A DNA stretch of 64,000 nucleotides from positions 2,015,501-2,079,500 of the forward strand of contig NZ_CP060695.1 of NCBI RefSeq assembly GCF_014352875.1. Reading direction: 5' to 3'. Of the stretch, positions 1 to 64,000 are shown piece by piece. Origin of the DNA: Polaribacter pectinis. Its GTDB lineage: Bacteria > Bacteroidota > Bacteroidia > Flavobacteriales > Flavobacteriaceae. Each line of letters begins with the position of its first letter. Position 1 is the stretch's first letter. A program made the position numbers and the translations under genes. The notes beneath the pieces are model-generated. The model worked only from the letters and a program-made list of their open reading frames with translations. It had not been told where the DNA came from and did not search any database.

Positions 1-1439
1 TCTTCTAATCTATAAATAGTTTCTGCTTCCCAATATTGCGCTTTTTGATTTACTTCTGGGTTATTAGAATTCTTGCTTTTTGTAAAATATGGCAACGCTT
101 CTTTTAGCTTTCTCTCATTAAATAATTGAATTCCTCTGTAAAAAGAAACTTCTAAAGACATTGCTAAATTTTCTTTAGATTTCTTTTTTTCTAAAAACTC
201 TAAAGCTCCTTTATAATCTTGTTGATGGATATATGATGAAACCACCAATTTACTGATCTCATCATAAGATTTAGATTTCGGATACGCTTTTAAATAATCT
301 TGTAAAACTTCAGCTACACTTTTAAAAGGATTTCCTTCTTCGTAACTTAATTTTACATAGTTTAAAGCGGCATCTTGTTTAATTTCTCTATCGAAATGCA
401 TTTCAGATGCAGATTTAAAAGCATTTAAAGCTTCTGCTTTTTTATCTAAATTTAAATAACATTCTCCTAAATGATAGTAAGCATTTTGGGCAACGCTATT
501 TTTTTCATCAATTATTTTATTAAAATTACTTACAGCATTTTCAAAATCATTTTGTTTGTAGTAAGCATAACCTAATTGATAAAAATCTGTATTATTCCAC
601 TTTCCTTTTTTACCTCTGTATTCTTTTAAATAAGGAATAGCTTCTGCATATTTTTTTAAGTTGAAGTAACTTTCTCCTACAATTTTAGAAATTTCTGATC
701 TTTCTTTTCTCTTTACAGTCTTTAACAATTCTTCTCCAACAATTGTACAACGCTCAAACTTTCCTGCTTTAAAACTAATATCTAACAAATAATAAGAAAT
801 CTCTAATCTATAGGTTTCATTATCTGCAATTTCTTTTAAAGTAGATTCTGCAATTCCATAATCTTCTAATTTATAAGCAATATAACCATAATAATATCTA
901 GAATCATTACCATACTTGGGGTCATTAATTAACCCTAAAAAATGTGGTTTTGCCAAAGAATAGTTATTAGTAACTAATAAACCATATCCTTTTTTAAAAT
1001 TAAGTTCTTTTCTGTTATCATCAGAAAGTAAATCTGTATTTACTTTTCCGTACCATTTTAAAGCGTAAGCCGCTTTTTTATTTGCAAAATAATAATTGGC
1101 AACATTAAAATAGGCTTTATTCTTCTTGTTACTGTTGGGATTTTCGTCAACAAAAGCCAAAACTTTTTTATCTGCATCTGGCTGATTTAACTTTACAGCG
1201 CACATTGCTTCATAATAAGCAGCATCAGATTTTAAATTAGAACTTTTTGTAGCTTCATTATTTACTTTTGTAAATGTTTTTTGAGCAGCAGCATACGCCT
1301 TGTTATAAAACAAATGCAACGCATTATTATAATCCGTTAAAACATTAGTTTCTGCAACAGATTGTTGGCAAAAACCTGATACAGAAAGTAATAAAATAAA
1401 AATGAATAGAAACTGTTTTCTATTAAAACCAAACTTCAT
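1..1439 (-). CDS. TPR-repeat protein, exported, 3' end cut by window edge
   Basis: The frame is open from an ATG at 1439 to the window edge, giving about 479 residues with the C-terminus missing. The N-terminus is a signal peptide: a short basic stretch, then a run of Phe, Ile and Leu ending SVSGFCQQ. The rest is helical repeats of the TPR type, for example AYYHLGECYLNLDKKAEALN and FYQLGYAYYKQNDFENAVSN, so a periplasmic or outer-membrane scaffold protein is likely. Flavobacteria often carry long TPR proteins of this kind beside ftsE, but the partners are unknown. It is divergent from ftsE, with 162 bases between the two starts. I do not recognise a specific function. Confidence 0.85.
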   Translation of the reverse strand, partial: MKFGFNRKQFLFIFILLLSVSGFCQQSVAETNVLTDYNNALHLFYNKAYAAAQKTFTKVNNEATKSSNLKSDAAYYEAMCAVKLNQPDADKKVLAFVDENPNSNKKNKAYFNVANYYFANKKAAYALKWYGKVNTDLLSDDNRKELNFKKGYGLLVTNNYSLAKPHFLGLINDPKYGNDSRYYYGYIAYKLEDYGIAESTLKEIADNETYRLEISYYLLDISFKAGKFERCTIVGEELLKTVKRKERSEISKIVGESYFNLKKYAEAIPYLKEYRGKKGKWNNTDFYQLGYAYYKQNDFENAVSNFNKIIDEKNSVAQNAYYHLGECYLNLDKKAEALNAFKSASEMHFDREIKQDAALNYVKLSYEEGNPFKSVAEVLQDYLKAYPKSKSYDEISKLVVSSYIHQQDYKGALEFLEKKKSKENLAMSLEVSFYRGIQLFNERKLKEALPYFTKSKNSNNPEVNQKAQYWEAETIYRLE

Positions 1440-1601
1440 ACAATTATTTTTGATGCTCAAAATGAATAACGCACATTTTTTAGATTTGTTTGATGGGGGA
1501 AGAAAAAATGTTGACAATTTTTAATCAAAAATAAGAATTGTTTGTAATTATTGTTAGAAAATCGTTAGAAACTTATAAGTTTGTAAAAAACTATTTATCT
1601 T
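1440..1601 (+). promoter_or_regulatory. ftsE promoter region
   Basis: TAAGTTTG at 1576-1583 fits the Bacteroidetes -7 element TAnnTTTG, with TTG at 1551-1553 as a possible -33 element, although the 22-base spacer is a little long. The ftsE ATG lies 18 bases after the -7 box. The minus-strand TPR promoter must lie in the same space, but I cannot place it. Confidence 0.55.
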
Positions 1602-2288
1602 ATGGAAAAACCAGTTTTACATTTAGAAAACGCAGACATTTATCAAAGAGATAATTTGGTCTTGTCTAAAGTGAATTTATCAATTAATAAAGGAGATTTT
1701 TACTATTTAATTGGTAAAACTGGTAGTGGAAAAAGTAGTTTAATGAAAACTTTATATGGCGATTTACGTCTACAAAGAGGTATAGGAACCATAGTAGATT
1801 TTGATTTAAAAAACTTAAAAGACAAAGAAATTCCGTTTTTAAGAAGAAAAATAGGAATTGTTTTTCAAGATTTTAAGTTGTTAAGTGACAGAACCATTTT
1901 TGGAAATTTAGAATTTGTTTTAAAAGCCACAGGTTGGAAAGACAAAGAGAAAATGAAAGAAAAGATTAATGAAGTTTTAGATAAAGTTGGGATGAAATCT
2001 CAGTATTACAAGAAAACCTACGAACTTTCTGGTGGAGAACAACAACGTGTTGCAATTGCAAGAGCTTTGTTAAATGATCCTGAATTAATTTTAGCAGACG
2101 AACCTACTGGAAATTTAGACCCAAAAACATCTTTAGAAGTTATGGAGCTTTTAAACGACATTCATAAAAGTGGAAAAACCATTTTAATGGCAACACACGA
2201 TTATCAATTAATAGTAAAGTTTAAGCAAAAAACCTTAAAATGTGAAGGTGGAGAGTTGTTTGAAGTTGCACAACAAGCAACTACTTAA
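1602..2288 (+). CDS. ftsE: Cell division ATP-binding protein FtsE
   Basis: ABC-type ATPase of 228 residues, the normal FtsE size. Walker A GKTGSGKS is at residues 38-45, the signature LSGGEQQR at 142-149, Walker B LILADEP with Asp166/Glu167, and an H-loop His follows in ATHDYQL. In characterised bacteria FtsE pairs with the membrane protein FtsX and couples ATP hydrolysis at the division site to activation of peptidoglycan hydrolases. No ftsX is adjacent here, which is usual in Flavobacteria. The closely related LolD family is the main alternative; the FtsE call rests on overall sequence character and is fairly secure. Confidence 0.85.
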
Positions 2289-2291
2289 TTT

Positions 2292-3404
2292 TTAGCGGAA
2301 AATAATATCTATTATTTTTTGTGCATTTTCTGTTGGATTAAAATCTAATAATTTTTCTTGACGAGTTTTTACTTGTTCATCAGAAAAATCTTTTGCAAAT
2401 AAATCTTCTGTTTTATTAATGATTTCTTGCTTGGTATTTGCCAATTCACATAAACTTTCTAAACCAGTTTCTTCCACCATTTTAGAATTTGCAATTATGT
2501 GCTTCCCTTGATATAGCGTATTTAATAATTTTAGTTTAATTCCCGTTTTTTGGAAAGTCAGCAACGTATTAACATGCGCTTTTTTAAACAACTTTTCTAA
2601 ATCTTCTTGTGTTGGAATATCTTCAAAAGAAATGTTGCTATGCTTTTTTACTTCTCTTAATACTTTTGCGTTTTTACAACTACTTGCAATTACAAACTTA
2701 ATAGAAGTTTCTTTATACACATCAATTAAAAATAACGCTGCTCTAATATTATCCGCAATTCTTAAATCTCCATGATATAAAACGAAAGCACCTTTTTTAG
2801 TCTTGTTTTCGATTTTTTTTGAATTGTGAAAAACAGGAATATAAACTGCTTTTTCTCCATAATTATTAGAAAAATATTGTTGTTCGAAAGGAGAAATTGT
2901 AAAAATTCCAGTTACGCTTTTCAATATTTCCTCAAACTTTTTTAGCTTTTTTGCTTCAATACTATAAAAGATTTTTTTGAAAATATTTTTCTCACTTTTC
3001 TGTAATCCGTAAAAATAATCGTGTTCGATATTATGCGTTCTTACGTAAGAATCTTTAAAATCAAATTCTAAAATTGGATGTGTAGCATGCAAGCCTTCAA
3101 AAATAATAGGCGCTTTAATTGATTTTAAATTTGCAACTAACTCTTTATTATTTCTACTCTCAACTCTATAAGGTAATTTGGAAAACAAAGACAAAAAACT
3201 ATTTTTGCGATTGTAATAAAATACTTTTTCGCAGTATTTTTCTAATTCTGGTTCTTCTTCTTTGTTATTGTAAATATACGTGTGCAAATATATTGAAATG
3301 CCTTGCCTGTGTAGTTCTTTAATTTTAAAGAATACATCTATAATTCCTCCGTAATTTGGCGGATAAGGAATATCAAAAGAGACAAGATGTATACTTTTTT
3401 TCAT
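2292..3404 (-). CDS. Glycosyltransferase, GT4-like
   Basis: A 370-residue protein with a GT-B type layout. The N-terminal half begins with a beta strand and a Pro/Gly-rich loop (FDIPYPPNYGGI) typical of nucleotide-sugar glycosyltransferases that act on capsule, LPS or secreted glycans. The C-terminal half has the donor-binding fold (YIPVFHNSKK, FVLYHGDLRIADN, then FKKAHVNTLLTFQKTGIKLKLLNTL). It lies tail to tail with ftsE, three bases apart. With the oxygenase and the second glycosyltransferase downstream it suggests a small surface-glycan locus. Donor and acceptor cannot be read from sequence. Confidence 0.75.
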   Translation of the reverse strand: MKKSIHLVSFDIPYPPNYGGIIDVFFKIKELHRQGISIYLHTYIYNNKEEEPELEKYCEKVFYYNRKNSFLSLFSKLPYRVESRNNKELVANLKSIKAPIIFEGLHATHPILEFDFKDSYVRTHNIEHDYFYGLQKSEKNIFKKIFYSIEAKKLKKFEEILKSVTGIFTISPFEQQYFSNNYGEKAVYIPVFHNSKKIENKTKKGAFVLYHGDLRIADNIRAALFLIDVYKETSIKFVIASSCKNAKVLREVKKHSNISFEDIPTQEDLEKLFKKAHVNTLLTFQKTGIKLKLLNTLYQGKHIIANSKMVEETGLESLCELANTKQEIINKTEDLFAKDFSDEQVKTRQEKLLDFNPTENAQKIIDIIFR

Positions 3405-3460
3405 GATTTACAAATGTAAAATTTAAAAAATGAATACATTTATACTTTCTAAAAAGAATT

Positions 3461-4279
3461 ATGGAGTTTAGCCGAAAAGAAATAGCATCACTTATTTTTA
3501 AAAACCTAGAAGGTAACAAAACTGATTTAAAAAAACAGTTTGCTGCTCATAAAAATGATATTGGTTTTTTTTATTTAGATGATTTATTACCTAGTGAATT
3601 AGCTCTAGAAATTCATAAGAACTTTCCAAACACAGAAGAAACCGTTAAAAGAAAAAGCTTACGAGAGAAAAAATTTACTGCTTTTCAAATGGATAAATAC
3701 AATCCTTTATTAGAAGAAGTAATTTATGCTTTTCAAGATGATAAAATAGTAGCATTAATTGCTGAAATATGTAATATTGATTCCATTTTTCCTGATGAAT
3801 TTTTATATGCTGGAGGTTTATCATTGATGCCGAAAGACAATTTTCTGAATCCGCATTTAGACAATTCTCACGATAAAGACAGAAATAGATGGCGCGTTTT
3901 AAACTTGCTCTATTATGTAACGCCAGATTGGGAATTAGAAAATGGCGGTAATTTAGAAGTTTGGCCAAAAGGTTTAGAAGAAAAACAAATTACTATTACT
4001 AGTAAATTTAACCGATTTGTGGTGATGGCAACACATAAAAAATCTTGGCACTCTGTTAGTAAAGTTACAACAGACAAAGTAAGATGTTGTGTTTCTAATT
4101 ATTATTTTTCTGATGAACCTTTAAAAGAATCTGACAGTTTTCATGTAACAACTTTTAGAGGAAGACCTCAAGAAAAATTAAAAGACAAAGTTTTACAAGT
4201 AGATAATGGAATCCGTTCTTTTCTGCGTAAAATCTTTAAAAAAGGAATTCGTGAAAACCCACATCAGTATAAAAAGTAG
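3461..4279 (+). CDS. 2OG-Fe(II) oxygenase family protein
   Basis: This 272-residue protein shows the double-stranded beta-helix iron site of 2-oxoglutarate dioxygenases: HLD gives His132 and Asp134, the distal His is probably His197 in KKSWHSVSK, and Arg208 in VRCCVSNYYF would bind the 2-oxoglutarate carboxylate. Family members hydroxylate proteins or small molecules; the prolyl-hydroxylase-like branch is the closest in style. No signal peptide is seen, so it should be cytoplasmic. It sits between two glycosyltransferase genes on the other strand, and its TAG stop abuts the downstream gene's stop with no base between. The substrate is unknown. Confidence 0.7.
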   Translation: MEFSRKEIASLIFKNLEGNKTDLKKQFAAHKNDIGFFYLDDLLPSELALEIHKNFPNTEETVKRKSLREKKFTAFQMDKYNPLLEEVIYAFQDDKIVALIAEICNIDSIFPDEFLYAGGLSLMPKDNFLNPHLDNSHDKDRNRWRVLNLLYYVTPDWELENGGNLEVWPKGLEEKQITITSKFNRFVVMATHKKSWHSVSKVTTDKVRCCVSNYYFSDEPLKESDSFHVTTFRGRPQEKLKDKVLQVDNGIRSFLRKIFKKGIRENPHQYKK

Positions 4280-5365
4280 TTAATTACAACTTCTAAATAT
4301 CTCCAATAATTCTTCTTCTTGATTTTCCCAAATAAGACTTGTTTTGGCTTTTTTTAATGCTGCTGAAAAATCTTTTTCAGTTAAACCAATAATCTGCTTC
4401 GCAAGTTTTTCTGGCATTCTATTCAAGACAATTTCACCAACTTTATATTGCTGAACAACCTTCTTCATCTCTGGTAAATTAGAAACTAAAACAGGAACTT
4501 CTGCTTGTATGTAATCGAATATTTTATTTGGAAGTGCAAATCTATAATTCAAGCCTAAATCTTCTTCAATACTAATTCCTAAATCTGCTAAAGGTGTAAT
4601 TTTATGCAATTCATTAGGGGTTATTTTTCCCATAAAGAAGATTCTATCATTCAATTTTTTGTTTACTACTTGCTCTTTCAATTGACAAATAATATCTCCA
4701 GATCCAATAATTACAAATACATGATTTGGTAAAAACTGCATCGTTTCAATCATCAATTCTAAACCACGACCAACATTAATTGCTCCTTGATATAAAATTA
4801 TCTTTTTATCAGCAGTTTCAAAAGGCAAGGTTCCCTTTTCAACTTGTTTTTGAGTTGGTAAATTTACAATCGTTTTAAAATTTGTTTGATATCTTTCATT
4901 GTAATATTCTGCTATACTATTACAAACTGTATAGGTATTTTTCAATTTTGGAAGTAACCATTTTTCTAGGGAAGTCCAACATTTTTTCACAAATGGTCTT
5001 TCTACTAATTCAGGAATTTCAGAAAATAACTCATGACTATCATAAACTAGTTTTTTTCCTTGAAATCTGCTGACCAAATAATTTGGCAACAGCGTATCTA
5101 AATCATTAGAAAGCAATATATCTTTCTTTAAAAAAAGCATCAGAAAAAACAAACGAAAATTATATTCAGCATAAAAAAGAAAGCTATTATTAAATAATAA
5201 TTTTATTCTTTTAGTTTTATAATTTCTGTGGATTTCTTTACTATCAGAAAGTTTTCTACCAATTAATAAAATTTCATAACCTCCATTTACCAAAGTATTA
5301 CAAACTTTTGCAACACGTTGGTCTGTAGATAAATCGTTAGAAACGGAAACTATAATTTTATTCAA
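4280..5365 (-). CDS. Glycosyltransferase, GT4 family
   Basis: A 361-residue GT-B glycosyltransferase. The N-terminus reads IIVSVSNDLSTDQRVAKVCN, a familiar start of this family. The C-terminal donor domain holds KIILYQGAINVGRGLELM, VFVIIGSGD, and the family's Glu region in DLGISIEEDLGLNYRFALPNKIFDYIQAEVPVL. A cytoplasmic or membrane-associated role in extracellular polysaccharide assembly is likely. It is convergent with the 2OG oxygenase gene, with adjacent stop codons. The sugar donor is not determinable here. Confidence 0.8.
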   Translation of the reverse strand: MNKIIVSVSNDLSTDQRVAKVCNTLVNGGYEILLIGRKLSDSKEIHRNYKTKRIKLLFNNSFLFYAEYNFRLFFLMLFLKKDILLSNDLDTLLPNYLVSRFQGKKLVYDSHELFSEIPELVERPFVKKCWTSLEKWLLPKLKNTYTVCNSIAEYYNERYQTNFKTIVNLPTQKQVEKGTLPFETADKKIILYQGAINVGRGLELMIETMQFLPNHVFVIIGSGDIICQLKEQVVNKKLNDRIFFMGKITPNELHKITPLADLGISIEEDLGLNYRFALPNKIFDYIQAEVPVLVSNLPEMKKVVQQYKVGEIVLNRMPEKLAKQIIGLTEKDFSAALKKAKTSLIWENQEEELLEIFRSCN

Positions 5366-5378
5366 AATGAATTTTTAT

Positions 5379-7055
5379 TTAAGACAATCCAGAAATAACT
5401 CCATTATTATCTATGGTCATATTTTCTGAAGCTGGAACTGAAGGTAAACCTGGCATTCGCATCATTTTTCCTAAAATGGGAATTATAAATTGTGCACCAG
5501 CAGCAATTTCAATTTCTCTAACCGTTACTGTAAAACCTTCTGGTCTTCCTATTAAAAATTCATTATCTGAAAAAGATTTCTGTGTTTTTGCCATACAAAT
5601 TGCAAAATCATTAAAACCTAATCTGTTTATTCTTCTCAAATTTAATTGTGCTTGCTTGCTATATTCAACATTTTTTGCTCCGTAAATTTCTTTGGCTATA
5701 ATTTCAATTTTATCAGTTACTGGAGATTTCCAATCATATAAAGGTTTGTATTGTGTTGCTTTATTTTCTACAACATTTACAACAGCTTTTGCTAAATCTC
5801 TTGTTCCTTCACCTCCTTTTGCCCAACCTTCAGACAAAACTGCTTCAACCCCTAAACTTGCACATTTTTCAATTACAAAACTTACTTCTTCATCTGAATC
5901 TGAAACAAAAGAATTTATAGCTACAACAGGTTCAATATTATATTTTCTGATGTTTTCTATATGTTTTTCAAGGTTTTTAAATCCTTCTGTAACCTTTTCT
6001 AAATCGGGTGTATTGTAAGCTTCTGACTTTGCTCCTCCATGATGACGCAAAGCTCTTATGGTAGCAACTAAAACTACACATTTAGGGTTCAATTTTGCAA
6101 ATTGAGATTTAATATTTAAGAATTTTTCTGCTCCTAAATCCGCGCCAAAACCAGCTTCTGTAACCACATAATTAGATAAAGAAAGTCCCATTTTGGTAGC
6201 AATAATTGTATTTGTTCCTTGAGCGATGTTTGCAAAAGGTCCCCCATGAATAATTGCTGGATTTTCTTCTAAAGTTTGCACTAAATTAGGTTTAATGGCT
6301 TCTTTCAACAAAATTGCCATTGCATTTTCAGCTTTTAAATCACGTGCAAAAACGGGTTCATTTTTATAAGTAAAACCTATAAAAATATCTCCCAAACGTT
6401 TTTTTAGATTTTCTAAATCTGAAGCCATACAAAGTATCGCCATTACTTCAGAAGCTGCTGTAATATTAAATCCGTCTTGTCTTGGCACTCCATTTGCAGT
6501 TCCGCCCAAACCAATTGTAATATCTCTTAACGCACGATCATTCATATCAATAACTCTTTTCCATAGAATTGTTCTTGGATCTATATTTAAGTTATTTGTT
6601 TTACTTTGAATATTATTATCGATTAAAGCTGATAATAAATTATTTGCTTTTTCTACGGCACTAAAATCGCCCGTAAAATGCAAATTAATATCTTCCATTG
6701 GTACAACTTGCGAATATCCACCTCCTGCTGCGCCACCTTTTATACCAAAAACAGGTCCAAGAGATGGTTCTCTTAAAACTACTGTTGCTTGTTTTCCTAT
6801 TTTATTTAATCCTTCTGTTAAACCAATAGAAACTGTCGTTTTTCCTTCTCCTGCAGGTGTTGGTGTTAATGCTGTAACTAAAACTAAATTATTGTTTTCT
6901 ATCTTTTTATCATCAATTAAAGACAATGGTAGTTTGGCTTTGTATTTACCATACATTTCTATGTTGTCTTCTTCAACTTTTAGCTTTGCTGCTATATTTT
7001 TTATGTGCTCTAGTCTTTTTGCTTGTGCAATTGCAATGTCAGATAAATGTGTCAT
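5379..7055 (-). CDS. fhs: Formate-tetrahydrofolate ligase
   Basis: 558 residues, the usual length for formyltetrahydrofolate synthetase. It joins formate and tetrahydrofolate using ATP to make 10-formyl-THF for purine and formyl-methionine synthesis. The ATP-binding loop TPTPAGEGKTT is at residues 64-74; other family blocks are EPSLGPVFGIKGGAAGGGYSQV, HFTGD, and the C-terminal MMRMPGLPSVPASE. Only 13 bases separate its stop from the glycosyltransferase start, so the two could be co-transcribed. No THF riboswitch was seen upstream. Confidence 0.97.
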   Translation of the reverse strand: MTHLSDIAIAQAKRLEHIKNIAAKLKVEEDNIEMYGKYKAKLPLSLIDDKKIENNNLVLVTALTPTPAGEGKTTVSIGLTEGLNKIGKQATVVLREPSLGPVFGIKGGAAGGGYSQVVPMEDINLHFTGDFSAVEKANNLLSALIDNNIQSKTNNLNIDPRTILWKRVIDMNDRALRDITIGLGGTANGVPRQDGFNITAASEVMAILCMASDLENLKKRLGDIFIGFTYKNEPVFARDLKAENAMAILLKEAIKPNLVQTLEENPAIIHGGPFANIAQGTNTIIATKMGLSLSNYVVTEAGFGADLGAEKFLNIKSQFAKLNPKCVVLVATIRALRHHGGAKSEAYNTPDLEKVTEGFKNLEKHIENIRKYNIEPVVAINSFVSDSDEEVSFVIEKCASLGVEAVLSEGWAKGGEGTRDLAKAVVNVVENKATQYKPLYDWKSPVTDKIEIIAKEIYGAKNVEYSKQAQLNLRRINRLGFNDFAICMAKTQKSFSDNEFLIGRPEGFTVTVREIEIAAGAQFIIPILGKMMRMPGLPSVPASENMTIDNNGVISGLS

Positions 7056-7232
7056 ATATATGGTTTACAAACTTTATTCTTTCAATTAAAAAATTAAAGA
7101 TAATTAATTTTAAGAATTGATACTTGTTTTTTGTTTTTATATCAGAAAAAGCGAAGAAATATTTAGAGTTTAACTCCAGAATAGGCAACTATTTAAGATT
7201 GAATTTAGTCCATGTAAAAGCAATCTTTTTTA

Positions 7233-7240
7233 TATATTTG
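7233..7240 (+). promoter_or_regulatory. Possible -7 element close to a start codon
   Basis: TATATTTG matches TAnnTTTG exactly, but the next ATG is only four bases downstream, so transcription would start at or beside the start codon. No good TTG lies 19-20 bases upstream, so this may be chance in AT-rich DNA. Confidence 0.35.
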
Positions 7241-7244
7241 AAGC

Positions 7245-7847
7245 ATGAAAATAAAATTGTACTTCGGTGCACTATTTTTAATGTTGATCTACTTTGGTAC
7301 GTTCCAAGAACAAGTTTCTAGAACGAATCAAGAAATTGTTTTGGAATTTGTTGATACTAAAATTAACAAACAAGAAATTAGTTCTACAATTACCAATATT
7401 AAAGAGAGACTTTTAAAAGTTGGTGTTTCTAATATTAAAATTCAAGAAACACAAAAAGGTACGTTAAAAATCTCTTATTACAGTTTCGTTCATACCTCTG
7501 ATATTAAAGAAGCGCTTGTTTTTGATAATCAATTAGCTTTAAACAAAAATTCAGAAAAGAAAGGTGATAAAAACGATACTTCTACTTACAATATTGATGT
7601 ATATGAAATAACGAATCAAACTAATATTTCTGACCAAAATGATGAATATATATTTGAAATTAAAGTTAATTCAGACAGGTTTACAACAAATTACAATTAT
7701 GTATCTACAAGAAATATAGATGCTCATAAAGTAAACCAACTCTATACAACTGCATACAATACTTATAAAAATCATCCTTTTACAAAGGATTACTCTTCAC
7801 ATCAAGAACCAGAAGTTAGAGCTGGACCGCACAAAAACTTTTTATAG
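7245..7847 (+). CDS. Small exported protein with SecD-like segment, unknown function
   Basis: A 200-residue protein. Residues 1-22 are a hydrophobic signal or anchor (KLYFGALFLMLIYFGTF). Residues about 40-95 resemble the ferredoxin-like part of the SecD periplasmic domain: NIKERLLKVGVSNIKIQE followed by GTLKISYYS and DIKEAL lines up in spacing with EVLRSRIDKFGVTSPNIQ, GRIQIELPG and DIERV of the SecDF encoded next. The remainder is polar and ends in a low-complexity tail. It is 154 bases before secDF on the same strand. The link to SecD is my reading by eye, not a search result; it could be a lineage-specific protein of unrelated function. Confidence 0.65.
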   Translation: MKIKLYFGALFLMLIYFGTFQEQVSRTNQEIVLEFVDTKINKQEISSTITNIKERLLKVGVSNIKIQETQKGTLKISYYSFVHTSDIKEALVFDNQLALNKNSEKKGDKNDTSTYNIDVYEITNQTNISDQNDEYIFEIKVNSDRFTTNYNYVSTRNIDAHKVNQLYTTAYNTYKNHPFTKDYSSHQEPEVRAGPHKNFL

Positions 7848-7932
7848 AATTTCATCTTGTTTACATTTTTTAAAATCACTTTAAATTAATGTATATCAAT
7901 ATCATAATTAGAAAAAACAATACATAAAAAAA

Positions 7933-7962
7933 TTGTCAGTTTTACGAGAAGCTATATATTTG
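7933..7962 (+). promoter_or_regulatory. secDF promoter
   Basis: TTG at 7933-7935, a 19-base spacer, then TATATTTG at 7955-7962 match the Bacteroidetes housekeeping promoter. The ATG is 40 bases beyond the -7 box, giving a leader of roughly 35 bases. Confidence 0.7.
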
Positions 7963-8001
7963 CTCGTTTTTAAAAAAACTAGACTTTAAAATAATACAAC
8001 A

Positions 8002-10974
8002 ATGCAAAACAAAGGACTTATTAAAGTATTCGCTATTCTTTTCGGATTAGTGAGTTTATATCAATTATCATTTACGTTTTTAGCCAATAAAGTTGAAGAC
8101 GATGCAAAAGAATATGCAAATGTAAAAGGTGTTGATGCTGATGCTAGACAAAAAGCTACATTCGAAAGAACGTATTTAGACAGTGTTGGTAACAAAAATA
8201 CGATAGATTTAGGTGTTACTAAATTTAGCTACAATGATGTTAAAGACAAAGAAATGAATCTTGGTCTTGACTTAAAAGGTGGTATTAACGCAATCTTACA
8301 AGTTTCTGTAAAAGAAGTTTTAAAAAGTTTATCTAACGACTCTAAAAATGTAGTCTTTAATCAAGCTTTAGAAGCTGCAGATGAAAGGTTAAAAAACGAT
8401 AATGCAAATTATTTAGACATCTTTTTTGAAGAGTTTGAAAAAATTGCTGGTACAACTAAATTAAGCGACCCATCTATTTTTGGAACAAAAGCTTTAAGCG
8501 AAAAAATTACTTTTAACGAAGAAAATGCTACAGTTAAAGAAACTTTACAAGAAGAAATAGATAGTTCTATAGGAACTGCTTTTGAAGTTTTAAGAAGTAG
8601 AATTGATAAATTTGGAGTTACTTCTCCTAACATTCAAAGAATTGGTAACTCTGGAAGAATTCAAATTGAATTACCTGGAGCTAAAGATATTGAGCGTGTT
8701 ACGAAGTTAATTACTAGTAAAGCTGAATTACAATTCTGGGAAGTATATACAAATGCAGAAGTACAGAATTATTTCTTTACTGCAAATGCTAAAGTTGCAG
8801 AATTATTAAAAGAAGATGTAGATACAGAACAAGTTATAGATTCTACTAAAAAAGATGACCTTGATGATTTATTAAGTGATACTGCAGATTCTACAAAAGT
8901 TCAAAAAAACCTATTTACTTATTTATTTCCAAACGTAGCACAGTCTCAACAACAAATGAGTTCTTTAGTTGCACAAGCTAAAGTTTTAGATACTGCAATG
9001 GTAAATAAACTTTTAAGAAATAAAGAAGTTAAAGCTTTATTGCCAAATGAATTAAAGTACGCTAAATTTTTATGGGATTATAAATCTAATAAAGGTACTG
9101 ACGGAACTGAATTAATTGGTTTATATGCTATAAAAGGAAACAGAAATGACAAACCAACTATTGAAGGTGATGTTATTTTAGATGCTGGTCAAGTTTTTGA
9201 CCAACTTAATAAGCCAGAAGTAAGCATGACAATGAATAGCTCTGGAACAAAACAATGGGCAAAAATGACTGCAGATAATGTAGGAAGTTTTGTAGCTGTA
9301 GTTTTAGATGACTATGTATATACTGCTCCTTCTGTAAACCAAGCAATTACTGGTGGTAGAACTTCTATTTCTGGAGGAACTATGACAATTGCAGAAGCTG
9401 AAGATATTTCTACAGTATTAAAAGCAGGTAAATTACCAGCTGCTGCTAGAATTATTCAAGCAGAAGTTGTTGGGCCATCTTTAGGTCAAGAAGCTATAGA
9501 TGCTAGTTTTATCTCTTTTGGTTTAGCTATCTTTTTAGTTTTACTTTGGATGATTTTATACTACGGTAAAGCTGGTTTATATGCGGATGTAGCATTAATT
9601 GTAAACATATTATTCATTTTTGGAATTTTAGCATCTTTCAACGCAGTGTTAACATTACCTGGTATTGCAGGTATTATCTTAACAATTGGTATGTCTGTAG
9701 ATGCAAACGTTATTATCTTCGAAAGAATTAAAGAAGGTTTATTTGGTAAAAAAGGATTAAAACAATCTGTAGAAGATGGTTTCTCTATTAAAGGAGCTTT
9801 ATCTGCAATTATAGATGCAAATATTACTACTTTATTAACTGGTATTATTTTATATGTTTTTGGTACAGGGCCAATTAAAGGTTTCGCATTAACATTAATG
9901 ATTGGTATTGCTACTTCTCTTTTTACAGCGGTTTTCATCACTCGTATTTTAGTTGATGGAGCATTAAATAAAGGAAACAACTTAACATTTAATACTTCTA
10001 TCTCAAAAGGATGGTTCCAAAATATAAATGTAGAATTCTTAAAGAAACGTAAGATTGCTTACTTCATCTCTGGAGCAATTATTCTTGCAGGTATTGTTTC
10101 TATATTTTCAATTGGATTAAAACAAGGTGTAGACTTTAAAGGTGGTCGTTCTTATGTTGTTCGTTTCGATCAAGCCATGAGTGCTACTGAAGTTGCAGGA
10201 ACTTTAAAAGATGCTTTTGGTACAGCACCAGAAGTAAAAACTTATGGAACAGACAATCAATTAAAAATAACAACTGTTTATAGAATTGATGAAGAAGGAC
10301 AAAATGTAGATGATGAAGTTCAAAACACTTTATTTACAGGTTTAAAATCTTATTTAGGTTCAACAACTTATGAAAACTTTAAACCAGGTTTCGAAAAAGA
10401 AGGCGCTGGTGTAATGAGTTACATGAAAGTAGAACCAACTATTGCAGATGACATTAAAACATCAGCATTATATGCAGTATTAGGTTCTTTATTAGTAGTT
10501 TTCTTATACATTTTATTACGTTTTAGAAAAGTATCTTTCTCTATTGGAGCAGTAGTTGCAGTTTTCCATGATGTATTAATTGTATTGGGTGTATTCTCTA
10601 TTACATATAGCTTTATGCCTTTTGATATGGAAATAGGTCAATCATTTATTGCGGCAATCTTAACAGTGGTAGGTTACTCCCTGAATGATACCGTGGTAAT
10701 TTTCGATAGAATTAGAGAATTTACTGGAACACATCCTCAATGGAAATATAGCGCAGTTGTAGACAAAGCTTTAAGTTCTACGTTAGGAAGAACAATAAAC
10801 ACTTCTTTAACAACATTATTAGTAATGTTAGTAATCTTCTTATTTGGTGGAGATTCTATTAAAGGATTTATGTTTGCCTTAATTGTAGGTGTAGCTGTAG
10901 GTACATATTCATCATTATTTGTGGCAACACCAATAATGTACGACACAACAAAGAAAGAAGAAAAGAACAAATAA
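8002..10974 (+). CDS. secDF: Bifunctional protein translocase subunit SecDF
   Basis: A 990-residue fusion of SecD (about 1-670) and SecF (about 675-990). This inner-membrane RND-type protein uses the proton gradient to help pull proteins out of SecYEG. SecD hallmarks: LGLDLKGGINAILQV, the P1 segment with EVLRSRIDKFGV, YTAPSVNQAITGGRTSISGG, and membrane helix 4 with TIGMSVDANVIIFERIKEG, which carries the proton-relay Asp. SecF hallmarks: LKQGVDFKGGRSYVVRF and VVGYSLNDTVVIFDRIRE. A long insertion (about residues 250-345) rich in Asp, Gln and Lys separates parts of the periplasmic domain. Fused SecDF is standard in Bacteroidetes. A strong terminator follows. Confidence 0.97.
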   Translation: MQNKGLIKVFAILFGLVSLYQLSFTFLANKVEDDAKEYANVKGVDADARQKATFERTYLDSVGNKNTIDLGVTKFSYNDVKDKEMNLGLDLKGGINAILQVSVKEVLKSLSNDSKNVVFNQALEAADERLKNDNANYLDIFFEEFEKIAGTTKLSDPSIFGTKALSEKITFNEENATVKETLQEEIDSSIGTAFEVLRSRIDKFGVTSPNIQRIGNSGRIQIELPGAKDIERVTKLITSKAELQFWEVYTNAEVQNYFFTANAKVAELLKEDVDTEQVIDSTKKDDLDDLLSDTADSTKVQKNLFTYLFPNVAQSQQQMSSLVAQAKVLDTAMVNKLLRNKEVKALLPNELKYAKFLWDYKSNKGTDGTELIGLYAIKGNRNDKPTIEGDVILDAGQVFDQLNKPEVSMTMNSSGTKQWAKMTADNVGSFVAVVLDDYVYTAPSVNQAITGGRTSISGGTMTIAEAEDISTVLKAGKLPAAARIIQAEVVGPSLGQEAIDASFISFGLAIFLVLLWMILYYGKAGLYADVALIVNILFIFGILASFNAVLTLPGIAGIILTIGMSVDANVIIFERIKEGLFGKKGLKQSVEDGFSIKGALSAIIDANITTLLTGIILYVFGTGPIKGFALTLMIGIATSLFTAVFITRILVDGALNKGNNLTFNTSISKGWFQNINVEFLKKRKIAYFISGAIILAGIVSIFSIGLKQGVDFKGGRSYVVRFDQAMSATEVAGTLKDAFGTAPEVKTYGTDNQLKITTVYRIDEEGQNVDDEVQNTLFTGLKSYLGSTTYENFKPGFEKEGAGVMSYMKVEPTIADDIKTSALYAVLGSLLVVFLYILLRFRKVSFSIGAVVAVFHDVLIVLGVFSITYSFMPFDMEIGQSFIAAILTVVGYSLNDTVVIFDRIREFTGTHPQWKYSAVVDKALSSTLGRTINTSLTTLLVMLVIFLFGGDSIKGFMFALIVGVAVGTYSSLFVATPIMYDTTKKEEKNK

Positions 10975-10993
10975 TTCTTCATTAATATAAGTT

Positions 10994-11025
10994 AAAACCG
11001 TTTTCTTACAAGAAAACGGTTTTTT
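10994..11025 (+). terminator. Rho-independent terminator after secDF
   Basis: A 13-14 bp perfect stem with a very short loop (AAAACCGTTTTCTT paired with its complement) runs into a T stretch at 11020-11025. Confidence 0.85.
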
Positions 11026-11043
11026 CATTCAAGATATAGCCAT

Positions 11044-11051
11044 TATATTTG
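11044..11051 (+). promoter_or_regulatory. -7 element for the hpt-adk gene
   Basis: TATATTTG ends only seven bases before the ATG at 11059, so the leader would be two to three bases at most. No clear TTG lies at the -33 position. Confidence 0.45.
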
Positions 11052-11058
11052 CAAACTT

Positions 11059-12177
11059 ATGAGCATTATAAAACTTCAAGATTTATACTTTAAACCTTAT
11101 ATCAATAAGGTAGAAATTGCTACAATTGTAAAGCATTTAGCAAATCAAGTAAAAGCAGACTTACCAAAAGACGAAGTTCCTATTTTTGTTGGAATTTTAA
11201 ATGGATGCTTTTTATTTGCTGCAGACTTTATTAGAGAATTTAATGGAAACTGCGAAGTTTCTTTTGTAAAGCTAGCTTCCTATGAAGGAACATCATCTAC
11301 AGAAAATGTAAAACAATTAGTTGGTATAAATGAAGATTTAACAGGCAGAACTGTAATTATTTTAGAAGATATTATTGATACTGGTAATACGCTTCAAGAA
11401 ATTTATAATATCTTTAGAAACAAGAATTTAAAACAACTAAAAGTTGCAACATTATTTTTTAAACCGGATGTATTTAAAAAAGAACTACCAATAGATTATA
11501 TCGGAAAAAGTATTGAAGATAAGTTTATTGTTGGTTACGGATTAGATTACAACGGTTTGGGAAGAAATTATCCAGAAATATATCAACTATCAACACAACC
11601 AAAAATGAAAAACATCGTATTATTTGGCCCTCCAGGAGCAGGAAAAGGAACACAAGCAGAATTCTTAAAAGACATGTATAATTTAGTACATATTTCTACT
11701 GGAGATGTGTTTCGTTTCAATATTAAAAATGCTACTGAATTAGGTTTATTAGCTAAAAAATATATGGACGAAGGAGATTTAGTACCTGATGAAGTAACCA
11801 TTAATATGTTAAAAGCAGAAGTAAATAAAAATGCAGATGCTAATGGTTTTATTTTTGATGGTTTTCCAAGAACACAATCTCAAGCAAAAGCTTTAGATGC
11901 TTTTTTAGCTGAAAAAGGAGAACAAATTAACGGAATGATTGCTTTAGAAGTCCCAGAAGATTTGTTAGTAGAACGTTTATTAGAACGTGGAAAAACAAGT
12001 GGAAGAACAGATGATACAGATGAAAGTAAAATTAGAAACCGTTTTAATGAATACAACACAAAAACGGCTATTTTAAAAGACTTTTTCAATTCTCAAGATA
12101 AATATTACGGAATTAACGGTGTTGGTTCTATTGAAGATATTACAAAACGTATTGCTGAAGTATTTGATACTTTATAA
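11059..12177 (+). CDS. adk: Hypoxanthine phosphoribosyltransferase-adenylate kinase fusion
   Basis: One uninterrupted 372-residue frame joins two purine enzymes. Residues about 1-180 are a hypoxanthine(-guanine) phosphoribosyltransferase: FVGILNGCFLFAADFIRE, then the PRPP-binding loop VIILEDIIDTGNTLQEI, then VGYGLDYNGLGRN. Residues 183-372 are adenylate kinase: P-loop GPPGAGKGT at 190-198, GDVFRFNI, DGFPRTQSQAKAL, and LLERGKTSGRTDDTDE, a short-lid form without a zinc domain. The Adk part starts at an internal Met183 and is otherwise complete. The fusion would couple purine salvage to AMP/ADP balance in the cytoplasm. Similar fusions are, as I recall, annotated in other marine Flavobacteria. 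Confidence 0.93.
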   Translation: MSIIKLQDLYFKPYINKVEIATIVKHLANQVKADLPKDEVPIFVGILNGCFLFAADFIREFNGNCEVSFVKLASYEGTSSTENVKQLVGINEDLTGRTVIILEDIIDTGNTLQEIYNIFRNKNLKQLKVATLFFKPDVFKKELPIDYIGKSIEDKFIVGYGLDYNGLGRNYPEIYQLSTQPKMKNIVLFGPPGAGKGTQAEFLKDMYNLVHISTGDVFRFNIKNATELGLLAKKYMDEGDLVPDEVTINMLKAEVNKNADANGFIFDGFPRTQSQAKALDAFLAEKGEQINGMIALEVPEDLLVERLLERGKTSGRTDDTDESKIRNRFNEYNTKTAILKDFFNSQDKYYGINGVGSIEDITKRIAEVFDTL

Positions 12178-12254
12178 ATTGTTTGTCTGTGTATTTTGTT
12201 TATTCGTAAAATTGCGTATAAACAGTTAAACAAATAAACGTATAAACTGAAATA

Positions 12255-13247
12255 ATGACTGAAGGAAATTTTGTTGACTACATAAAAATTTATGCATCTT
12301 CTGGAAAAGGAGGACAAGGATCTATGCACTTGCATAGAGAAAAATTTATTACCAAAGGTGGTCCAGATGGTGGAGATGGTGGACGTGGAGGTCACATTAT
12401 TTTACGTGGCGATAAAAACATGTGGACACTTTTTCATCTAAAATTTAAAAGACATTTTAGAGCAGATCATGGAGGTTCTGGAAGTGCAAGTAGAAGTACT
12501 GGCGCAGATGGTAGTGACGTATATATAGATGTACCTCTAGGTACAATTATTAGAGATGCAGATACAGATGAAGTGATTTTAGAAATTACAGAAGACAAAA
12601 AAGAAGTGGTTTTATTGCGTGGTGGAAAAGGTGGACTTGGAAACTGGCATTTTAAATCTTCTACAAATCAAACTCCAAGATATTCTCAACCAGGAATGGA
12701 TGGAGTTGAAGGTTGGTTTAGAATGGAATTAAAATTACTTGCAGATGTTGGTTTAGTTGGTTTCCCAAATGCAGGAAAGTCTACATTATTATCTGTTTTA
12801 ACCTCTGCAAAACCAAAAATTGCAGATTATGCTTTTACTACTTTAAAACCTAATTTAGGAATTGTAGAACACAGAAATCATCAAACATTTGTTATTGCAG
12901 ATATTCCTGGTATTATAGAAGGTGCAGCAGAAGGAAAAGGTTTAGGACATCGTTTTTTACGTCATATAGAACGTAATTCTGCCTTGTTATTCTTAATTCC
13001 TGCAGATAGTGATGACATTAACAAAGAATATGATATTCTTTTAAATGAACTTAAAAAGCACAATCCTGAATTGTTAGATAAAGATAGGTTATTAGCAATC
13101 TCTAAAACAGATATGTTAGATGATGAACTAATAGCTGAAATAAAACAGGATTTACCAAAAGGTATAGAAACTGTTTTTATTTCTTCTGTGGCAGAAATTG
13201 GCTTACAAGAACTAAAAGACAAACTTTGGAAAATGTTAAACTCCTAG
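12255..13247 (+). CDS. obg: GTPase Obg/CgtA
   Basis: 330 residues, an essential GTPase that assists 50S ribosome assembly and the stress response. The glycine-rich Obg fold occupies residues 1-160 ([15 protein letters not shown] and RGGKGGLGN). The G domain follows: P-loop GFPNAGKS at 169-176, switch [24 protein letters not shown], and SKTD for guanine recognition. The C-terminal OCT domain found in Firmicutes is absent, as is usual in this phylum. It follows hpt-adk by 77 bases on the same strand and ends at a shared hairpin terminator. Confidence 0.96.
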
Positions 13248-13273
13248 AGTTATGACATTTAATATTTTACTAG

Positions 13274-13314
13274 TTCCAATATTATTCTCGATTCATTTGA
13301 GAATAGTATTGGAA
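13274..13314. terminator. Bidirectional terminator between obg and the TonB_C-like lipoprotein gene
   Basis: Two 16-base arms (13274-13289 and 13299-13314) pair with one G-T wobble around a nine-base loop. The right arm ends exactly at the TAA of the converging gene, so the hairpin serves both strands. Confidence 0.75.
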
Positions 13315-13791
13315 TTATTCTTTTAGTTGAATACGTATTGGCAGCTCATATTTTGTAGTAACAGGAATTCCTCTTTTTATTGCTGCATAAGTTTTAGGAA
13401 TCTTAATAATACAAGCTTGCAAAACACTATCTAGTTCTGGTAGTTGTTCTTTTATTACTGCAGATGAATTAATTCCCTTTAAAATAACTTCTCCTTTAGA
13501 ATTAATTATTAACTGTACAGTAACTATTTCATCAATAGAATCTTTAATGGTAAATGTGTGTTTCTGAAGCTCCTCTCCTATTTTTTTATGAATTGTATTT
13601 CTAAAACAATTGGCTTTTCTTTCTTTAATAATAATGGAATCGCAAACTTTAAAAGAAGGAAAGGTATCTACAGTAGAAAAATCTACAATGGTATCTAAAG
13701 ACTGAATTTGCTTGTTTTTTGAAAATGAAAACTTATCGCAGGAATTGCAAAAAAGTATCAAAATTATAAAAGAGAGAAAACGCAAAAACAT
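13315..13791 (-). CDS. Putative lipoprotein with TonB C-terminal-like domain
   Basis: 158 residues. The N-terminus is a hydrophobic signal (FLRFLSFIILILFCNSC) with Cys18 as a plausible lipidation site. The later part follows the TonB C-terminal fold pattern seen in its two upstream neighbours: PSFKVCDS, then FRNTIHKKIGEEL, VTVQLIINSKGEV, and IPKTYAAIKRGIPVTTKYELPIRIQL. In BlaR1-linked proteins of Bacteroidetes such domains are thought to sense or transmit envelope signals. It is the last of four minus-strand genes beginning with blaI. Its exact role is unknown. Confidence 0.7.
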   Translation of the reverse strand: MFLRFLSFIILILFCNSCDKFSFSKNKQIQSLDTIVDFSTVDTFPSFKVCDSIIIKERKANCFRNTIHKKIGEELQKHTFTIKDSIDEIVTVQLIINSKGEVILKGINSSAVIKEQLPELDSVLQACIIKIPKTYAAIKRGIPVTTKYELPIRIQLKE

Positions 13792-13835
13792 GAATATTAA
13801 TTATTGTGTGAAAATACTAAATTAAAAATGTATTT

Positions 13836-14333
13836 TTAGTTTTTATTTTTTCTAGCTTTTCTTTTCTCAATTCTTTTTTCTCTGCGTTCTTTTTTTGATT
13901 CATCTATAAATATTGTAATTGGTATAGAATATTTCACTCCTACAATTTTACCATTTTGTTCTCCAGGAATCATTTTAGGAAGTTTTTTAATTACTCTAAT
14001 TATTTCCTTTTCTATTTTTAAATGAGGTGCATAAACTTTAATACTATCTGATAATCCCTTATTATTTATTTTAAAATTTATAATTATATTTTTTCTGCCA
14101 GATGGTAATCCTAAAGAATTAGGTAGATAAGAGTCAAATTTTCTTGAAAAAAATTTTTTGAAAGATTTAGAAAAACATTCATGTAACTCTTCATTACTTC
14201 CTTTACAACCAGGATAAATTGGAACTTTCTCTAAAACATCTAACTTAAAGTCTTTCTTTAAACTTGATTCTTGAGAAAAAGTATTTAATGATATAAAGAA
14301 TAAAAAAAACAGAATACAATTAAAATTTCTCAT
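13836..14333 (-). CDS. Exported protein with TonB C-terminal-like domain
   Basis: 165 residues from the ATG at 14333; an ATG 21 bases further up is open too but would place charged residues before the signal peptide. Signal peptide: MRNFNCILFFLFFISLNTFSQ. The mature part closely parallels the C-terminal domain of the BlaR1-like protein encoded upstream: VPIYPGCKG, LPNSLGLPSGRKNIIINFKIN, APHLKIEKEIIRVIKKLPKMIPGEQNG, VGVKYSIPITIFI. The tail is a Lys/Arg-rich run (KERREKRIEKRKARKNKN). It looks like a duplicated, free-standing copy of that domain sent to the periplasm. Function is inferred only from the neighbourhood. Confidence 0.72.
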   Translation of the reverse strand: MRNFNCILFFLFFISLNTFSQESSLKKDFKLDVLEKVPIYPGCKGSNEELHECFSKSFKKFFSRKFDSYLPNSLGLPSGRKNIIINFKINNKGLSDSIKVYAPHLKIEKEIIRVIKKLPKMIPGEQNGKIVGVKYSIPITIFIDESKKERREKRIEKRKARKNKN

Positions 14334-14486
14334 GCTATGCTCATTGTAAAACATATCTTAATTTAATTAGTAAAGATATTGCGTGAAATTACTGAAATTT
14401 GTTCAATTTATGAACCTAATTCTTTTACTTTTAAGACACTACAACTCTTATTTACATAATTATACTTTTTATAAATAGAAGTATAA

Positions 14487-14514
14487 AAAAGTCGAAGGTT
14501 TCGCTTCGACTTTT
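14487..14514 (-). terminator. Terminator after the blaI-blaR1 operon
   Basis: AAAAGTCGAAG and CTTCGACTTTT form an 11 bp perfect stem around a six-base loop, followed on the minus strand by a T run. It separates blaR1 from the two downstream exported-protein genes, which may have their own promoter or depend on read-through. Confidence 0.75.
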
Positions 14515-14565
14515 GGTAAACTCTATAATAGTAATTTGAAAATTTTATTTTTCTAAAAAACTAAT

Positions 14566-15882
14566 CTATTTTACAATTATAACAAATGGTATAGAAAACT
14601 TCACCCCTACATTTTGTCCTTTTTGTGTACCAGGAATCATTTTTGGTAAAGTGGTCATTACTCTTAATACTTCTGCTTTAATTTTTGGATGCGGAGCTCT
14701 TGCTTTTACATCTACTACTCTACCTTCTTTGTCTACCATAAAACCAATAAAAACTCTTTTCTTTCCTGCTTTTAGTCCCAATTTATTTGGTAATTTAGAA
14801 TCAAAATTTTCTATAAAATGTTTCTGTACCATTTCAGAAAAACATTTTTTATCCCCAGTTTCACAACCAGGAAATGTAGGTGCTTTTTCAATTTTCATAA
14901 AAGGAACACTTTCTTCCACCTCAATAATTTCACCATTTTCTATATCATTTGTATTTTCAATTTGTGATGACTGCTCAACAACCTCTATAATTTCCTCAAC
15001 CTCTATAAGAGGTTCTATTTCTTCATTTTTACTTGTTTTTGTACATGAAATGTAAAAAAGCAGACTTGCCAATACAGGAATCAATACTAAATATTTTAGC
15101 TGATTCATTTTTTTAGATTTGTTTTTCGTCATCATAATAATTCTTTTTTTTATTAATGTTTGTTTATAAAATTGATTAACAAACGCTATGTTTTCAACCT
15201 GAAAAAAGTTGGATAATAAGTTGTTTATATAATTTTCTTTGGGTGTTAACTTTGTAGCAATCTCATCTGAAATATATTCATGAACTAGGGTTATTCTTTT
15301 CTGATAAATAAAAATCATGGGATTAAACCACATTACAATTTTTAGAAACTCGAAGAATAATAAATCTAAAGAATGTCTTTGTTTACTGTGTACTAATTCG
15401 TGTTCAATAATTTGTGATTTTTGAGATTCTGGAATTTCTTTCCCTAAAAAAATGTAATTAAAAAATGAAAAAGCAGTTGTTTGTTTTGAAAGGTGAACTA
15501 AAGTAAATCCCTCCTTTTTTTCAATTTGATATTTTTTTATTAAAATAAAAATCTTAATTAATTTAACTAAAAATAAAATTGTAAAAAAACTTACGCCAAT
15601 CCAAAATATAACATTTACATAATTTATAGATTGATAAAATGTAGTTTTCTCGATTATTTTGTTGGGAGCTATAACTATCTCTGGCAAGTAAACAAAAAAC
15701 TTTTCTGGTAATACTTTTTGAAACGTTTGTATTTTAATAAAGGGTAAAATAAAAGACAATATTGGAGTACCTAATAGATACCATCTATTTTTATTAAAAA
15801 AAGTTTCTTTACTTAAGAAGAGGTCATAAATAACTAAAAAGAACACTTGACATAAAACAACTTGAATTATATAATTTATCAT
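14566..15882 (-). CDS. BlaR1/MecR1-type M56 metallopeptidase with TonB_C-like domain
   Basis: 438 residues. Three to four membrane helices lie in the first 280 residues. The zinc site HELVH is at 161-165, with a further acidic motif EYISDEIA near 210, as in BlaR1/MecR1 sensors that cut the BlaI repressor. After a last helix (LKYLVLIPVLASLLFYISC) and a Glu-rich linker, residues about 330-438 form a TonB C-terminal-like domain (APTFPGCETGDKKCF through VGVKFSIPFVIIV). No penicillin-binding sensor domain is present, so the ligand is probably not a beta-lactam. Its start overlaps the blaI stop by four bases, so the two are translationally coupled. Confidence 0.88.
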   Translation of the reverse strand: MINYIIQVVLCQVFFLVIYDLFLSKETFFNKNRWYLLGTPILSFILPFIKIQTFQKVLPEKFFVYLPEIVIAPNKIIEKTTFYQSINYVNVIFWIGVSFFTILFLVKLIKIFILIKKYQIEKKEGFTLVHLSKQTTAFSFFNYIFLGKEIPESQKSQIIEHELVHSKQRHSLDLLFFEFLKIVMWFNPMIFIYQKRITLVHEYISDEIATKLTPKENYINNLLSNFFQVENIAFVNQFYKQTLIKKRIIMMTKNKSKKMNQLKYLVLIPVLASLLFYISCTKTSKNEEIEPLIEVEEIIEVVEQSSQIENTNDIENGEIIEVEESVPFMKIEKAPTFPGCETGDKKCFSEMVQKHFIENFDSKLPNKLGLKAGKKRVFIGFMVDKEGRVVDVKARAPHPKIKAEVLRVMTTLPKMIPGTQKGQNVGVKFSIPFVIIVK

Positions 15883-16247
15883 GACTTTTTATTTTTATTT
15901 ACTTCTTTTAAAATAGATTCAAGTTCTTCAACATCCATTTTATTTTCTTTTACAAAAAAGGAAACCATGCTTTTAAAAGAACCATCGAAATAACCATTCA
16001 TTAATTTGTGTAAACTTTGGTTACTATAAGTCTCTTTTTCAATAATTGGGTAATAAATAAAACCTCTGCCAACTGGTTTATGATCTACAAATTCTTTGGT
16101 TTCTAAAATTCTTATAATTGTAGAGACTGTATTGTATGCTGGCTTTGGTTCTGGTAATTTATCAATTACTTCTTTTACAGAAGCTTCTTGTAAATCCCAT
16201 AAAACTTGCATAATCTGCTCTTCTGCTTTTGTTAATTGTTTGCTCAT
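15879..16247 (-). CDS. BlaI/MecI/CopY-family transcriptional repressor
   Basis: 122 residues with a winged-helix DNA-binding domain: TKAEEQIMQVLWDLQEASVKEVIDKL, then YNTVSTIIRILETKEFVDHKPVGRGFIYYPI. The C-terminal helices should dimerise and hold the site cut by the M56 partner. In the family, cleavage of the dimer relieves repression of its own operon. Three matching inverted-repeat operators lie directly upstream. The gene divergently opposite encodes a DUF456 protein, which may be under the same repressor. Confidence 0.9.
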   Translation of the reverse strand: MSKQLTKAEEQIMQVLWDLQEASVKEVIDKLPEPKPAYNTVSTIIRILETKEFVDHKPVGRGFIYYPIIEKETYSNQSLHKLMNGYFDGSFKSMVSFFVKENKMDVEELESILKEVNKNKKS

Positions 16248-16253
16248 AATTAT

Positions 16254-16321
16254 AACTAAACTTTTAGTTCAACATGACAAATATAACTAAAAAATTAGTT
16301 TAAACTAATTTTTTAGTTATA
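16254..16321. promoter_or_regulatory. Triple AACTA-N6-TAGTT operator, including a 40-bp perfect palindrome
   Basis: Three 16-base dyads of the form AACTA-N6-TAGTT lie at 16254-16269, 16285-16300 and 16303-16318. The last two are arranged so that the whole stretch 16282-16321 is a perfect palindrome centred at 16301/16302. The array fills the space between the blaI start (16247) and the DUF456 gene, so a BlaI dimer array could control both directions. Confidence 0.8.
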
Positions 16322-16370
16322 AATTTTTGTAACAAAGGTTTTGTACTTTCGTCATATTCTAAAATTAACT

Positions 16371-16871
16371 ATGGATATTTTCTTACTCATTATTGGACTT
16401 TTATTAGTATTGTTAGGAATTATTGGCTCTTTTTTACCTGTTTTACCTGGACCTCTAACTGGTTGGTTTGGTCTTTTAGTTTTACATTTAACTTCTGTTA
16501 TTCCAATGAATTGGACTTTTTTATGTATAACTTTAGGAGTAGCAATTATAATTTGGGTGCTAGATTATATAATTCCTGCAATTGGTACAAAACGTTTTGG
16601 TGGAACAAAATACGGTGTATATGGAACCACGATTGGTTTAATAATTGGTTTGCTTACTCCTATTCCGTTTGGAATTTTAATTGGTGCATTTTTTGGTGCT
16701 TTAATTGGCGAATTAATGTTCGATAGTAAAGACACAAACAGAGCAATAAAAGCTTCTTTTGGTTCTTTTATTGGGTTGTTAGCTTCTGCAACTATTAAGT
16801 TTTCTGTTGCTGTGGTTTATGTGGTTTTATTTTTTATTAAATTCTGGGAATATAAAGGAGCATTTTTTTAA
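16371..16871 (+). CDS. DUF456 family membrane protein
   Basis: 166 residues from the ATG at 16371. A longer frame opens at 16341, but those codons fall in a promoter-like stretch (TACTTTCG at 16344-16351). The protein is almost entirely hydrophobic with about four to five helices and the Gly/Pro-rich turns typical of DUF456: FLPVLPGPLTGWFGLL, DYIIPAIGTKRFGGTKYGVYGTTIGLIIGLL, FFGALIGELMFD. Function is unknown. It is divergent from blaI and shares its operator region. Confidence 0.88.
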   Translation: MDIFLLIIGLLLVLLGIIGSFLPVLPGPLTGWFGLLVLHLTSVIPMNWTFLCITLGVAIIIWVLDYIIPAIGTKRFGGTKYGVYGTTIGLIIGLLTPIPFGILIGAFFGALIGELMFDSKDTNRAIKASFGSFIGLLASATIKFSVAVVYVVLFFIKFWEYKGAFF

Positions 16872-16902
16872 ATCGTTTTAACAAAAAGCTAGCAAACTAG
16901 TC

Positions 16903-17057
16903 TAGCCCTGATTGTAGCAATTGTTTGAGCTCTTTTTTTTATGCTGAACTAGACTCAGTATCTGTTATAAGTATGAAATTATTTATTTAAAAAAGCGAGA
17001 TGCTGAAATAAATTCAGCATAAAAGAAAAGCGAGTGCGGAAAGCAGGAAATAGCTTC
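16903..17057 (+). repeat. Structured dispersed repeat, copy A
   Basis: This stretch is repeated in inverted orientation at 57807-57958. Shared blocks are TAGCCCTGATTG, GTTTGAGCTC, ATGCTGAAC, AAAGCGAGT and AAAGCAGGAAATAGCTTC. It can fold into a long stem: ATGCTGAA at 16941-16948, and a second ATGCTGAA at 17001-17008, can each pair with TTCAGCAT at 17013-17020. I recall related elements scattered through Flavobacteria, possibly the RNA motif named Flavo-1, but cannot confirm that. Confidence 0.7.
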
Positions 17058-17076
17058 AAAAAAAAAATAAAAGGGC

Positions 17077-17187
17077 AAAAAAAAAGCGTCCCATTTAAGG
17101 GAAGCTTTCCATTGGTTAACAAAACCAAGACACTTTTACTAAAGTGCCAAAACAACACAACTAAATGCTACTTCAACAAAAAGTAGC
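17077..17187 (-). ncRNA. Predicted small RNA with four hairpins
   Basis: Downstream of an exact consensus promoter on the minus strand, about 110 bases fold as four consecutive hairpins. Forward positions are 17167-17187 (GCTACTT stem), 17131-17146 (CACTTT stem), 17112-17128 (TTGGTT stem) and 17083-17108 (AAAGCGTCCC with GGGAAGCTTT). The last is followed by a run of nine A on the plus strand, that is U in the RNA, so it is a textbook terminator. No open frame of note lies inside. It lacks the hallmarks of SRP RNA, tmRNA or RNase P. It lies between DUF456 and lysS, antisense to neither. Role unknown. Confidence 0.72.
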
Positions 17188-17190
17188 GGG

Positions 17191-17221
17191 CAAATATACA
17201 ACGATTTCGTAATTACACAAA
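17191..17221 (-). promoter_or_regulatory. Consensus promoter of the predicted small RNA
   Basis: Read on the minus strand: TTTG (17221-17218), a 19-base spacer (17217-17199), TATATTTG (17198-17191). This is an exact match to TTTG-N19-TAnnTTTG. The start site should fall near 17186-17187, at the foot of the first hairpin. Confidence 0.78.
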
Positions 17222-17251
17222 TAAATAAAGAGATTTTATTAATTCTGCAAA

Positions 17252-17282
17252 TTGTCTAATTCTTTAATAGATTGTATCTTTG
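17252..17282 (+). promoter_or_regulatory. lysS promoter
   Basis: TTG at 17252-17254, a 20-base spacer and TATCTTTG at 17275-17282 match the Bacteroidetes consensus. The leader to the lysS ATG would be about 31 bases. The promoter is back to back with that of the small RNA. Confidence 0.7.
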
Positions 17283-17318
17283 CTGTCTTTATAAAAAATC
17301 ACTAATAATTTAGACAGA

Positions 17319-19013
17319 ATGCAATTATCAGAACAAGAAGTTGTACGTAGAGAAAAGCTAGCAAAATTAAGAGATTTGGGTATAAACCCTTATCCTGCAG
17401 ATTTATTTCCTGTAAATTCTACTTCGAAGGAGATTAAACAGAATTTTGAAGAAAGCAAACAGGTAATAATTGCTGGTAGATTAATGTCTATAAATATACA
17501 AGGAAAAGCTTCTTTTGCGCAGTTACAAGATGGTGAAGGTAGAATACAAGTGTATTTTAATAGAGATGAAATTTGTACAGGTGAAGATAAATCTTTGTAC
17601 AATGATGTCTTTAAGAAATTATTAGATTTAGGTGATTTTGTTGGTATTGAAGGTGTACTTTTTACTACCAAAGTTGGTGAAAAAACTGTAATGGTTAAGA
17701 ATTTTAAGTTACTTTCTAAAGCCTTAAAACCTTTACCAATACCTAAAGTGAAAGATGGTGTTACTTATGATGCTTTTACAGATCCAGAAATGCGTTACAG
17801 ACAACGTTATGCAGATTTAGTGGTAAACCCACATGTAAAAGAAGTATTTGTTAAAAGAACAAAATTGTTTAATGCAATGCGTTCTTTCTTTAATGATGCT
17901 GGATATTTTGAAGTTGAAACTCCGGTTTTACAACCAATTCCTGGAGGAGCAGCTGCAAGGCCTTTTATAACGCATCATAATTCTTTGGATATTCCATTAT
18001 ATATGAGAATTGCTAACGAATTGTATCTAAAAAGATTGATTGTTGGTGGTTTTGATGGCGTGTATGAATTCTCTAAAAACTTTAGAAATGAAGGAATGGA
18101 CAGAACTCATAATCCTGAATTTACAGCCATGGAAATCTATGTTTCTTACAAAGATTACAACTGGATGATGGATTTTGCAGAGCAATTATTAGAGCACTGT
18201 GCAATTGCTGTAAACGGAACTTCTGAAGCTACTTTTGGTGAACATAAAATAGACTTTAAAGCGCCTTATGCAAGAGTAACTATGGCAGATTCTATAAAAC
18301 ATTTTACAGGTTTCGATATTACTGGTAAAACTGAAGATGAAATTAGAGCTGCTGCAAAAGGAATGAATATTCCTGTTGATGAAACAATGGGTAAAGGAAA
18401 ATTAATTGATGAAATTTTTGGTGAAAAATGTGAAGGAAATTACATTCAGCCTACTTTTATTACTGATTATCCAAAAGAAATGTCTCCTCTTTGTAAAGAA
18501 CACAGAGACAATCCAGAACTTACAGAACGTTTCGAATTAATGGTTTGTGGGAAAGAAATTGCAAATGCATATTCTGAATTAAACGACCCAATTGACCAAC
18601 GTGAACGTTTTGAGCATCAACTAAAATTAGCGCAAAAAGGAGATGATGAAGCTACAGAATTTATAGATGAAGATTTTTTACGAGCTTTAGAATATGGAAT
18701 GCCACCAACGTCTGGAATGGGAATTGGAATGGACCGTTTAATTATGTTTTTAACAAACAATCAATCTATACAAGAAGTTTTATTTTTCCCTCAAATGAGA
18801 CCAGAGAAAAAAGCGCCTTCTATTGAATTAAATGATGAAGAAAAAGCCGTTTTAGCAATTATTACAAAAGCTGAAAAAATAGATTTAAACGAATTGAAAA
18901 CTCAATCTGGTTTGTCTAACAAAAAATGGGATAAAACCATTAAAGGTTTAACTAAAAAAGATGTTGCTAAAGTTTCTAAAACAGATGAAGGTTTGTTTGT
19001 AGAAGCTTTGTAA
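17319..19013 (+). CDS. lysS: Lysine-tRNA ligase, class II
   Basis: 564 residues. An OB-fold anticodon-binding domain occupies roughly residues 50-150 (VIIAGRLMSINIQGKASFAQLQDGEGRIQVY). The class II core follows, with FVKRTKLFNAMRSFFND in motif 1, FRNEGMDRTHNPEFTAMEIY in motif 2 and GMGIGMDRLIMFL in motif 3. It charges tRNA-Lys with lysine. It is about 60 residues longer than the classical enzyme: the C-terminal part after MRPEKK resembles a winged-helix add-on (AIITKAEKIDLNELKTQSGLSNKKW), which I believe is common in Flavobacteria. Confidence 0.97.
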   Translation: MQLSEQEVVRREKLAKLRDLGINPYPADLFPVNSTSKEIKQNFEESKQVIIAGRLMSINIQGKASFAQLQDGEGRIQVYFNRDEICTGEDKSLYNDVFKKLLDLGDFVGIEGVLFTTKVGEKTVMVKNFKLLSKALKPLPIPKVKDGVTYDAFTDPEMRYRQRYADLVVNPHVKEVFVKRTKLFNAMRSFFNDAGYFEVETPVLQPIPGGAAARPFITHHNSLDIPLYMRIANELYLKRLIVGGFDGVYEFSKNFRNEGMDRTHNPEFTAMEIYVSYKDYNWMMDFAEQLLEHCAIAVNGTSEATFGEHKIDFKAPYARVTMADSIKHFTGFDITGKTEDEIRAAAKGMNIPVDETMGKGKLIDEIFGEKCEGNYIQPTFITDYPKEMSPLCKEHRDNPELTERFELMVCGKEIANAYSELNDPIDQRERFEHQLKLAQKGDDEATEFIDEDFLRALEYGMPPTSGMGIGMDRLIMFLTNNQSIQEVLFFPQMRPEKKAPSIELNDEEKAVLAIITKAEKIDLNELKTQSGLSNKKWDKTIKGLTKKDVAKVSKTDEGLFVEAL

Positions 19014-19040
19014 AGGAGTAATTTTCATAAAATTTTTATA

Positions 19041-19072
19041 AAAGGAATTACAGAAATGTAGTTCCTTTTTTT
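19041..19072 (+). terminator. Terminator after lysS
   Basis: AAAGGAATTACA pairs with TGTAGTTCCTTT (one G-T pair) around a four-base loop and runs into T7. Confidence 0.75.
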
Positions 19073-19110
19073 ATTTCTAAAAAGTTAACTTCGCTTATTC
19101 AATCTATAAA

Positions 19111-20034
19111 ATGGAGATAAAAGTATACCAAAAAATAATTACCGAGATTTATTCTGATATAAAAAATGTTGAAGATCTTGGTAAAGTAGCCAATTATATT
19201 CCAGAATTGGGAAATGTTTCTGCAGAAAACTTTGGAGTAAATCTTACAACCATAAAAAACGAAAGTTTTGGCATTGGTAATTTCGAAGAAAAATTCTCCA
19301 TACAAAGTATTTCTAAAATACTTGCCCTTACTTTAGCTTATAAATTAGAAGGGGAAAAAATATGGCAAAGAGTAGACGTGGAACCTTCTGGAAACCCTTT
19401 TAACTCATTACAGCAATTAGAATCCGATAACGGAATTCCGAGAAATCCTTTTATAAATTCAGGCGCAATTGTTGTTTGCGACGTTCTATTGAGTCATTTA
19501 ACAAATCCAAAAGAAGAATTTTTAGCTTTTTGTAAAGAATTATCTAATAACTCCTCATTAAATTATTCTGAAAAAGTAGCAAAATCAGAAAAAAATACAG
19601 GTTTCAGAAATGTGGCTTTGTGTAATTTTATAAAATCTTTTGGTAATATTAAAAACAATGTAGACGAAGTTTTAGACTTCTATTTTCATATTTGCTCTTT
19701 AGAAATGAGCTGTAAAGAATTATCGGAAATCTTTCAATTTTTAGCAGACGATAATTTTAGAACACATAAAGGAAACTACGTAATTACAGAAAGCCAAGCA
19801 AAAAGAATAAATGCAATTATGCTTACTTGTGGTTTTTATGACGAATCTGGCGAGTTTGCTTTTAGAGTTGGTTTGCCAGGTAAAAGTGGTGTTGGTGGAG
19901 GAATTGTGGCAATTCATCCAGATGAATTTTGCATTGCAGTATGGAGTCCAAAATTGAATAAAAAAGGAAATTCTTACAAAGGAATGTTGTTTTTAGAGAA
20001 TTTTACTACAAAAACAGCGTGTTCTATTTTTTAA
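19111..20034 (+). CDS. glsA: Glutaminase
   Basis: 307 residues, the normal length of serine-dependent beta-lactamase-fold glutaminases, which hydrolyse glutamine to glutamate and ammonia in the cytoplasm. The nucleophile motif S-x-x-K is Ser66-Ile-Ser-Lys69 in FSIQSISKILALTLAY. Other family blocks are VEPSGNPFNS, NGIPRNPFINSGAIVV, and GLPGKSGVGGGIVAIHPDEF near the C-terminus. It is a single gene flanked by hairpin terminators. TAACTTCG just upstream is a weak -7 candidate. Confidence 0.95.
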   Translation: MEIKVYQKIITEIYSDIKNVEDLGKVANYIPELGNVSAENFGVNLTTIKNESFGIGNFEEKFSIQSISKILALTLAYKLEGEKIWQRVDVEPSGNPFNSLQQLESDNGIPRNPFINSGAIVVCDVLLSHLTNPKEEFLAFCKELSNNSSLNYSEKVAKSEKNTGFRNVALCNFIKSFGNIKNNVDEVLDFYFHICSLEMSCKELSEIFQFLADDNFRTHKGNYVITESQAKRINAIMLTCGFYDESGEFAFRVGLPGKSGVGGGIVAIHPDEFCIAVWSPKLNKKGNSYKGMLFLENFTTKTACSIF

Positions 20035-20051
20035 TTATTACAAAATATCAA

Positions 20052-20086
20052 AAAAAGGAAGCATCAAAAATATCGTTCCTTTTTTA
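20052..20086 (+). terminator. Probable terminator after glsA
   Basis: AAAAAGGAA and TTCCTTTTT pair across a loose loop and are followed by more T. The stem is AT-rich and the loop is long, so this is weaker than its neighbours. Confidence 0.5.
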
Positions 20087-20100
20087 TTTATATTTGATTT

Positions 20101-20946
20101 ATGAACTGTAAAAACTGCCAAGATTCTTTAGAGGAAAATGCTCAATTTTGTGATAATTGCGGCGCAAAAGTAATTATAGATAGAATTACTTTTAAACAAC
20201 TAATTACAGAATTAATTATAAATGTATTTGGGATTGATAGCAAATTCTTCTTGACATTAAGAAAAATGGCTACAAAACCAGATGAAGTTCTTAAAGAATA
20301 TCTTTTAGGAGTTCGTAAAAAATATGTGAATCCATTTGCTTTTTTAGCAATTGGCGCAGGTTTATCTCTTTTAATATTTAATTATTTTGCTGATGATTTT
20401 ATTGCCATACAAAGTAATTTTAATTCAGAAGAAACTGCAAAAATAAAAGAAATGGCAGATTTAGATTTGTCTACACTAAAAAATATATCTGAAAAAGAAC
20501 TTAAAATATTGGAAGCAAAAAAGAAAGTAGCACAAATACAGATAAAATCTATGGACAAAATGCTACAGTTTATGCTTCATTATTACAATTTACTAACTTT
20601 TATCTTTTTACCAATTTATTCGCTTTTAAGTAAATGGACCTATAAAAAACCACATAATTACGGAGAGCATATTGTTATAAATGCATATATCTATGGCTTT
20701 ACAACTTACTTTTCTATAATCGCTTTTTTTGCGGCAATGTTAATTCATCCATCAATCTACCTATTTAGTATGGTTGCATATATTGGTTATTACTTGTATG
20801 CATTTGGTAAACTATACAACCTTACTTTTGGGAAATCAGTTTTAAAGCTTTTACGTTTTTTATTAGGGTTAATTTTATTTTCTTTAATAATTCTAATAAC
20901 AGTAGCAGTAATAGGTTTTCTTATAGGAAAGCTTGGTTTAATTTAG
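20101..20946 (+). CDS. DUF3667 zinc-ribbon membrane protein
   Basis: 281 residues. A small zinc ribbon at the N-terminus has Cys3, Cys6, Cys17 and Cys20 (CKNC and CDNC). It is followed by a family block ending FFLTLRKMATKPDEVLKEYLLGVRKKYVNPFAFL and several membrane helices (about 75-95, 155-180, 195-280). This is the architecture of DUF3667. A polar segment between the first two helices carries many Lys and Glu. Family function is not known; an inner-membrane location is likely. MarC follows on the same strand after 52 bases. Confidence 0.82.
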   Translation: MNCKNCQDSLEENAQFCDNCGAKVIIDRITFKQLITELIINVFGIDSKFFLTLRKMATKPDEVLKEYLLGVRKKYVNPFAFLAIGAGLSLLIFNYFADDFIAIQSNFNSEETAKIKEMADLDLSTLKNISEKELKILEAKKKVAQIQIKSMDKMLQFMLHYYNLLTFIFLPIYSLLSKWTYKKPHNYGEHIVINAYIYGFTTYFSIIAFFAAMLIHPSIYLFSMVAYIGYYLYAFGKLYNLTFGKSVLKLLRFLLGLILFSLIILITVAVIGFLIGKLGLI

Positions 20947-20998
20947 TTCTTACAAGTGAACTAACAAGTGATTTAATTTAAAAAATAAACAAAGTATA

Positions 20999-21610
20999 AT
21001 GACTGAAATTTTAACAACAATATTTTTCATTTTTGCGGTAATAGACCCAATAGGAACAATACCTGTTTATCTTGAAGCTACAAAAGAATTTGATATAATT
21101 CATAAAAGAAAAATTGCAATTAGAGCTTCTATAATAGCTTTTTTTATTCTATTATTTTTTATTGTAATTGGACAATTAATTTTAGAAGGCATGTCTGTTT
21201 CATTAGATGCTTTTCAAATTTCTGGTGGAGTTATTCTTTTCTTGTTTGCATTAACAATGATTTTTGGCGATGGTAAACCAGAACAGGAAAAAAGTCAAAT
21301 TACGGATTACAAACACGTTACCATATTTCCTATTGCTATTCCTTCAATAGCTTCACCAGGAGCTATTTTAGCCGTCGTTTTAATGACAAACAACCACATT
21401 TACACAATACAACAACAAGCCATTACAACAGTAATTGTATTACTAGTTATTGGCATTACTTGCTTAATTCTTTTAACAGCAAATCATTTACAAAAAAGAA
21501 TTGGTAATTACGGAATTACAGTTTTAAGTAAAATTATGGGGCTTATTTTAGCTTCTTATGCTGTACAAAGTATCTTAAGTGGAATTAGTAGCTACTTCAT
21601 TAATGTGTAA
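20999..21610 (+). CDS. MarC/UPF0056 family membrane protein
   Basis: 203 residues, six predicted membrane helices, with the family start ILTTIFFIFAVIDPIGTIPVYLEATK and the central block FQISGGVILFLFALTMIFGD. The IAIPSIASPGAI segment marks the second repeat half. The name comes from an early link to multiple antibiotic resistance that was later withdrawn, so transport function is unproven. It is last in its run of genes and a strong terminator follows. Confidence 0.9.
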   Translation: MTEILTTIFFIFAVIDPIGTIPVYLEATKEFDIIHKRKIAIRASIIAFFILLFFIVIGQLILEGMSVSLDAFQISGGVILFLFALTMIFGDGKPEQEKSQITDYKHVTIFPIAIPSIASPGAILAVVLMTNNHIYTIQQQAITTVIVLLVIGITCLILLTANHLQKRIGNYGITVLSKIMGLILASYAVQSILSGISSYFINV

Positions 21611-21706
21611 GAATTATATTCAGGAATTTTCTCTTAACCAACTATCATTCGTCATTTTATTATGTCCTAAATAATTAAAAAACTAACATAATGATGTTAA
21701 AAGCAT

Positions 21707-21743
21707 AAAAAAAGGAATCTCATTTTAAGAGATTCCTTTTTTT
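21707..21743. terminator. Bidirectional terminator between MarC gene and small membrane protein gene
   Basis: AAAAAAAGGAATCTC (21707-21721) and GAGATTCCTTTTTTT (21729-21743) are exact complements around a seven-base loop, giving A/T runs on both sides that suit both converging genes. Confidence 0.85.
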
Positions 21744-21769
21744 ATTTATTTATTTTTTAAAAGCTAAAG

Positions 21770-21955
21770 TTAAGCTTCATCTTTTGTAGTTCTTACAAGA
21801 CTAATTCCATAGGCGAAAAATATAAATCCTAAAATTCCAAATACAATCATAGAAGCAAAATCACCTCCACCTTGTAAAACCATATATCCTGTATAAATTA
21901 ATCCAATAATTCCTAAAGTAGTTAATACTGCACCAAATGTTCTTTTTAAATTCAT
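21770..21955 (-). CDS. Small two-helix membrane protein
   Basis: 61 residues. The sequence starts MNLKRTFGAVLTTLGIIGLI, has a Gly-rich turn (LQGGGDFAS) and a second helix (MIVFGILGFIFFAYGISLV), then a short charged tail (RTTKDEA). A hairpin with two helices in the inner membrane is the likely topology. A shared terminator lies just past its stop, which supports it being a real gene. Small proteins of this pattern are common in Flavobacteria but have no assigned function. Confidence 0.7.
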   Translation of the reverse strand: MNLKRTFGAVLTTLGIIGLIYTGYMVLQGGGDFASMIVFGILGFIFFAYGISLVRTTKDEA

Positions 21956-22073
21956 TTTACTTTTTTTTAGTTGTTTAGTAAAACTAATAAAAAGAAATAT
22001 GGTATCTAAATTTCACAATCGTATGAACAACAAATTGTAGTATATGAGTTCTTTTTTACTGTTTTATAACAAA

Positions 22074-22703
22074 TTACCCCTTAAACTTCATTCCTAAATG
22101 AACAACTTTTTTTGTTTCAAAAAATTCTTCCTCGAAAAAATCTGGCAAATTGTAAATGGTTGCAGAAGTATATAATTTTAATTCCTCAGTTAAATCTCCA
22201 CCTTTTAAATATAGAATTCCGTTTTTTAAATCGTGATTTTGTTTTTTAGCAATTTTACCTTTGTTCCAACGCACAAAAGTTTCCATCTGTGCAACTGCTC
22301 TACTTACTATAAAATCGTACGTATCTTTTACTTCCTCTACTCTACCATGTGTAGTTTTTACATTTTCTAAACCCAAACCTTCAGCAACTTCATTTACTAC
22401 TTTTATCTTTTTACCGATAGAATCTACCAGATGAAACTGTGTTTCAGGAAATAAAATAGCTAATGGAATTCCAGGAAAACCTCCTCCGGTTCCAACATCC
22501 ATAACTTTAGAACCTGGTTTAAACTGAATTATTTTTGCAATACCTAAAGAATGTAAAACGTGACGTAAATACAATTCGTCTATATCTTTTCTCGAAACAA
22601 CATTTATTTTTAAATTCCAGTCTTGGTATAATTCTTGGAGTTTAGTGAATTGTTCGATTTGTGTTTCTGATAAATTTTTAAAATATTTGTGAATAATATC
22701 CAT
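22074..22703 (-). CDS. rsmG: 16S rRNA (guanine-N7)-methyltransferase RsmG
   Basis: 209 residues from the ATG at 22703; the open frame runs 29 codons further up, but only the shorter form matches family length. It methylates N7 of G527 in 16S rRNA using SAM. The SAM-binding motif is VMDVGTGGGFPGIPLAILFPE near residue 68, followed by FHLVDSIGKKIKVVNEVAEGLGL and the catalytic-region block DFIVSRAVAQM. It is divergent from the desaturase gene. Confidence 0.94.
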   Translation of the reverse strand: MDIIHKYFKNLSETQIEQFTKLQELYQDWNLKINVVSRKDIDELYLRHVLHSLGIAKIIQFKPGSKVMDVGTGGGFPGIPLAILFPETQFHLVDSIGKKIKVVNEVAEGLGLENVKTTHGRVEEVKDTYDFIVSRAVAQMETFVRWNKGKIAKKQNHDLKNGILYLKGGDLTEELKLYTSATIYNLPDFFEEEFFETKKVVHLGMKFKG

Positions 22704-22796
22704 TTGTAAAATGTTTGAAATGCAAAAATAGTTATACTTAACAAACAATTGGCAACAAAAACTGACGTTTATCATATAAAGCAAATTCAAAAAGTT

Positions 22797-22804
22797 TATT
22801 TTTG
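22797..22804 (+). promoter_or_regulatory. -7 element for the desaturase gene
   Basis: TATTTTTG fits TAnnTTTG and lies 22 bases before the ATG. It also falls within the open frame upstream of the chosen rsmG start, which supports the shorter rsmG. Confidence 0.5.
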
Positions 22805-22826
22805 CAAATCATTATTAAATTACTGA

Positions 22827-23918
22827 ATGAAAACAATAAATTTCTCAAGAGTAGATAAAGCTAAATTCTTTAGAACTCTAAATAAAAGAGTAAATACATA
22901 TTTTAAAGAAAATAATTTAAAAAGAACTGGAAACTGGAAATTGTACACAAAAGCAATTATTATGTTCTCATTGTTTTTAGTTCCTTTCATTTTAATCTTA
23001 ACAGTTTCTATGCCTCAATGGGTAATGATTCTTTTAATGGTTGTTACAGGAATAGGAATGGCTGGTGTTGGTATGAATGTTATGCATGATGCTAACCACG
23101 AATCTTTTTCTAAAAGAAAATGGGTAAATAAATTAATGGGAAGTAGTATTTATATTCTTGCCGGAAACGTGTATAATTGGAAAGTACAACACAACGTTTT
23201 ACACCATACTTTTACCAATGTAGAAGGCCATGATGAAGATATAGATGCTGGAAGAATTATACGTTTTTCTCAACATTCTTCTTGGTTACCAATTCATAAA
23301 ATTCAAAAATATTATTCTATATTTTTATATGGTTTGCTAACTATAAACTGGGCAATAACAACAGATATTAAACAAATGCGCAGTTATTTAAAACGAAAAT
23401 TATCTTATGGTAAATTTCCAAATCCTAAAGTAGAGTGGACAAAATTAGTGGTTTCTAAAATTGTGTATTATGCACTTTGGATTGTTTTACCATTATTAGT
23501 TTTAGACGTTGCTTGGTGGAAAGTTTTACTTGGTTTCTTTGTAATGCACTATACTGCAGGTATGATTTTAAGTCTAGTTTTTCAATTAGCACATATTGTA
23601 CCAAATACAGAAATGCCACTTCCAGATAAAGATGGAAATTTAGAACACACTTGGGCAGTCCACCAATTATATACAACTTCTAACTTTGCGCCTAGTAATT
23701 GGTTGGTAAACTTCTACACTGGTGGTTTAAATCATCAAGTTGAACATCATATTTTTCCGCATATTTCTCACGTACATTATAATAAATTGGCTAAAATTGT
23801 AAAAGAAACGGCTTTAGAGTTTAATTTGCCTTATAACGAATACAAAACAATGTCAAAAGCAGTTGTAGAGCACTTTAGACATTTAGGTGTTTTAGGACAA
23901 AAGCCAGAATTAGCATAA
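22827..23918 (+). CDS. Membrane fatty acid desaturase (acyl-CoA or acyl-lipid)
   Basis: 363 residues. Three histidine boxes of the di-iron desaturases are present: H87-D-A-N-H91, H122-NVL-H126-H127 and H303-QVE-H307-H308. Membrane helices flank them (about 43-62, 66-86, 210-245). The enzyme introduces a double bond into fatty acyl chains, probably to keep membranes fluid at low temperature. The QVEHH third box is the form seen in front-end (delta-5/delta-6-like) and related bacterial desaturases, but no cytochrome b5 domain is fused, so the regiospecificity is open. Confidence 0.88.
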   Translation: MKTINFSRVDKAKFFRTLNKRVNTYFKENNLKRTGNWKLYTKAIIMFSLFLVPFILILTVSMPQWVMILLMVVTGIGMAGVGMNVMHDANHESFSKRKWVNKLMGSSIYILAGNVYNWKVQHNVLHHTFTNVEGHDEDIDAGRIIRFSQHSSWLPIHKIQKYYSIFLYGLLTINWAITTDIKQMRSYLKRKLSYGKFPNPKVEWTKLVVSKIVYYALWIVLPLLVLDVAWWKVLLGFFVMHYTAGMILSLVFQLAHIVPNTEMPLPDKDGNLEHTWAVHQLYTTSNFAPSNWLVNFYTGGLNHQVEHHIFPHISHVHYNKLAKIVKETALEFNLPYNEYKTMSKAVVEHFRHLGVLGQKPELA

Positions 23919-23941
23919 ACAAACACACAATTAACAGTACA

Positions 23942-25129
23942 ATGACACATCCATTATCGGACAGAATTAACAGTTTACCTGTTTCTCAAACTTTAGCAAT
24001 GGCTGCAAAAGCAAGAGAATTAAAAGCAGCTGGAAAAGACATTATCAGTTTAAGTTTAGGAGAACCAGACTTTAACACACCAGATTTTATTAAAGATGCT
24101 GCAATTGAAGCAATTAATCAGAATTATAATTCTTATTCACCAGTAGATGGTTATTTAGAATTAAAAGAAGCAATTTGCACGAAGTTTCAAAGAGATAATA
24201 ATTTATCTTATGAACCAAACCAAATTGTAGTTTCTACAGGTGCAAAACAATCAATTGCAAATGTTGCTCAAGTTTTATTAAATCCTGGAGACGAAGTTTT
24301 ATTACCTGCACCTTATTGGGTAAGTTATTCTGCTATTTCAATTTTAAGTGAAGCAAAATTTGTAGAAATTCCTTCTTCAATAGATGACGATTTTAAAATT
24401 ACGCCAGCACAATTAGAACGCGCAATTACGCCAAAAACAAAAATGATATTCTTTAACTCACCAAACAATCCTAGTGGATCTATGTACAGTGAAGAAGAAT
24501 ACAGAGCCTTGGCTGCAGTATTAGAAAATCACCCACAAATTTATGTCTTATCAGACGAAATTTACGAACACATAAACTATGGAGCAAAACCTTTTAGTTT
24601 TGCAGCTATAGAAAGCATGTACGATAGAACTATTACTGTAAACGGTTTGGCAAAAGCATTTGCTATGACAGGTTGGAGAATTGGTTATATAGGTGCTCCA
24701 GAATGGATTGCTAAAGCTTGTACAAAAATGCAAGGGCAAGTTACTTCTGGTACAAACTGTATTGCGCAAAGAGCTGCAATTACTGCAGTTTTAGCTCCGG
24801 TTTCTAAAATTCAATTTATGGTAGATGAATTTAGAACTCGTAGAGATATTGTAATTGGCTTATTAAGAGAGATAGATGGTTTTAAAGTAAACGTACCTGA
24901 AGGTGCATTTTATGTTTTCCCAGATATTTCTTCATTCTTTGGGAAAACCATTGATGGTGTAAAAATCGAAAATGCAAATGACTTCTCTCTATTCATTTTA
25001 GAGAAAGCAAACGTTGCAACTGTAACTGGAGATGCTTTTGGTGCTCCAGATTGTATTAGAATGTCTTATGCGGCATCAGAATTACAGTTACGTGAAGCAA
25101 TAAAAAGAATTAAAGAAGCTTTGAGTTAA
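23942..25129 (+). CDS. Aspartate/aromatic aminotransferase, class I
   Basis: 395 residues, fold type I PLP enzyme. The N-terminus MTHPLSDRINSLPVSQTLAMAAKARELKAAGKDIISLSLGEPDF is typical of the prokaryotic aspartate aminotransferase subgroup Ib. The PLP Schiff-base lysine is Lys238 in NGLAKAFAMTGWRIGY, where Ala replaces the more common Ser before Lys. Arg in the C-terminal CIRMSYA block binds the alpha-carboxylate. It should exchange amino groups between aspartate and 2-oxoglutarate; aromatic substrates cannot be excluded. It follows the desaturase after 23 bases, so they may share a transcript. Confidence 0.92.
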   Translation: MTHPLSDRINSLPVSQTLAMAAKARELKAAGKDIISLSLGEPDFNTPDFIKDAAIEAINQNYNSYSPVDGYLELKEAICTKFQRDNNLSYEPNQIVVSTGAKQSIANVAQVLLNPGDEVLLPAPYWVSYSAISILSEAKFVEIPSSIDDDFKITPAQLERAITPKTKMIFFNSPNNPSGSMYSEEEYRALAAVLENHPQIYVLSDEIYEHINYGAKPFSFAAIESMYDRTITVNGLAKAFAMTGWRIGYIGAPEWIAKACTKMQGQVTSGTNCIAQRAAITAVLAPVSKIQFMVDEFRTRRDIVIGLLREIDGFKVNVPEGAFYVFPDISSFFGKTIDGVKIENANDFSLFILEKANVATVTGDAFGAPDCIRMSYAASELQLREAIKRIKEALS

Positions 25130-25152
25130 AAAACTTAATTTCTTATAAATAT

Positions 25153-25184
25153 AAAATCCATCTTTAATTAGATGGATTTTTTTG
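25153..25184 (+). terminator. Terminator after aspartate aminotransferase gene
   Basis: AAAATCCATCT and AGATGGATTTT form an 11 bp stem with a six-base loop, followed by T runs. Confidence 0.8.
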
Positions 25185-25188
25185 TTTT

Positions 25189-25354
25189 GGGCATGTTTTT
25201 GATTAAAACAAAAAACGCGCTATCCACTATATCTTTTTAAATTTATCAATTAGAAATTTACGTTATTTTAAAATATAATAAACTATTTATTTAATAAGAA
25301 ATAATTTCTTTCAATCACATTTAAAAAGGATGCCGTTTCTATCGCTCATGCGAG
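25189..25354 (-). repeat. Structured dispersed repeat, diverged copy C
   Basis: On the minus strand it reads GCGATAGAAACGGCATCCTTTTT, a variable AT-rich centre, then AAAAAGATATAGTGGATAGCGCG. Its outline (GAT-AGAA-CGG...CTTTTT / AAAAAGA...TGGATAGC) parallels copies A and B but with low identity. I recall very similar end blocks scattered in Flavobacteria. The centre holds small hairpins such as AAGAAAT-AATTTCTT. No gene was found in this 280-base gap other than this element. Confidence 0.5.
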
Positions 25355-25410
25355 TTAGTTTAGTAATTACCTTATATTCTAAATAAAGAAGTTCAAAAAA
25401 ATTAAATTAC

Positions 25411-25623
25411 TTAAAACGAAATCATAATAATTGCAATTGCAAAAAGCGATACTCTTAAAATAGTTCCTGTCTGGCTTTCTAAATTACTTTGATTCATAAT
25501 AAGAGATTTAATTCCCGATAAAGATTTAGATCTTTCAATTCTTATGTTTCTATTTATATCTTGTTTGTAAGCAGAAGTTAAAATTCCTCTTTCTAATACT
25601 GATGTTGTAGTTGTGTATTTCAT
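25411..25623 (-). CDS. Small hypothetical protein with C-terminal membrane helix
   Basis: 70 residues. The N-terminal two thirds are polar and Arg/Ser-rich (RNIRIERSKSLSGIKSLI), and the last 15 residues are a hydrophobic helix (ILRVSLFAIAIIMISF) ending at the stop. That would suit a tail-anchored peptide. There is no recognisable promoter or family. It lies on the ftsZ strand downstream of a terminator. It may be real but could be a chance frame. Confidence 0.35.
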   Translation of the reverse strand: MKYTTTTSVLERGILTSAYKQDINRNIRIERSKSLSGIKSLIMNQSNLESQTGTILRVSLFAIAIIMISF

Positions 25624-25774
25624 GATATTTAGTTTAATTGATTATATAAAGAAGACGACAAATAAATTTATTTGTTACAACAAAAAAAGCTGTCAAAACT
25701 CAAAAAAATGCGTTTTTATAGCGTTCATGGTTTACGACAATTAGAAAAAAAAGTAAAAAAATATTTATAAAAAC

Positions 25775-25806
25775 AAAAAAACCACATCTTTTATGATGTG
25801 GTTTTT
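25775..25806 (-). terminator. Terminator of the dcw cluster after ftsZ
   Basis: ACCACATC and GATGTGGT form an 8 bp stem around TTTTAT with A and T runs outside (25775-25806). It lies 28 bases after the ftsZ stop. Confidence 0.8.
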
Positions 25807-25833
25807 AGCCTGTAAGGGGTTTTTATGAAGTGG

Positions 25834-27729
25834 CTAGTCTACATTATCATGTAAAAAAGAATTGTTAGACTTAAAATCTATTTGGTCATCTTCTTTTTTA
25901 ATAGCTGTTTTAGACTGACTAATTGGAGCGTTTACGTTTAAATCTACACCTTGTCTTTTATATGCAGGCTGACGTTCGATTTCATCTATATTTTTACTTA
26001 ACTGATCGTTAAATTTATAGTTGAAGCCTTTCATCTTTCTTCGTCTTTCTTCTGCTCTTTGTTGCAACTCTGAAATTGTTAAATCTAATGGCGAAACTTC
26101 TTCACTAATTGTTTCAACACTATTTATTTCATTTTGTGGGGTAGAAGTTTTCAATTCAAATTTAACTTCTTCTTCGATAACTTCATTATTTCCAGCTATG
26201 TGAGAACTTTTTCCTATGGTAGGTTTTGCATCAAATTCTTCAAGAAAATATCTCTTTTCAGATTCAACTTTAACTTCTTTAACTTCTAAGTTATTAGTGT
26301 TTAAAGCACTTTCTTCTGTTAAGTTAAATTTAATTTCCTCTTCTTCCTTTACCTCTGTGTAAGAGTTTAAGGGTAAATCGAATAACAAATCTGCTTGTAA
26401 TTGTACTGGCTCTTCTTCAATTACCTCTTCTACAACTGGTGTAACATCTGTAATAATAAAATCCTCTTCAGCAATTGTTTCTAGTTGAATTTCATCGTAA
26501 GAAACTGGCATACTTGCAATAATTTCTGATGTTTGTACCAAATCCATCTTTGGAGTTTTTGGCTCCGTTAATGTATCTGTATCATCTTCTAAAGTATGTA
26601 CAATTTTTTGGTCAGATTTATTAGAAATTGGTTGATCTAATGTTGGTGATTTTGTAATTGTTTTTTCACCGAAATTATAGGTTGCTTTTTGCTCATCTTC
26701 TAGAGTATGTACAATTTTTTTAACTTCTGTATTTGTAATTGTACTTTGTTGATCTGCTGCAAAACCTGTAGCAACAATAGTTACAGAAATGGCGTCTCCT
26801 AATTCTTCATCTTCTCCAATACCCATTATAATGTTGGCGTCATAACCAGCTTCATCTTGAATAAAGTCGTTAATTTCTCCAATTTCGTCTAACGTAACTT
26901 CGTTAGTTCCAGAAACAATTAATAACAATACATTCTTTGCTCCTGTAATTTTATTATCGTTCAATAATGGAGAATCTAATGCTTTTACAATGGCGTTTTT
27001 AGCTCTATTTGTACCTTCTTCTTTTGCAGAACCCATAATTGCAGTTCCACTATTAGAAAGCACGGTTTTAGCATCGTGTAAATCTATATTTTGTTTATAG
27101 TGATGTGTAATTACTTCTGCAATACCTTTAGAAGCTGTAGATAAAACTTCGTCTGCTTTAGAAAAACCAGCTTTAAAACCTAAATTCCCGTATACTTCAC
27201 GTAATTTATTGTTATTAATTACAATTAAAGAATCTACATTTTGGCGCAGTTGATCGATTCCTAATTGTGCTTGTTTAGAACGCATTCTACCTTCGAACTG
27301 AAATGGCATAGTTACAATACCTACAGTAAGAATGTCCATATCTTTTGCAATTTTTGCAATAATTGGCGCAGCTCCTGTTCCAGTACCACCACCCATACCA
27401 GCAGTTATAAATACCATTTTAGTTTGGGTATTTAGCATTTGCTGTATCTCTTGCATACTTTCTTTAGCGGCTTGTGCACCAACTTCTGGATTTGCACCAG
27501 CACCTAGACCAGATGTTAAGTTAGCCCCTAATTGAATTTTATTAGGAATTGGACTATTTTCTAGAGCTTGTGCATCTGTATTACAGATTACAAAATCTAC
27601 TCCTTTAATATGTTGCGTAAACATGTGGTTTACTGCATTGCTACCTCCACCACCAACACCAATTACTTTAATAGTGTTAGATTGTGTTTTTGGCATGTCA
27701 AATGAAATGTTATCAAATTCTGCGCTCAT
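25834..27729 (-). CDS. ftsZ: Cell division protein FtsZ with long acidic C-terminal linker
   Basis: 631 residues, far longer than the 380-400 of classical FtsZ. This tubulin-like GTPase forms the Z ring. The GTP-binding tubulin signature GGGTGTG is at 113-119, with GVGGGGSNAVNHM near 24-36 and the synergy loop region NNNKLREVYGNLG. The globular part ends near residue 325. The remaining 300 residues are an acidic Glu/Val/Thr-rich linker in which KIVHTLED occurs twice, then a basic block (ELQQRAEERRRKMKGF) and the C-terminal tail. Long linkers are common in Bacteroidetes. It is the last gene of the dcw cluster, 83 bases after ftsA. Confidence 0.97.
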   Translation of the reverse strand: MSAEFDNISFDMPKTQSNTIKVIGVGGGGSNAVNHMFTQHIKGVDFVICNTDAQALENSPIPNKIQLGANLTSGLGAGANPEVGAQAAKESMQEIQQMLNTQTKMVFITAGMGGGTGTGAAPIIAKIAKDMDILTVGIVTMPFQFEGRMRSKQAQLGIDQLRQNVDSLIVINNNKLREVYGNLGFKAGFSKADEVLSTASKGIAEVITHHYKQNIDLHDAKTVLSNSGTAIMGSAKEEGTNRAKNAIVKALDSPLLNDNKITGAKNVLLLIVSGTNEVTLDEIGEINDFIQDEAGYDANIIMGIGEDEELGDAISVTIVATGFAADQQSTITNTEVKKIVHTLEDEQKATYNFGEKTITKSPTLDQPISNKSDQKIVHTLEDDTDTLTEPKTPKMDLVQTSEIIASMPVSYDEIQLETIAEEDFIITDVTPVVEEVIEEEPVQLQADLLFDLPLNSYTEVKEEEEIKFNLTEESALNTNNLEVKEVKVESEKRYFLEEFDAKPTIGKSSHIAGNNEVIEEEVKFELKTSTPQNEINSVETISEEVSPLDLTISELQQRAEERRRKMKGFNYKFNDQLSKNIDEIERQPAYKRQGVDLNVNAPISQSKTAIKKEDDQIDFKSNNSFLHDNVD

Positions 27730-27812
27730 AATAACGTAACTTTTATTTTTAAATTTTTAATTTTCTTTTTTATTCTCATAGCAAACTTTAACTAAAAAGT
27801 TTAAACTATATT

Positions 27813-29144
27813 TTACTCTGCGTTGTCTAAAAAATCTTTTAAACCTTCAGTAAACTTTTCGAAAAACGACTTTTTCTTTGGTTTTGGTTTTGGCTCTACA
27901 ATTGGTGTAGCTTCTTCAATTTCTTCTTCAGTTTCGTTGATAATTTCTTCAACAGCTTCTGTAATTTCTTCTTCTTCTTTTACACCTTTTGCTAATCCTT
28001 CCATTAACAAACCTACAGCAGTTGCGTAAGCTGGACTTGATAATGCGTCATCAGAATCTCCTGCTAAATGTTCATTTGGAAAACCTATTCTTGCATCCAT
28101 ACCAGTTATATATTCTACTAACTGACGTAAATGTTTTAATTGAGACCCTCCTCCTGTCAAAACAATACCTGCAATTAATTTTCCTTTTGCAGTTTCATGT
28201 CCATAATTCTTAATCTCTAAATAGACATGCTCGATAATTTCTTGAACTCTTGCATGAATAATTTTTGATAAATTCTTTAATGTAATTTCCTTTGGTTCTC
28301 TTCCTCTTAAACCTGGTATAGAAACAATTTCTGTTTCTTTATTTTCACCTGGCCAAGCAGAACCGAATTTTATCTTTAACAATTCAGCTTGTTTTTCTAT
28401 AATAGAACAACCTTCTTTAATATCATCTGTTATTACATTTCCTCCAAAAGGAATTACAGCTGTATGACGAATAATTCCGTCTTTAAAAATGGCTAAATCT
28501 GTTGTACCACCACCTATATCTATTAAAGCAACTCCTGCTTCTTTTTCTTCTTGACTTAAAACTGCTGATGCAGATGCTAAAGGTTCTAAAGTAATATCAC
28601 TTAAATCTAAACCTGCACTTTTAACACAACGTCCAATATTTCTAATAGATGACACTTGCCCAACTACCACATGGAAATTAGCTTCTAAACGTCCACCATA
28701 CATACCAATAGGTTCTTTGATATCTGCTTGAGAATCTACTTTAAATTCTTGCGGTAATACATGAATAATTTCTTCTCCTGGCAACATTACTAATTTGTGA
28801 ACTTGATTTACCAAATTCTCAATATCAACATCATCAATAACTTCATCTGCGTTATTTCTTGTGATATAATCACTGTGATGCAAACTTCTAATATGTTGAC
28901 CAGCTATACCAACAACAACTTCCTCTATTTTAACACCAGAAACACTTTCTGCCTCATCCACAGCTTGTTGAATGGATTGTATTGTTTGCGTAATATTACT
29001 TACAACACCACGCTTTACACCTAAACTTTTAGCTTTACCTATACCAACAACCTCAATTTTATCGTACTCGTTTTTACGACCAATCATGGCAACAATTTTG
29101 GTTGTACCAATATCTAAACCAACTGCTATTTTATTGTTTTCCAT
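27813..29144 (-). CDS. ftsA: Cell division protein FtsA
   Basis: 443 residues from the ATG at 29144 (MENNKIAVGLDIGTTKIVAMIG). An ATG eight codons earlier would overlap the ftsQ stop, and the phosphate-1 loop follows too closely on neither choice, so the shorter start with a seven-base gap is preferred. The actin-fold blocks are GLDIGTTKI, VALIDIGGGTTDLAIF and IAGIVLTGGGSQLKHL. FtsA anchors FtsZ filaments to the membrane; the C-terminal KKKSFFEKFTEGLKDFLDN is the expected amphipathic membrane-targeting helix. The linker before it is rich in Glu and Ile. Confidence 0.96.
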   Translation of the reverse strand: MENNKIAVGLDIGTTKIVAMIGRKNEYDKIEVVGIGKAKSLGVKRGVVSNITQTIQSIQQAVDEAESVSGVKIEEVVVGIAGQHIRSLHHSDYITRNNADEVIDDVDIENLVNQVHKLVMLPGEEIIHVLPQEFKVDSQADIKEPIGMYGGRLEANFHVVVGQVSSIRNIGRCVKSAGLDLSDITLEPLASASAVLSQEEKEAGVALIDIGGGTTDLAIFKDGIIRHTAVIPFGGNVITDDIKEGCSIIEKQAELLKIKFGSAWPGENKETEIVSIPGLRGREPKEITLKNLSKIIHARVQEIIEHVYLEIKNYGHETAKGKLIAGIVLTGGGSQLKHLRQLVEYITGMDARIGFPNEHLAGDSDDALSSPAYATAVGLLMEGLAKGVKEEEEITEAVEEIINETEEEIEEATPIVEPKPKPKKKSFFEKFTEGLKDFLDNAE

Positions 29145-29151
29145 TTTTGAT

Positions 29152-29877
29152 TTATTTTGTGCACACAACTTGGTTGTGATATTTTACATTAATCATTTTA
29201 TAATTATCAATCGTTTTATCTCTAAATGTTTTGTTATAAAACGCTTTTAATTTTTTAAATTTTACATCTATTTCGGTTAATTTTCCAAAATCGATTTTAT
29301 AATTTCCACTTCTTACGGAAAATTGATACTCATCATCGTCAGATTTCTGTATACCAACGACTTCTTTTTGCAGAAAATTGTCCTTTAAAATAATCTTTAT
29401 TAAAGGCAATATTTCCTTTACATCTTCTTCATTTTTAATACCAGACACCAACAACACTCTTGCTGAATAATTATCAGACAATGGTACTTTTACACCTTGT
29501 CTATCAATATAATAAGAATTAATTTCTGATATAATTCTTGCAATTGGTTTGCGTTGTTTTACCACAGTTTTAAGCACACCACCAATGGTAAAAAAAACAG
29601 CAGCTTTTTCTACATAAGGGTTTTTTAAAACGGTATTTTCTAAACCATATAAATCTAACGTAGATTTTGCTTTGTTTCTAACAATTTCACTATTTTGTAT
29701 TAACAATTTATTAACCATAGAATGTGTTAAGAAATTATTATCTCCAGCTTCAAATTCTACAACAGGTTCTGCTATTATTTTTGCATAATTTCTTTTTGAT
29801 GAAAAGCTATACAAAAACCCTAAACTTATAATAAGCGTAAGGAATAACAAGTATTTTAAAAACCTTTTAAACTTCAT
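29152..29877 (-). CDS. ftsQ: Cell division protein FtsQ
   Basis: 241 residues. A short basic N-terminus and one membrane helix (FLKYLLFLTLIISLGFLYSF) are followed by a periplasmic POTRA-like region (LENTVLKNPYVEKAAVFFTIGGVLKTVVKQRKPIARI) and the beta domain including YYIDRQGVKVPLS. It belongs to the FtsQ/DivIB group that links early and late division proteins. The start overlaps the murC stop by 11 bases. Confidence 0.9.
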   Translation of the reverse strand: MKFKRFLKYLLFLTLIISLGFLYSFSSKRNYAKIIAEPVVEFEAGDNNFLTHSMVNKLLIQNSEIVRNKAKSTLDLYGLENTVLKNPYVEKAAVFFTIGGVLKTVVKQRKPIARIISEINSYYIDRQGVKVPLSDNYSARVLLVSGIKNEEDVKEILPLIKIILKDNFLQKEVVGIQKSDDDEYQFSVRSGNYKIDFGKLTEIDVKFKKLKAFYNKTFRDKTIDNYKMINVKYHNQVVCTK

Positions 29878-31219
29878 TTTGCTCTGGTTTTAAAAGTTGA
29901 TTTGTTACCTCATTAATTAATACTCCAATATCTCCAGCACCCAACATTACCACCACTTTTGCAGATGAATTTTTAATATCTTTTAGTAAATTATTTTTTT
30001 GTACAAGTTTTTTTTGTGAGTTATTAATTTTATTTAATAACCATTCAGAATTTACTCCAGGAATTGGTTCTTCTCTTGCTGGATAAATATCTAATAATAA
30101 AATTTCATCAAACTTTGATAGTGCTCCTGAAAAATCATCAACAAAATCTCTAGTTCTACTAAATAAATGTGGTTGAAATACAACTAACACCTTTTCATTA
30201 GGATACATTTCTCTTACTGAATTTTCTACAGCATTAATTTCTGTTGGATGATGTGCATAATCATCAATTAAAACAAAATCTGATGTTTTTATTTTGTAAG
30301 AAAACCTTCTTTTTACGCCTTTAAAAGTTGACAAACTCTCTTTGATACTCTCTAGCGAAATTCCATAAACATCAGCCATAGATAATGCAGCTAAAGCATT
30401 CATTACATTATGTTTTCCTGGTAAATGAAATTCAATATTTTTTATTTCAGATATTGGTGTTTGTACATCAAAAATGTATTTTCCACTTTCAATTTTTAAA
30501 TTAAAAGCTCTATAATCCGCATCTTCATTAATGGCATAAGTTAAACCTTTTAAAGGCAAACCTTTTGCTACAATTAGCGTACTTGAAACTCTTTGAGAAA
30601 AATCTATAAATGATTCTTGCAATGCTTCTGGATTACCATAAATGTCTAAATGATCTGCATCCATAGAAGTTACACAAGCAATATTTGGGCTTAAGTTTAA
30701 AAACGACCTATCAAACTCATCTGCTTCTACTACAGAAACTTTGTCTTCACCTAAAATTAAATTTGAATTATAGTTTTCTGCAATTCCACCTAAAAATGAA
30801 GTTGCATTAACTGTATTCATTATATGACCTAAAATAGCAGAAGTTGTTGTTTTTCCATGCGTTCCAGCAACTGCTAAACAAAAGGTTGTTTCTGTTATTT
30901 TTCCTAAAATTTCTGACCTTTTTAAAACAGTAAATTTATTATCTAAAAAGTAATTTAATTCAGTATGATTTTTAGGAACTGCAGGCGTATAAACCACCAA
31001 TGTTTTTTCTTTGTTTAAAAAAGAAATAGGAATATTTTTCAAGGCATCTTCAAAATGAATTTCTACTCCCAATTCTTCTAAATCTGATATGATTTTAGAT
31101 GGTGTTTTATCATACCCTGCAACTTGTTTTCCATTGGCAGCAAAATAACGCGCAATTGCACTCATTCCTATGCCACCAATTCCGACAAAATATACGTTAT
31201 GTATGTTTTTTAAATTCAC
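29867..31219 (-). CDS. murC: UDP-N-acetylmuramate-L-alanine ligase
   Basis: 450 residues, Mur ligase fold. The N-terminal dinucleotide-like loop is [16 protein letters not shown], the ATP loop is [16 protein letters not shown], and the central blocks EADEFDRSF and [15 protein letters not shown] follow. It adds L-alanine to UDP-MurNAc in the cytoplasm, the first step of the peptide stem. It overlaps ftsQ by 11 bases and its ATG overlaps the murG stop by four. Confidence 0.97.
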
Positions 31220-32310
31220 TTTTTTAATAACTTTTCTACTTCGTTTACAATATCTGTTGTTGCGCTAGGCAACGCTAACTCTTTTATATTTTCAGCTAAA
31301 CTTTGCTGTTTTCCTTCGTCTTTTAATAGCGTTTCAAAAACTATTGGAAATGTTTCTAACTCACTTTCTTTTAACAAAATTGCTGCATGCTTATCTGCTA
31401 TAGATTTGGCATTTTTTGTTTGATGATCTTCTGACACATTTGGTGATGGAATAAAAACTACAGGCTTGCCAACAATACATAATTCGGATACTGAGCTTGC
31501 TCCTGCTCTAGATATAATAAAATCTGAAGCTGCATACGCAAAATCCATTCTATTTATAAATTGATGCACTTGTACATTCTCTAAATTATTGTGTTTTTTA
31601 TACTCGTTAAAATATAATTTTCCACATTGCCAAATAACCTGAATTCCTTGTTTTTTAAAGAATTCTAAATTTGTTTCTATTAATTGATTTACTCTTCTTG
31701 CCCCTAAACTTCCTCCTAAAATTAAAACAGTTTTTTTTGTTTTATCTAACTTAAAAAAATCTTTTCCTTCTGCTGTTTTAGAATAAATTGATAATAAGTC
31801 TTGACGAACAGGATTACCTGTTTTAATTATTTTATGAACAGGAAAAAAACTTTCTAAATTATCATAAGCAACACAAATTGTATTTGCCTTTTTGCTTAAT
31901 AATTTATTAGTAATTCCTGGAAAAGAATTCTGCTCTTGTATTAATGTTGGAATTCCTTTTCTATTTGCCATCATTAGTGTTGGCCCACTTGCAAAACCTC
32001 CAGTTCCAATAGCTATATCTGGCTTAAATTTTCTGATTATTTTTCCTGCTTTTAACAAGCTACTTCCTAGTTTAAAAGGGAATGATAAATTATCTACTGA
32101 AATTTTTCTTTGAATTCCAGAAATCCACAAACCTTCTATTTTATATCCAGCTTGCGGCACTTTTTCCATTTCCATTTTATCTTTTGCACCAACAAACAGA
32201 AAGTTTGCATCTGGATAACGTAATTTTAATTCGTTAGCAATTGCAATTGCCGGATATATATGTCCGCCAGTTCCACCTCCAGAAATTAATATGTTAATCG
32301 ATTGTTTCAT
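31216..32310 (-). CDS. murG: Lipid II synthase glycosyltransferase MurG
   Basis: 364 residues of the GT28 family. Signature blocks are [17 protein letters not shown] at the N-terminus, [34 protein letters not shown], and the donor-site block [20 protein letters not shown]. It transfers GlcNAc from UDP-GlcNAc to lipid I on the inner face of the membrane. It overlaps ftsW by 17 bases, pointing to coupled translation. Confidence 0.97.
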
Positions 32311-33478
32311 GTAAAATATCTAAAGGATTATCATCTAAAATTTCTTCTTCTGTAACTGTTTTTGTTGCACTAACACTTAAAATCATTCCTAAAGCAAAAC
32401 AAGTCATCCAAATTGAAGTTCCTCCACTACTAATAAGTGGTAGAGTTTGCCCAGTTACAGGAAATAAATTAGTTGCAACTGCCATATTTATTGTTGCTTG
32501 AAAAATAATTGGTAAGCCAACTCCTAAAACCAATAATGTTCCAAAAATTGTGGTTGTTTTTCTAATAACAACAAAAATTCTAAATAGTAATAAGAAATAA
32601 ATAGATAGAATTATAAAACCACCAACCATACCATATTCTTCAATAATAATTGCAAAAATAAAATCGGATGAAGATTGTGGTAAAAAGTTTTTTTGAACAC
32701 TTTTACCTGGACCAACTCCAATAGCTCCACCTGTTGCAATTGCTATTTTAGCTTTTTCTACTTGATAAGCTTCCTTTCCTCCTTCTTGAGAAAAATTTTC
32801 TATTCTATTTTGCCAAGTTTGTACCCTATTTGGCATTGCATCTGGAAATGCTTTTGCTATCAACACAAAAAATGTAAGCACCACAAGACCTGCTCCTAAA
32901 ATAAAAGCAATGTATTTTAATGGATATCCACCTATAAAAACAATTACTAAAATCATTGTAAAAATGATTGCTGTTGTTGAAAAGTTTGCTGGTAAAATTA
33001 GAATTAAAACCAATGATACTGGCAACCAAAGTTGCAATAGGCTTTCTTTAAATTTAATTTCTTTCTCTTTGTTTCTTGCTAAATACCTTGCCACATACAC
33101 CATTAAAACCAAACCAGCTAATGTAGAAGTCTGAAAACCAATACCTCCAATACGAATCCATCTACTTGCATTTGCTCCTCCAATAGTTGTTCCTTGAGCT
33201 AATGTTACAGCCAGTAAAACAATTACAACAGGCAACATAATTACTGAACCTCCAGAGAAATATCTATAAGGCACTTTATGAACTCCATAAATAATTGCAA
33301 AACCCATTATTAATAAAACGGCATGTTTTATTAAATGACCAAAAGTAGACCCATTACCAACAACATATACCAAGTTTGTACTTGCGCTATACACAGGCAT
33401 AAATGAGAATATTGCCAAAATAGCAACAATTGCCCAAATGGTTTTATCTCCTTTTATATGTTGAAAAATAGTTTTCAT
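32294..33478 (-). CDS. ftsW: Peptidoglycan glycosyltransferase FtsW
   Basis: 394 residues, SEDS family, about ten membrane helices. Family blocks include [44 protein letters not shown] and the C-terminal [25 protein letters not shown]. It polymerises lipid II at the septum together with the FtsI transpeptidase encoded upstream. It is separated from murD by 58 bases, one of the wider gaps in the cluster. Confidence 0.96.
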
Positions 33479-33536
33479 TAATTTTTTTACTCGAATTTTA
33501 AATAACTATATTTTATTATAAATCAATTAAATTATC

Positions 33537-34871
33537 TTAAAGACTTCTTACCGCTTTTTTAAATTGACGACCTCTGTCTTCATAATTTTCAAACAAGTCG
33601 AAACTAGCACAAGCTGGCGACAATAAAACTGTTTCTCCTCTTTCTGCCAATTTATGAGAAACTTTAACTGCTTCTTCTGCTCCAGCAGTTTCCACAATAA
33701 TATCTACAACGTTTTTAAAAGTATTTTTAATTTTCTCATTGTCAAGACCTAAACACACTATTGCTTTAACTTTTTCTCTAACTAGGGGTAATAAATCATT
33801 ATAATCATTCCCTTTGTCTACACCACCAACAATCCAAACTGTTGCAGTATCCATACATTCTAACGCATAGAAAGTTGCATTGATATTTGTAGCTTTAGAA
33901 TCATTAACATATGCAACACCTTTAACTTTTGCTACATTTTCTAGACGGTGTTCTGCACCTTCAAAATCTTCTAAACTTTCTCTAATAGTCTGCTTTCTAA
34001 CTTTAAGTAACTGTGCAGCCATTGTTGCTGCCATTGCGTTTTTTGTATTGTGTTTTCCTTTTAATGATAAGGCTGAAGTTGGCATATGTATTGTGTCTTT
34101 ATTAATGTTGATTATAATATTGTTTTCTTTAATGTATGCTCCGTACTCTAATTCTTTTTCAAGTGAAAACGGAACCAGTTTCGCTTGTGTTTTATTTTCT
34201 TTTAACCAATTATTGATAGCTTCATCATCTGCATCATAAATTAAAAAATCGTTTGCAGTTTGGTTTTTAGTAATTCTAAATTTTGACGCTATATATTTGT
34301 TAAAATCATACTCATATCTATCTAAATGATCTGGTGTAATGTTGGTTAAAATTGCAATATGACTATTAAAATCTTCAATTCCATCTAACTGAAAACTACT
34401 TAATTCTAACACATAATTGCCATATTTCTGCTCAGCTACTTGTTGTGCAAAACTGTCACCAATATTACCTGCAACTCCAACATTTAATCCTGCATTTTTT
34501 AAAATGTAATGTGTTAATAATGTTGTGGTTGTTTTTCCATTAGAACCAGTAATCCCAATAATTGTAGCATTTGTATATTTTGCTGCAAATTCAATTTCAG
34601 AAATCACTTTTATTCCATTTTCCTTCAACTTTAAAATCAAAGGAACTGTATCAGGAATTCCTGGGCTTTTTACAACTACATCTGCATTTAAAATTTTTGC
34701 TTCAGTATGATTTTTCTCTTCAAAATCTATCTCGTTATTTAAAAGAACTTCTTTATATTTTTTTGATATTTCTCCTCTATCAGAAACAAAAACATCATAT
34801 CCTTTTTGCTTTCCTAATATTGCAGCTCCAACACCACTTTCTCCACCACCAAGAATTGTTAGTTTTTTCAC
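33537..34871 (-). CDS. murD: UDP-N-acetylmuramoylalanine-D-glutamate ligase
   Basis: 444 residues from a GTG at 34871, giving VKKLTILGGGESGVGAAILGKQ, the usual beginning in Flavobacteria. The longer ATG frame from 34931 would overlap mraY by 58 bases and add a Cys/Ile-rich stretch with no family counterpart. The GTG leaves a two-base gap after the mraY stop. The ATP loop is GITGSNGKTTTTLLTHY, with SLKGKHNTKNAMAA and AYVNDSKATN further on. It adds D-glutamate to UDP-MurNAc-L-Ala. Confidence 0.95.
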   Translation of the reverse strand: MKKLTILGGGESGVGAAILGKQKGYDVFVSDRGEISKKYKEVLLNNEIDFEEKNHTEAKILNADVVVKSPGIPDTVPLILKLKENGIKVISEIEFAAKYTNATIIGITGSNGKTTTTLLTHYILKNAGLNVGVAGNIGDSFAQQVAEQKYGNYVLELSSFQLDGIEDFNSHIAILTNITPDHLDRYEYDFNKYIASKFRITKNQTANDFLIYDADDEAINNWLKENKTQAKLVPFSLEKELEYGAYIKENNIIININKDTIHMPTSALSLKGKHNTKNAMAATMAAQLLKVRKQTIRESLEDFEGAEHRLENVAKVKGVAYVNDSKATNINATFYALECMDTATVWIVGGVDKGNDYNDLLPLVREKVKAIVCLGLDNEKIKNTFKNVVDIIVETAGAEEAVKVSHKLAERGETVLLSPACASFDLFENYEDRGRQFKKAVRSL

Positions 34872-34873
34872 TT

Positions 34874-36100
34874 TTATCTTAATTTTAAAGTAACAATTGC
34901 AAATACTGCTAATAGAATTCCTACAATCCAAAAGCGGACAACTATTTTACTTTCGTGATAACTTAATTTTTGATAATGATGATGTAGAGGCGACATTCTA
35001 AAAATTCTTCTTCCTTCTCCGTATTTTTTGCGCGTATATTTAAACCACGAAACTTGCATGATTACTGATAAATTTTCTATCACAAAAATTCCTGCTAAAA
35101 TTGGCAACAACAATTCTTTTCTAATTGAAATTGCTATTACTGCTATAATTCCGCCAATAGTTAAACTCCCAGTATCTCCCATAAAAACTTGAGCTGGATA
35201 AGTATTGTACCAAAGAAAACCAATTAATGCTCCAGCAAATGCTAGTATAAAAACTGTCATTTCTCCAGAGTTTGGTATGTACATAACATCTAAATAATCG
35301 GCAAAAATGATATTACCAGAAACCCAAGCAAAAATTGCCAATGTTATTACCATAATTGCAGATGAACCAGCTGCGAGACCATCTATACCATCTGTTAAAT
35401 TTGCTCCGTTAGAGATTCCAGTTACAATAAAAACCGTTACAAAAATGAAAACTATCCATCCATATTTCTCATAACCATCTCCTAAAAAATTGAATGCTTT
35501 AGAGTAATCTAATTCGTTATTCTTAAAAAATGGAACTGTTGTTTTTGTAGATTTATGAGCTTCACCAAATACTTTTTTTCTTCCGTTTTCTTGTGTAATT
35601 TGTTGCTCTATTGGTAGTTGTTCTTTTATAGTTACATCATCATTAAAATATAACATAGACCCCACAATGACACCTAAACCAATTTGGCCTAAAACTTTAA
35701 ACTTCCCGCTTAAACCTCCTTTGTCTTTTTTAAATACTTTAATATAATCATCTAAAAAACCTATTAACCCCATCCAAACTGTAGTTATTATTAAAATAAT
35801 AATGTAGATATTATCTAATTTTGCTAACAAAATTGCTGGAATTAAAGTTGCAACAATAATGATAATTCCACCCATTGTTGGTGTACCTGCTTTTTGAACT
35901 TGCCCCTCTAAACCTAAATCTCTAATAGACTCTCCAACTTGTTGTTTTTGTAAAAAGTTGATAATTCTCTTACCATAAATAGCAGAAATTAATATGGAAA
36001 AAATAAATGCTGCTGCTGCTCTAAATGTGATAAATTGAAACACACTAGCACCAGGAAAACTGAATTGACTTTCTAAATATTCAAATAAATAATACAGCAT
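34874..36100 (-). CDS. mraY: Phospho-N-acetylmuramoyl-pentapeptide transferase
   Basis: 408 residues, somewhat longer than the 360 of E. coli MraY because of a polar loop at about 170-205. It makes lipid I at the membrane. Catalytic Asp blocks are [21 protein letters not shown] and [16 protein letters not shown], and the His block is [24 protein letters not shown]. About ten membrane helices are visible. Five bases separate it from murE. Confidence 0.97.
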
Positions 36101-36105
36101 TCTTA

Positions 36106-37569
36106 CTAATTTTTAAGTTGATTGAAACATTTTTTAACCTCTTCTAAATCATCAAAATGTGTACGAATACCATTTACTTCTTGATAATTTTCATGTCCTT
36201 TTCCTGCAATTAATATGATATCTCCAGTTTTAGACAATTTACATGCTGTTTTAATTGCTTGCCTTCTATCTAAAACCGTTAATGTTTTTTTATAGTTTTC
36301 TGGAGAAACACCAAGCTCCATTTCATCTAAAATGATTTGTGGATTTTCTGTTCTTGGGTTGTCTGATGTAAAAATTACCTGATTACTTAATTGCGAAGCA
36401 ATATGTGCCATTTTTGGTCTTTTGGTTTTATCTCTATCACCACCACAACCAACAACAGTAATTACGTTTTCGTTACCAGTTCTAATATCATTAATTGTTT
36501 CTAATACATTTTTAAGTGCATCTGGCGTATGTGCATAATCTACAATTGCAGTAATTCCATCTTCAGAAACCACATATTCGAATCTTCCACTAACGCTTTC
36601 TAACTCACTTACAATTGTTAATACCTCTAATTTTTCTAATCCTAGCAATTCTGCAGTAGCAATAATTGCTGTTAAATTATAAATATTGAAAACACCTATT
36701 AATTTAGTCCAAACCTCTATTCCATCAACAGAAATTAAAGTTCCAGACAATTGTTTTTCTAAAATTTTAGACTTAAAATCTGCCAAGGTTTTTAAGGCAT
36801 ACGTTTTCTTTTTCGCTTTTGTGTTTTGCAACATGAAGTCGCCATTTTTATCATCGATATTTGTTAAAGCAAAAGCCGATTTTGGCAACGCATCAAAAAA
36901 TTGTTTTTTAACATCTCTATATTCTGCAAAAGTTGAATGATAATCTAAATGATCATGAGAAAGATTTGTAAAAATTCCTCCAGCAAAAACTAAGCCTTCT
37001 GTTCTCTTTTGATGTATTCCATGAGAACTTACTTCCATAAAACAGAAATCCACCCCTTCATCAATCATTTTATCTAAATAACTATTAATAGTTACCGAAT
37101 CTGGAGTTGTGTGTGTGGCTTTAAATTCGGTTTCATCAACTAAAATTTTAACCGTAGATAACAAACCAACTTTATAACCAGCTTTTTTAAATAGTTGATA
37201 TAAAAGTGATGCGATTGTTGTTTTCCCATTTGTACCTGTAACTCCTATTAATGGGAGTTTAGTTGAAGGATTGTTATAAAAATTTGACGCCATAATTGCC
37301 AAAGAAATATTTGCATCAGCAACCTGAATATATGTTATTCCTTCTTTTTTATCTGTAGGAAAATCTTCACAAATAATTGCAGTTGCTCCTAAACTAATTG
37401 CTTTATCAATATATAAATGACCATCTACAGAAACTCCTTTTTGAGCAATAAACACATCATTTTGTTCGATTTGTCTAGAATCGAAAACAAGATTATTTAC
37501 ATCAATATTTGTACTACCAAATACTTGATGAATTGAAACCTGATATAATATGTCTTTTAAATTCTTCAG
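36106..37569 (-). CDS. murE: UDP-N-acetylmuramoyl-L-alanyl-D-glutamate ligase MurE, apparent CTG start
   Basis: Reading back from the ATP loop ([15 protein letters not shown]), the Mur frame continues upstream to [19 protein letters not shown], which is the conserved MurE N-terminus. No ATG, GTG or TTG exists in frame before that point; a stop codon lies five codons further up. The codon at the conserved Met position is CTG (37567-37569), one base after the ftsI stop, giving 487 residues, the expected length. An internal GTG at 37455 would remove 38 conserved residues. The enzyme adds the third amino acid, probably meso-diaminopimelate (the NPRTENP block fits DNPR of the Dap type). Confidence 0.9.
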
Positions 37570-37570
37570 T

Positions 37571-39586
37571 TTATGAAAGTTTTAAAATAATGGTTGCTCC
37601 TTTTATTAATTTCTCTCCTCTTTTAAGTGATTGAGATTCCACTTTTCCAACGCCAGAAATCTTTACTTTTAATCCAATATTCTCTAACAACGATAATGCA
37701 TCCATACCAGACATTCCTTCTACATTTGGCACTTTATTGTAATCTTTATTCAATTGCGTATTATATTTTAAATACTGATCATTTATAGAAGTAAACTCTG
37801 TTTTATCATCTACAGATTGATTATCTATTGGCGTAGTTGTGTAAATTTTTTGTGCAATTTCTTTAAAAACCGGTGCAGCAACTGTTGCTCCATAATATCC
37901 TTTCTCTTTTTTAGGATCGTGAATCACCACAATGCATGAATATTTAGGGTTATCCGCAGGAAAAAAACCTGCAAACGACGCTACATAATGTTTGGTAGAA
38001 TAATGACCAGAAATAGTTTCTCCTTTTGCATTTTTGTGTCTAGGAATGTATTTTTTTGCTGTACCTGTTTTACCAGCCATAGAAAAATTAGAAGAATAAA
38101 TATTTGTTGCAGTACCTTTAATAACAACATTTTCCATTACTTTTCTAATCTTCTTTAAAGTTTCATCTGAAGCTATTTTTGAGTTTACAACCTCTGTTTT
38201 AAAAACCTTTTCTAATTTCTCTTGTCTTCTTAATTCTTTAATAAAACGCGGTTTTACCATTACACCATTGTTAGCAACAGCATTATAAAACATTAAAGTT
38301 TGCATTGGCGTTACCGAAACTCCATAACCCCAAGACATCCATTCTAAAGATATCTTACTCCAAGCTTTGTCTGTTGGAATTGGCACATAAGGCTTTCCTT
38401 CACCTTTAATCTGAAAACCTATTGGTTTTGTAAATCCGTATTTTTCTATTTTGTCGATAAACTTTTGAGGATTTTTATCATAATGCTCTTTAATTATCTT
38501 TACAATTCCAACGTTAGAAGAAACTTCAAAAACTCTAGCCGCAGAAATTTTACCATAACCACCTCTATGAGAATCTTCTACTTTTCTATTATGAATGTAA
38601 ATCTTCCCTTTTTCTGTATCTACAACAGTAGAAGTATCTATTAATTTATCATCTAAAACTGCCATTAAACTTGCTAGTTTAAATGTAGATCCAGGTTCAT
38701 GACTTTCCCAAACTGCATAATTTCTTTTCTCGAAATATTTTCCTTTTGACGTTCTACCAAGATTAGAAATGGCTTTAATTTCTCCCGTTTCAGTTTCCAT
38801 AACAACAGCACAACCATGGTCTGCTTCAAAAGCCTCTAATTGACGTAATAATGCGTGATGTGTAATATCTTGAATATTAACATCTATTGTTGTGATAATA
38901 TCATGCCCATCTATAGGCTCTTTTTCATTTACATCGTTAATTGGTTTCCATTGGTTTTTTGCGATTTTTTGTTTCCAACGCAACCCATTTTCACCTTGCA
39001 TATATTCAGTAAAAGCCCCTTCTATTCCAGCTTCTCCTCTGTAATCATCATAACCAATTGTACGTTCTGCAATTTTACCAATAGGATGCGCACGAACTGT
39101 TCTGTGCTCTGCAATAAAACCTCCTCTATAAACCCCCAAATTAAATATTGGAAATTCTTTCATTTTTAGATAATCATTATAGCCAATATTTCTAGCAATT
39201 AATAAGTATCTGTTTTTTCTCTTCTTGGCAGTTCTTAATCTTTTTTGATAATAGCCAGCAGAATTACCCAACATTCTAGAAAGTTCTTTAGATAACCCTG
39301 CTATATTTTTTTCAAAAACCTCACTATCTACAGCAACTGCATCCATTCTAATTGTAAATTTAGACATAGAAGTTGCTAGTAAATTTCCATCTGAACCATA
39401 AACATTACCTCTATTTGCATAGATAGTGTCTTGTTTAATTGTAAGTTCTGTAGAAAGTTTTCTGTATTTTTCTCCTTGAGAGTACTGTATATTAAAAACC
39501 CTAATAATGACCGCAATTAAAAAAAGCGTCATAAAAGCAGCTACCAAGTAGAATTTTGTAAGTATGCTTTTTTTATGAGTTGCCAA
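37571..39586 (-). CDS. ftsI: Septal transpeptidase FtsI (PBP3) with C-terminal PASTA domain
   Basis: 671 residues. One membrane helix (FYLVAAFMTLFLIAVIIRVF) is followed by the class B PBP dimerisation region and a transpeptidase domain. The active-site motifs are Ser300-TF-Lys303, SSN in VFEVSSNVGIV, and KTG in MAGKTGTAKKY. The last about 65 residues form a PASTA domain (KVPNVEGMSGMDALSLLENIGLKVKI). It cross-links septal peptidoglycan in the periplasm with FtsW. It abuts ftsL with a two-base gap. Confidence 0.96.
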   Translation of the reverse strand: MATHKKSILTKFYLVAAFMTLFLIAVIIRVFNIQYSQGEKYRKLSTELTIKQDTIYANRGNVYGSDGNLLATSMSKFTIRMDAVAVDSEVFEKNIAGLSKELSRMLGNSAGYYQKRLRTAKKRKNRYLLIARNIGYNDYLKMKEFPIFNLGVYRGGFIAEHRTVRAHPIGKIAERTIGYDDYRGEAGIEGAFTEYMQGENGLRWKQKIAKNQWKPINDVNEKEPIDGHDIITTIDVNIQDITHHALLRQLEAFEADHGCAVVMETETGEIKAISNLGRTSKGKYFEKRNYAVWESHEPGSTFKLASLMAVLDDKLIDTSTVVDTEKGKIYIHNRKVEDSHRGGYGKISAARVFEVSSNVGIVKIIKEHYDKNPQKFIDKIEKYGFTKPIGFQIKGEGKPYVPIPTDKAWSKISLEWMSWGYGVSVTPMQTLMFYNAVANNGVMVKPRFIKELRRQEKLEKVFKTEVVNSKIASDETLKKIRKVMENVVIKGTATNIYSSNFSMAGKTGTAKKYIPRHKNAKGETISGHYSTKHYVASFAGFFPADNPKYSCIVVIHDPKKEKGYYGATVAAPVFKEIAQKIYTTTPIDNQSVDDKTEFTSINDQYLKYNTQLNKDYNKVPNVEGMSGMDALSLLENIGLKVKISGVGKVESQSLKRGEKLIKGATIILKLS

Positions 39587-39588
39587 TT

Positions 39589-39918
39589 TTATTCTTTTTT
39601 ATAGGTTACTTTAATTTTTTTTGGAGGGGTTTCTGAAGGTTTTAAACCTCGTTTTTTTGCTTTCTCTCGAATACTGGATTCCATTTCCATTCTAGTTAGA
39701 ATTGTTTCAGTATCTAAAGACTCTGCTCTTAACTCTCTTTTCTTTTTATTTAATTCCGATATTTTAATTACTTTTTTATCGGCATTGTGTGCACTAGAAA
39801 TCATAATTAACAACAGTAACACAACAAAAATGATAACTCGCCAATTCTTAAAAGCAGATTCATCTGTAAGAAAACTCCCTCGCAGAAAATCATAAATTCC
39901 TTTTTTAACTTTTGACAT
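39589..39918 (-). CDS. ftsL: FtsL-like cell division membrane protein
   Basis: 109 residues with one membrane helix (VIIFVVLLLLIMISSAH, about 29-45) and a periplasmic coiled-coil rich in Lys, Glu and Arg (ISELNKKKRELRAESLDTETILTRMEMES). The tail is very basic. Position between rsmH and ftsI is that of FtsL, which recruits FtsQ and FtsB partners; sequence alone would not identify it because FtsL is poorly conserved. Confidence 0.82.
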   Translation of the reverse strand: MSKVKKGIYDFLRGSFLTDESAFKNWRVIIFVVLLLLIMISSAHNADKKVIKISELNKKKRELRAESLDTETILTRMEMESSIREKAKKRGLKPSETPPKKIKVTYKKE

Positions 39919-39948
39919 TATCTCTATTGATTTTTAAAAAACACAACA

Positions 39949-40848
39949 TTAAACCTTTAAAGTTGCAATTCTTAATTTAGCGCTGCGAGCCCGATTGTTA
40001 ATTTTAATTTCCTGTGGGGTAGGCACTATTAACTTTCCTACTTTCTGCAACGGAACATCACTGTTACCGAAAACATCTTTTTCTGGCTCGCCACTAAATA
40101 ACCCTGTTCTAATAAATCTTTTCACCAACCTATCTTCTAAAGAATGATAAGAAATAACACTTAACCGTCCTTCTTCTTTCAATAAATTTGGCATTTGTTG
40201 TAAAAACTCTCTCAACACATCAAGTTCCTCATTTACTTCTATTCTAACTGCTTGAAATATTTGTGCTAATATTTTATGCTCTTTCGCTTTTGGCAAATAC
40301 TTTTGCAACACTTGTTTTAACTGAAAACTAGTCTCTATTCTCTCACCTTCCCTGCTCTCAACAATTGTTTTTGCTATGTTTCTCGAATTTCTTAACTCAC
40401 CATACAAAAACAATATTTCTGCTAATTTTTCTTCCGAATAACTATTAATAATTTCTTTGGCCGAAACTTTAGATTTTTGATTCATTCTCATATCTAAATC
40501 ACCATCAAAACGAATAGAAAAACCTCTTTCTGCTTCATCAAATTGATGAGAAGAAACACCTAAATCCGCCAAGATTCCATCAACTTTTTTTATCCTATGA
40601 AACCTTAAAAACCTAGATATAAACCTAAAGTTTTCCGGAATTAAAGTAAAACGCTCATCCTCTATTTCATTCTCTAACGCATCTGGATCTTGATCAAAAG
40701 CAAACAACCTACCATTTGGCCCGAGTCTTTTCAATATTTCTCTTGAATGTCCTCCTCCTCCAAAAGTGACATCTACATAAACACCATCTTCCTTAATAGC
40801 CAAGGCATCTATACTTTCTTGCAATAAAACTGGATTATGATAACTCAT
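39949..40848 (-). CDS. rsmH: 16S rRNA (cytosine-N4)-methyltransferase RsmH
   Basis: 299 residues from the ATG at 40848 (MSYHNPVLLQESIDAL); another ATG two codons earlier is equally possible. The SAM loop is YVDVTFGGGGHSREIL, with RLFAFDQDPDA, GILADLGVSSHQFDEAERGFS, and the C-terminal VISYHSLEDRLVKRFIRTG and KLRIATL blocks. It methylates C1402 of 16S rRNA. Its start overlaps the mraZ stop by 14-20 bases, typical of this gene pair. Confidence 0.97.
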   Translation of the reverse strand: MSYHNPVLLQESIDALAIKEDGVYVDVTFGGGGHSREILKRLGPNGRLFAFDQDPDALENEIEDERFTLIPENFRFISRFLRFHRIKKVDGILADLGVSSHQFDEAERGFSIRFDGDLDMRMNQKSKVSAKEIINSYSEEKLAEILFLYGELRNSRNIAKTIVESREGERIETSFQLKQVLQKYLPKAKEHKILAQIFQAVRIEVNEELDVLREFLQQMPNLLKEEGRLSVISYHSLEDRLVKRFIRTGLFSGEPEKDVFGNSDVPLQKVGKLIVPTPQEIKINNRARSAKLRIATLKV

Positions 40849-41302
40849 CTGCATCTATATTACCCATTACTTCCTCTGCCAAATCAGCAAAATCTAAAGC
40901 CGCATCATCTATTGCTTTTTCATAGTTTTCTTTATCCCAAATCTCAATAATATTAACCGATGAAGACATTACAACTTGCTTCTTAATATCTGCAAAACCA
41001 CATAAATCTTTCGGAATTAAAATTCGTCCAGAAGCATCTAATTCTACAATTTTTACACCTGCTGTAAACCTTCTAATAAAATCGTTATTCTTCTTCTTAA
41101 ACTTATTTAACTTATTAATTTTTTCCATCATTAAATTCCACTCCTTCATTGGATACAACTCCAAACAAGGTTGAAAAACCGCTCTTTTAACCACAAAACC
41201 TTCAGACAACACAGAAGACAACTGCTTTTTGAAAGCTGATGAAAACATCATTCTTCCTTTAGCATCTGCCTTACATTCGTATGTACCAATTAGGTTTATC
41301 AC
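40835..41302 (-). CDS. mraZ: Transcriptional regulator MraZ
   Basis: 155 residues, two SpoVT-AbrB-like halves. The family start is IGTYECKADAKGRMMFSSAFKKQL and the second half reads GVKIVELDASGRILIPKDLCGFADI. MraZ forms rings and binds repeats in front of its own operon, usually repressing it. Three perfect 10-bp repeats lie upstream. It heads the dcw cluster. Confidence 0.95.
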   Translation of the reverse strand: MINLIGTYECKADAKGRMMFSSAFKKQLSSVLSEGFVVKRAVFQPCLELYPMKEWNLMMEKINKLNKFKKKNNDFIRRFTAGVKIVELDASGRILIPKDLCGFADIKKQVVMSSSVNIIEIWDKENYEKAIDDAALDFADLAEEVMGNIDADELS

Positions 41303-41330
41303 TTAAAAATTAAATTAGTTTAATAGATAT

Positions 41331-41376
41331 CAAAAATATATAAAATTTACCACTTTTTACCACTTTTTACCACTTT
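41331..41376 (-). promoter_or_regulatory. mraZ promoter with three MraZ boxes
   Basis: On the minus strand AAAGTGGTAA is repeated three times without gaps (plus positions 41347-41376). The -7 box candidate TATTTTTG lies at 41338-41331. The boxes cover the region where -33 should be, which has no TTG. Known MraZ boxes in other bacteria are also short G-rich direct repeats with about 10-base spacing, and AAAGTG-type boxes are reported in Mollicutes. Confidence 0.8.
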
Positions 41377-41478
41377 GTTAATAAATAACGCTTTTATTAA
41401 CAAATTGTTATCTGTAAAAGGCTAAAAAGAGAAAAATGAGCGATTTACGAAAACAATATTTATATCATAAAAAAGAAT

Positions 41479-41486
41479 TACATTTG
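41479..41486 (+). promoter_or_regulatory. -7 element for the alpha/beta hydrolase gene
   Basis: TACATTTG fits TAnnTTTG and lies 27 bases before the ATG at 41514. A -33 TTG is not clear. It falls inside the longer open frame starting at 41436, supporting the later start. Confidence 0.5.
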
Positions 41487-41513
41487 CGATTGAGTGAAAT
41501 CAAACAAAAATCA

Positions 41514-42278
41514 ATGACTGACCTGTTAAAAACTGAAGGAAAATTTACATACGCAGAAGCTGGAGAAGGTCCTGCAATCATTGTTTTACATGGATTAATG
41601 GGAGCTTTAAGTAATTTTAACTCTACATTTAATCATTTCTCTAACAATGGTTATAAAGTTTTAATTCCTGAATTACCTTTGTATTCATTACCTCTTTTAA
41701 AGACGAATGTTAAGAATTTAGCTTCCTTTTTAAAAGAATTTATGGAGTTCAAAAAAATAGAGAGTGCTGTTTTACTTGGAAATTCTTTAGGTGGACATAT
41801 AGGTTTATATTTTACTAAACATTATCCAGAGAAAGTAAGTGCACTTGTTTTAACTGGTAGTTCTGGTTTATACGAAAAAGCAATGGGAGATAGTTTTCCT
41901 AAAAGGGGAAACTACGAATACATAGAAGAAAAAACTAAAGCTGTTTTTTACGATCCAGAAATTGGAACAAAAGAAATGGTTGATGATGTTTTTAAAATTG
42001 TAAACGACAGAAGCGCCGTTATTAGAACATTAGCAATTGCAAAAAGTGCCATTAGACATAATATGGCAAATGATTTACCAGAAATGACGCAACCAACTTG
42101 TATTATTTGGGGTAAACAAGACACTGTTACTCCACCAGAAGTTGGTGAAGACTTCCATAAATTATTACCAAATTCAGATTTATTTTGGATTGATAAATGT
42201 GGACATGCAGCAATGATGGAAAGACCAGAAGAATTTAACAAAATTCTTCAAGATTGGTTTACTTCTAGAAATATTTAA
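41514..42278 (+). CDS. Alpha/beta hydrolase
   Basis: 254 residues from the ATG at 41514 (MTDLLKTEGKFTYAEAGEGPAIIVLHGLMG). The frame is open from 41436, but a promoter-like box lies in that stretch. The fold is shown by the oxyanion loop VLHGLMGALSNF, the nucleophile elbow GNSLGGHIGLY (Ser in GNSLGG), the acid in IIWGKQDTVTPP, and the catalytic His in DKCGHAAMMERPEEF. A cytoplasmic esterase or lipase-like enzyme; the substrate is unknown. The engB and pseudouridine synthase genes follow on the same strand, 41 and 6 bases apart. Confidence 0.87.
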   Translation: MTDLLKTEGKFTYAEAGEGPAIIVLHGLMGALSNFNSTFNHFSNNGYKVLIPELPLYSLPLLKTNVKNLASFLKEFMEFKKIESAVLLGNSLGGHIGLYFTKHYPEKVSALVLTGSSGLYEKAMGDSFPKRGNYEYIEEKTKAVFYDPEIGTKEMVDDVFKIVNDRSAVIRTLAIAKSAIRHNMANDLPEMTQPTCIIWGKQDTVTPPEVGEDFHKLLPNSDLFWIDKCGHAAMMERPEEFNKILQDWFTSRNI

Positions 42279-42319
42279 TGCTCGCAGTAAAGAGTACTTA
42301 AAAAAAAGAATACACTACA

Positions 42320-42931
42320 ATGAAAATTAAATCTGCCGAGTTTGTAATGAGCAACAGTAATGTTACTAAAGCTCCTAAAGACAGAATACCAGAATACGCT
42401 TTTATTGGTCGTTCTAATGTTGGTAAGTCTTCATTAATTAATATGTTAATGGAGCGCAAAGATTTAGCCAAAACATCTGGAAAGCCTGGTAAAACTCAAC
42501 TTATTAATCATTTTAAAATAAATGACGAATGGTTTTTAGTAGATTTACCTGGTTATGGTTATGCTCAAATTTCTAAAAAGAAAAGAACCATTTTTCAGTT
42601 TTTTATCGAAAACTATTTTAAAGAAAGAGAACAATTAGTTTGTACTTTTATTTTGATAGACTCTAGACACGATCCCCAAAAAATTGATATTGAATTCATG
42701 CAATTTTTAGGAGAAAATCAAATTCCATTTTGTATTGCATTTACCAAAGCAGACAAGTTAAGTAGCTCTAAATTAAACAAACAAATTACTTCTTATAAAA
42801 AGAAACTTTTAAATACTTGGGAAACTCTGCCAACCTCTTTTATAACCTCTTCTTCTAGTGGACTTGGTCGTAAAGAATTTTTAGATTTCATTGATGGTGT
42901 AAACGAAGATGTAGCCAAAGACTTTCAATAG
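42320..42931 (+). CDS. engB: Ribosome biogenesis GTPase EngB/YsxC
   Basis: 203 residues. The P-loop GRSNVGKS is at 30-37, followed by the family block KTSGKPGKTQLINHFKIN, switch II VDLPGYGYAQ, and FTKADKLSSSKLNK for guanine binding. It helps assemble the large ribosomal subunit. It reads on into the RluA-type gene after six bases. Confidence 0.96.
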   Translation: MKIKSAEFVMSNSNVTKAPKDRIPEYAFIGRSNVGKSSLINMLMERKDLAKTSGKPGKTQLINHFKINDEWFLVDLPGYGYAQISKKKRTIFQFFIENYFKEREQLVCTFILIDSRHDPQKIDIEFMQFLGENQIPFCIAFTKADKLSSSKLNKQITSYKKKLLNTWETLPTSFITSSSSGLGRKEFLDFIDGVNEDVAKDFQ

Positions 42932-42937
42932 AAACTA

Positions 42938-43624
42938 ATGCAATCTACCAAAGAAAATTTACAAGTTTTATTTGAAGATAATCATATTATTATCGTTAAT
43001 AAAAGAGCTGGAGACATTACACAAGGAGATAAAACTGGAGATAAACCTTTAAACGATGTTCTAAAAGAATACGTAAAAGATAAATACAACAAACCTGGCA
43101 ATGTTTTTATTGGCACTGTACATAGACTAGACAGACCAACTTCTGGCATTGTAATTTTTGCAAGAACCTCTAAAGCTTTAGAGCGCTTAAATAAAATGTT
43201 GCGCGATAAAACCATTAACAAAACATATTGGGCAATTGTAAAAAACACTCCAAAAAAACCAACTGATACGTTAGTAAATTTCTTAAAAAAAGATACAAAG
43301 AAAAACAAATCTTTCGTTTATAAAAAAGAAATTGAAGGCAGTAAAAAAGCAACTCTACATTATAAAATTCTTAAAAAACTAGAAAACTATTCTTTGTTAG
43401 AAATAGATTTAGAAACGGGTAGACATCATCAAATTAGAACTCAACTATCTCATATTGGAAGCCCAATAAAAGGCGATTTAAAATACGGCTTTAATAGAAG
43501 TAATAAAGATGGAAGCATCAGTTTACATGCTAGAAAAATAGAATTTATTCACCCTGTTTCTAAAGAAAATATCTTAATTTTTGCTCCTACACCAAATGAT
43601 GTAATTTGGAACGCTTGTAACTAA
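42938..43624 (+). CDS. RluA-family pseudouridine synthase
   Basis: 228 residues. Catalytic Asp65 is in VHRLDRPTSGIVIFAR; a second family block is LLEIDLETGRHHQIRTQLSHIGSPIKGDLKYG. No S4 RNA-binding domain is attached, as in the short TruC/RluA-like members. It converts uridine to pseudouridine in tRNA or rRNA; the target site cannot be told. It is six bases downstream of engB. Confidence 0.92.
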   Translation: MQSTKENLQVLFEDNHIIIVNKRAGDITQGDKTGDKPLNDVLKEYVKDKYNKPGNVFIGTVHRLDRPTSGIVIFARTSKALERLNKMLRDKTINKTYWAIVKNTPKKPTDTLVNFLKKDTKKNKSFVYKKEIEGSKKATLHYKILKKLENYSLLEIDLETGRHHQIRTQLSHIGSPIKGDLKYGFNRSNKDGSISLHARKIEFIHPVSKENILIFAPTPNDVIWNACN

Positions 43625-43683
43625 TGTTTATCTTTAGAAAAATTAGTGTTTTTCTAAAATAAAAAATACAAGAAATTTAATTC

Positions 43684-45057
43684 ATGGATATTCATCAACT
43701 TTTACAGGAACAAAAAAATTACTTTTCATTACAACAAACAAAAAATATTTCTTTTAGAAAAAACTGCTTAATAAAACTTCAAAAAGAACTGATAAAAAAG
43801 GAGTCTGACATAATAAAGGCACTTTATAATGACTTTAAAAAATCTGAATACGAAGCTATTTTAACAGAAACCTCAATAGTTTTAAGTGAGTTAAAAATGA
43901 CTATTGACAAACTAAATTCTTGGGCAAAACCAGAACGAGTTTTACCTTCACTTTTAAACTTTCCATCATCAGCAAAAATATATAAAGAACCTTATGGAAA
44001 CGTTTTAATAATTTCTCCCTGGAATTATCCTCATCAATTAGCTTTTGCTCCATTAATTGGTGCAATTGCAGCCGGAAATACTGTGGTATTAAAACCCTCT
44101 GAACTAACTCCAAATACAAGTGCAATTACGAAAGAAATAATCGAATCGGTTTTTAGTAAAGAACATGTTGCTGTAGTTGAAGGTGGTGTTGATGTATCAG
44201 AAGAATTATTAAATCAACGCTGGGATTATATTTTTTTTACAGGAAGTGTTCCTGTAGGAAAAATTGTTGCCAAAGCAGCAGCAGAACATTTAACGCCAGT
44301 TACTTTAGAATTGGGTGGAAAAAGCCCTTGTATTGTTGACAAAACTGCTGACATTAAATTGGCCGCAAAGAGAATTGTATGGGGAAAATTTATAAATGGC
44401 GGACAAACCTGTATAGCTCCAGATTATTTATTAATTCATAAATCTATAAAAAATGAATTTGTTAATTATTTTAAAGATGAATTAACAAAAGCTTATGGAG
44501 ATAACCCAGAAAATTCTGCAGATTTTCCGAGAATAGTAAATGCCAAAAATTTTAACAGATTGGCTTTAATGTTAGAAAAAGAAACCTTTTTAACGGGTGG
44601 AAAAACAAACAAAGAAGACAATTATATCTCTCCTACTTTAATTGATGAGCCTTCATTAGAAAGCGAAGTTATGAAAGGTGAAATTTTTGGACCAATACTC
44701 CCTCTTATTTCTTTTGAAAATGAAGAAAAAATTGAAGATATACTTTCTAAATACGACAAACCTTTGGCCTTTTACATTTTTTCTACGGATAAAAAAATTG
44801 TCAAAAAAATGATTAAAAAACACTCTTTTGGCGGTGGAACAATTAATGACACAACTGTACATTTTGTAAACCATAGACTACCTTTTGGTGGCGTTGGAGA
44901 AAGTGGAATTGGAGGTTATCATGGTAAAAAAACTTTCGATACTTTTTCTCATAGCAAAGGAGTAGTTACAAGAGGTAATTGGTTAGATTTAACTATTAGA
45001 TACGCCCCTTACACAGATAAATTGAAAAAATTACGCGCTTTATTAAAGTGGACTTAA
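43684..45057 (+). CDS. Aldehyde dehydrogenase, class 3-like
   Basis: 457 residues. NAD(P)-dependent oxidation of aldehydes to acids. The active site has Glu209 in TLELGGKSP and Cys243 in INGGQTCIAPDY; NYPHQLAFAPLIGAIAAGNTVVLKPSELTPNT and FTGSVPVGKIVAKAAAEHL form the cofactor pocket. The short length and a C-terminal region with basic and aromatic residues (WLDLTIRYAPYTDKLKKLRALL) resemble fatty-aldehyde dehydrogenases (class 3). It is followed by a nitroreductase gene after 16 bases; the two may form a detoxification pair. Confidence 0.9.
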   Translation: MDIHQLLQEQKNYFSLQQTKNISFRKNCLIKLQKELIKKESDIIKALYNDFKKSEYEAILTETSIVLSELKMTIDKLNSWAKPERVLPSLLNFPSSAKIYKEPYGNVLIISPWNYPHQLAFAPLIGAIAAGNTVVLKPSELTPNTSAITKEIIESVFSKEHVAVVEGGVDVSEELLNQRWDYIFFTGSVPVGKIVAKAAAEHLTPVTLELGGKSPCIVDKTADIKLAAKRIVWGKFINGGQTCIAPDYLLIHKSIKNEFVNYFKDELTKAYGDNPENSADFPRIVNAKNFNRLALMLEKETFLTGGKTNKEDNYISPTLIDEPSLESEVMKGEIFGPILPLISFENEEKIEDILSKYDKPLAFYIFSTDKKIVKKMIKKHSFGGGTINDTTVHFVNHRLPFGGVGESGIGGYHGKKTFDTFSHSKGVVTRGNWLDLTIRYAPYTDKLKKLRALLKWT

Positions 45058-45073
45058 TTTTACAAACTATACA

Positions 45074-45811
45074 ATGACAAACGAAAAAACTGTTTCAGAA
45101 GCTATAAATTATAGACGTTCTGTAAGAATTTACGATTCAGAAAAATCTATTGATAAAAATATTGTTAAAAAATGTTTAGAGCAAGCAGCATTGGCTCCAA
45201 ATAGCAGTAATATGCAATTATGGGAGTTTTATCATATAACTTCAAAAGAAACTATTTCTAAAATTACACCTTTTTGTTTTAACCAAAATGCTGCAAAAAC
45301 CGCACAACAATTAGTTGTTTTTGTTTCCAGAAAAGATCTATGGAAAAAACGTGCAAAAGCTAATTTAGCTTTTATGGATAATACTTTTGGTGAAAATAAC
45401 CCAAAATCTGAACAGAGCAGCAGAGAAAAGGTTGCAAGAAATTATTATGGAAAAATAATTCCCTTTGCATACGCAGATTTTTTAGGAATTTTTGGCTTTT
45501 TTAAATATTTACTAGTTTCTATTATAGGTGTTTTTAAACCAATATATAGACAAGTTAGAAATAGCGATATGAGGATTGTGGCTCATAAAACATGTGGTTT
45601 GGCTGCAGAAAATTTTATGATTTCTATGGCTGCAGAAGGTTATGACACTTGTCCTATGGAAGGTTCAGATACTTTACGAGTTAAAAAGTTATTGAACCTA
45701 CCTTCTAGGTCAGAAATAAACATGATTGTTTCTTGCGGAATTAGAACCGATAAAGGAGTTTATGGCGAACGATTCAGAATACCTTTTAAGGATGTATACA
45801 AAGAAATTTAG
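45074..45811 (+). CDS. Nitroreductase family protein
   Basis: 245 residues. FMN-dependent fold: INYRRSVRIYDSEKSID at the start (Arg13-Arg14 region contacts FMN phosphate), LEQAALAPNSSNMQLWEF, and the C-terminal FMISMAAEGYDTCPMEGSD block. These enzymes reduce nitroaromatics, quinones or other electrophiles with NAD(P)H. An unusual internal stretch, FLGIFGFFKYLLVSIIGVF, is hydrophobic, suggesting membrane contact. The substrate is unknown. Confidence 0.87.
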   Translation: MTNEKTVSEAINYRRSVRIYDSEKSIDKNIVKKCLEQAALAPNSSNMQLWEFYHITSKETISKITPFCFNQNAAKTAQQLVVFVSRKDLWKKRAKANLAFMDNTFGENNPKSEQSSREKVARNYYGKIIPFAYADFLGIFGFFKYLLVSIIGVFKPIYRQVRNSDMRIVAHKTCGLAAENFMISMAAEGYDTCPMEGSDTLRVKKLLNLPSRSEINMIVSCGIRTDKGVYGERFRIPFKDVYKEI

Positions 45812-45837
45812 AGATAATTAGAGAAGTTTTTAACTTA

Positions 45838-46027
45838 ATTGGTAGCAAACTAGGTGGATTTATGTCTCTATCTGTGAACAATTTTTAGAAAACCCAAATT
45901 TAGTTTTTCTGAATATTTAAACGGTCCCAAAAAATCTAAAAACTATTTCGATCAGCAAGGACATCGTCTTAATAATATTCTTGTTGAAATATTTATTGTG
46001 GTTTTAACATTCTCAATTACAACCTAA
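45838..46027 (+). pseudogene. Possible gene remnant, unidentified
   Basis: This 190-base stretch in the gap after the nitroreductase holds two short open pieces in different frames. One reads LIGSKLGGFMSLSVNNF up to a stop at about 45889. The other, from about 45880, reads on through SEYLNGPKKSKNYFDQQG, HRLNN and ILVEIFIVVLTFSITT, stopping at 46025-46027. The second looks like the C-terminus of a membrane protein. Neither has a good start. It may be a decayed gene, or coincidence; no family was recognised. Confidence 0.3.
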
Positions 46028-46077
46028 TCCTTCAACCAAAAAAAACACACACCTCCACTGTTTTAAGTAGCTGAAAT

Positions 46078-46767
46078 TCAAATTTTTACTCTTTTCTTTC
46101 CAGAAACAAATTCATAAAATATCCCCATTGTAAAACCAATTGTTATAAAATATAGCATTTCTGTATAAGGGATATTTAAAAAGGTAATTCCATATTTTGT
46201 GTTTGCTAATAAAAAATATTTCTCCCAATATGTTGGTGCAAAAAAAGTAAATAAAGGAATATAAATTACCATCTGTATAACCCAACTTAATAATGCAGAC
46301 CATAAAGATGCTTTAATTAAATCTGGTCTAAAAAATACCATAATAACTGCGTAAAGTATAAAAAGTCCGCAATAAGAAAAAATGGAATTAACACCCAACA
46401 TACCAGTAAAAACATACACAGCTATAAAACTTAAAACAAACATTGTGTAAAATAAATATCTTAATTTTTTTTCTTTTCTGTAGGTTATCAATTTTAAACT
46501 AAAAACTGTTTCATAGATTGTTGCAACAACACTAATAATCATAGCACCCATAATTACATCCTCTAAATAGATATAACCATATTTTAAAACAGAAGGTGGC
46601 GTCCAATAATCTTTAAAGTGAAAATATTCTGTTATTGGAGATATAATTGCCCCAGCAATACTAGTTCTAATTAATTTCTTTCTTAAATCTTTTCTTTTGA
46701 AAAAAATAAACAACCAAATAGGCACATAAGCTAAACATAAGTATAAAAAAGCATATTCTTCTTTCAT
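46078..46767 (-). CDS. Seven-helix membrane protein, possibly lycopene-cyclase-domain-like
   Basis: 229 residues, about seven membrane helices with the first at 5-22. Two acidic motifs sit at helix ends: ITEYFHFKDYWTPP then YIYLEDVIMG, and IPYTEMLYFITIGFTMGIFYEF near the C-terminus. This spacing recalls the PxEE motifs of the CrtYc/CrtYd lycopene cyclase domain, but the key EE pairs are not intact, so the match is only suggestive. The start lies five bases after the stop of the penicillin acylase gene, so both are likely one transcript. Function unknown. Confidence 0.6.
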   Translation of the reverse strand: MKEEYAFLYLCLAYVPIWLFIFFKRKDLRKKLIRTSIAGAIISPITEYFHFKDYWTPPSVLKYGYIYLEDVIMGAMIISVVATIYETVFSLKLITYRKEKKLRYLFYTMFVLSFIAVYVFTGMLGVNSIFSYCGLFILYAVIMVFFRPDLIKASLWSALLSWVIQMVIYIPLFTFFAPTYWEKYFLLANTKYGITFLNIPYTEMLYFITIGFTMGIFYEFVSGKKRVKI

Positions 46768-46772
46768 GAAAT

Positions 46773-49154
46773 TTATTTTGGTTTCAAAATTAACCTATTT
46801 TTACTTAATTCAATTTCGTCTTGATTCATTTTCATCTTAACAAATTCACCATCTAAATATTTTTGAGTTTGATCTTTATAATGTTCACTAAAAAGGCGTC
46901 CTGATTGTCCTGTTGGTAAAACTGCAGAACTATTTTCTACATCAGAAAAATCGATAACTCTTCTTGTTGAAGGACCAGCTGTTATCTTATAGTAACCTGT
47001 GCTATCTAATTTAAATATTTGATTATTTATTACCTCATTACCTCCAATAGTTTCAAAAGGACCAACATTAAAAACAGTTCTTAAAACTCCACCAGCTTTC
47101 CCTATTGCGTGTTCATATTCAACAGAAATTACTCTATCCCAAGTCCAATCTTCTACATTAGCTCCTAACTGATTTTGCAAGAAAGAAATTGCGTTTTTAT
47201 AAGATTGGTGTATAATATCATTTTTAGATTCAATTTTGTCTTTTGTAGAAATATCATCCCACCAAACAGATTGCTCTCTATTTATTTGTGTTAATAAAAC
47301 TTGGTCTTGTAGTTGAGAATTTATGAATAAATCAAAACTACCCCCTAATTCATCTTTGTATGTTGCGTTTAAAAACTCATATAATAAACGATTATAAATT
47401 GTTGGTGCAACTGACTTTTTAAAATAAGCTCCATCCCAATTTTCTAAAACAGAAAATGCTTTTTTTGCTGATGGAGAAAGATCAGATTTATCTACACTTT
47501 TTAATAAATTTTGAATAATTTCTGGAACTGTCGCAGATTTCACATCATACATCATTGCTTCTACATCTTCTTTAGAAAAATCATCTTTGGTATCTAACAA
47601 CTCAACAATTCTTTTTGCCCTGTCTTGGGGTTGATAATAACCAGGATATAATTTACCTCTTACAGAATCTATTTGATGATTTGCTGAATATACATAATTC
47701 CAACTTGGATTTATTGCTTGCGGGTTTTCAGAAAATGGTAAAATCTCAATAATTTCATCTTTTCCTGAAGCTCCATTTAAATATGTTTTAGAAGACAAAC
47801 TATCTCTTAATTGATATAATTTTGCTGAAGAAAACCAAGCTATATTATCTTTTGCATCACCATACATTACATTTAAACCTGGCGCATGAATTTTAGAAAC
47901 AGATGCTCTAAAATCTGTAATTGATTTTGAATGCGAAATTCCGTGAGAAACAGATAACATTTCATTTGGTAATTGCGTATAAATCCAATTCATAGCAATC
48001 GGTCTATCATCAATTATATGCTCTATTAAACCATTCATTATTGGTCCATGTCTACTTACTTTTACTTGAAAAGTAGTATCTGGTTCATTTTTTATATGAA
48101 TCGTTTTATCTCTTAATTCATACTTTTCAAAACCATTTTCAGTCTTATATTCTAAAGAATTATCAGGATTATTTTCTTCCACATAAAAATTTAAATCGTC
48201 GTTTGCTAACATGGTCAAACCATAAGCATATTCTTTATTATGACCGATCAAGGGAAATGGCATTAACGCAATATTAAATCCGTAGATTTCAAAATCTGGC
48301 GTTTTTATATGATTTTGATACCAAACTGAAGGTTGAGAAAATGCAATATGGGGATCATTTGCAAAAATCACTTTTCCGTTTTTAGTTTTATCAGCGCCAA
48401 TAACCCAAGAGTTACTTCCTATAAAAGGAGAAACAGGTAAATTGTCCATAATACTACTAACACTTTTAGAAATTGTAGCATTAATTTCTTTAGGAATACT
48501 TGTTTTATTTACTGTAAGATTTTCTGTAAAAGAACCTAATAATTCATTTAAGTAATCAGCTCCTAATTTTTCTTTAATCTCTGTTAACAACGGGTCTGTT
48601 TTGTGTGCCACTGCAAAGCTAAAAGACATATAACCAAAGACATTATACATATCTTTTATGGTGTATTTCTCTTTTTTTAATCCTACTAAAGTAAATTCTA
48701 AAGGTGTTTGCCCTTCTTCTATATATTGGTTGATACCATCTAAATAAGCTTGTGATAAAACATAAGATTCTGATGTTTTATCTAAATTAGCAATCGTTTT
48801 CTCTGCAGCTTCTTCAATACCTAATCCTCCAAAAAACTGATCTACTCTAACTAAATCCTTTCCAAAAACTTCTGCAAGTCTTCCAGCAGCAATTCTTCTA
48901 ATCAATTCCATTTGCCACAATCTATCTTGAGCATGCAAATAACCTAAAGCAATATAAGCGTCTTTTGGGTTAGATGCGTTTATGTGAGGTACTCCAATTT
49001 CATCAAAATAAACAGTAACTTCTTCTGTTAAATTTTCAATTTCTAGTTCTCCAGAATATTTTGGGGTTAATATTTTTGAATAAATCCATCCCAAACCAAA
49101 TAGTAAAACTACAAGTACAACAGCTATTTTTAATAAACTCCTTAAAAACTTCAT
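46773..49154 (-). CDS. Penicillin acylase family protein (Ntn hydrolase)
   Basis: 793 residues. A membrane anchor or signal (FLRSLLKIAVVLVVLLFGLGWIYS) precedes the family start VTVYFDEIGVPHINASNPKDAYIALGYLHAQDRLWQMELIRR. The precursor should self-cleave before Ser247 in IGSNSWVIGADK, making Ser247 the N-terminal nucleophile of the beta subunit. Other blocks are WYQNHIKTPDFEIYGF and GPSTRRVIDFSD. Such enzymes cleave amide bonds, including acyl-homoserine lactones and penicillins; the real substrate cannot be read here. Periplasmic location is expected. Confidence 0.92.
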   Translation of the reverse strand: MKFLRSLLKIAVVLVVLLFGLGWIYSKILTPKYSGELEIENLTEEVTVYFDEIGVPHINASNPKDAYIALGYLHAQDRLWQMELIRRIAAGRLAEVFGKDLVRVDQFFGGLGIEEAAEKTIANLDKTSESYVLSQAYLDGINQYIEEGQTPLEFTLVGLKKEKYTIKDMYNVFGYMSFSFAVAHKTDPLLTEIKEKLGADYLNELLGSFTENLTVNKTSIPKEINATISKSVSSIMDNLPVSPFIGSNSWVIGADKTKNGKVIFANDPHIAFSQPSVWYQNHIKTPDFEIYGFNIALMPFPLIGHNKEYAYGLTMLANDDLNFYVEENNPDNSLEYKTENGFEKYELRDKTIHIKNEPDTTFQVKVSRHGPIMNGLIEHIIDDRPIAMNWIYTQLPNEMLSVSHGISHSKSITDFRASVSKIHAPGLNVMYGDAKDNIAWFSSAKLYQLRDSLSSKTYLNGASGKDEIIEILPFSENPQAINPSWNYVYSANHQIDSVRGKLYPGYYQPQDRAKRIVELLDTKDDFSKEDVEAMMYDVKSATVPEIIQNLLKSVDKSDLSPSAKKAFSVLENWDGAYFKKSVAPTIYNRLLYEFLNATYKDELGGSFDLFINSQLQDQVLLTQINREQSVWWDDISTKDKIESKNDIIHQSYKNAISFLQNQLGANVEDWTWDRVISVEYEHAIGKAGGVLRTVFNVGPFETIGGNEVINNQIFKLDSTGYYKITAGPSTRRVIDFSDVENSSAVLPTGQSGRLFSEHYKDQTQKYLDGEFVKMKMNQDEIELSKNRLILKPK

Positions 49155-49227
49155 AAATATTCATTTTCATCAAAGATAAACCATTTATTATTTCCTTATT
49201 CATGCAGAAACAATGAAAGTTTGTTTG

Positions 49228-49235
49228 TATTTTTG
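49228..49235 (+). promoter_or_regulatory. -7 element for the sugar aminotransferase gene
   Basis: TATTTTTG fits TAnnTTTG and lies 18 bases before the ATG at 49254. It argues against the start at 49221, whose extra codons would overlap it. Confidence 0.5.
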
Positions 49236-49253
49236 AGTTTCAAAATTCTTTTT

Positions 49254-50417
49254 ATGAAAAAAATTCAAATGGTTGACCTACAAGGTCAATACACGCAAAT
49301 AAAAGAAACTGTAAATACTTCTATACAAGAAGTTTTAAATACATCTTCTTATATAAATGGACCTTTAGTTCACGAATTTCAAGCGGATTTAGAGAAATAT
49401 TTAGACGTAAAACACGTAATTCCATGTGCAAATGGAACTGATGCTTTGCAAATTGCAATGATGGGTTTAGGTTTAGAACAAGGTGATGAAGTTATTACTG
49501 CTGATTTTACTTTTGCTGCAACTGTAGAAGTAATTGCTTTACTAAAACTAACACCAGTTTTGGTAGATGTTGAAAAAGATACTTTTAATATAGATATTGA
49601 AGCTTTAAAAAAAGCAATTACACCAAAAACAAAAGCAATTGTTCCTGTTCATTTATTCGGACAAGTAGCTAATATGGATGCCGTTTTAGAAATTGCAAAA
49701 GAACATAATTTGTTTGTAATCGAAGATAACGCACAAGCAATTGGCGCTAATTACACTTTTAAAGACGGCACAAAAAAGAAAGCTGGAACCATTGGAAATG
49801 TTGGAACTACCTCATTTTTTCCTTCAAAAAATTTAGGTTGTTATGGAGATGGAGGCGCAATTTTTACAAATGATGATGAATTAGCGCATACTTTAAGAGG
49901 AATTGTAAATCACGGAATGTACACACGCTATTACCATGATGTTGTAGGAGTAAATTCACGTTTAGATTCTATACAAGCAGGAGTTTTAAAAGCAAAATTA
50001 CCACTTTTAGATTCTTATTGTAATGCTCGTAGAAATGCTGCTCGTTTTTACAATAATGCTTTCAAAAACAACCCAAATATAATTACACCAACTACAAAAT
50101 CGAATGCAACAAATAGTTGCGGCGAAATTTGTGATGTTTGTGATTGTCATGTTTTTCATCAATATACATTGCAAATAACCAATGGAAAAAGAGATGAATT
50201 ACATAAACATTTATTAGATAAAGGAATTCCTAATGCAATTTATTATCCAGTTGCGTTGCATGCTCAAAAAGCATATCAAGACACTCGTTATAAAGAAAGT
50301 GATTTCCCAGTAACCAACGAATTAATTAAAACAGTAATTTCTTTACCAATGCACACAGAGTTAGATAAGGAACAATTAGAATTTATTACAAGTACAATTA
50401 ATAACTTTATCAACTAA
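49254..50417 (+). CDS. DegT/DnrJ/EryC1 family sugar aminotransferase
   Basis: 387 residues from the ATG at 49254 (MKKIQMVDLQGQYTQIKETV). PLP enzyme of the UDP- or dTDP-ketosugar aminotransferase family. Blocks are YLDVKHVIPCANGTDALQIAMMGLG, IPVHLFGQVANMDAV, VIEDNAQAIGA and SFFPSKNLGCYGDGGAIFT with the PLP-binding Lys. A Cys-rich segment, SCGEICDVCDCHVFHQYTL, follows, with four Cys in 11 residues (C-x3-C-x2-C-x-C) and a neighbouring His. It is three bases before galE, so both should serve surface sugar synthesis. Confidence 0.92.
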   Translation: MKKIQMVDLQGQYTQIKETVNTSIQEVLNTSSYINGPLVHEFQADLEKYLDVKHVIPCANGTDALQIAMMGLGLEQGDEVITADFTFAATVEVIALLKLTPVLVDVEKDTFNIDIEALKKAITPKTKAIVPVHLFGQVANMDAVLEIAKEHNLFVIEDNAQAIGANYTFKDGTKKKAGTIGNVGTTSFFPSKNLGCYGDGGAIFTNDDELAHTLRGIVNHGMYTRYYHDVVGVNSRLDSIQAGVLKAKLPLLDSYCNARRNAARFYNNAFKNNPNIITPTTKSNATNSCGEICDVCDCHVFHQYTLQITNGKRDELHKHLLDKGIPNAIYYPVALHAQKAYQDTRYKESDFPVTNELIKTVISLPMHTELDKEQLEFITSTINNFIN

Positions 50418-50419
50418 AA

Positions 50420-51427
50420 ATGAAAAGAATATTAGTAACAGGAGGTTTAGGTTTTATAGGTTCTCACACAGTTGTAGAACTGCAAAATGCAGGTTTCGAA
50501 GTTGTAATTATAGATGATTTATCAAATACAAGAATTTCTGTTTTAGATAAAATAACTGAAATTACGGGGATAAAACCAGACTTTCATCAAATTGATTTAA
50601 GAATTAAAAATGATGTAAAAAATTTCTTCGACAATAATAAAATTGATGGAATTATTCATTTTGCGGCTTTTAAAGCAGTTGGAGAAAGCATGCAAAAACC
50701 ATTGGACTACTATGAAAACAACATTGGTTCTTTAGTATATCTTTTACAAGAAATGAAAGATAGAAATATAGATAATTTTATATTCTCTTCTTCATGTACA
50801 GTTTATGGCCAAGCAGATGAGTTGCCTATTACAGAAAATGCACCTGTAAAAACAGCTGAATCTACGTATGGAAATACAAAACAAATTGGTGAAGAAATTA
50901 TAAAAGAAACTTGTAAAGCACATAACTTAAATGCAATTGCTTTGCGTTATTTTAACCCAATTGGTGCGCATGAAAGTATAAAAATTGGAGAATTACCTTT
51001 GGGAGTTCCGCAAAATTTAATTCCTTTTGTAACACAAACTGCTGCAGGAATTAGAAAAGAATTATCTGTTTTTGGTGATGATTATCCTACTTCAGATGGA
51101 ACTGCAGTAAGAGATTACATTCATGTTGTAGATTTAGCAAAAGCACATATTGCAGCCTTACAAAGACTTATCAATAAAAACAACAAACAAAATTTCGAAT
51201 TTTTCAATGTTGGTACAGGAACTGGAAGTTCTGTGTTAGAAGTAATTAAAGCCTTTGAAAAAGCTTCTGGAAAACCTTTAAATTATAAAATTGTTGGTAG
51301 ACGTGAAGGCGATATCACTGCCGCTTATGCAGATACAACCATCGCAAATAAAGAACTAAACTGGAAGACTGAAAAGAGTTTAGACGAAGCTTTATTAAGC
51401 TCATGGAAATGGCAACAAACTTTGTAA
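50420..51427 (+). CDS. galE: UDP-glucose 4-epimerase
   Basis: 335 residues. NAD-binding loop TGGLGFIG at 7-14, catalytic Tyr150-x3-Lys154 in STYGNTKQIGEE, and YFNPIGAHESIKIGELPLGVPQNLIPFV and GTAVRDYIHVVDLAKAH typical of GalE. It interconverts UDP-glucose and UDP-galactose (or their N-acetyl forms). It forms a pair with the aminotransferase and ends at a strong terminator. Confidence 0.96.
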   Translation: MKRILVTGGLGFIGSHTVVELQNAGFEVVIIDDLSNTRISVLDKITEITGIKPDFHQIDLRIKNDVKNFFDNNKIDGIIHFAAFKAVGESMQKPLDYYENNIGSLVYLLQEMKDRNIDNFIFSSSCTVYGQADELPITENAPVKTAESTYGNTKQIGEEIIKETCKAHNLNAIALRYFNPIGAHESIKIGELPLGVPQNLIPFVTQTAAGIRKELSVFGDDYPTSDGTAVRDYIHVVDLAKAHIAALQRLINKNNKQNFEFFNVGTGTGSSVLEVIKAFEKASGKPLNYKIVGRREGDITAAYADTTIANKELNWKTEKSLDEALLSSWKWQQTL

Positions 51428-51447
51428 AGAAATCTTCAATATAATTT

Positions 51448-51480
51448 AAAAATCCTCAACTATAGTTGAGGATTTTTTTT
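51448..51480 (+). terminator. Terminator after galE
   Basis: AAAAATCCTCAACTA meets its exact complement directly, a 15 bp perfect palindromic stem from 51448 to 51477, then more T. Confidence 0.85.
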
Positions 51481-51546
51481 CTTCTAAAAAAGGAACTTTA
51501 GTAACTCTTTAACTAAATGAAATCTTTAAAACAAAGATTTAGGCCT

Positions 51547-51554
51547 TAAATTTG
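51547..51554 (+). promoter_or_regulatory. -7 element for the DUF2490 gene
   Basis: TAAATTTG fits TAnnTTTG; the ATG at 51584 is 29 bases beyond. The -33 region (TTTAA at 51525) is weak. Confidence 0.5.
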
Positions 51555-51583
51555 CAAGTTGAAAAATTGAAAACAATTTAAGA

Positions 51584-52390
51584 ATGCAAATAAAACTACT
51601 TTTACCAACTTTACTCCTATATACAGTTTACTCATTTTCTCAACACCCCACAGAATCCACCACCAAATTAGAAGAAACTGGTATTTGGTTAGGCTCTTAT
51701 TTTAAAGTAAGACTTAATGACAAATTAGGGTATTACAGCGAACACCATTACAGAGAAAGAAATGCTCTAAATAACGTAAACTCTTTTATTGGTAGAACTA
51801 GACAAATATATAATCGTTTCGGGCTTAATATTTTTGTAAATGAAAATTTTGAAATTGTTGTTGGTCCAACATTAGTTTTTAATTTTTCTCCCGAACCAGG
51901 AAATATAAATTTCGAAAAATATACTGTAGAACCTAGAATTTGGCATCAATGGATTATTAAGTCTCCAAAAATTGGCCGTGTAAAATTCATACACCAATTT
52001 CGATTCGAACATCGCTGGAAAAGAAGTAATGTTGTTGACGCGGAACATGATTATACAAATAGATATCGTTATAAAATTTTCTCATACATTCCTTTAAACA
52101 AAGATGTAATTGAACCGAAAACGCTTTTTTTCTCTCCGAGTGCCGAAATATTTATGCAATCTGGAAGCTCAATTGTTAGGAACCCAATGGAAGATTTTAG
52201 AACCTATAATGGATTCGGATACGTTGTAAATAAATCAATTACTTTATTTGCTGGACATATGTGGACTATAGGACAAAAATCTAGTGGTTACGAATACAAA
52301 ACAAGTCATGTTTTTAGATTCAACATATATATTGGAATTGACGCTAGAAAAATGGCAGATAAACTTCCAAAAATTAATTTAGGCTATTAA
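51584..52390 (+). CDS. DUF2490 outer-membrane beta-barrel-like protein
   Basis: 268 residues with a signal peptide (MQIKLLLPTLLLYTVYSFSQ). The rest alternates charged and aromatic residues as in membrane beta strands: YFKVRLNDKLGYYSEHHYRERNA, VKFIHQFRFEHRWKRS, SYIPLNKD, and it ends in a strand (FNIYIGIDARK...). DUF2490 members occur widely in Bacteroidetes; the function is unknown. A MORN protein frame begins 12 bases after its stop. Confidence 0.85.
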   Translation: MQIKLLLPTLLLYTVYSFSQHPTESTTKLEETGIWLGSYFKVRLNDKLGYYSEHHYRERNALNNVNSFIGRTRQIYNRFGLNIFVNENFEIVVGPTLVFNFSPEPGNINFEKYTVEPRIWHQWIIKSPKIGRVKFIHQFRFEHRWKRSNVVDAEHDYTNRYRYKIFSYIPLNKDVIEPKTLFFSPSAEIFMQSGSSIVRNPMEDFRTYNGFGYVVNKSITLFAGHMWTIGQKSSGYEYKTSHVFRFNIYIGIDARKMADKLPKINLGY

Positions 52391-52402
52391 AAAATTGAAA
52401 AA

Positions 52403-53252
52403 ATGAAAGAAACACAACCTAAAAAAAATAAATTTGTTAAAGTCATTTTACTACTACTAATAATATCAATAGTAATTAATATAAAACTTAGCATAGATAA
52501 TAAGAATACACAAGAAATAAAAAACGATAAACAATATTACAACCTTAGAAATCAAGCAAATAAACAAATTTTAAATGGAGACTATGAATTAGCTATTAAT
52601 ACTTATAAAAAAATTAAAGAAAACTTCCCTTTAAAAGACAATTTTGACTCCTCTATTAAGTTAATTTTAAATCAAAAAAACAGATCAAATGAATATGATA
52701 GTTTAAAAGAAAAAACTAATACATATATTAAAGACATTAAAAACTTGGAATCTGAAAATATCATTATTAATAATCATTATAAAAAATTATTGCAAGATTT
52801 CAATACCAAAAATAATAAGTTAACCTTTAATAAAACAACTTCAAATACCCCCCCCTTCAAAAAGACCAGGTACTAATAAGTATATTTTAAATATAAAAAA
52901 TTATGACGGTATTAGTATTAAATATATTGGTGAAGTAAAAAACAAAAAAGCAAATGGTTTTGGTTTTGCTATTTTTGATAAAAAGGGTTTCTATGAAGGC
53001 CAATGGAAAAACAACAGAAGAAATGGTGAAGGGTTTTACTATTGGCAAAATGGAGATAAATATGAAGGAAGTTATTCAAAAGGAAAAAGAGAAGGTAAAG
53101 GAACATATTATTTTAAATCTGGTGAAATTTACCTAGGAAATTGGTCAAACGATTTAAGAAATGGCTTTGGAACAATATTGGACAATAAAGGAAAAATAAT
53201 TTTTGAAGGTGAATGGAAAAATGATAAAATGATTCCTTCTAAAAATAAATAG
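52403..53252 (+). pseudogene. Membrane-anchored MORN-repeat protein, frame broken at an eight-C tract
   Basis: Frame 1 (52403-52876, 157 residues) gives a membrane anchor (FVKVILLLLIISIVINIKL), a coiled coil with a TPR-like piece (QILNGDYELAINTYKKIK), and then stops shortly after a run of eight C (52848-52855). In another frame from that run to the TAG at 53250-53252, about 130 residues form clear MORN repeats: YEGQWKNNRRNGEGFYYWQNG, KYEGSYSKGKREGKGTYYF, YLGNWSNDLRNGFGT, FEGEWKNDK. Seven C would join them into one 282-residue protein. This may be a sequencing error, a true lesion, or a slippage-controlled phase switch. Confidence 0.75.
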
Positions 53253-53557
53253 TTATAAACACCTTAATTTCACACTAACCAAAAAAAATAATTTTTAAAA
53301 AGAAATTACTCGATTTTAACTCTTTTTTACTTAAAATTAAGTATTTTTCTTCATTTTTAATCAAAAAATAGTGTTTTCTGATTTTTAGTATGATAATTAC
53401 AACAGCTTTAAGTTATCATATCAACAAACATTCAACAACATATTTTTCGGTCTTACATTTCTCGTTTCATTTATCAGGTTTTAACAGTTCTAAATTGACA
53501 TCAACAGATATCAACCTTAACTTTGTATCTGATATTATTAATGATAAAAGATAACCA
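53253..53557. other. AT-rich intergenic stretch with one promoter
   Basis: About 305 bases with no open frame of note. The only clear signal is the promoter at 53495-53525 for the following small gene. Confidence 0.6.
53495..53525 (+). promoter_or_regulatory. Strong promoter for a small protein gene
   Basis: TTG at 53495-53497, a 20-base spacer and TAACTTTG at 53518-53525 match the Bacteroidetes consensus; the ATG is 32 bases beyond the -7 box. Confidence 0.7.
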
Positions 53558-53752
53558 ATGAAACTGATTAACATTAAAAGAAAAACCCAATTAGAGCATC
53601 GTCACACAAAAAAAATGGGTGCATTAACAACCAATGTAACTTATATTAAGAAAATGCTCTTCAATTTAATTCCGTTAGCTACACTTCACAAATACAGAGA
53701 AACGTATTATGGAGAAATAAAAGATTGCGAAGAATGCGTTTTAGCAAAATAA
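53558..53752 (+). CDS. Small basic protein, unknown function
   Basis: 64 residues, basic at the N-terminus (MKLINIKRKTQLEHRHTKKM), then TTNVTYIKKMLFNLIPLATLHKYRETYYGEIKDCEECVLAK, ending in an acidic piece with a CxxC pair (DCEECV). It is bracketed by a good promoter and a good terminator, so it is probably a separate transcription unit. The CxxC and the His/Arg content could bind metal or nucleic acid, but no family was recognised. Confidence 0.65.
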   Translation: MKLINIKRKTQLEHRHTKKMGALTTNVTYIKKMLFNLIPLATLHKYRETYYGEIKDCEECVLAK

Positions 53753-53758
53753 TTTAAA

Positions 53759-53792
53759 AAAATCCTGAACTTTAAAGTTCAGGATTTTTTTT
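53759..53792 (+). terminator. Terminator after the small protein gene
   Basis: AAAATCCTGAACTTT and AAAGTTCAGGATTTT form a 15 bp stem with almost no loop, then T. Confidence 0.8.
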
Positions 53793-53867
53793 GGCTTTAT
53801 TTAACAATATATCAATTTAATATCCATTTCATTTTAGTAATTTTATTTCTTTAAAATCAATCTAAAA

Positions 53868-56711
53868 ATGAAAAAAATAACCTTCGTATTTACCAGCATT
53901 TTATTATTTATTGCTTGTGACAATTCAACCAAAGAAATTGCTTCCGAAGAAAAAGAACTAAGTATCAACTATGAAAAAATCGAGTTAGATAATGGACTTG
54001 ATGTTATTTTTCATGTAGATAAATCTGACCCAGTTGTTGCAGTAGAATTAATGGTTCATGTTGGTTCTGCTAGAGAAGTAGAAGGAAGAACTGGTTTTGC
54101 ACATTTATTTGAGCATTTACTTTTTTTAGAATCTGAAAATTTAGGAAAAGGTGGTTTGGACAAGATGAGTGCAAGAATTGGTGGTTCTGGCGCAAATGGC
54201 TCAACTTCCAGAGACAGAACAAATTACTTACAAACCGTACCAAAAGATGCTTTGGAAAAAATGATTTGGGCAGAAGCAGACAAATTAGGCTGGTTTATAA
54301 ATACAGTTACAGATCCAGTTTTAGCAAAAGAAAAACAAGTTGTTAAAAATGAAAAAAGACAAAGTATAGATAACAGACCTTATGGACACAACCAATATGT
54401 AATTGGTAAAAACTTGTATCCAACAAATCATCCTTATAATTGGCAAGTAATTGGTTCTTTAGAAGATTTACAAAACGCCACTCTAGAAGATGTAAAAACA
54501 TTTTTCAAAAAATGGTATGTACCAAATAATGCGACTTTGGTTTTATCTGGAGACATAGATATTGACCAAGCAAAAGAATGGGTGCACAAATATTTTGATG
54601 AAATTCCTAAAGGCGAAGAAATTCCTGCATTAGATAAAAGACCAGGAAATGTAGCAGAAACAAAGTTTTTATATTATGAAGATAACTTTGCTAGAGTACC
54701 ACAATTAACAATGGTCTGGCCAACTGTAGAGTCTTATCATCCAGATTCTTATGCTTTAGAAGTATTAACTCAATATTTAACTGACGGAAAATCGGCTCCT
54801 TTAAATCAAGTTTTAATAGACGATTTAAAATTGACTTCTTATACATCAATGTTTAATTATATTTCTGAAGTAGCTGGACAAACACAACTTTCAGTAAGAG
54901 CTTTTAATGACAAAAATTTAGATGAAGTAAAAACAGGAATTGAAAAAGGTTTTGCAAAATTTGAGGAAGAAAGAATATCTGAAAAAGATTTAAATAGAAT
55001 AAAAGCAGGACAAGAGACAGATTTTTATAGAAGTTTGTCTAACGTATTAGGAAAAGGTACAAACCTTGCTTCTTATAATACCTATACAGGAAATCCTGGT
55101 TTTGTAACTGAAGACATCAAAAGAACTTTAGCAGTTACTACAGATGATGTAATGCGAGTTTATAATACATATATTAAAAACAAAAATTATATAGCGACAA
55201 GTTTTGTTCCTAAAAACTCGGCTGAATTAGCTTTAAAAGGTTCTGTATTAGCAGAAGTTGTTGAAGAACAAATTGTACAAGGAGCAGAAGAAAAATTCGA
55301 TCCAAAAATTGCTGCAGAATATGAAAAAACTCCTTCTTCTTTTGACAGAAGTAAAGAACCTCCTTACGGAAAAACCCCTTCTTTAGCCGTTCCAAAAGTA
55401 TATGAAAGTAGTTTAGATAATGGATTAAAAATTTACGGAATAGAAAGTGATGAAGTTCCTTTGGTTCAATTTAATATTACAATTGATGGTGGACAATTAT
55501 TAGAATCTATGGACAAATTAGGAGTTGCTAATTTAACTGCAGATTTATTAAATAAAGGTACAAAAAATAAGACTGTTAAAGAATTAGAAGAAGCAATTCA
55601 AGAATTAGGAGCATCCATTTATGTTTATTCTGGAACAGAAGAAATAACCATTAGCGGAACAACATTATCTAAAAACTATTCCAAAACTTTAGCTTTAGTA
55701 GAAGAAATGTTATTAGAACCAAGGTTTGATGCAGAAGAATTCGAGCTACTTAAAAAAGCAACAATTGCAAGCTTAAATCAACAAGAGGCAAACCCAAATT
55801 CTGTTGCAAGAAATGCTTATAATGAGTTGATTTATGGAAAAAATAACATCCGCTCTAAAAACAATTTAGGAACAGTTTCATCGTTAGAAGCTATTACTTT
55901 AGAAGATGTAAAATCTTTTTACAACAATTATATTTCGCCTTCTGTTGCTAAAATATTAGTGGTGGGAGATATTTCAGAAAAAGAAATGATTGCATCTTTA
56001 AATAATTTAAATTCAAAATGGGCTTCAAAAGAAGTAACAATTCCAGAATATAAAACGCCAGATGCGCCAACAAAACCTGCTGTTTATTTTTATGACATTC
56101 CAAATGCAAAACAATCTGTTTTACAATTTGGCACACCAGCTTTGGCTGCTACAGATAAAGATTTTTATGCAGCTTCAGTTATGAATTACATTCTTGGTGG
56201 TGGTGGATTTGCTTCTCGTTTAACACAAGAATTACGTGAAGGTAAAGGATATACTTATGGAATTCGATCTGGTTTTTCTGGCACAAAAGCAAAAGGTGCT
56301 TTTACTATTTCAAGTGGCGTAAGATCTAATGTTACTTTAGAATCTGCACAATTAGTGAAGAAAATTTTAGAAGAATATCCAAATACATTTTCTGATAAAG
56401 ATTTAGAAACTACAAAAAGTTTCTTGATAAAGAGTAATGCAAGAGCATTTGAAACTGCAGGCGCAAAATTAAGAATGTTGTCTAATATTAGCGATTATGG
56501 TTGGAAAGCAGATTATGTAAAGGAAAGAGAAGCAACTGTAAATAATATGACAAAAGAGCAAATTAAAGAACTGGCAAACAAATACATAAACCCAGATAAA
56601 ATGATTTGGTTGGTTGTTGGAGATGCAGAAACGCAATTAAAAAGAATGAGAGAATTAGGTTATGGAGAACCAATTTTGTTGAATAAAACACAGAAACCTA
56701 TTAAGAATTAA
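53868..56711 (+). CDS. M16 family zinc protease, lipoprotein
   Basis: 947 residues, two M16 halves. The N-terminus MKKITFVFTSILLFIAC is a lipoprotein signal with Cys17. The inverted zinc motif is His79-x-x-Glu82-His83 in FAHLFEHLLF. The second half (about 515-940) lacks that motif but carries the R/Y region (LTQELREGKGYTYGIRSGF), as in inactive partner halves of fused pitrilysin-like enzymes. It should degrade peptides in the periplasm or at the outer membrane. Its TAA stop lies within a heptamer repeat. Confidence 0.93.
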   Translation: MKKITFVFTSILLFIACDNSTKEIASEEKELSINYEKIELDNGLDVIFHVDKSDPVVAVELMVHVGSAREVEGRTGFAHLFEHLLFLESENLGKGGLDKMSARIGGSGANGSTSRDRTNYLQTVPKDALEKMIWAEADKLGWFINTVTDPVLAKEKQVVKNEKRQSIDNRPYGHNQYVIGKNLYPTNHPYNWQVIGSLEDLQNATLEDVKTFFKKWYVPNNATLVLSGDIDIDQAKEWVHKYFDEIPKGEEIPALDKRPGNVAETKFLYYEDNFARVPQLTMVWPTVESYHPDSYALEVLTQYLTDGKSAPLNQVLIDDLKLTSYTSMFNYISEVAGQTQLSVRAFNDKNLDEVKTGIEKGFAKFEEERISEKDLNRIKAGQETDFYRSLSNVLGKGTNLASYNTYTGNPGFVTEDIKRTLAVTTDDVMRVYNTYIKNKNYIATSFVPKNSAELALKGSVLAEVVEEQIVQGAEEKFDPKIAAEYEKTPSSFDRSKEPPYGKTPSLAVPKVYESSLDNGLKIYGIESDEVPLVQFNITIDGGQLLESMDKLGVANLTADLLNKGTKNKTVKELEEAIQELGASIYVYSGTEEITISGTTLSKNYSKTLALVEEMLLEPRFDAEEFELLKKATIASLNQQEANPNSVARNAYNELIYGKNNIRSKNNLGTVSSLEAITLEDVKSFYNNYISPSVAKILVVGDISEKEMIASLNNLNSKWASKEVTIPEYKTPDAPTKPAVYFYDIPNAKQSVLQFGTPALAATDKDFYAASVMNYILGGGGFASRLTQELREGKGYTYGIRSGFSGTKAKGAFTISSGVRSNVTLESAQLVKKILEEYPNTFSDKDLETTKSFLIKSNARAFETAGAKLRMLSNISDYGWKADYVKEREATVNNMTKEQIKELANKYINPDKMIWLVVGDAETQLKRMRELGYGEPILLNKTQKPIKN

Positions 56712-56721
56712 GAATTAAGAA
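56701..56721 (+). repeat. TTAAGAA heptamer repeated three times
   Basis: Three perfect head-to-tail copies of TTAAGAA cover the last codons and stop of the M16 gene and run into the intergenic space. Confidence 0.85.
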
Positions 56722-56736
56722 AAAATCTCACAAAAT

Positions 56737-56772
56737 AAATCCCATTTTCTACTTTAGAAAATGGGGTTTTTA
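56737..56772 (+). terminator. Terminator after the M16 protease gene
   Basis: AAATCCCATTTTCT and AGAAAATGGGGTTTTT pair across a five-base loop (one G-T pair) with T after. Confidence 0.8.
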
Positions 56773-56844
56773 AATACAATATTTATTTTTAGTCTTACGT
56801 CATAAGTCATTTTTGTCATGAGTTAATAAATAATAAACCTACTG

Positions 56845-56872
56845 ACTGCAAACTGCCGACTGAAGACTGCCT
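56845..56872 (-). repeat. ACTGNNN heptamer array
   Basis: ACTG occurs at 56845, 56852, 56859 and 56866, exactly seven bases apart, with another at 56841; the array runs up to the fabD stop. The three variable bases differ between units. Confidence 0.7.
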
Positions 56873-57755
56873 ACTCAAAAGAAGCTCCACTCGCAGTAAC
56901 ACTTCTATCTATTTTACGCATTAAACCTTGTAAAACTTTTCCAGGTCCAACTTCTATAAATTCAGTTCCACCATCAGCAATCATTGCTTGTATAGATTGT
57001 GTCCATTTTACAGGCGCAGTTAACTGAATCATTAAATTTTTCTTAATCTCATCTGCACTTGTAACAGCACTTGCAGTTACATTCTGATAAACAGGACAAG
57101 TTGGCTCACTGAATTCAGTTGCCTCAATTGCAGCAGCTAATTCCTCTCTTGCAGGCTCCATCATTGGTGAGTGAAATGCACCTCCAACAGGTAATAAAAT
57201 TGCTCTTTTTGCTCCTTTTTCAGTTAAAACTTTACACGCTTTTTCAACCGCTTCAATTTCTCCAGAAATCACCAATTGTCCAGGGCAATTGTAATTTGCA
57301 GCCACTACTACTCCATCTATTTCTGCGCAAGTTTCTTCAACAATAGTATCTTCCAAACCTAAAACAGCAGCCATTGTAGAAGGTGCAGCTTCACACGCTT
57401 TTTGCATTGCCAAAGCACGTTTAGAAACCAATGTTAACCCGTCTTCAAAAGACAAAACTCCGTTTGCAACCAATGCAGATAATTCTCCCAAAGAATGTCC
57501 AGCAACCATTTCTGGTTTAAAATCGTCTCCTAAAACCTTCGCCAAAATTACAGAATGTAAGAAAATTGCAGGCTGTGTAACTTTCGTTTCTTTCAATTGT
57601 TCTGCAGTTCCTTCGAACATAATATCTGTAATAGAGAACCCTAAAATATCATTCGCTTTCTCGAAATATTCTTGTGCTAAAGGCGATTTTTCGTACAAAT
57701 CCAATCCCATTCCTGTAAATTGTGCTCCTTGACCAGGAAATATATATGCTTTCAT
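56871..57755 (-). CDS. fabD: Malonyl-CoA:ACP transacylase
   Basis: 294 residues from the ATG at 57755 (MKAYIFPGQGAQFTGMG); a longer ATG adds 11 basic residues not seen in the family. Catalytic Ser88 is in GHSLGELSALVANG, with GGAFHSPMMEPAREEL carrying the catalytic His and FIEVGPGKVLQGL near the end. It loads malonate onto acyl carrier protein for fatty acid synthesis. It stands alone with repeat arrays on both sides. Confidence 0.96.
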   Translation of the reverse strand: MKAYIFPGQGAQFTGMGLDLYEKSPLAQEYFEKANDILGFSITDIMFEGTAEQLKETKVTQPAIFLHSVILAKVLGDDFKPEMVAGHSLGELSALVANGVLSFEDGLTLVSKRALAMQKACEAAPSTMAAVLGLEDTIVEETCAEIDGVVVAANYNCPGQLVISGEIEAVEKACKVLTEKGAKRAILLPVGGAFHSPMMEPAREELAAAIEATEFSEPTCPVYQNVTASAVTSADEIKKNLMIQLTAPVKWTQSIQAMIADGGTEFIEVGPGKVLQGLMRKIDRSVTASGASFE

Positions 57756-57806
57756 TTTTACTATTTTTATTCGTTTAGTTGTCGGCAAAAATAATCATTT
57801 TTATTT

Positions 57807-57958
57807 GAAGCTATTTCCTGCTTTCACTACTCGCTTTTTTTTATGCTAAATTTATTTAAGCATCTCATTTTTTTAAAAATTAATTTCATTATTCTAACTG
57901 ATACTGAATCGAGTTCAGCATAAAAAAAGAGCTCAAACAAACCGTTCAATCAGGGCTA
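57807..57958 (-). repeat. Structured dispersed repeat, copy B
   Basis: Reverse orientation of copy A at 16903-17057. On the minus strand it starts TAGCCCTGATTGAACGGTTTG and ends AAAGCAGGAAATAGCTTC. The hairpin arms are kept (ATGCT...AGCAT) while loops differ. It lies between the fabD start and rpe; no gene is seen in this 300-base gap apart from it. Confidence 0.72.
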
Positions 57959-58047
57959 AACTTGTTTGTGAACTTTCCCTCTTTATCAAACAGAAACAAA
58001 ACCTATGTTTTCTATGTTTCTATGTAGTCAGTTTTTTTAAAATCAAT

Positions 58048-58055
58048 TACCTTTG
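58048..58055 (+). promoter_or_regulatory. -7 element for rpe
   Basis: TACCTTTG fits TAnnTTTG and lies 30 bases before the ATG at 58086. No convincing -33 was found. Confidence 0.45.
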
Positions 58056-58085
58056 TAAAAACAATAACTACACAACAACAAACAA

Positions 58086-58742
58086 ATGAGTAATTTAATT
58101 GCACCTTCAATTTTAGCAGCAGATTTTGGTAATTTGCAAAGAGACGTAGAAATGGTAAACAATAGCGAAGCAGATTGGTTTCATATTGATATTATGGATG
58201 GTGTTTTTGTGCCAAATATTTCTTACGGAATGCCAGTTTTAAAAGCAATTTCTAAACACGCAACAAAAACTATAGATGTGCATTTAATGATTGTAAATCC
58301 AGATCAATACATACAAACATTTGCAGATTTAGGCGCAAACATTCTTACAGTTCATTACGAAGCTTGTACACATTTACACAGAACAGTTCAAGCAATAAAA
58401 GCTGCAGGAATGAAAGCAGGAGTTGCTTTAAATCCTCACACACCAATCTCTGTTTTAGAGGATATTATAGTAGATTTAGATTTGGTTTGTATTATGAGTG
58501 TAAATCCTGGTTTTGGCGGACAATCTTTTATAGAAAATACTTATAAAAAAACGGCACAATTAAGACACTTAATCGAATTTGCAGAATCTAACTGTCAAAT
58601 AGAAATTGATGGAGGAGTTACAAATCTAAACGCTAATAAATTAATTGAAGCTGGAGCAAATGTGTTAGTTGCAGGAAGTTATGTTTTTGGAGCAGAAAAC
58701 CCAACAGAAACAATAGAAGATTTAAAAAACTTAATAAACTAA
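58086..58742 (+). CDS. rpe: Ribulose-phosphate 3-epimerase
   Basis: 218 residues, TIM barrel. Interconverts ribulose 5-phosphate and xylulose 5-phosphate in the pentose phosphate pathway. Active-site blocks are IAPSILAADF, DWFHIDIMDGVFVPNISYG, TIDVHLMIVNP, CIMSVNPGFGGQSF and IEIDGGVTNLNA. Its stop abuts the TTG start of the next gene without a base between. Confidence 0.96.
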   Translation: MSNLIAPSILAADFGNLQRDVEMVNNSEADWFHIDIMDGVFVPNISYGMPVLKAISKHATKTIDVHLMIVNPDQYIQTFADLGANILTVHYEACTHLHRTVQAIKAAGMKAGVALNPHTPISVLEDIIVDLDLVCIMSVNPGFGGQSFIENTYKKTAQLRHLIEFAESNCQIEIDGGVTNLNANKLIEAGANVLVAGSYVFGAENPTETIEDLKNLIN

Positions 58743-60101
58743 TTGCTATATACAGTAATAGACATAGAGACTACAGGAAATGGATATAAAGGTTCTAAAA
58801 TAACCGAAATATCCATTTTTGTTTTTGATGGAAAGAAAGTTGTAGACGAATACACAACACTTATAAATCCAGAACAAAATATCCCGCCATTTATTACCAA
58901 TCTTACAGGCATTACAAATGCAATGGTAAGGAATGCACCTAAATTTTATGAAGTTGCTAGAAAGATTGAAGAAATTACAAAAGACACCATTTTTGTAGCA
59001 CATAATGTAAACTTCGATTATAACATAATTCAAGCTGAATTTAAAAGTTTAGGATTCGATTTTAAACGAAAAAAACTATGTACAGTTCGTTTGTCGAGAA
59101 AAATTATTCCTGGTTTAAATTCTTACAGTTTAGGTAATATTTGTACTTCAGAAAATATTCCAATTAACGGCAGACACAGAGCCAAAGGCGATGCAGAAGC
59201 CACAACAGAATTATTTAGAAGGTTAATTGAAAGAGATGATCAATTTATTATTAATTCATTTCTGCACCCACGTTCTAGACAAGCAACCTTACCACCTCTT
59301 TTAGATAAAAAAGTTGTTGATAATTTACCCGAAACTTTTGGCGTTTATTACTTTAAAAATTTAGCAAAAGAAGTTATTTATGTTGGTAAAGCTAACAACA
59401 TAAAGCAACGTGTAATCAGTCATTTTTACGATAAAAAGAAAAAGGAACAAAATATGTGTTTAGAAACCGCAGACATTTCTTTTACAGAAACTGGTAGCGA
59501 ATTACTAGCACTACTTTTAGAGTCTGAAGAAATTAAACACATTTATCCAAAATATAATAGAGCGCAAAGAAGAGCAGGAGAAGCTGTTGGTTTATTTTCT
59601 TATGAAGATCAAAAAGGGATTATTCATTTGGCTTATAACCGCTTAAAATTAGCTCCCAATCCAATAATGAAGTACTATTCTGTTGCAGAATGTAGAAATC
59701 ATTTAGAGGTTCTTTGTAAAGAATTTGAATTATGCCCTAAATATTGTCATTTACAAACCAATGTCTCTAGTTGTTTTCATTATCAACTGAAAGAATGTAA
59801 AGGTATTTGTTGCGATAAAGAAGCTGTGGATGATTATAATATTCGTGTTAGACAAGCCATTAAATCTGTAGGAATTGATGCAGAAAATTTAGTTATTAAA
59901 GAAACAGGAAGAACAAAAGACGAAGTAGGTTTTGCTTTAATTTTAGATGGAATCTACAAAGGAATTGGTTATTTAGATACTTCTCAAGATGTGCTATTAG
60001 AAAAACCAGCAGATTATCAATTCTTTGTTGAACCAAAAAAAGATAATAGAGATATTCAAAGAATTATTTCAGCATATTTAAAGAAAATTAATAGCCATTA
60101 A
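58743..60101 (+). CDS. DEDDh exonuclease fused to a GIY-YIG (UvrC-like) nuclease
   Basis: 452 residues from a TTG at 58743, directly after the rpe stop. Residues about 1-170 are a DnaQ-like 3'-5' exonuclease: YTVIDIETTG (Asp7, Glu9), HNVNFDYNII, and HRAKGDAEATTELF with the His-Asp pair. From about residue 195 a GIY-YIG fold begins (TFGVYYFKNLAKEVIYVGKANNIKQRVISHFY), and a Cys-rich segment follows (CPKYCHLQTNVSSCFHYQLKECKGICC). Similar two-part proteins are described as Cho/UvrC-like homologues in several bacteria; a role in DNA repair is likely but unproven. Confidence 0.9.
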   Translation: MLYTVIDIETTGNGYKGSKITEISIFVFDGKKVVDEYTTLINPEQNIPPFITNLTGITNAMVRNAPKFYEVARKIEEITKDTIFVAHNVNFDYNIIQAEFKSLGFDFKRKKLCTVRLSRKIIPGLNSYSLGNICTSENIPINGRHRAKGDAEATTELFRRLIERDDQFIINSFLHPRSRQATLPPLLDKKVVDNLPETFGVYYFKNLAKEVIYVGKANNIKQRVISHFYDKKKKEQNMCLETADISFTETGSELLALLLESEEIKHIYPKYNRAQRRAGEAVGLFSYEDQKGIIHLAYNRLKLAPNPIMKYYSVAECRNHLEVLCKEFELCPKYCHLQTNVSSCFHYQLKECKGICCDKEAVDDYNIRVRQAIKSVGIDAENLVIKETGRTKDEVGFALILDGIYKGIGYLDTSQDVLLEKPADYQFFVEPKKDNRDIQRIISAYLKKINSH

Positions 60102-60120
60102 TTTATTAATCTAAACAAAA

Positions 60121-60150
60121 AAAGAGAGGCTAAAAAAGCCCCTCTCTTAC
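60121..60150. terminator. Bidirectional terminator between exonuclease and CBS genes
   Basis: AAGAGAGGC and GCCCCTCTCTT pair around a short A-rich loop, with A and T-like runs outside, serving both converging genes. Confidence 0.75.
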
Positions 60151-60166
60151 TAACTAATCAATTAAA

Positions 60167-60586
60167 CTACTGTAATTGAGCTACTAAATAATTTATTAAA
60201 TCTCTTGTTGTTACAATTCCAACCAATTCACCATCTTCTACCACAGGTAGCGCATGAAACTCTTTCTTTGTAAGTAATTCTGCCACTTCTTTAATTGTAG
60301 CATAAGGTGGTACCATAATTACATTCTTTGCCATTACTTGTTCTATTGTAAAGGTATTATAAACATAAGTTTCCACTCCTTTTTCATCATCTGTTACGTC
60401 TGAATATCCTATTTTTAGAATATCTGTATAACTTAACATTCCTATAATTTCCTTATCTTTTACAACTGGAATATGCTTAATTTTATTCTCTAAAAATAAT
60501 TTTTCTGCAGTTACTAAATCATCACTTATATTTAGTGTTACCAAATCTGTTGCCATTATTGCTGATACAGGTGTTCTTTTTTTCAT
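60167..60586 (-). CDS. Two-CBS-domain protein
   Basis: 139 residues holding only a pair of CBS domains: first TPVSAIMATDLVTLNISDDLVTAEKLFLENKIKHIPVVKDKEIIGMLSYTDILK, then VMAKNVIMVPPYATIKEVAELLTKKEFHALPVVEDGELVGIVTTRDLINYL, split by an acidic stretch. CBS pairs bind adenine nucleotides and usually regulate a partner. None is adjacent, so the target is unknown. Confidence 0.9.
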   Translation of the reverse strand: MKKRTPVSAIMATDLVTLNISDDLVTAEKLFLENKIKHIPVVKDKEIIGMLSYTDILKIGYSDVTDDEKGVETYVYNTFTIEQVMAKNVIMVPPYATIKEVAELLTKKEFHALPVVEDGELVGIVTTRDLINYLVAQLQ

Positions 60587-60691
60587 GATATTTTCTTTTA
60601 ATTTCTATATCAAATTTCTTAATTTATTAGAATATAAAAGATGATTTTTATCAGTTAAAAGAAAGAATTTTTATAATATCTTATAAAGATA

Positions 60692-60723
60692 AAAAGCTTA
60701 AGAAATTTAATTCTTAAGCTTTT
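60692..60723. terminator. Orphan terminator-like hairpin
   Basis: AAAAGCTTAAGAA and TTCTTAAGCTTTT are perfect complements around a short loop, with A and T runs. It is not next to the end of any recognised gene. Confidence 0.55.
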
Positions 60724-60882
60724 ATGAATACTATAACTTTACTGATTTTTTTTTAATATTAAAGCCCTGAATAAAAGGTGGGATTAAAATTTTTTGGGGA
60801 AATTTTAAAAATTGCATTAAAAGATAAAATGTTTAAAAAAGATCTTTTAAGAACCACCTTTTAGTTGGTTTTTTTATAAAAC

Positions 60883-60918
60883 AAAAGCAACAAGCTCTAT
60901 TTAGAGTTCGTTGCTTTT
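60883..60918 (-). terminator. Terminator of the large secreted protein gene
   Basis: AAAAGCAAC pairs with GTTGCTTTT and an inner stem GCTCTA with TAGAGT extends it; on the minus strand T follows. It lies 17 bases after the stop at 60936. Confidence 0.75.
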
Positions 60919-60935
60919 TTGTTTTTTTATAATAG

Positions 60936-63900
60936 TTATTCAATAACTATTTTCTTGCTAATTTTTCCTTTGTTGGTATATACATTAACAATGTAAATCT
61001 GGTTGACTAAATTTTTAGTTTCTAGTCTGTTCTCTGGTTTAGATTCTAGGTTTTTCCATTGTGCTACTTTTTGTCCAAGTATGTTAAACAATTGCACTTT
61101 GGTAATCTCTAGGTTATCTAAATTCTGAATCACCATTTCTTTATTCGCGTTGTCCATAAACACAGCGATTGTTTTCTGTAATTCTTCATTGATGTTATCA
61201 TCTACACCTAAAGTAGAATTCTCTACAAAAGATAACACAAATCTGTCTGTGTAAGTACCTTTTTCTAATTGGTATACAGCACTTTTATCGTTTATTTGCT
61301 GTGTTTCTCCTGTAAGCTTGTCTTTGATAAATACATCTTGATTGTTAATGTATTTCATCTCATCAATTGTAATGGTAATTAAACCATTTTTATTCATGAT
61401 TACTTCTAAAGGAACTTCTAAATCATTAGAGATTTCTTGCACTCCTGTAATTACATAGCCTAATTCATCATTTGGAAACTTCCAATAGAAATCCGTAGTA
61501 TTGGTATCATACATTTCAGAGTCATATCCTTTTTCAAAGGCAAAAGAATTTGATGAATGAAAAGAGGCTCCAATTTGACGGTGAAGGTTTGTTCCTTGGT
61601 CGTCTTGGTAGTTCATTCCTAGTTTTATAATAGGTAACTCAAATCCAGTAGTCTCATCAGATTTAGCACTTTCACCTCTTAAGAATACAGAAGAACCTGT
61701 TCCTTCTGTTTTAAATTCTCTTTGACTGTTGTTAAAGACAATTGGGCCACCATCTGTTGCATCTCCTTGTACAAAGAATCCTTGTCCAATGGCAATGTAA
61801 GGTTCTGGAGCCGTGTAAGAATCTGCATATTGGCTACCACCTGTACTTGGTGCACATACAATTTTCCCATCATCTTTAAAGATGACACTGTCTACGAAAA
61901 AGTCGTTGGTGTCGTTAGAGGTTAATGTAACATCACTACCAGGTTCTATACATATAATTACATAACCCTCGTCATAAGAACCATCTGTATGTTGAAATAC
62001 AAAGTTTCCTTTATCAGCATTGTCTATTTTAATTTTTATGTTTTTATCTACCATAGATTTGTACACAACTCTTAAAGTATCTAAACCTCTAGAGATGTTA
62101 GAGAACTTTACAAAGCTAGTATTGGTGTTCATGTTTGCTACATCTAAAGCTTGATCTTGTGTAATAGAAACATTATACTCATCTGCATCTTCTACTTCTA
62201 CAGTATACTCAAAAGGAGCATTTGCAGAAGGGTCATTTGCAGTAACCCCCATAGAGATATTTCTTGTAGCATACCCACCAATGTATCCTGCAAAATTATG
62301 TCCGGCAGAACCTTCGTCAACAGTACTTTCTGACACATGCTGCCAAAAATATAATGTTGCATTGGTAGAGTTTATATTGTCTTCAATAAACTTCTTAACA
62401 CTCATTGCAGACGGGAATGGGTTTCCTATTAAATAAGACTCATTAGCCCCTACAGGCGCAACCGTATTAAAGTTACCATCGTTAGGAGTTCCTAAAAACG
62501 TGTAGTTTTGTGGTCTTCCTGGTCCTTTAAAGATATATCCGTCTCCTTTATCTAAAGGAAGTCCTCTATATTTATGAGCCCAATTAGATCTTCCGTTAGA
62601 TCCTGGTGAATATGAATATACCCAGTGTTCTGCTAGCGTAATAGGATCTGTTGTTGCTCCATCATAACCTCCAACGAAAGTAATGTCTTTAGCAATCGTT
62701 CCAATACTAGATGTAGCATCTAAAGGTGTTGTTCCGTCTTTTAAAACAGTTTCTAAAGAGTAGGTGTTTGCTCCAATAGTATTTACTGGAGAACTCATGT
62801 AATTGTATCTATACAAACTAGGTACTGTTGAGTTTTGGTCTACTAATAGTTTTCCACTACCAGATACTTTAGTTGTTCCTGTATGGGTTTGTATCAATTG
62901 TGAAGTACCTACTAAACGAATCTCATCATTAGAATTTGTTAAAGTGATGTCATTAGTAACTACTAATAACTCATCTGTAACTGCTAATTTACTATTGTTA
63001 TTCACAACAAGTTTTCTTGCGCTTAATCTACTACCAATATGGTTGTAGTTTTCTTCTACAACTGTGTGCCTAGATCTATCTGGGAATCCGTTATTCCAAA
63101 CATTACCTGTTCTTGTAGTAACATTGATTCTATGCAAACCTAATCTTGTGTTGGCATCTGTGTTAGAATTAATGATTTCTGAAATAAGAGGATCATGTGG
63201 ATGTCTTTCTGGACCTCCATCTCCTAACAATTTGTACGGATCTAAATAATCTGGATCTGTTACAATATCGTTTACAAATACAACCCACTCGCTAGGTGTA
63301 TAGTCTTTATTTGGTACTAATGTCTCATCGATTCTAACATAAGAGGTCTTATCTGCAAAACCTGAAACAGCATCGTATCTAAAGTTATATGAACCTTTAT
63401 CTGTAATAGCAGATAGAGTAATAATATCATTTGCTCCACCAATATCTGTAAGTGCATCATTTGTGATTACTCTTGCTGGTTCTGAATTATCGAAATTAGT
63501 GATCACATTCGAAGAGTTTCTAAATAATACAGATTCTCCTGGATCTAGAACTGCAGGAACGATAAAGTTAACATCTGGAAGTACTCCTAACTGGTCTCCT
63601 GTTTTATCTTTATATAATTGAATTTTAATAAGATTTGCTGGAATACTATTTGTTGTACTAATGTTTGTGATTTCAATCCATCTTTCTGAACCAAATTGAT
63701 ATACTTGCGTAATCATTGGGGTTCCATTTGCTCCTGTATCTCTATAATCGAAATCTCCAATTGTATTAAAATCATTGTCTACATCACCTAAATCGGCAAC
63801 ACTAGGTGGATTGTGATTATCATTTACAGTAGATCCTGAAATACTAGAATCGTTATTTTCATCAAAAATATCGTATAAACCATCTCCATCTACATCACCT

Positions 63901-64000
63901 CCTGATAATACATTATGTGCAGGAACTCCGTTTTCTGCGATGTCTAAAATACCATCATTGTCTGAATCTGTATCTAAATAATCTGGTATTGCATCATTAG
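60936..64000 (-). CDS. Large type IX secretion substrate, 5' end beyond window
   Basis: The frame is open from the window edge to 60936, giving at least 1021 residues; the Met at 63716 is internal, since the upstream codons continue in frame. The first part carries calcium-binding Asp-rich repeats of thrombospondin type 3 style: YLDTDSDNDGILDIAENG and GDVDGDGLYDIFDENND. Next come beta-rich segments. The last about 75 residues are a type A sorting domain: VQLFNILGQKVAQW, then NQIYIVNVYTNKGKISKKIVIE. The protein is therefore exported through Sec, sent across the outer membrane by T9SS, and probably attached to the cell surface. Adhesin is one possibility; no enzyme domain was seen. Confidence 0.92.
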   Translation of the reverse strand, partial: NDAIPDYLDTDSDNDGILDIAENGVPAHNVLSGGDVDGDGLYDIFDENNDSSISGSTVNDNHNPPSVADLGDVDNDFNTIGDFDYRDTGANGTPMITQVYQFGSERWIEITNISTTNSIPANLIKIQLYKDKTGDQLGVLPDVNFIVPAVLDPGESVLFRNSSNVITNFDNSEPARVITNDALTDIGGANDIITLSAITDKGSYNFRYDAVSGFADKTSYVRIDETLVPNKDYTPSEWVVFVNDIVTDPDYLDPYKLLGDGGPERHPHDPLISEIINSNTDANTRLGLHRINVTTRTGNVWNNGFPDRSRHTVVEENYNHIGSRLSARKLVVNNNSKLAVTDELLVVTNDITLTNSNDEIRLVGTSQLIQTHTGTTKVSGSGKLLVDQNSTVPSLYRYNYMSSPVNTIGANTYSLETVLKDGTTPLDATSSIGTIAKDITFVGGYDGATTDPITLAEHWVYSYSPGSNGRSNWAHKYRGLPLDKGDGYIFKGPGRPQNYTFLGTPNDGNFNTVAPVGANESYLIGNPFPSAMSVKKFIEDNINSTNATLYFWQHVSESTVDEGSAGHNFAGYIGGYATRNISMGVTANDPSANAPFEYTVEVEDADEYNVSITQDQALDVANMNTNTSFVKFSNISRGLDTLRVVYKSMVDKNIKIKIDNADKGNFVFQHTDGSYDEGYVIICIEPGSDVTLTSNDTNDFFVDSVIFKDDGKIVCAPSTGGSQYADSYTAPEPYIAIGQGFFVQGDATDGGPIVFNNSQREFKTEGTGSSVFLRGESAKSDETTGFELPIIKLGMNYQDDQGTNLHRQIGASFHSSNSFAFEKGYDSEMYDTNTTDFYWKFPNDELGYVITGVQEISNDLEVPLEVIMNKNGLITITIDEMKYINNQDVFIKDKLTGETQQINDKSAVYQLEKGTYTDRFVLSFVENSTLGVDDNINEELQKTIAVFMDNANKEMVIQNLDNLEITKVQLFNILGQKVAQWKNLESKPENRLETKNLVNQIYIVNVYTNKGKISKKIVIE

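What the first reader, a model, noticed from the sequence alone, without database searches (positions are those of the whole stretch)
17077..17221. Unannotated small RNA gene with an exact consensus promoter
On the minus strand, TTTG-N19-TATATTTG is followed at once by about 110 bases that fold into four tandem hairpins, the last a terminator with a long U run. The first hairpin sits right at the predicted start. There is no coding frame. It does not match SRP RNA, tmRNA, RNase P or 6S RNA by their known core motifs. Its promoter is back to back with that of lysS, so it could be a stable housekeeping-type RNA or a regulator.
Basis: partly seen in the sequence, partly recalled or inferred. Interest (0 to 1): 0.75.

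Follow-up and report, generated by a model that had tools for sequence, protein, structure and literature searches.

The report
Small RNA paired to purine genes
An unannotated small RNA gene, found in many genera of one large bacterial family, carries a nearly unchanging nine-letter stretch that could pair with the start region of purine-making genes, which suggests that it controls how these bacteria make the building blocks A and G.

Summary
Window 17077-17221 (-) has a TAnnTTTG promoter, four hairpins and a U-run terminator. It is a real RNA gene: 32 of 35 same-genus genomes carry it, two hairpins covary, and no Rfam family covers it. It is not 6S RNA. A strict pattern finds its core in 116 of 236 sampled genera of the family and in 0 of 246 genomes from 15 other families of the order. 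It sits opposite lysS, behind tRNA-Asp, or alone with a promoter box.

The conserved single-stranded part is GUUGUGUUG. Its complement, CAACACAAC, sits at starts of purB, purC, purF and purH in several genera, and of purE, purK and purM in one. In this genome it sits at purB, purC and both transketolase halves; start-near sites are 8 in the pairing orientation, 0 in the other.

Best explanation: a base-pairing sRNA, probably repressing purine and ribose-phosphate genes at translation initiation. Pairing, direction and expression are inferred. Most genera lack an exact site at a given gene, prs failed as a prediction, and a DNA operator is not excluded.

The parts
17218..17221 (-). -33 element TTTG
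   Evidence: variable in relatives
17191..17198 (-). -7 element TATATTTG (Bacteroidetes sigma-A box TAnnTTTG)
   Evidence: exact in 27 of 30 same-genus loci, own included
17077..17186 (-). small RNA gene; +1 near 17186 is inferred from the box lying at -12 to -5 in F. psychrophilum (passage)
17167..17187 (-). hairpin H1 at the 5' end
   Evidence: 5 of 7 pairs with two-sided changes; copies with room for it (box 20-35 nt before the seed) are lysS-linked in 55 of 56 scored loci
17153..17161 (-). single-stranded GUUGUGUUG, proposed seed
   Evidence: invariant in 29 of 29 aligned same-genus rows; predicted unpaired 0.96-0.99 here, mean 0.95 over 146 cores that were chosen by a pattern holding this element
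17129..17148 (-). hairpin H2, variable sequence with conserved pairing
   Evidence: 4 of 6 pairs with two-sided changes; the H2-H3 segment has z < -2 in 134 of 146 cores
17112..17128 (-). hairpin H3, nearly invariant inside the genus, variable outside
17080..17110 (-). terminator hairpin H4 with invariant left arm GGAAAGCTTCCC in the genus
17077..17085 (-). U run of the terminator
11591..11599 (+). CAACACAAC 5 nt before the adk ATG; doubtful target, since it lies inside an in-frame hpt-adk fusion frame

Best explanation
The gene makes a ~110-nt trans-acting base-pairing small RNA of the Flavobacteriaceae. Shown by sequence: a sigma-A type promoter box, stable hairpins, an intrinsic terminator, and an open, highly conserved GUUGUGUUG element. 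Shown by comparison: its complement CAACACAAC, sometimes extended to AAAACAACACAAC, is over-represented just before start codons of de novo purine genes, and seen at some ribose-phosphate pathway genes, in the orientation that can pair. Inferred: the RNA pairs there through 9-13 continuous pairs. Inferred: this hides the A-rich start region on which initiation depends in these bacteria and so represses translation of purine genes when the RNA is abundant. The signal that sets its level is unknown. In many genera it lies behind tRNA-Asp, which could tie it to growth rate (speculation).
For: Gene: 32 of 35 same-genus genomes (the three misses are at most 71% complete); model R1 hits 62 of 397 family genomes; strict pattern 136 of 299 genomes and 116 of 236 genera, reversed-pattern control 0 in the rows listed. 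Two-sided changes in 9 of 27 pairs and 36 cells, against 4.5 and 7.1 in shuffles and at most 6 and 19 in slid structures. Targets: among the 30 best-scoring loci for each gene, own included, the exact site lies near the start in 4 of 30 (purC) and 5 of 30 (purB). Without own, CAACACAAC ranks first among 126 A5C4 permutations at purC (3 of 29, next 1) and at purB (4 of 29, next 2); it occurs in 0 of 513 unselected start windows, where the mean word has 0.23. Complement of 9 nt or more: purB 8 of 29, tktN 6 of 29, purC 3 of 29, against 3 of 452 unselected windows. Of 38 frames behind ACAACACAAC, 16 were de novo purine genes. Own genome: 8 start-near sites in the pairing orientation, 0 in the other. 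In genome G091 the purD site (named by eye) lies in a short gap behind an upstream frame whose stop begins 18 nt before it. Purine sites came from 10 of 26 genomes with a strict sRNA hit and 0 of 15 without (Fisher p 0.005).
Against: No transcript was seen. Most genera lack an exact site at purB or purC (25 of 30 and 26 of 30). prs, found in this genome, was a prediction test and failed: 1 of 29 other genera, inside the coding region. At tktN other A5C4 words are commoner (up to 7 of 29 against 1 of 29), as coding constraint would give. Letter shuffles of the seed complement sometimes reach the observed counts of 9 nt or more: maximum 10 against 8 (purB), 9 against 6 (tktN), 5 against 3 (purC); shuffle means 1.9, 1.5 and 1.1. 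The adk site lies inside an hpt-adk fusion frame. 79 of the 109 target places were picked by hand from the listing, and one of them (L403, purB of G107) was known to me. Sites at purE, purK and purM were seen in one genome only. The seed is nearly invariant, so no compensatory change between RNA and target was sought. Some site-bearing genes (agmatinase, pnp by eye, GAPDH, PEP carboxykinase) are not purine genes. With model hits counted as carriers the split is 10 of 30 against 0 of 11 genomes (p 0.027).
Confidence: 0.68

Rival explanations
1. CAACACAAC / GTTGTGTTG is a DNA operator of an unknown purine transcription factor; the RNA gene is one more member of that regulon and its GTTGTGTTG is the operator, not a seed.
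For: Many sites lie between a promoter-like box and the start codon; GTTGTGTTG lies 4 nt behind the box in 11 of 120 named-genome loci.
Against: Orientation is one-sided: 8 versus 0 in this genome, 4 of 30 versus 1 of 30 loci (a doubtful 103-aa frame) in the family. Behind tRNA-Asp, in the rows shown, the element lies 9-132 nt after the tRNA, mostly with no box within 120 nt. The G091 purD site sits in a short gap behind an upstream frame. The element is predicted single-stranded in a covarying RNA.
Confidence: 0.15
2. GUUGUGUUG and the conserved terminator arm bind a protein (an RNA chaperone or ribosomal factor); the RNA is a protein partner or sponge, and the A/C-rich sites at purine genes are translation enhancers with no pairing.
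For: The left arm of the terminator is invariant in the genus although pairing alone would let it vary. The seed contains GUUGU twice where U follows. A at -3, -6, -12 and -13 favours initiation in F. johnsoniae (passages).
Against: Exact complementarity of the conserved element to sites concentrated on one pathway is unexplained; CAACACAAC leads the 125 other words of the same composition at purC and purB.
Confidence: 0.1
3. It is the family-wide form of Rfp18, the protease-controlling sRNA of F. psychrophilum, and purine genes are secondary.
For: Rfp18 is conserved in Flavobacterium, strongly structured, and has a third stem-loop (passages); Flavobacterium species carry the present RNA, in the rows shown mostly behind tRNA-Asp.
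Against: Rfp18 is reported to pair through its third stem-loop, while here the conserved element is single-stranded.
Confidence: 0.07

Closest known systems
FopS / GibS sRNAs of Bacteroides thetaiotaomicron (PMC11697453, passages seen)
   Same: FopS: single-stranded 5' region with a seed, Rho-independent terminator, sigma-A-type promoter, pairing near start codons.
   Different: FopS is a family of 14 paralogues aimed at polysaccharide-utilisation genes; this RNA gave one match in 31 of the 32 same-genus genomes that have it (the second match in G013 is weak), has extra hairpins, another seed and purine-gene sites. Rfam, where FopS is said to be deposited, gave no FopS hit.
Rfp18 of Flavobacterium psychrophilum (PMC9723704, passages seen)
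   Same: Structured intergenic sRNA conserved in Flavobacterium.
   Different: Reported targets are metalloproteases, through the third stem-loop; identity with this RNA could not be tested.
6S-Flavo RNA (RF01685)
   Same: Small RNA of Flavobacteria.
   Different: The genome has a separate 6S-Flavo gene at G000:C1:785730-785837, 95.3 bits; no 6S family among the low-threshold matches here.
Flavo-1 (RF01705)
   Same: Lies downstream of this gene, on the other strand, in relatives L004 and L021.
   Different: Different element; its function is unclear in print (passage).

Membership tests
trans-encoded base-pairing sRNA | independent transcription unit: promoter and intrinsic terminator | tested here: met
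   (by sequence only, for this genus)
trans-encoded base-pairing sRNA | no conserved reading frame | tested here: met
   single-base indels between relatives
trans-encoded base-pairing sRNA | conserved unstructured seed | tested here: met
trans-encoded base-pairing sRNA | complementary sites at start regions of functionally related mRNAs, conserved across species | tested here: inconclusive
   sites at purB, purC, purF, purH in several genera; patchy, and prs failed
trans-encoded base-pairing sRNA | transcript present; target level changes when it is removed | not testable with these tools
   needs RNA and genetics
6S RNA (RF01685) | match to the covariance model | tested here: not met
   true 6S elsewhere
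SRP RNA, tmRNA, RNase P RNA | match to an Rfam model | tested here: not met
   no match at gathering in the window
Rfp18 | sequence identity with the F. psychrophilum transcript | not testable with these tools
   sequence and coordinates not in the passages seen
Flavo-1 (RF01705) | match to the covariance model | tested here: not met
   the sub-threshold hit lies next door at 16900-17054 (+), not on this RNA

The most novel reading that the evidence does not exclude
In Flavobacteriaceae one small RNA does the job that PurR-type repressors or riboswitches do elsewhere: a single conserved seed reads a common CAACACAAC tag at the start codons of much of the de novo purine pathway plus its ribose-phosphate supply, and its linkage to tRNA-Asp in many genera ties purine supply to growth.
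Probability: 0.35. Interest if true: 0.9.

Novelty: new member of a known kind. Interest (0 to 1): 0.78.

Why it matters
I found no description of purine regulation by an sRNA in Flavobacteria in the listings. These cover open-licence PMC papers only, and of the papers listed there I looked into one, PMC2864571 (passages). A family-wide RNA with a near-fixed seed and a tag on one pathway would be a clean test case for base-pairing control in bacteria that start translation without Shine-Dalgarno pairing. It would also be a new RNA family for annotating a major marine and soil lineage.

Tried and rejected
Tried and dropped. Rfam at low threshold on 16800-17500: hits on this RNA (Phe_leader, SpF41, nse_sRNA and others) are far below their gathering scores; the one of these printed as an alignment, Phe_leader, matches mainly the last hairpins. 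6S was rejected. BLAST hits of 27-48 nt in other families (G041, G042, G047, G050, G058) were treated as chance. A micro-ORF in the linker (AUG GAA AGC UUC CCU) was rejected: its stop and its AUG are not conserved. A long-range helix between UGUUG and the CRRYG linker is pair-compatible in the variants that I noted but was not tested. adk as a firm target was dropped after the hpt-adk fusion was seen. prs was not confirmed outside this genome. The letter-shuffle control was not clean, so I rely on the 126-permutation and unselected-window controls. Literature searches.

Limits of the counts. The strict pattern misses carriers: G071, a 'no hit' genome, has the RNA with a gap just over the limit. 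So 116 of 236 genera is a lower bound, and the 'without' group is not proven free of the RNA. purC, purB, tktN and prs were read in the 30 best-scoring of 58, 60, 59 and 59 genomes with a match. purF, purH and the rest were found by pattern only and were not surveyed gene by gene. The unselected windows are mechanically called frames around the 120 pattern loci. Rows dropped: L424 (same place as L325) before the counts; L027 (alike to L026) and the three same-genus matches for which no locus was held (G002, G011, G034) are not in the alignment; own-genome rows were left out of the 29-row counts.

Full report
WHAT IS THERE. On the minus strand TTTG-N19-TATATTTG (17221-17191) is followed by a stretch that folds into four hairpins, the last with a long T run. 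The fold is much better than shuffles (z -4.06). The promoter string alone is not significant in a window of this size. Conservation is: the -7 box is exact in 27 of 30 same-genus loci, own included. The window's genus is probably Tenacibaculum: one same-genus contig (G017:C15, 429062 bases) has the same length as a record named Tenacibaculum finnmarkense.

CONSERVATION. BLASTN finds the gene in 32 of 35 same-genus genomes; the three misses are at most 71% complete. In 29 aligned copies GUUGUGUUG and most of GGUUUUGUUAACCAAUGGAAAGCUUCCC are invariant, while H1 and H2 change on both sides of their pairs. In the pair count 9 of 27 pairs and 36 cells have two-sided changes, against 4.5 and 7.1 in shuffles and at most 6 and 19 in slid structures; the shuffles do not keep relatedness. 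H3 and the terminator show no two-sided change within the genus, so they give no covariation evidence there. The covariance model R1 hits 62 of 397 family genomes, 41 of 237 genera, under strict filters. A strict pattern hits 136 of 299 genomes and 116 of 236 genera, with no reversed-pattern match in the rows listed. In an order-level sample it hits 37 of 50 genomes of this family and 0 of 246 genomes of 15 other families, many of the latter very small. Over 146 distinct cores, chosen by a pattern that holds the element, the middle segment folds better than shuffles (z < -2 in 134) and GUUGUGUUG is predicted open (mean 0.95). No Rfam family at gathering covers the RNA in the window or in 17 distant loci, and the true 6S gene lies elsewhere.

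CONTEXT. Scored copies in the genus are divergent from lysS in 29 of 29. Of 21 scored model hits (28 examined), 12 are lysS-divergent and 8 lie within 150 nt behind tRNA-Asp. Of 120 pattern loci, 80 are behind tRNA-Asp, 20 lysS-divergent, and 11 have a TAnnTTTG box exactly 4 nt before GTTGTGTTG (8 of all 178 loci examined could not be scored). With the box at -12 to -5 (F. psychrophilum, passage) that last group would begin its RNA with GUUGUGUUG itself. This is inferred.

WHAT IT MAY DO. In this genome CAACACAAC occurs 44 times. Eight lie near reading-frame starts (80 aa or more) in the orientation that can pair, none in the other: purC (7 nt before ATG), purB (5 nt), transketolase C half (17 nt), transketolase N half (over the start), agmatinase (32 nt), a frame read by eye as pnp (34 nt), one read by eye as prs (14 nt), and one site just inside an unknown 236-aa frame. 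For the seven named ones and adk, predicted duplexes run from -14.2 to -16.2 kcal/mol, against a 1% quantile of -13.6 in 452 unselected start windows from other genomes.

TEST IN OTHER GENERA. For purC and purB the 30 best-scoring loci each, from different genera and own included, were read. The exact 9-mer lies near the start in 4 of 30 (purC) and 5 of 30 (purB); for one purC locus (L254) the start codon is uncertain. Without own it ranks first among all 126 words of the same composition at both genes and occurs in 0 of 513 unselected start windows. Complements of 9 nt or more: purB 8 of 29, tktN 6 of 29, purC 3 of 29, unselected 3 of 452. A letter-shuffle control was less clean (maxima 10, 9 and 5; means 1.9, 1.5 and 1.1), and tktN is confounded by coding. 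prs, chosen as a prediction test, failed for the exact site (1 of 29, inside the coding region).

SEARCH FROM THE MOTIF SIDE. ACAACACAACN{0,16}ATG was sought in 149 family genomes; the listing was cut. I read 109 places: 30 given automatically, and 79 picked by me from the listing by the look of the spacer. By then purB, rpe and purH had come up in the automatic set, and one picked place (L403, purB of G107) was known; the genes of the other picked places I had not looked up. Of the 109, 38 began a frame of 90 aa or more, some of them internal to longer genes. Sixteen of the 38 are de novo purine genes: purF 5, purH 5, purB 2, and one each of purC, purE, purK, purM. Ten were named with NCBIfam (the purF and purM fragments score below the curated cut-off), the other six by the likeness of their N-termini, by eye. 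A rate of 12 in 3000 genes, a recalled round number, would give 0.15. In the 30 automatic loci alone, 4 frames of 100 aa or more were found: pnp (by eye), purB, rpe and purH; the opposite orientation gave 1 doubtful frame in 30. Genome G091 has sites at purC, purB, purE, purH (by eye), purK, purM and, by eye, purD; its purD site lies in a short gap behind an upstream frame. Purine sites came from 10 of 26 genomes with a strict sRNA hit and 0 of 15 without (p 0.005), or 10 of 30 against 0 of 11 when model hits count as carriers (p 0.027). The strict pattern misses some carriers, such as G071, which is not among these 15.

MECHANISM. Bacteroidetes lack Shine-Dalgarno sequences, and in F. johnsoniae A at -3, -6, -12 and -13 favours initiation (PMC6847099, passages). 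Pairing at CAACACAAC would plausibly hide this region. Repression is therefore the likelier sign, but sign, signal and any helper protein are unknown.

NOVELTY. Works like: a base-pairing sRNA with an open seed, as FopS/GibS (PMC11697453, passages). Membership in a described family: none found. Rfp18 (PMC9723704, passages) could not be compared. I rate it a new family of a known kind, with an unusual one-pathway set of sites if confirmed.

Noticed in passing
window 16900-17054 (+): Sub-threshold Flavo-1 element (31.6 bits against a cut-off of 42, E 1e-4) with a long insert, between DUF456 and the sRNA; relatives L004 and L021 have Flavo-1 above the cut-off downstream of the sRNA.
   Followed up: partly
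window 11059-12177 (+): A 372-aa frame that reads (by eye) as hypoxanthine phosphoribosyltransferase fused in frame to adenylate kinase (adenylate kinase part named).
   Followed up: no
L049, L065, L070, G140, G298: Some genomes carry two or more copies of the RNA, in L065 and L070 each behind a tRNA-Asp gene.
   Followed up: no
G059, G108, G138, G229, G246, G272, G274, G293: Here H2 and H3 seem replaced by one nested hairpin (reads GACCC...GGGCC, by eye), while both conserved ends stay.
   Followed up: no
alignment A2 and sequences: UGUUG of the seed could pair with the linker CRRYG (CAAUG, CGAUG, CAGUG, CAACG seen), closing a multi-helix junction; this would compete with target pairing.
   Followed up: no
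L081, L109, L133: Contigs filed under Nitrotoga, Rhizobium and Rhodobacteraceae metagenome bins carry this RNA; probably mis-binned Flavobacteriaceae.
   Followed up: no
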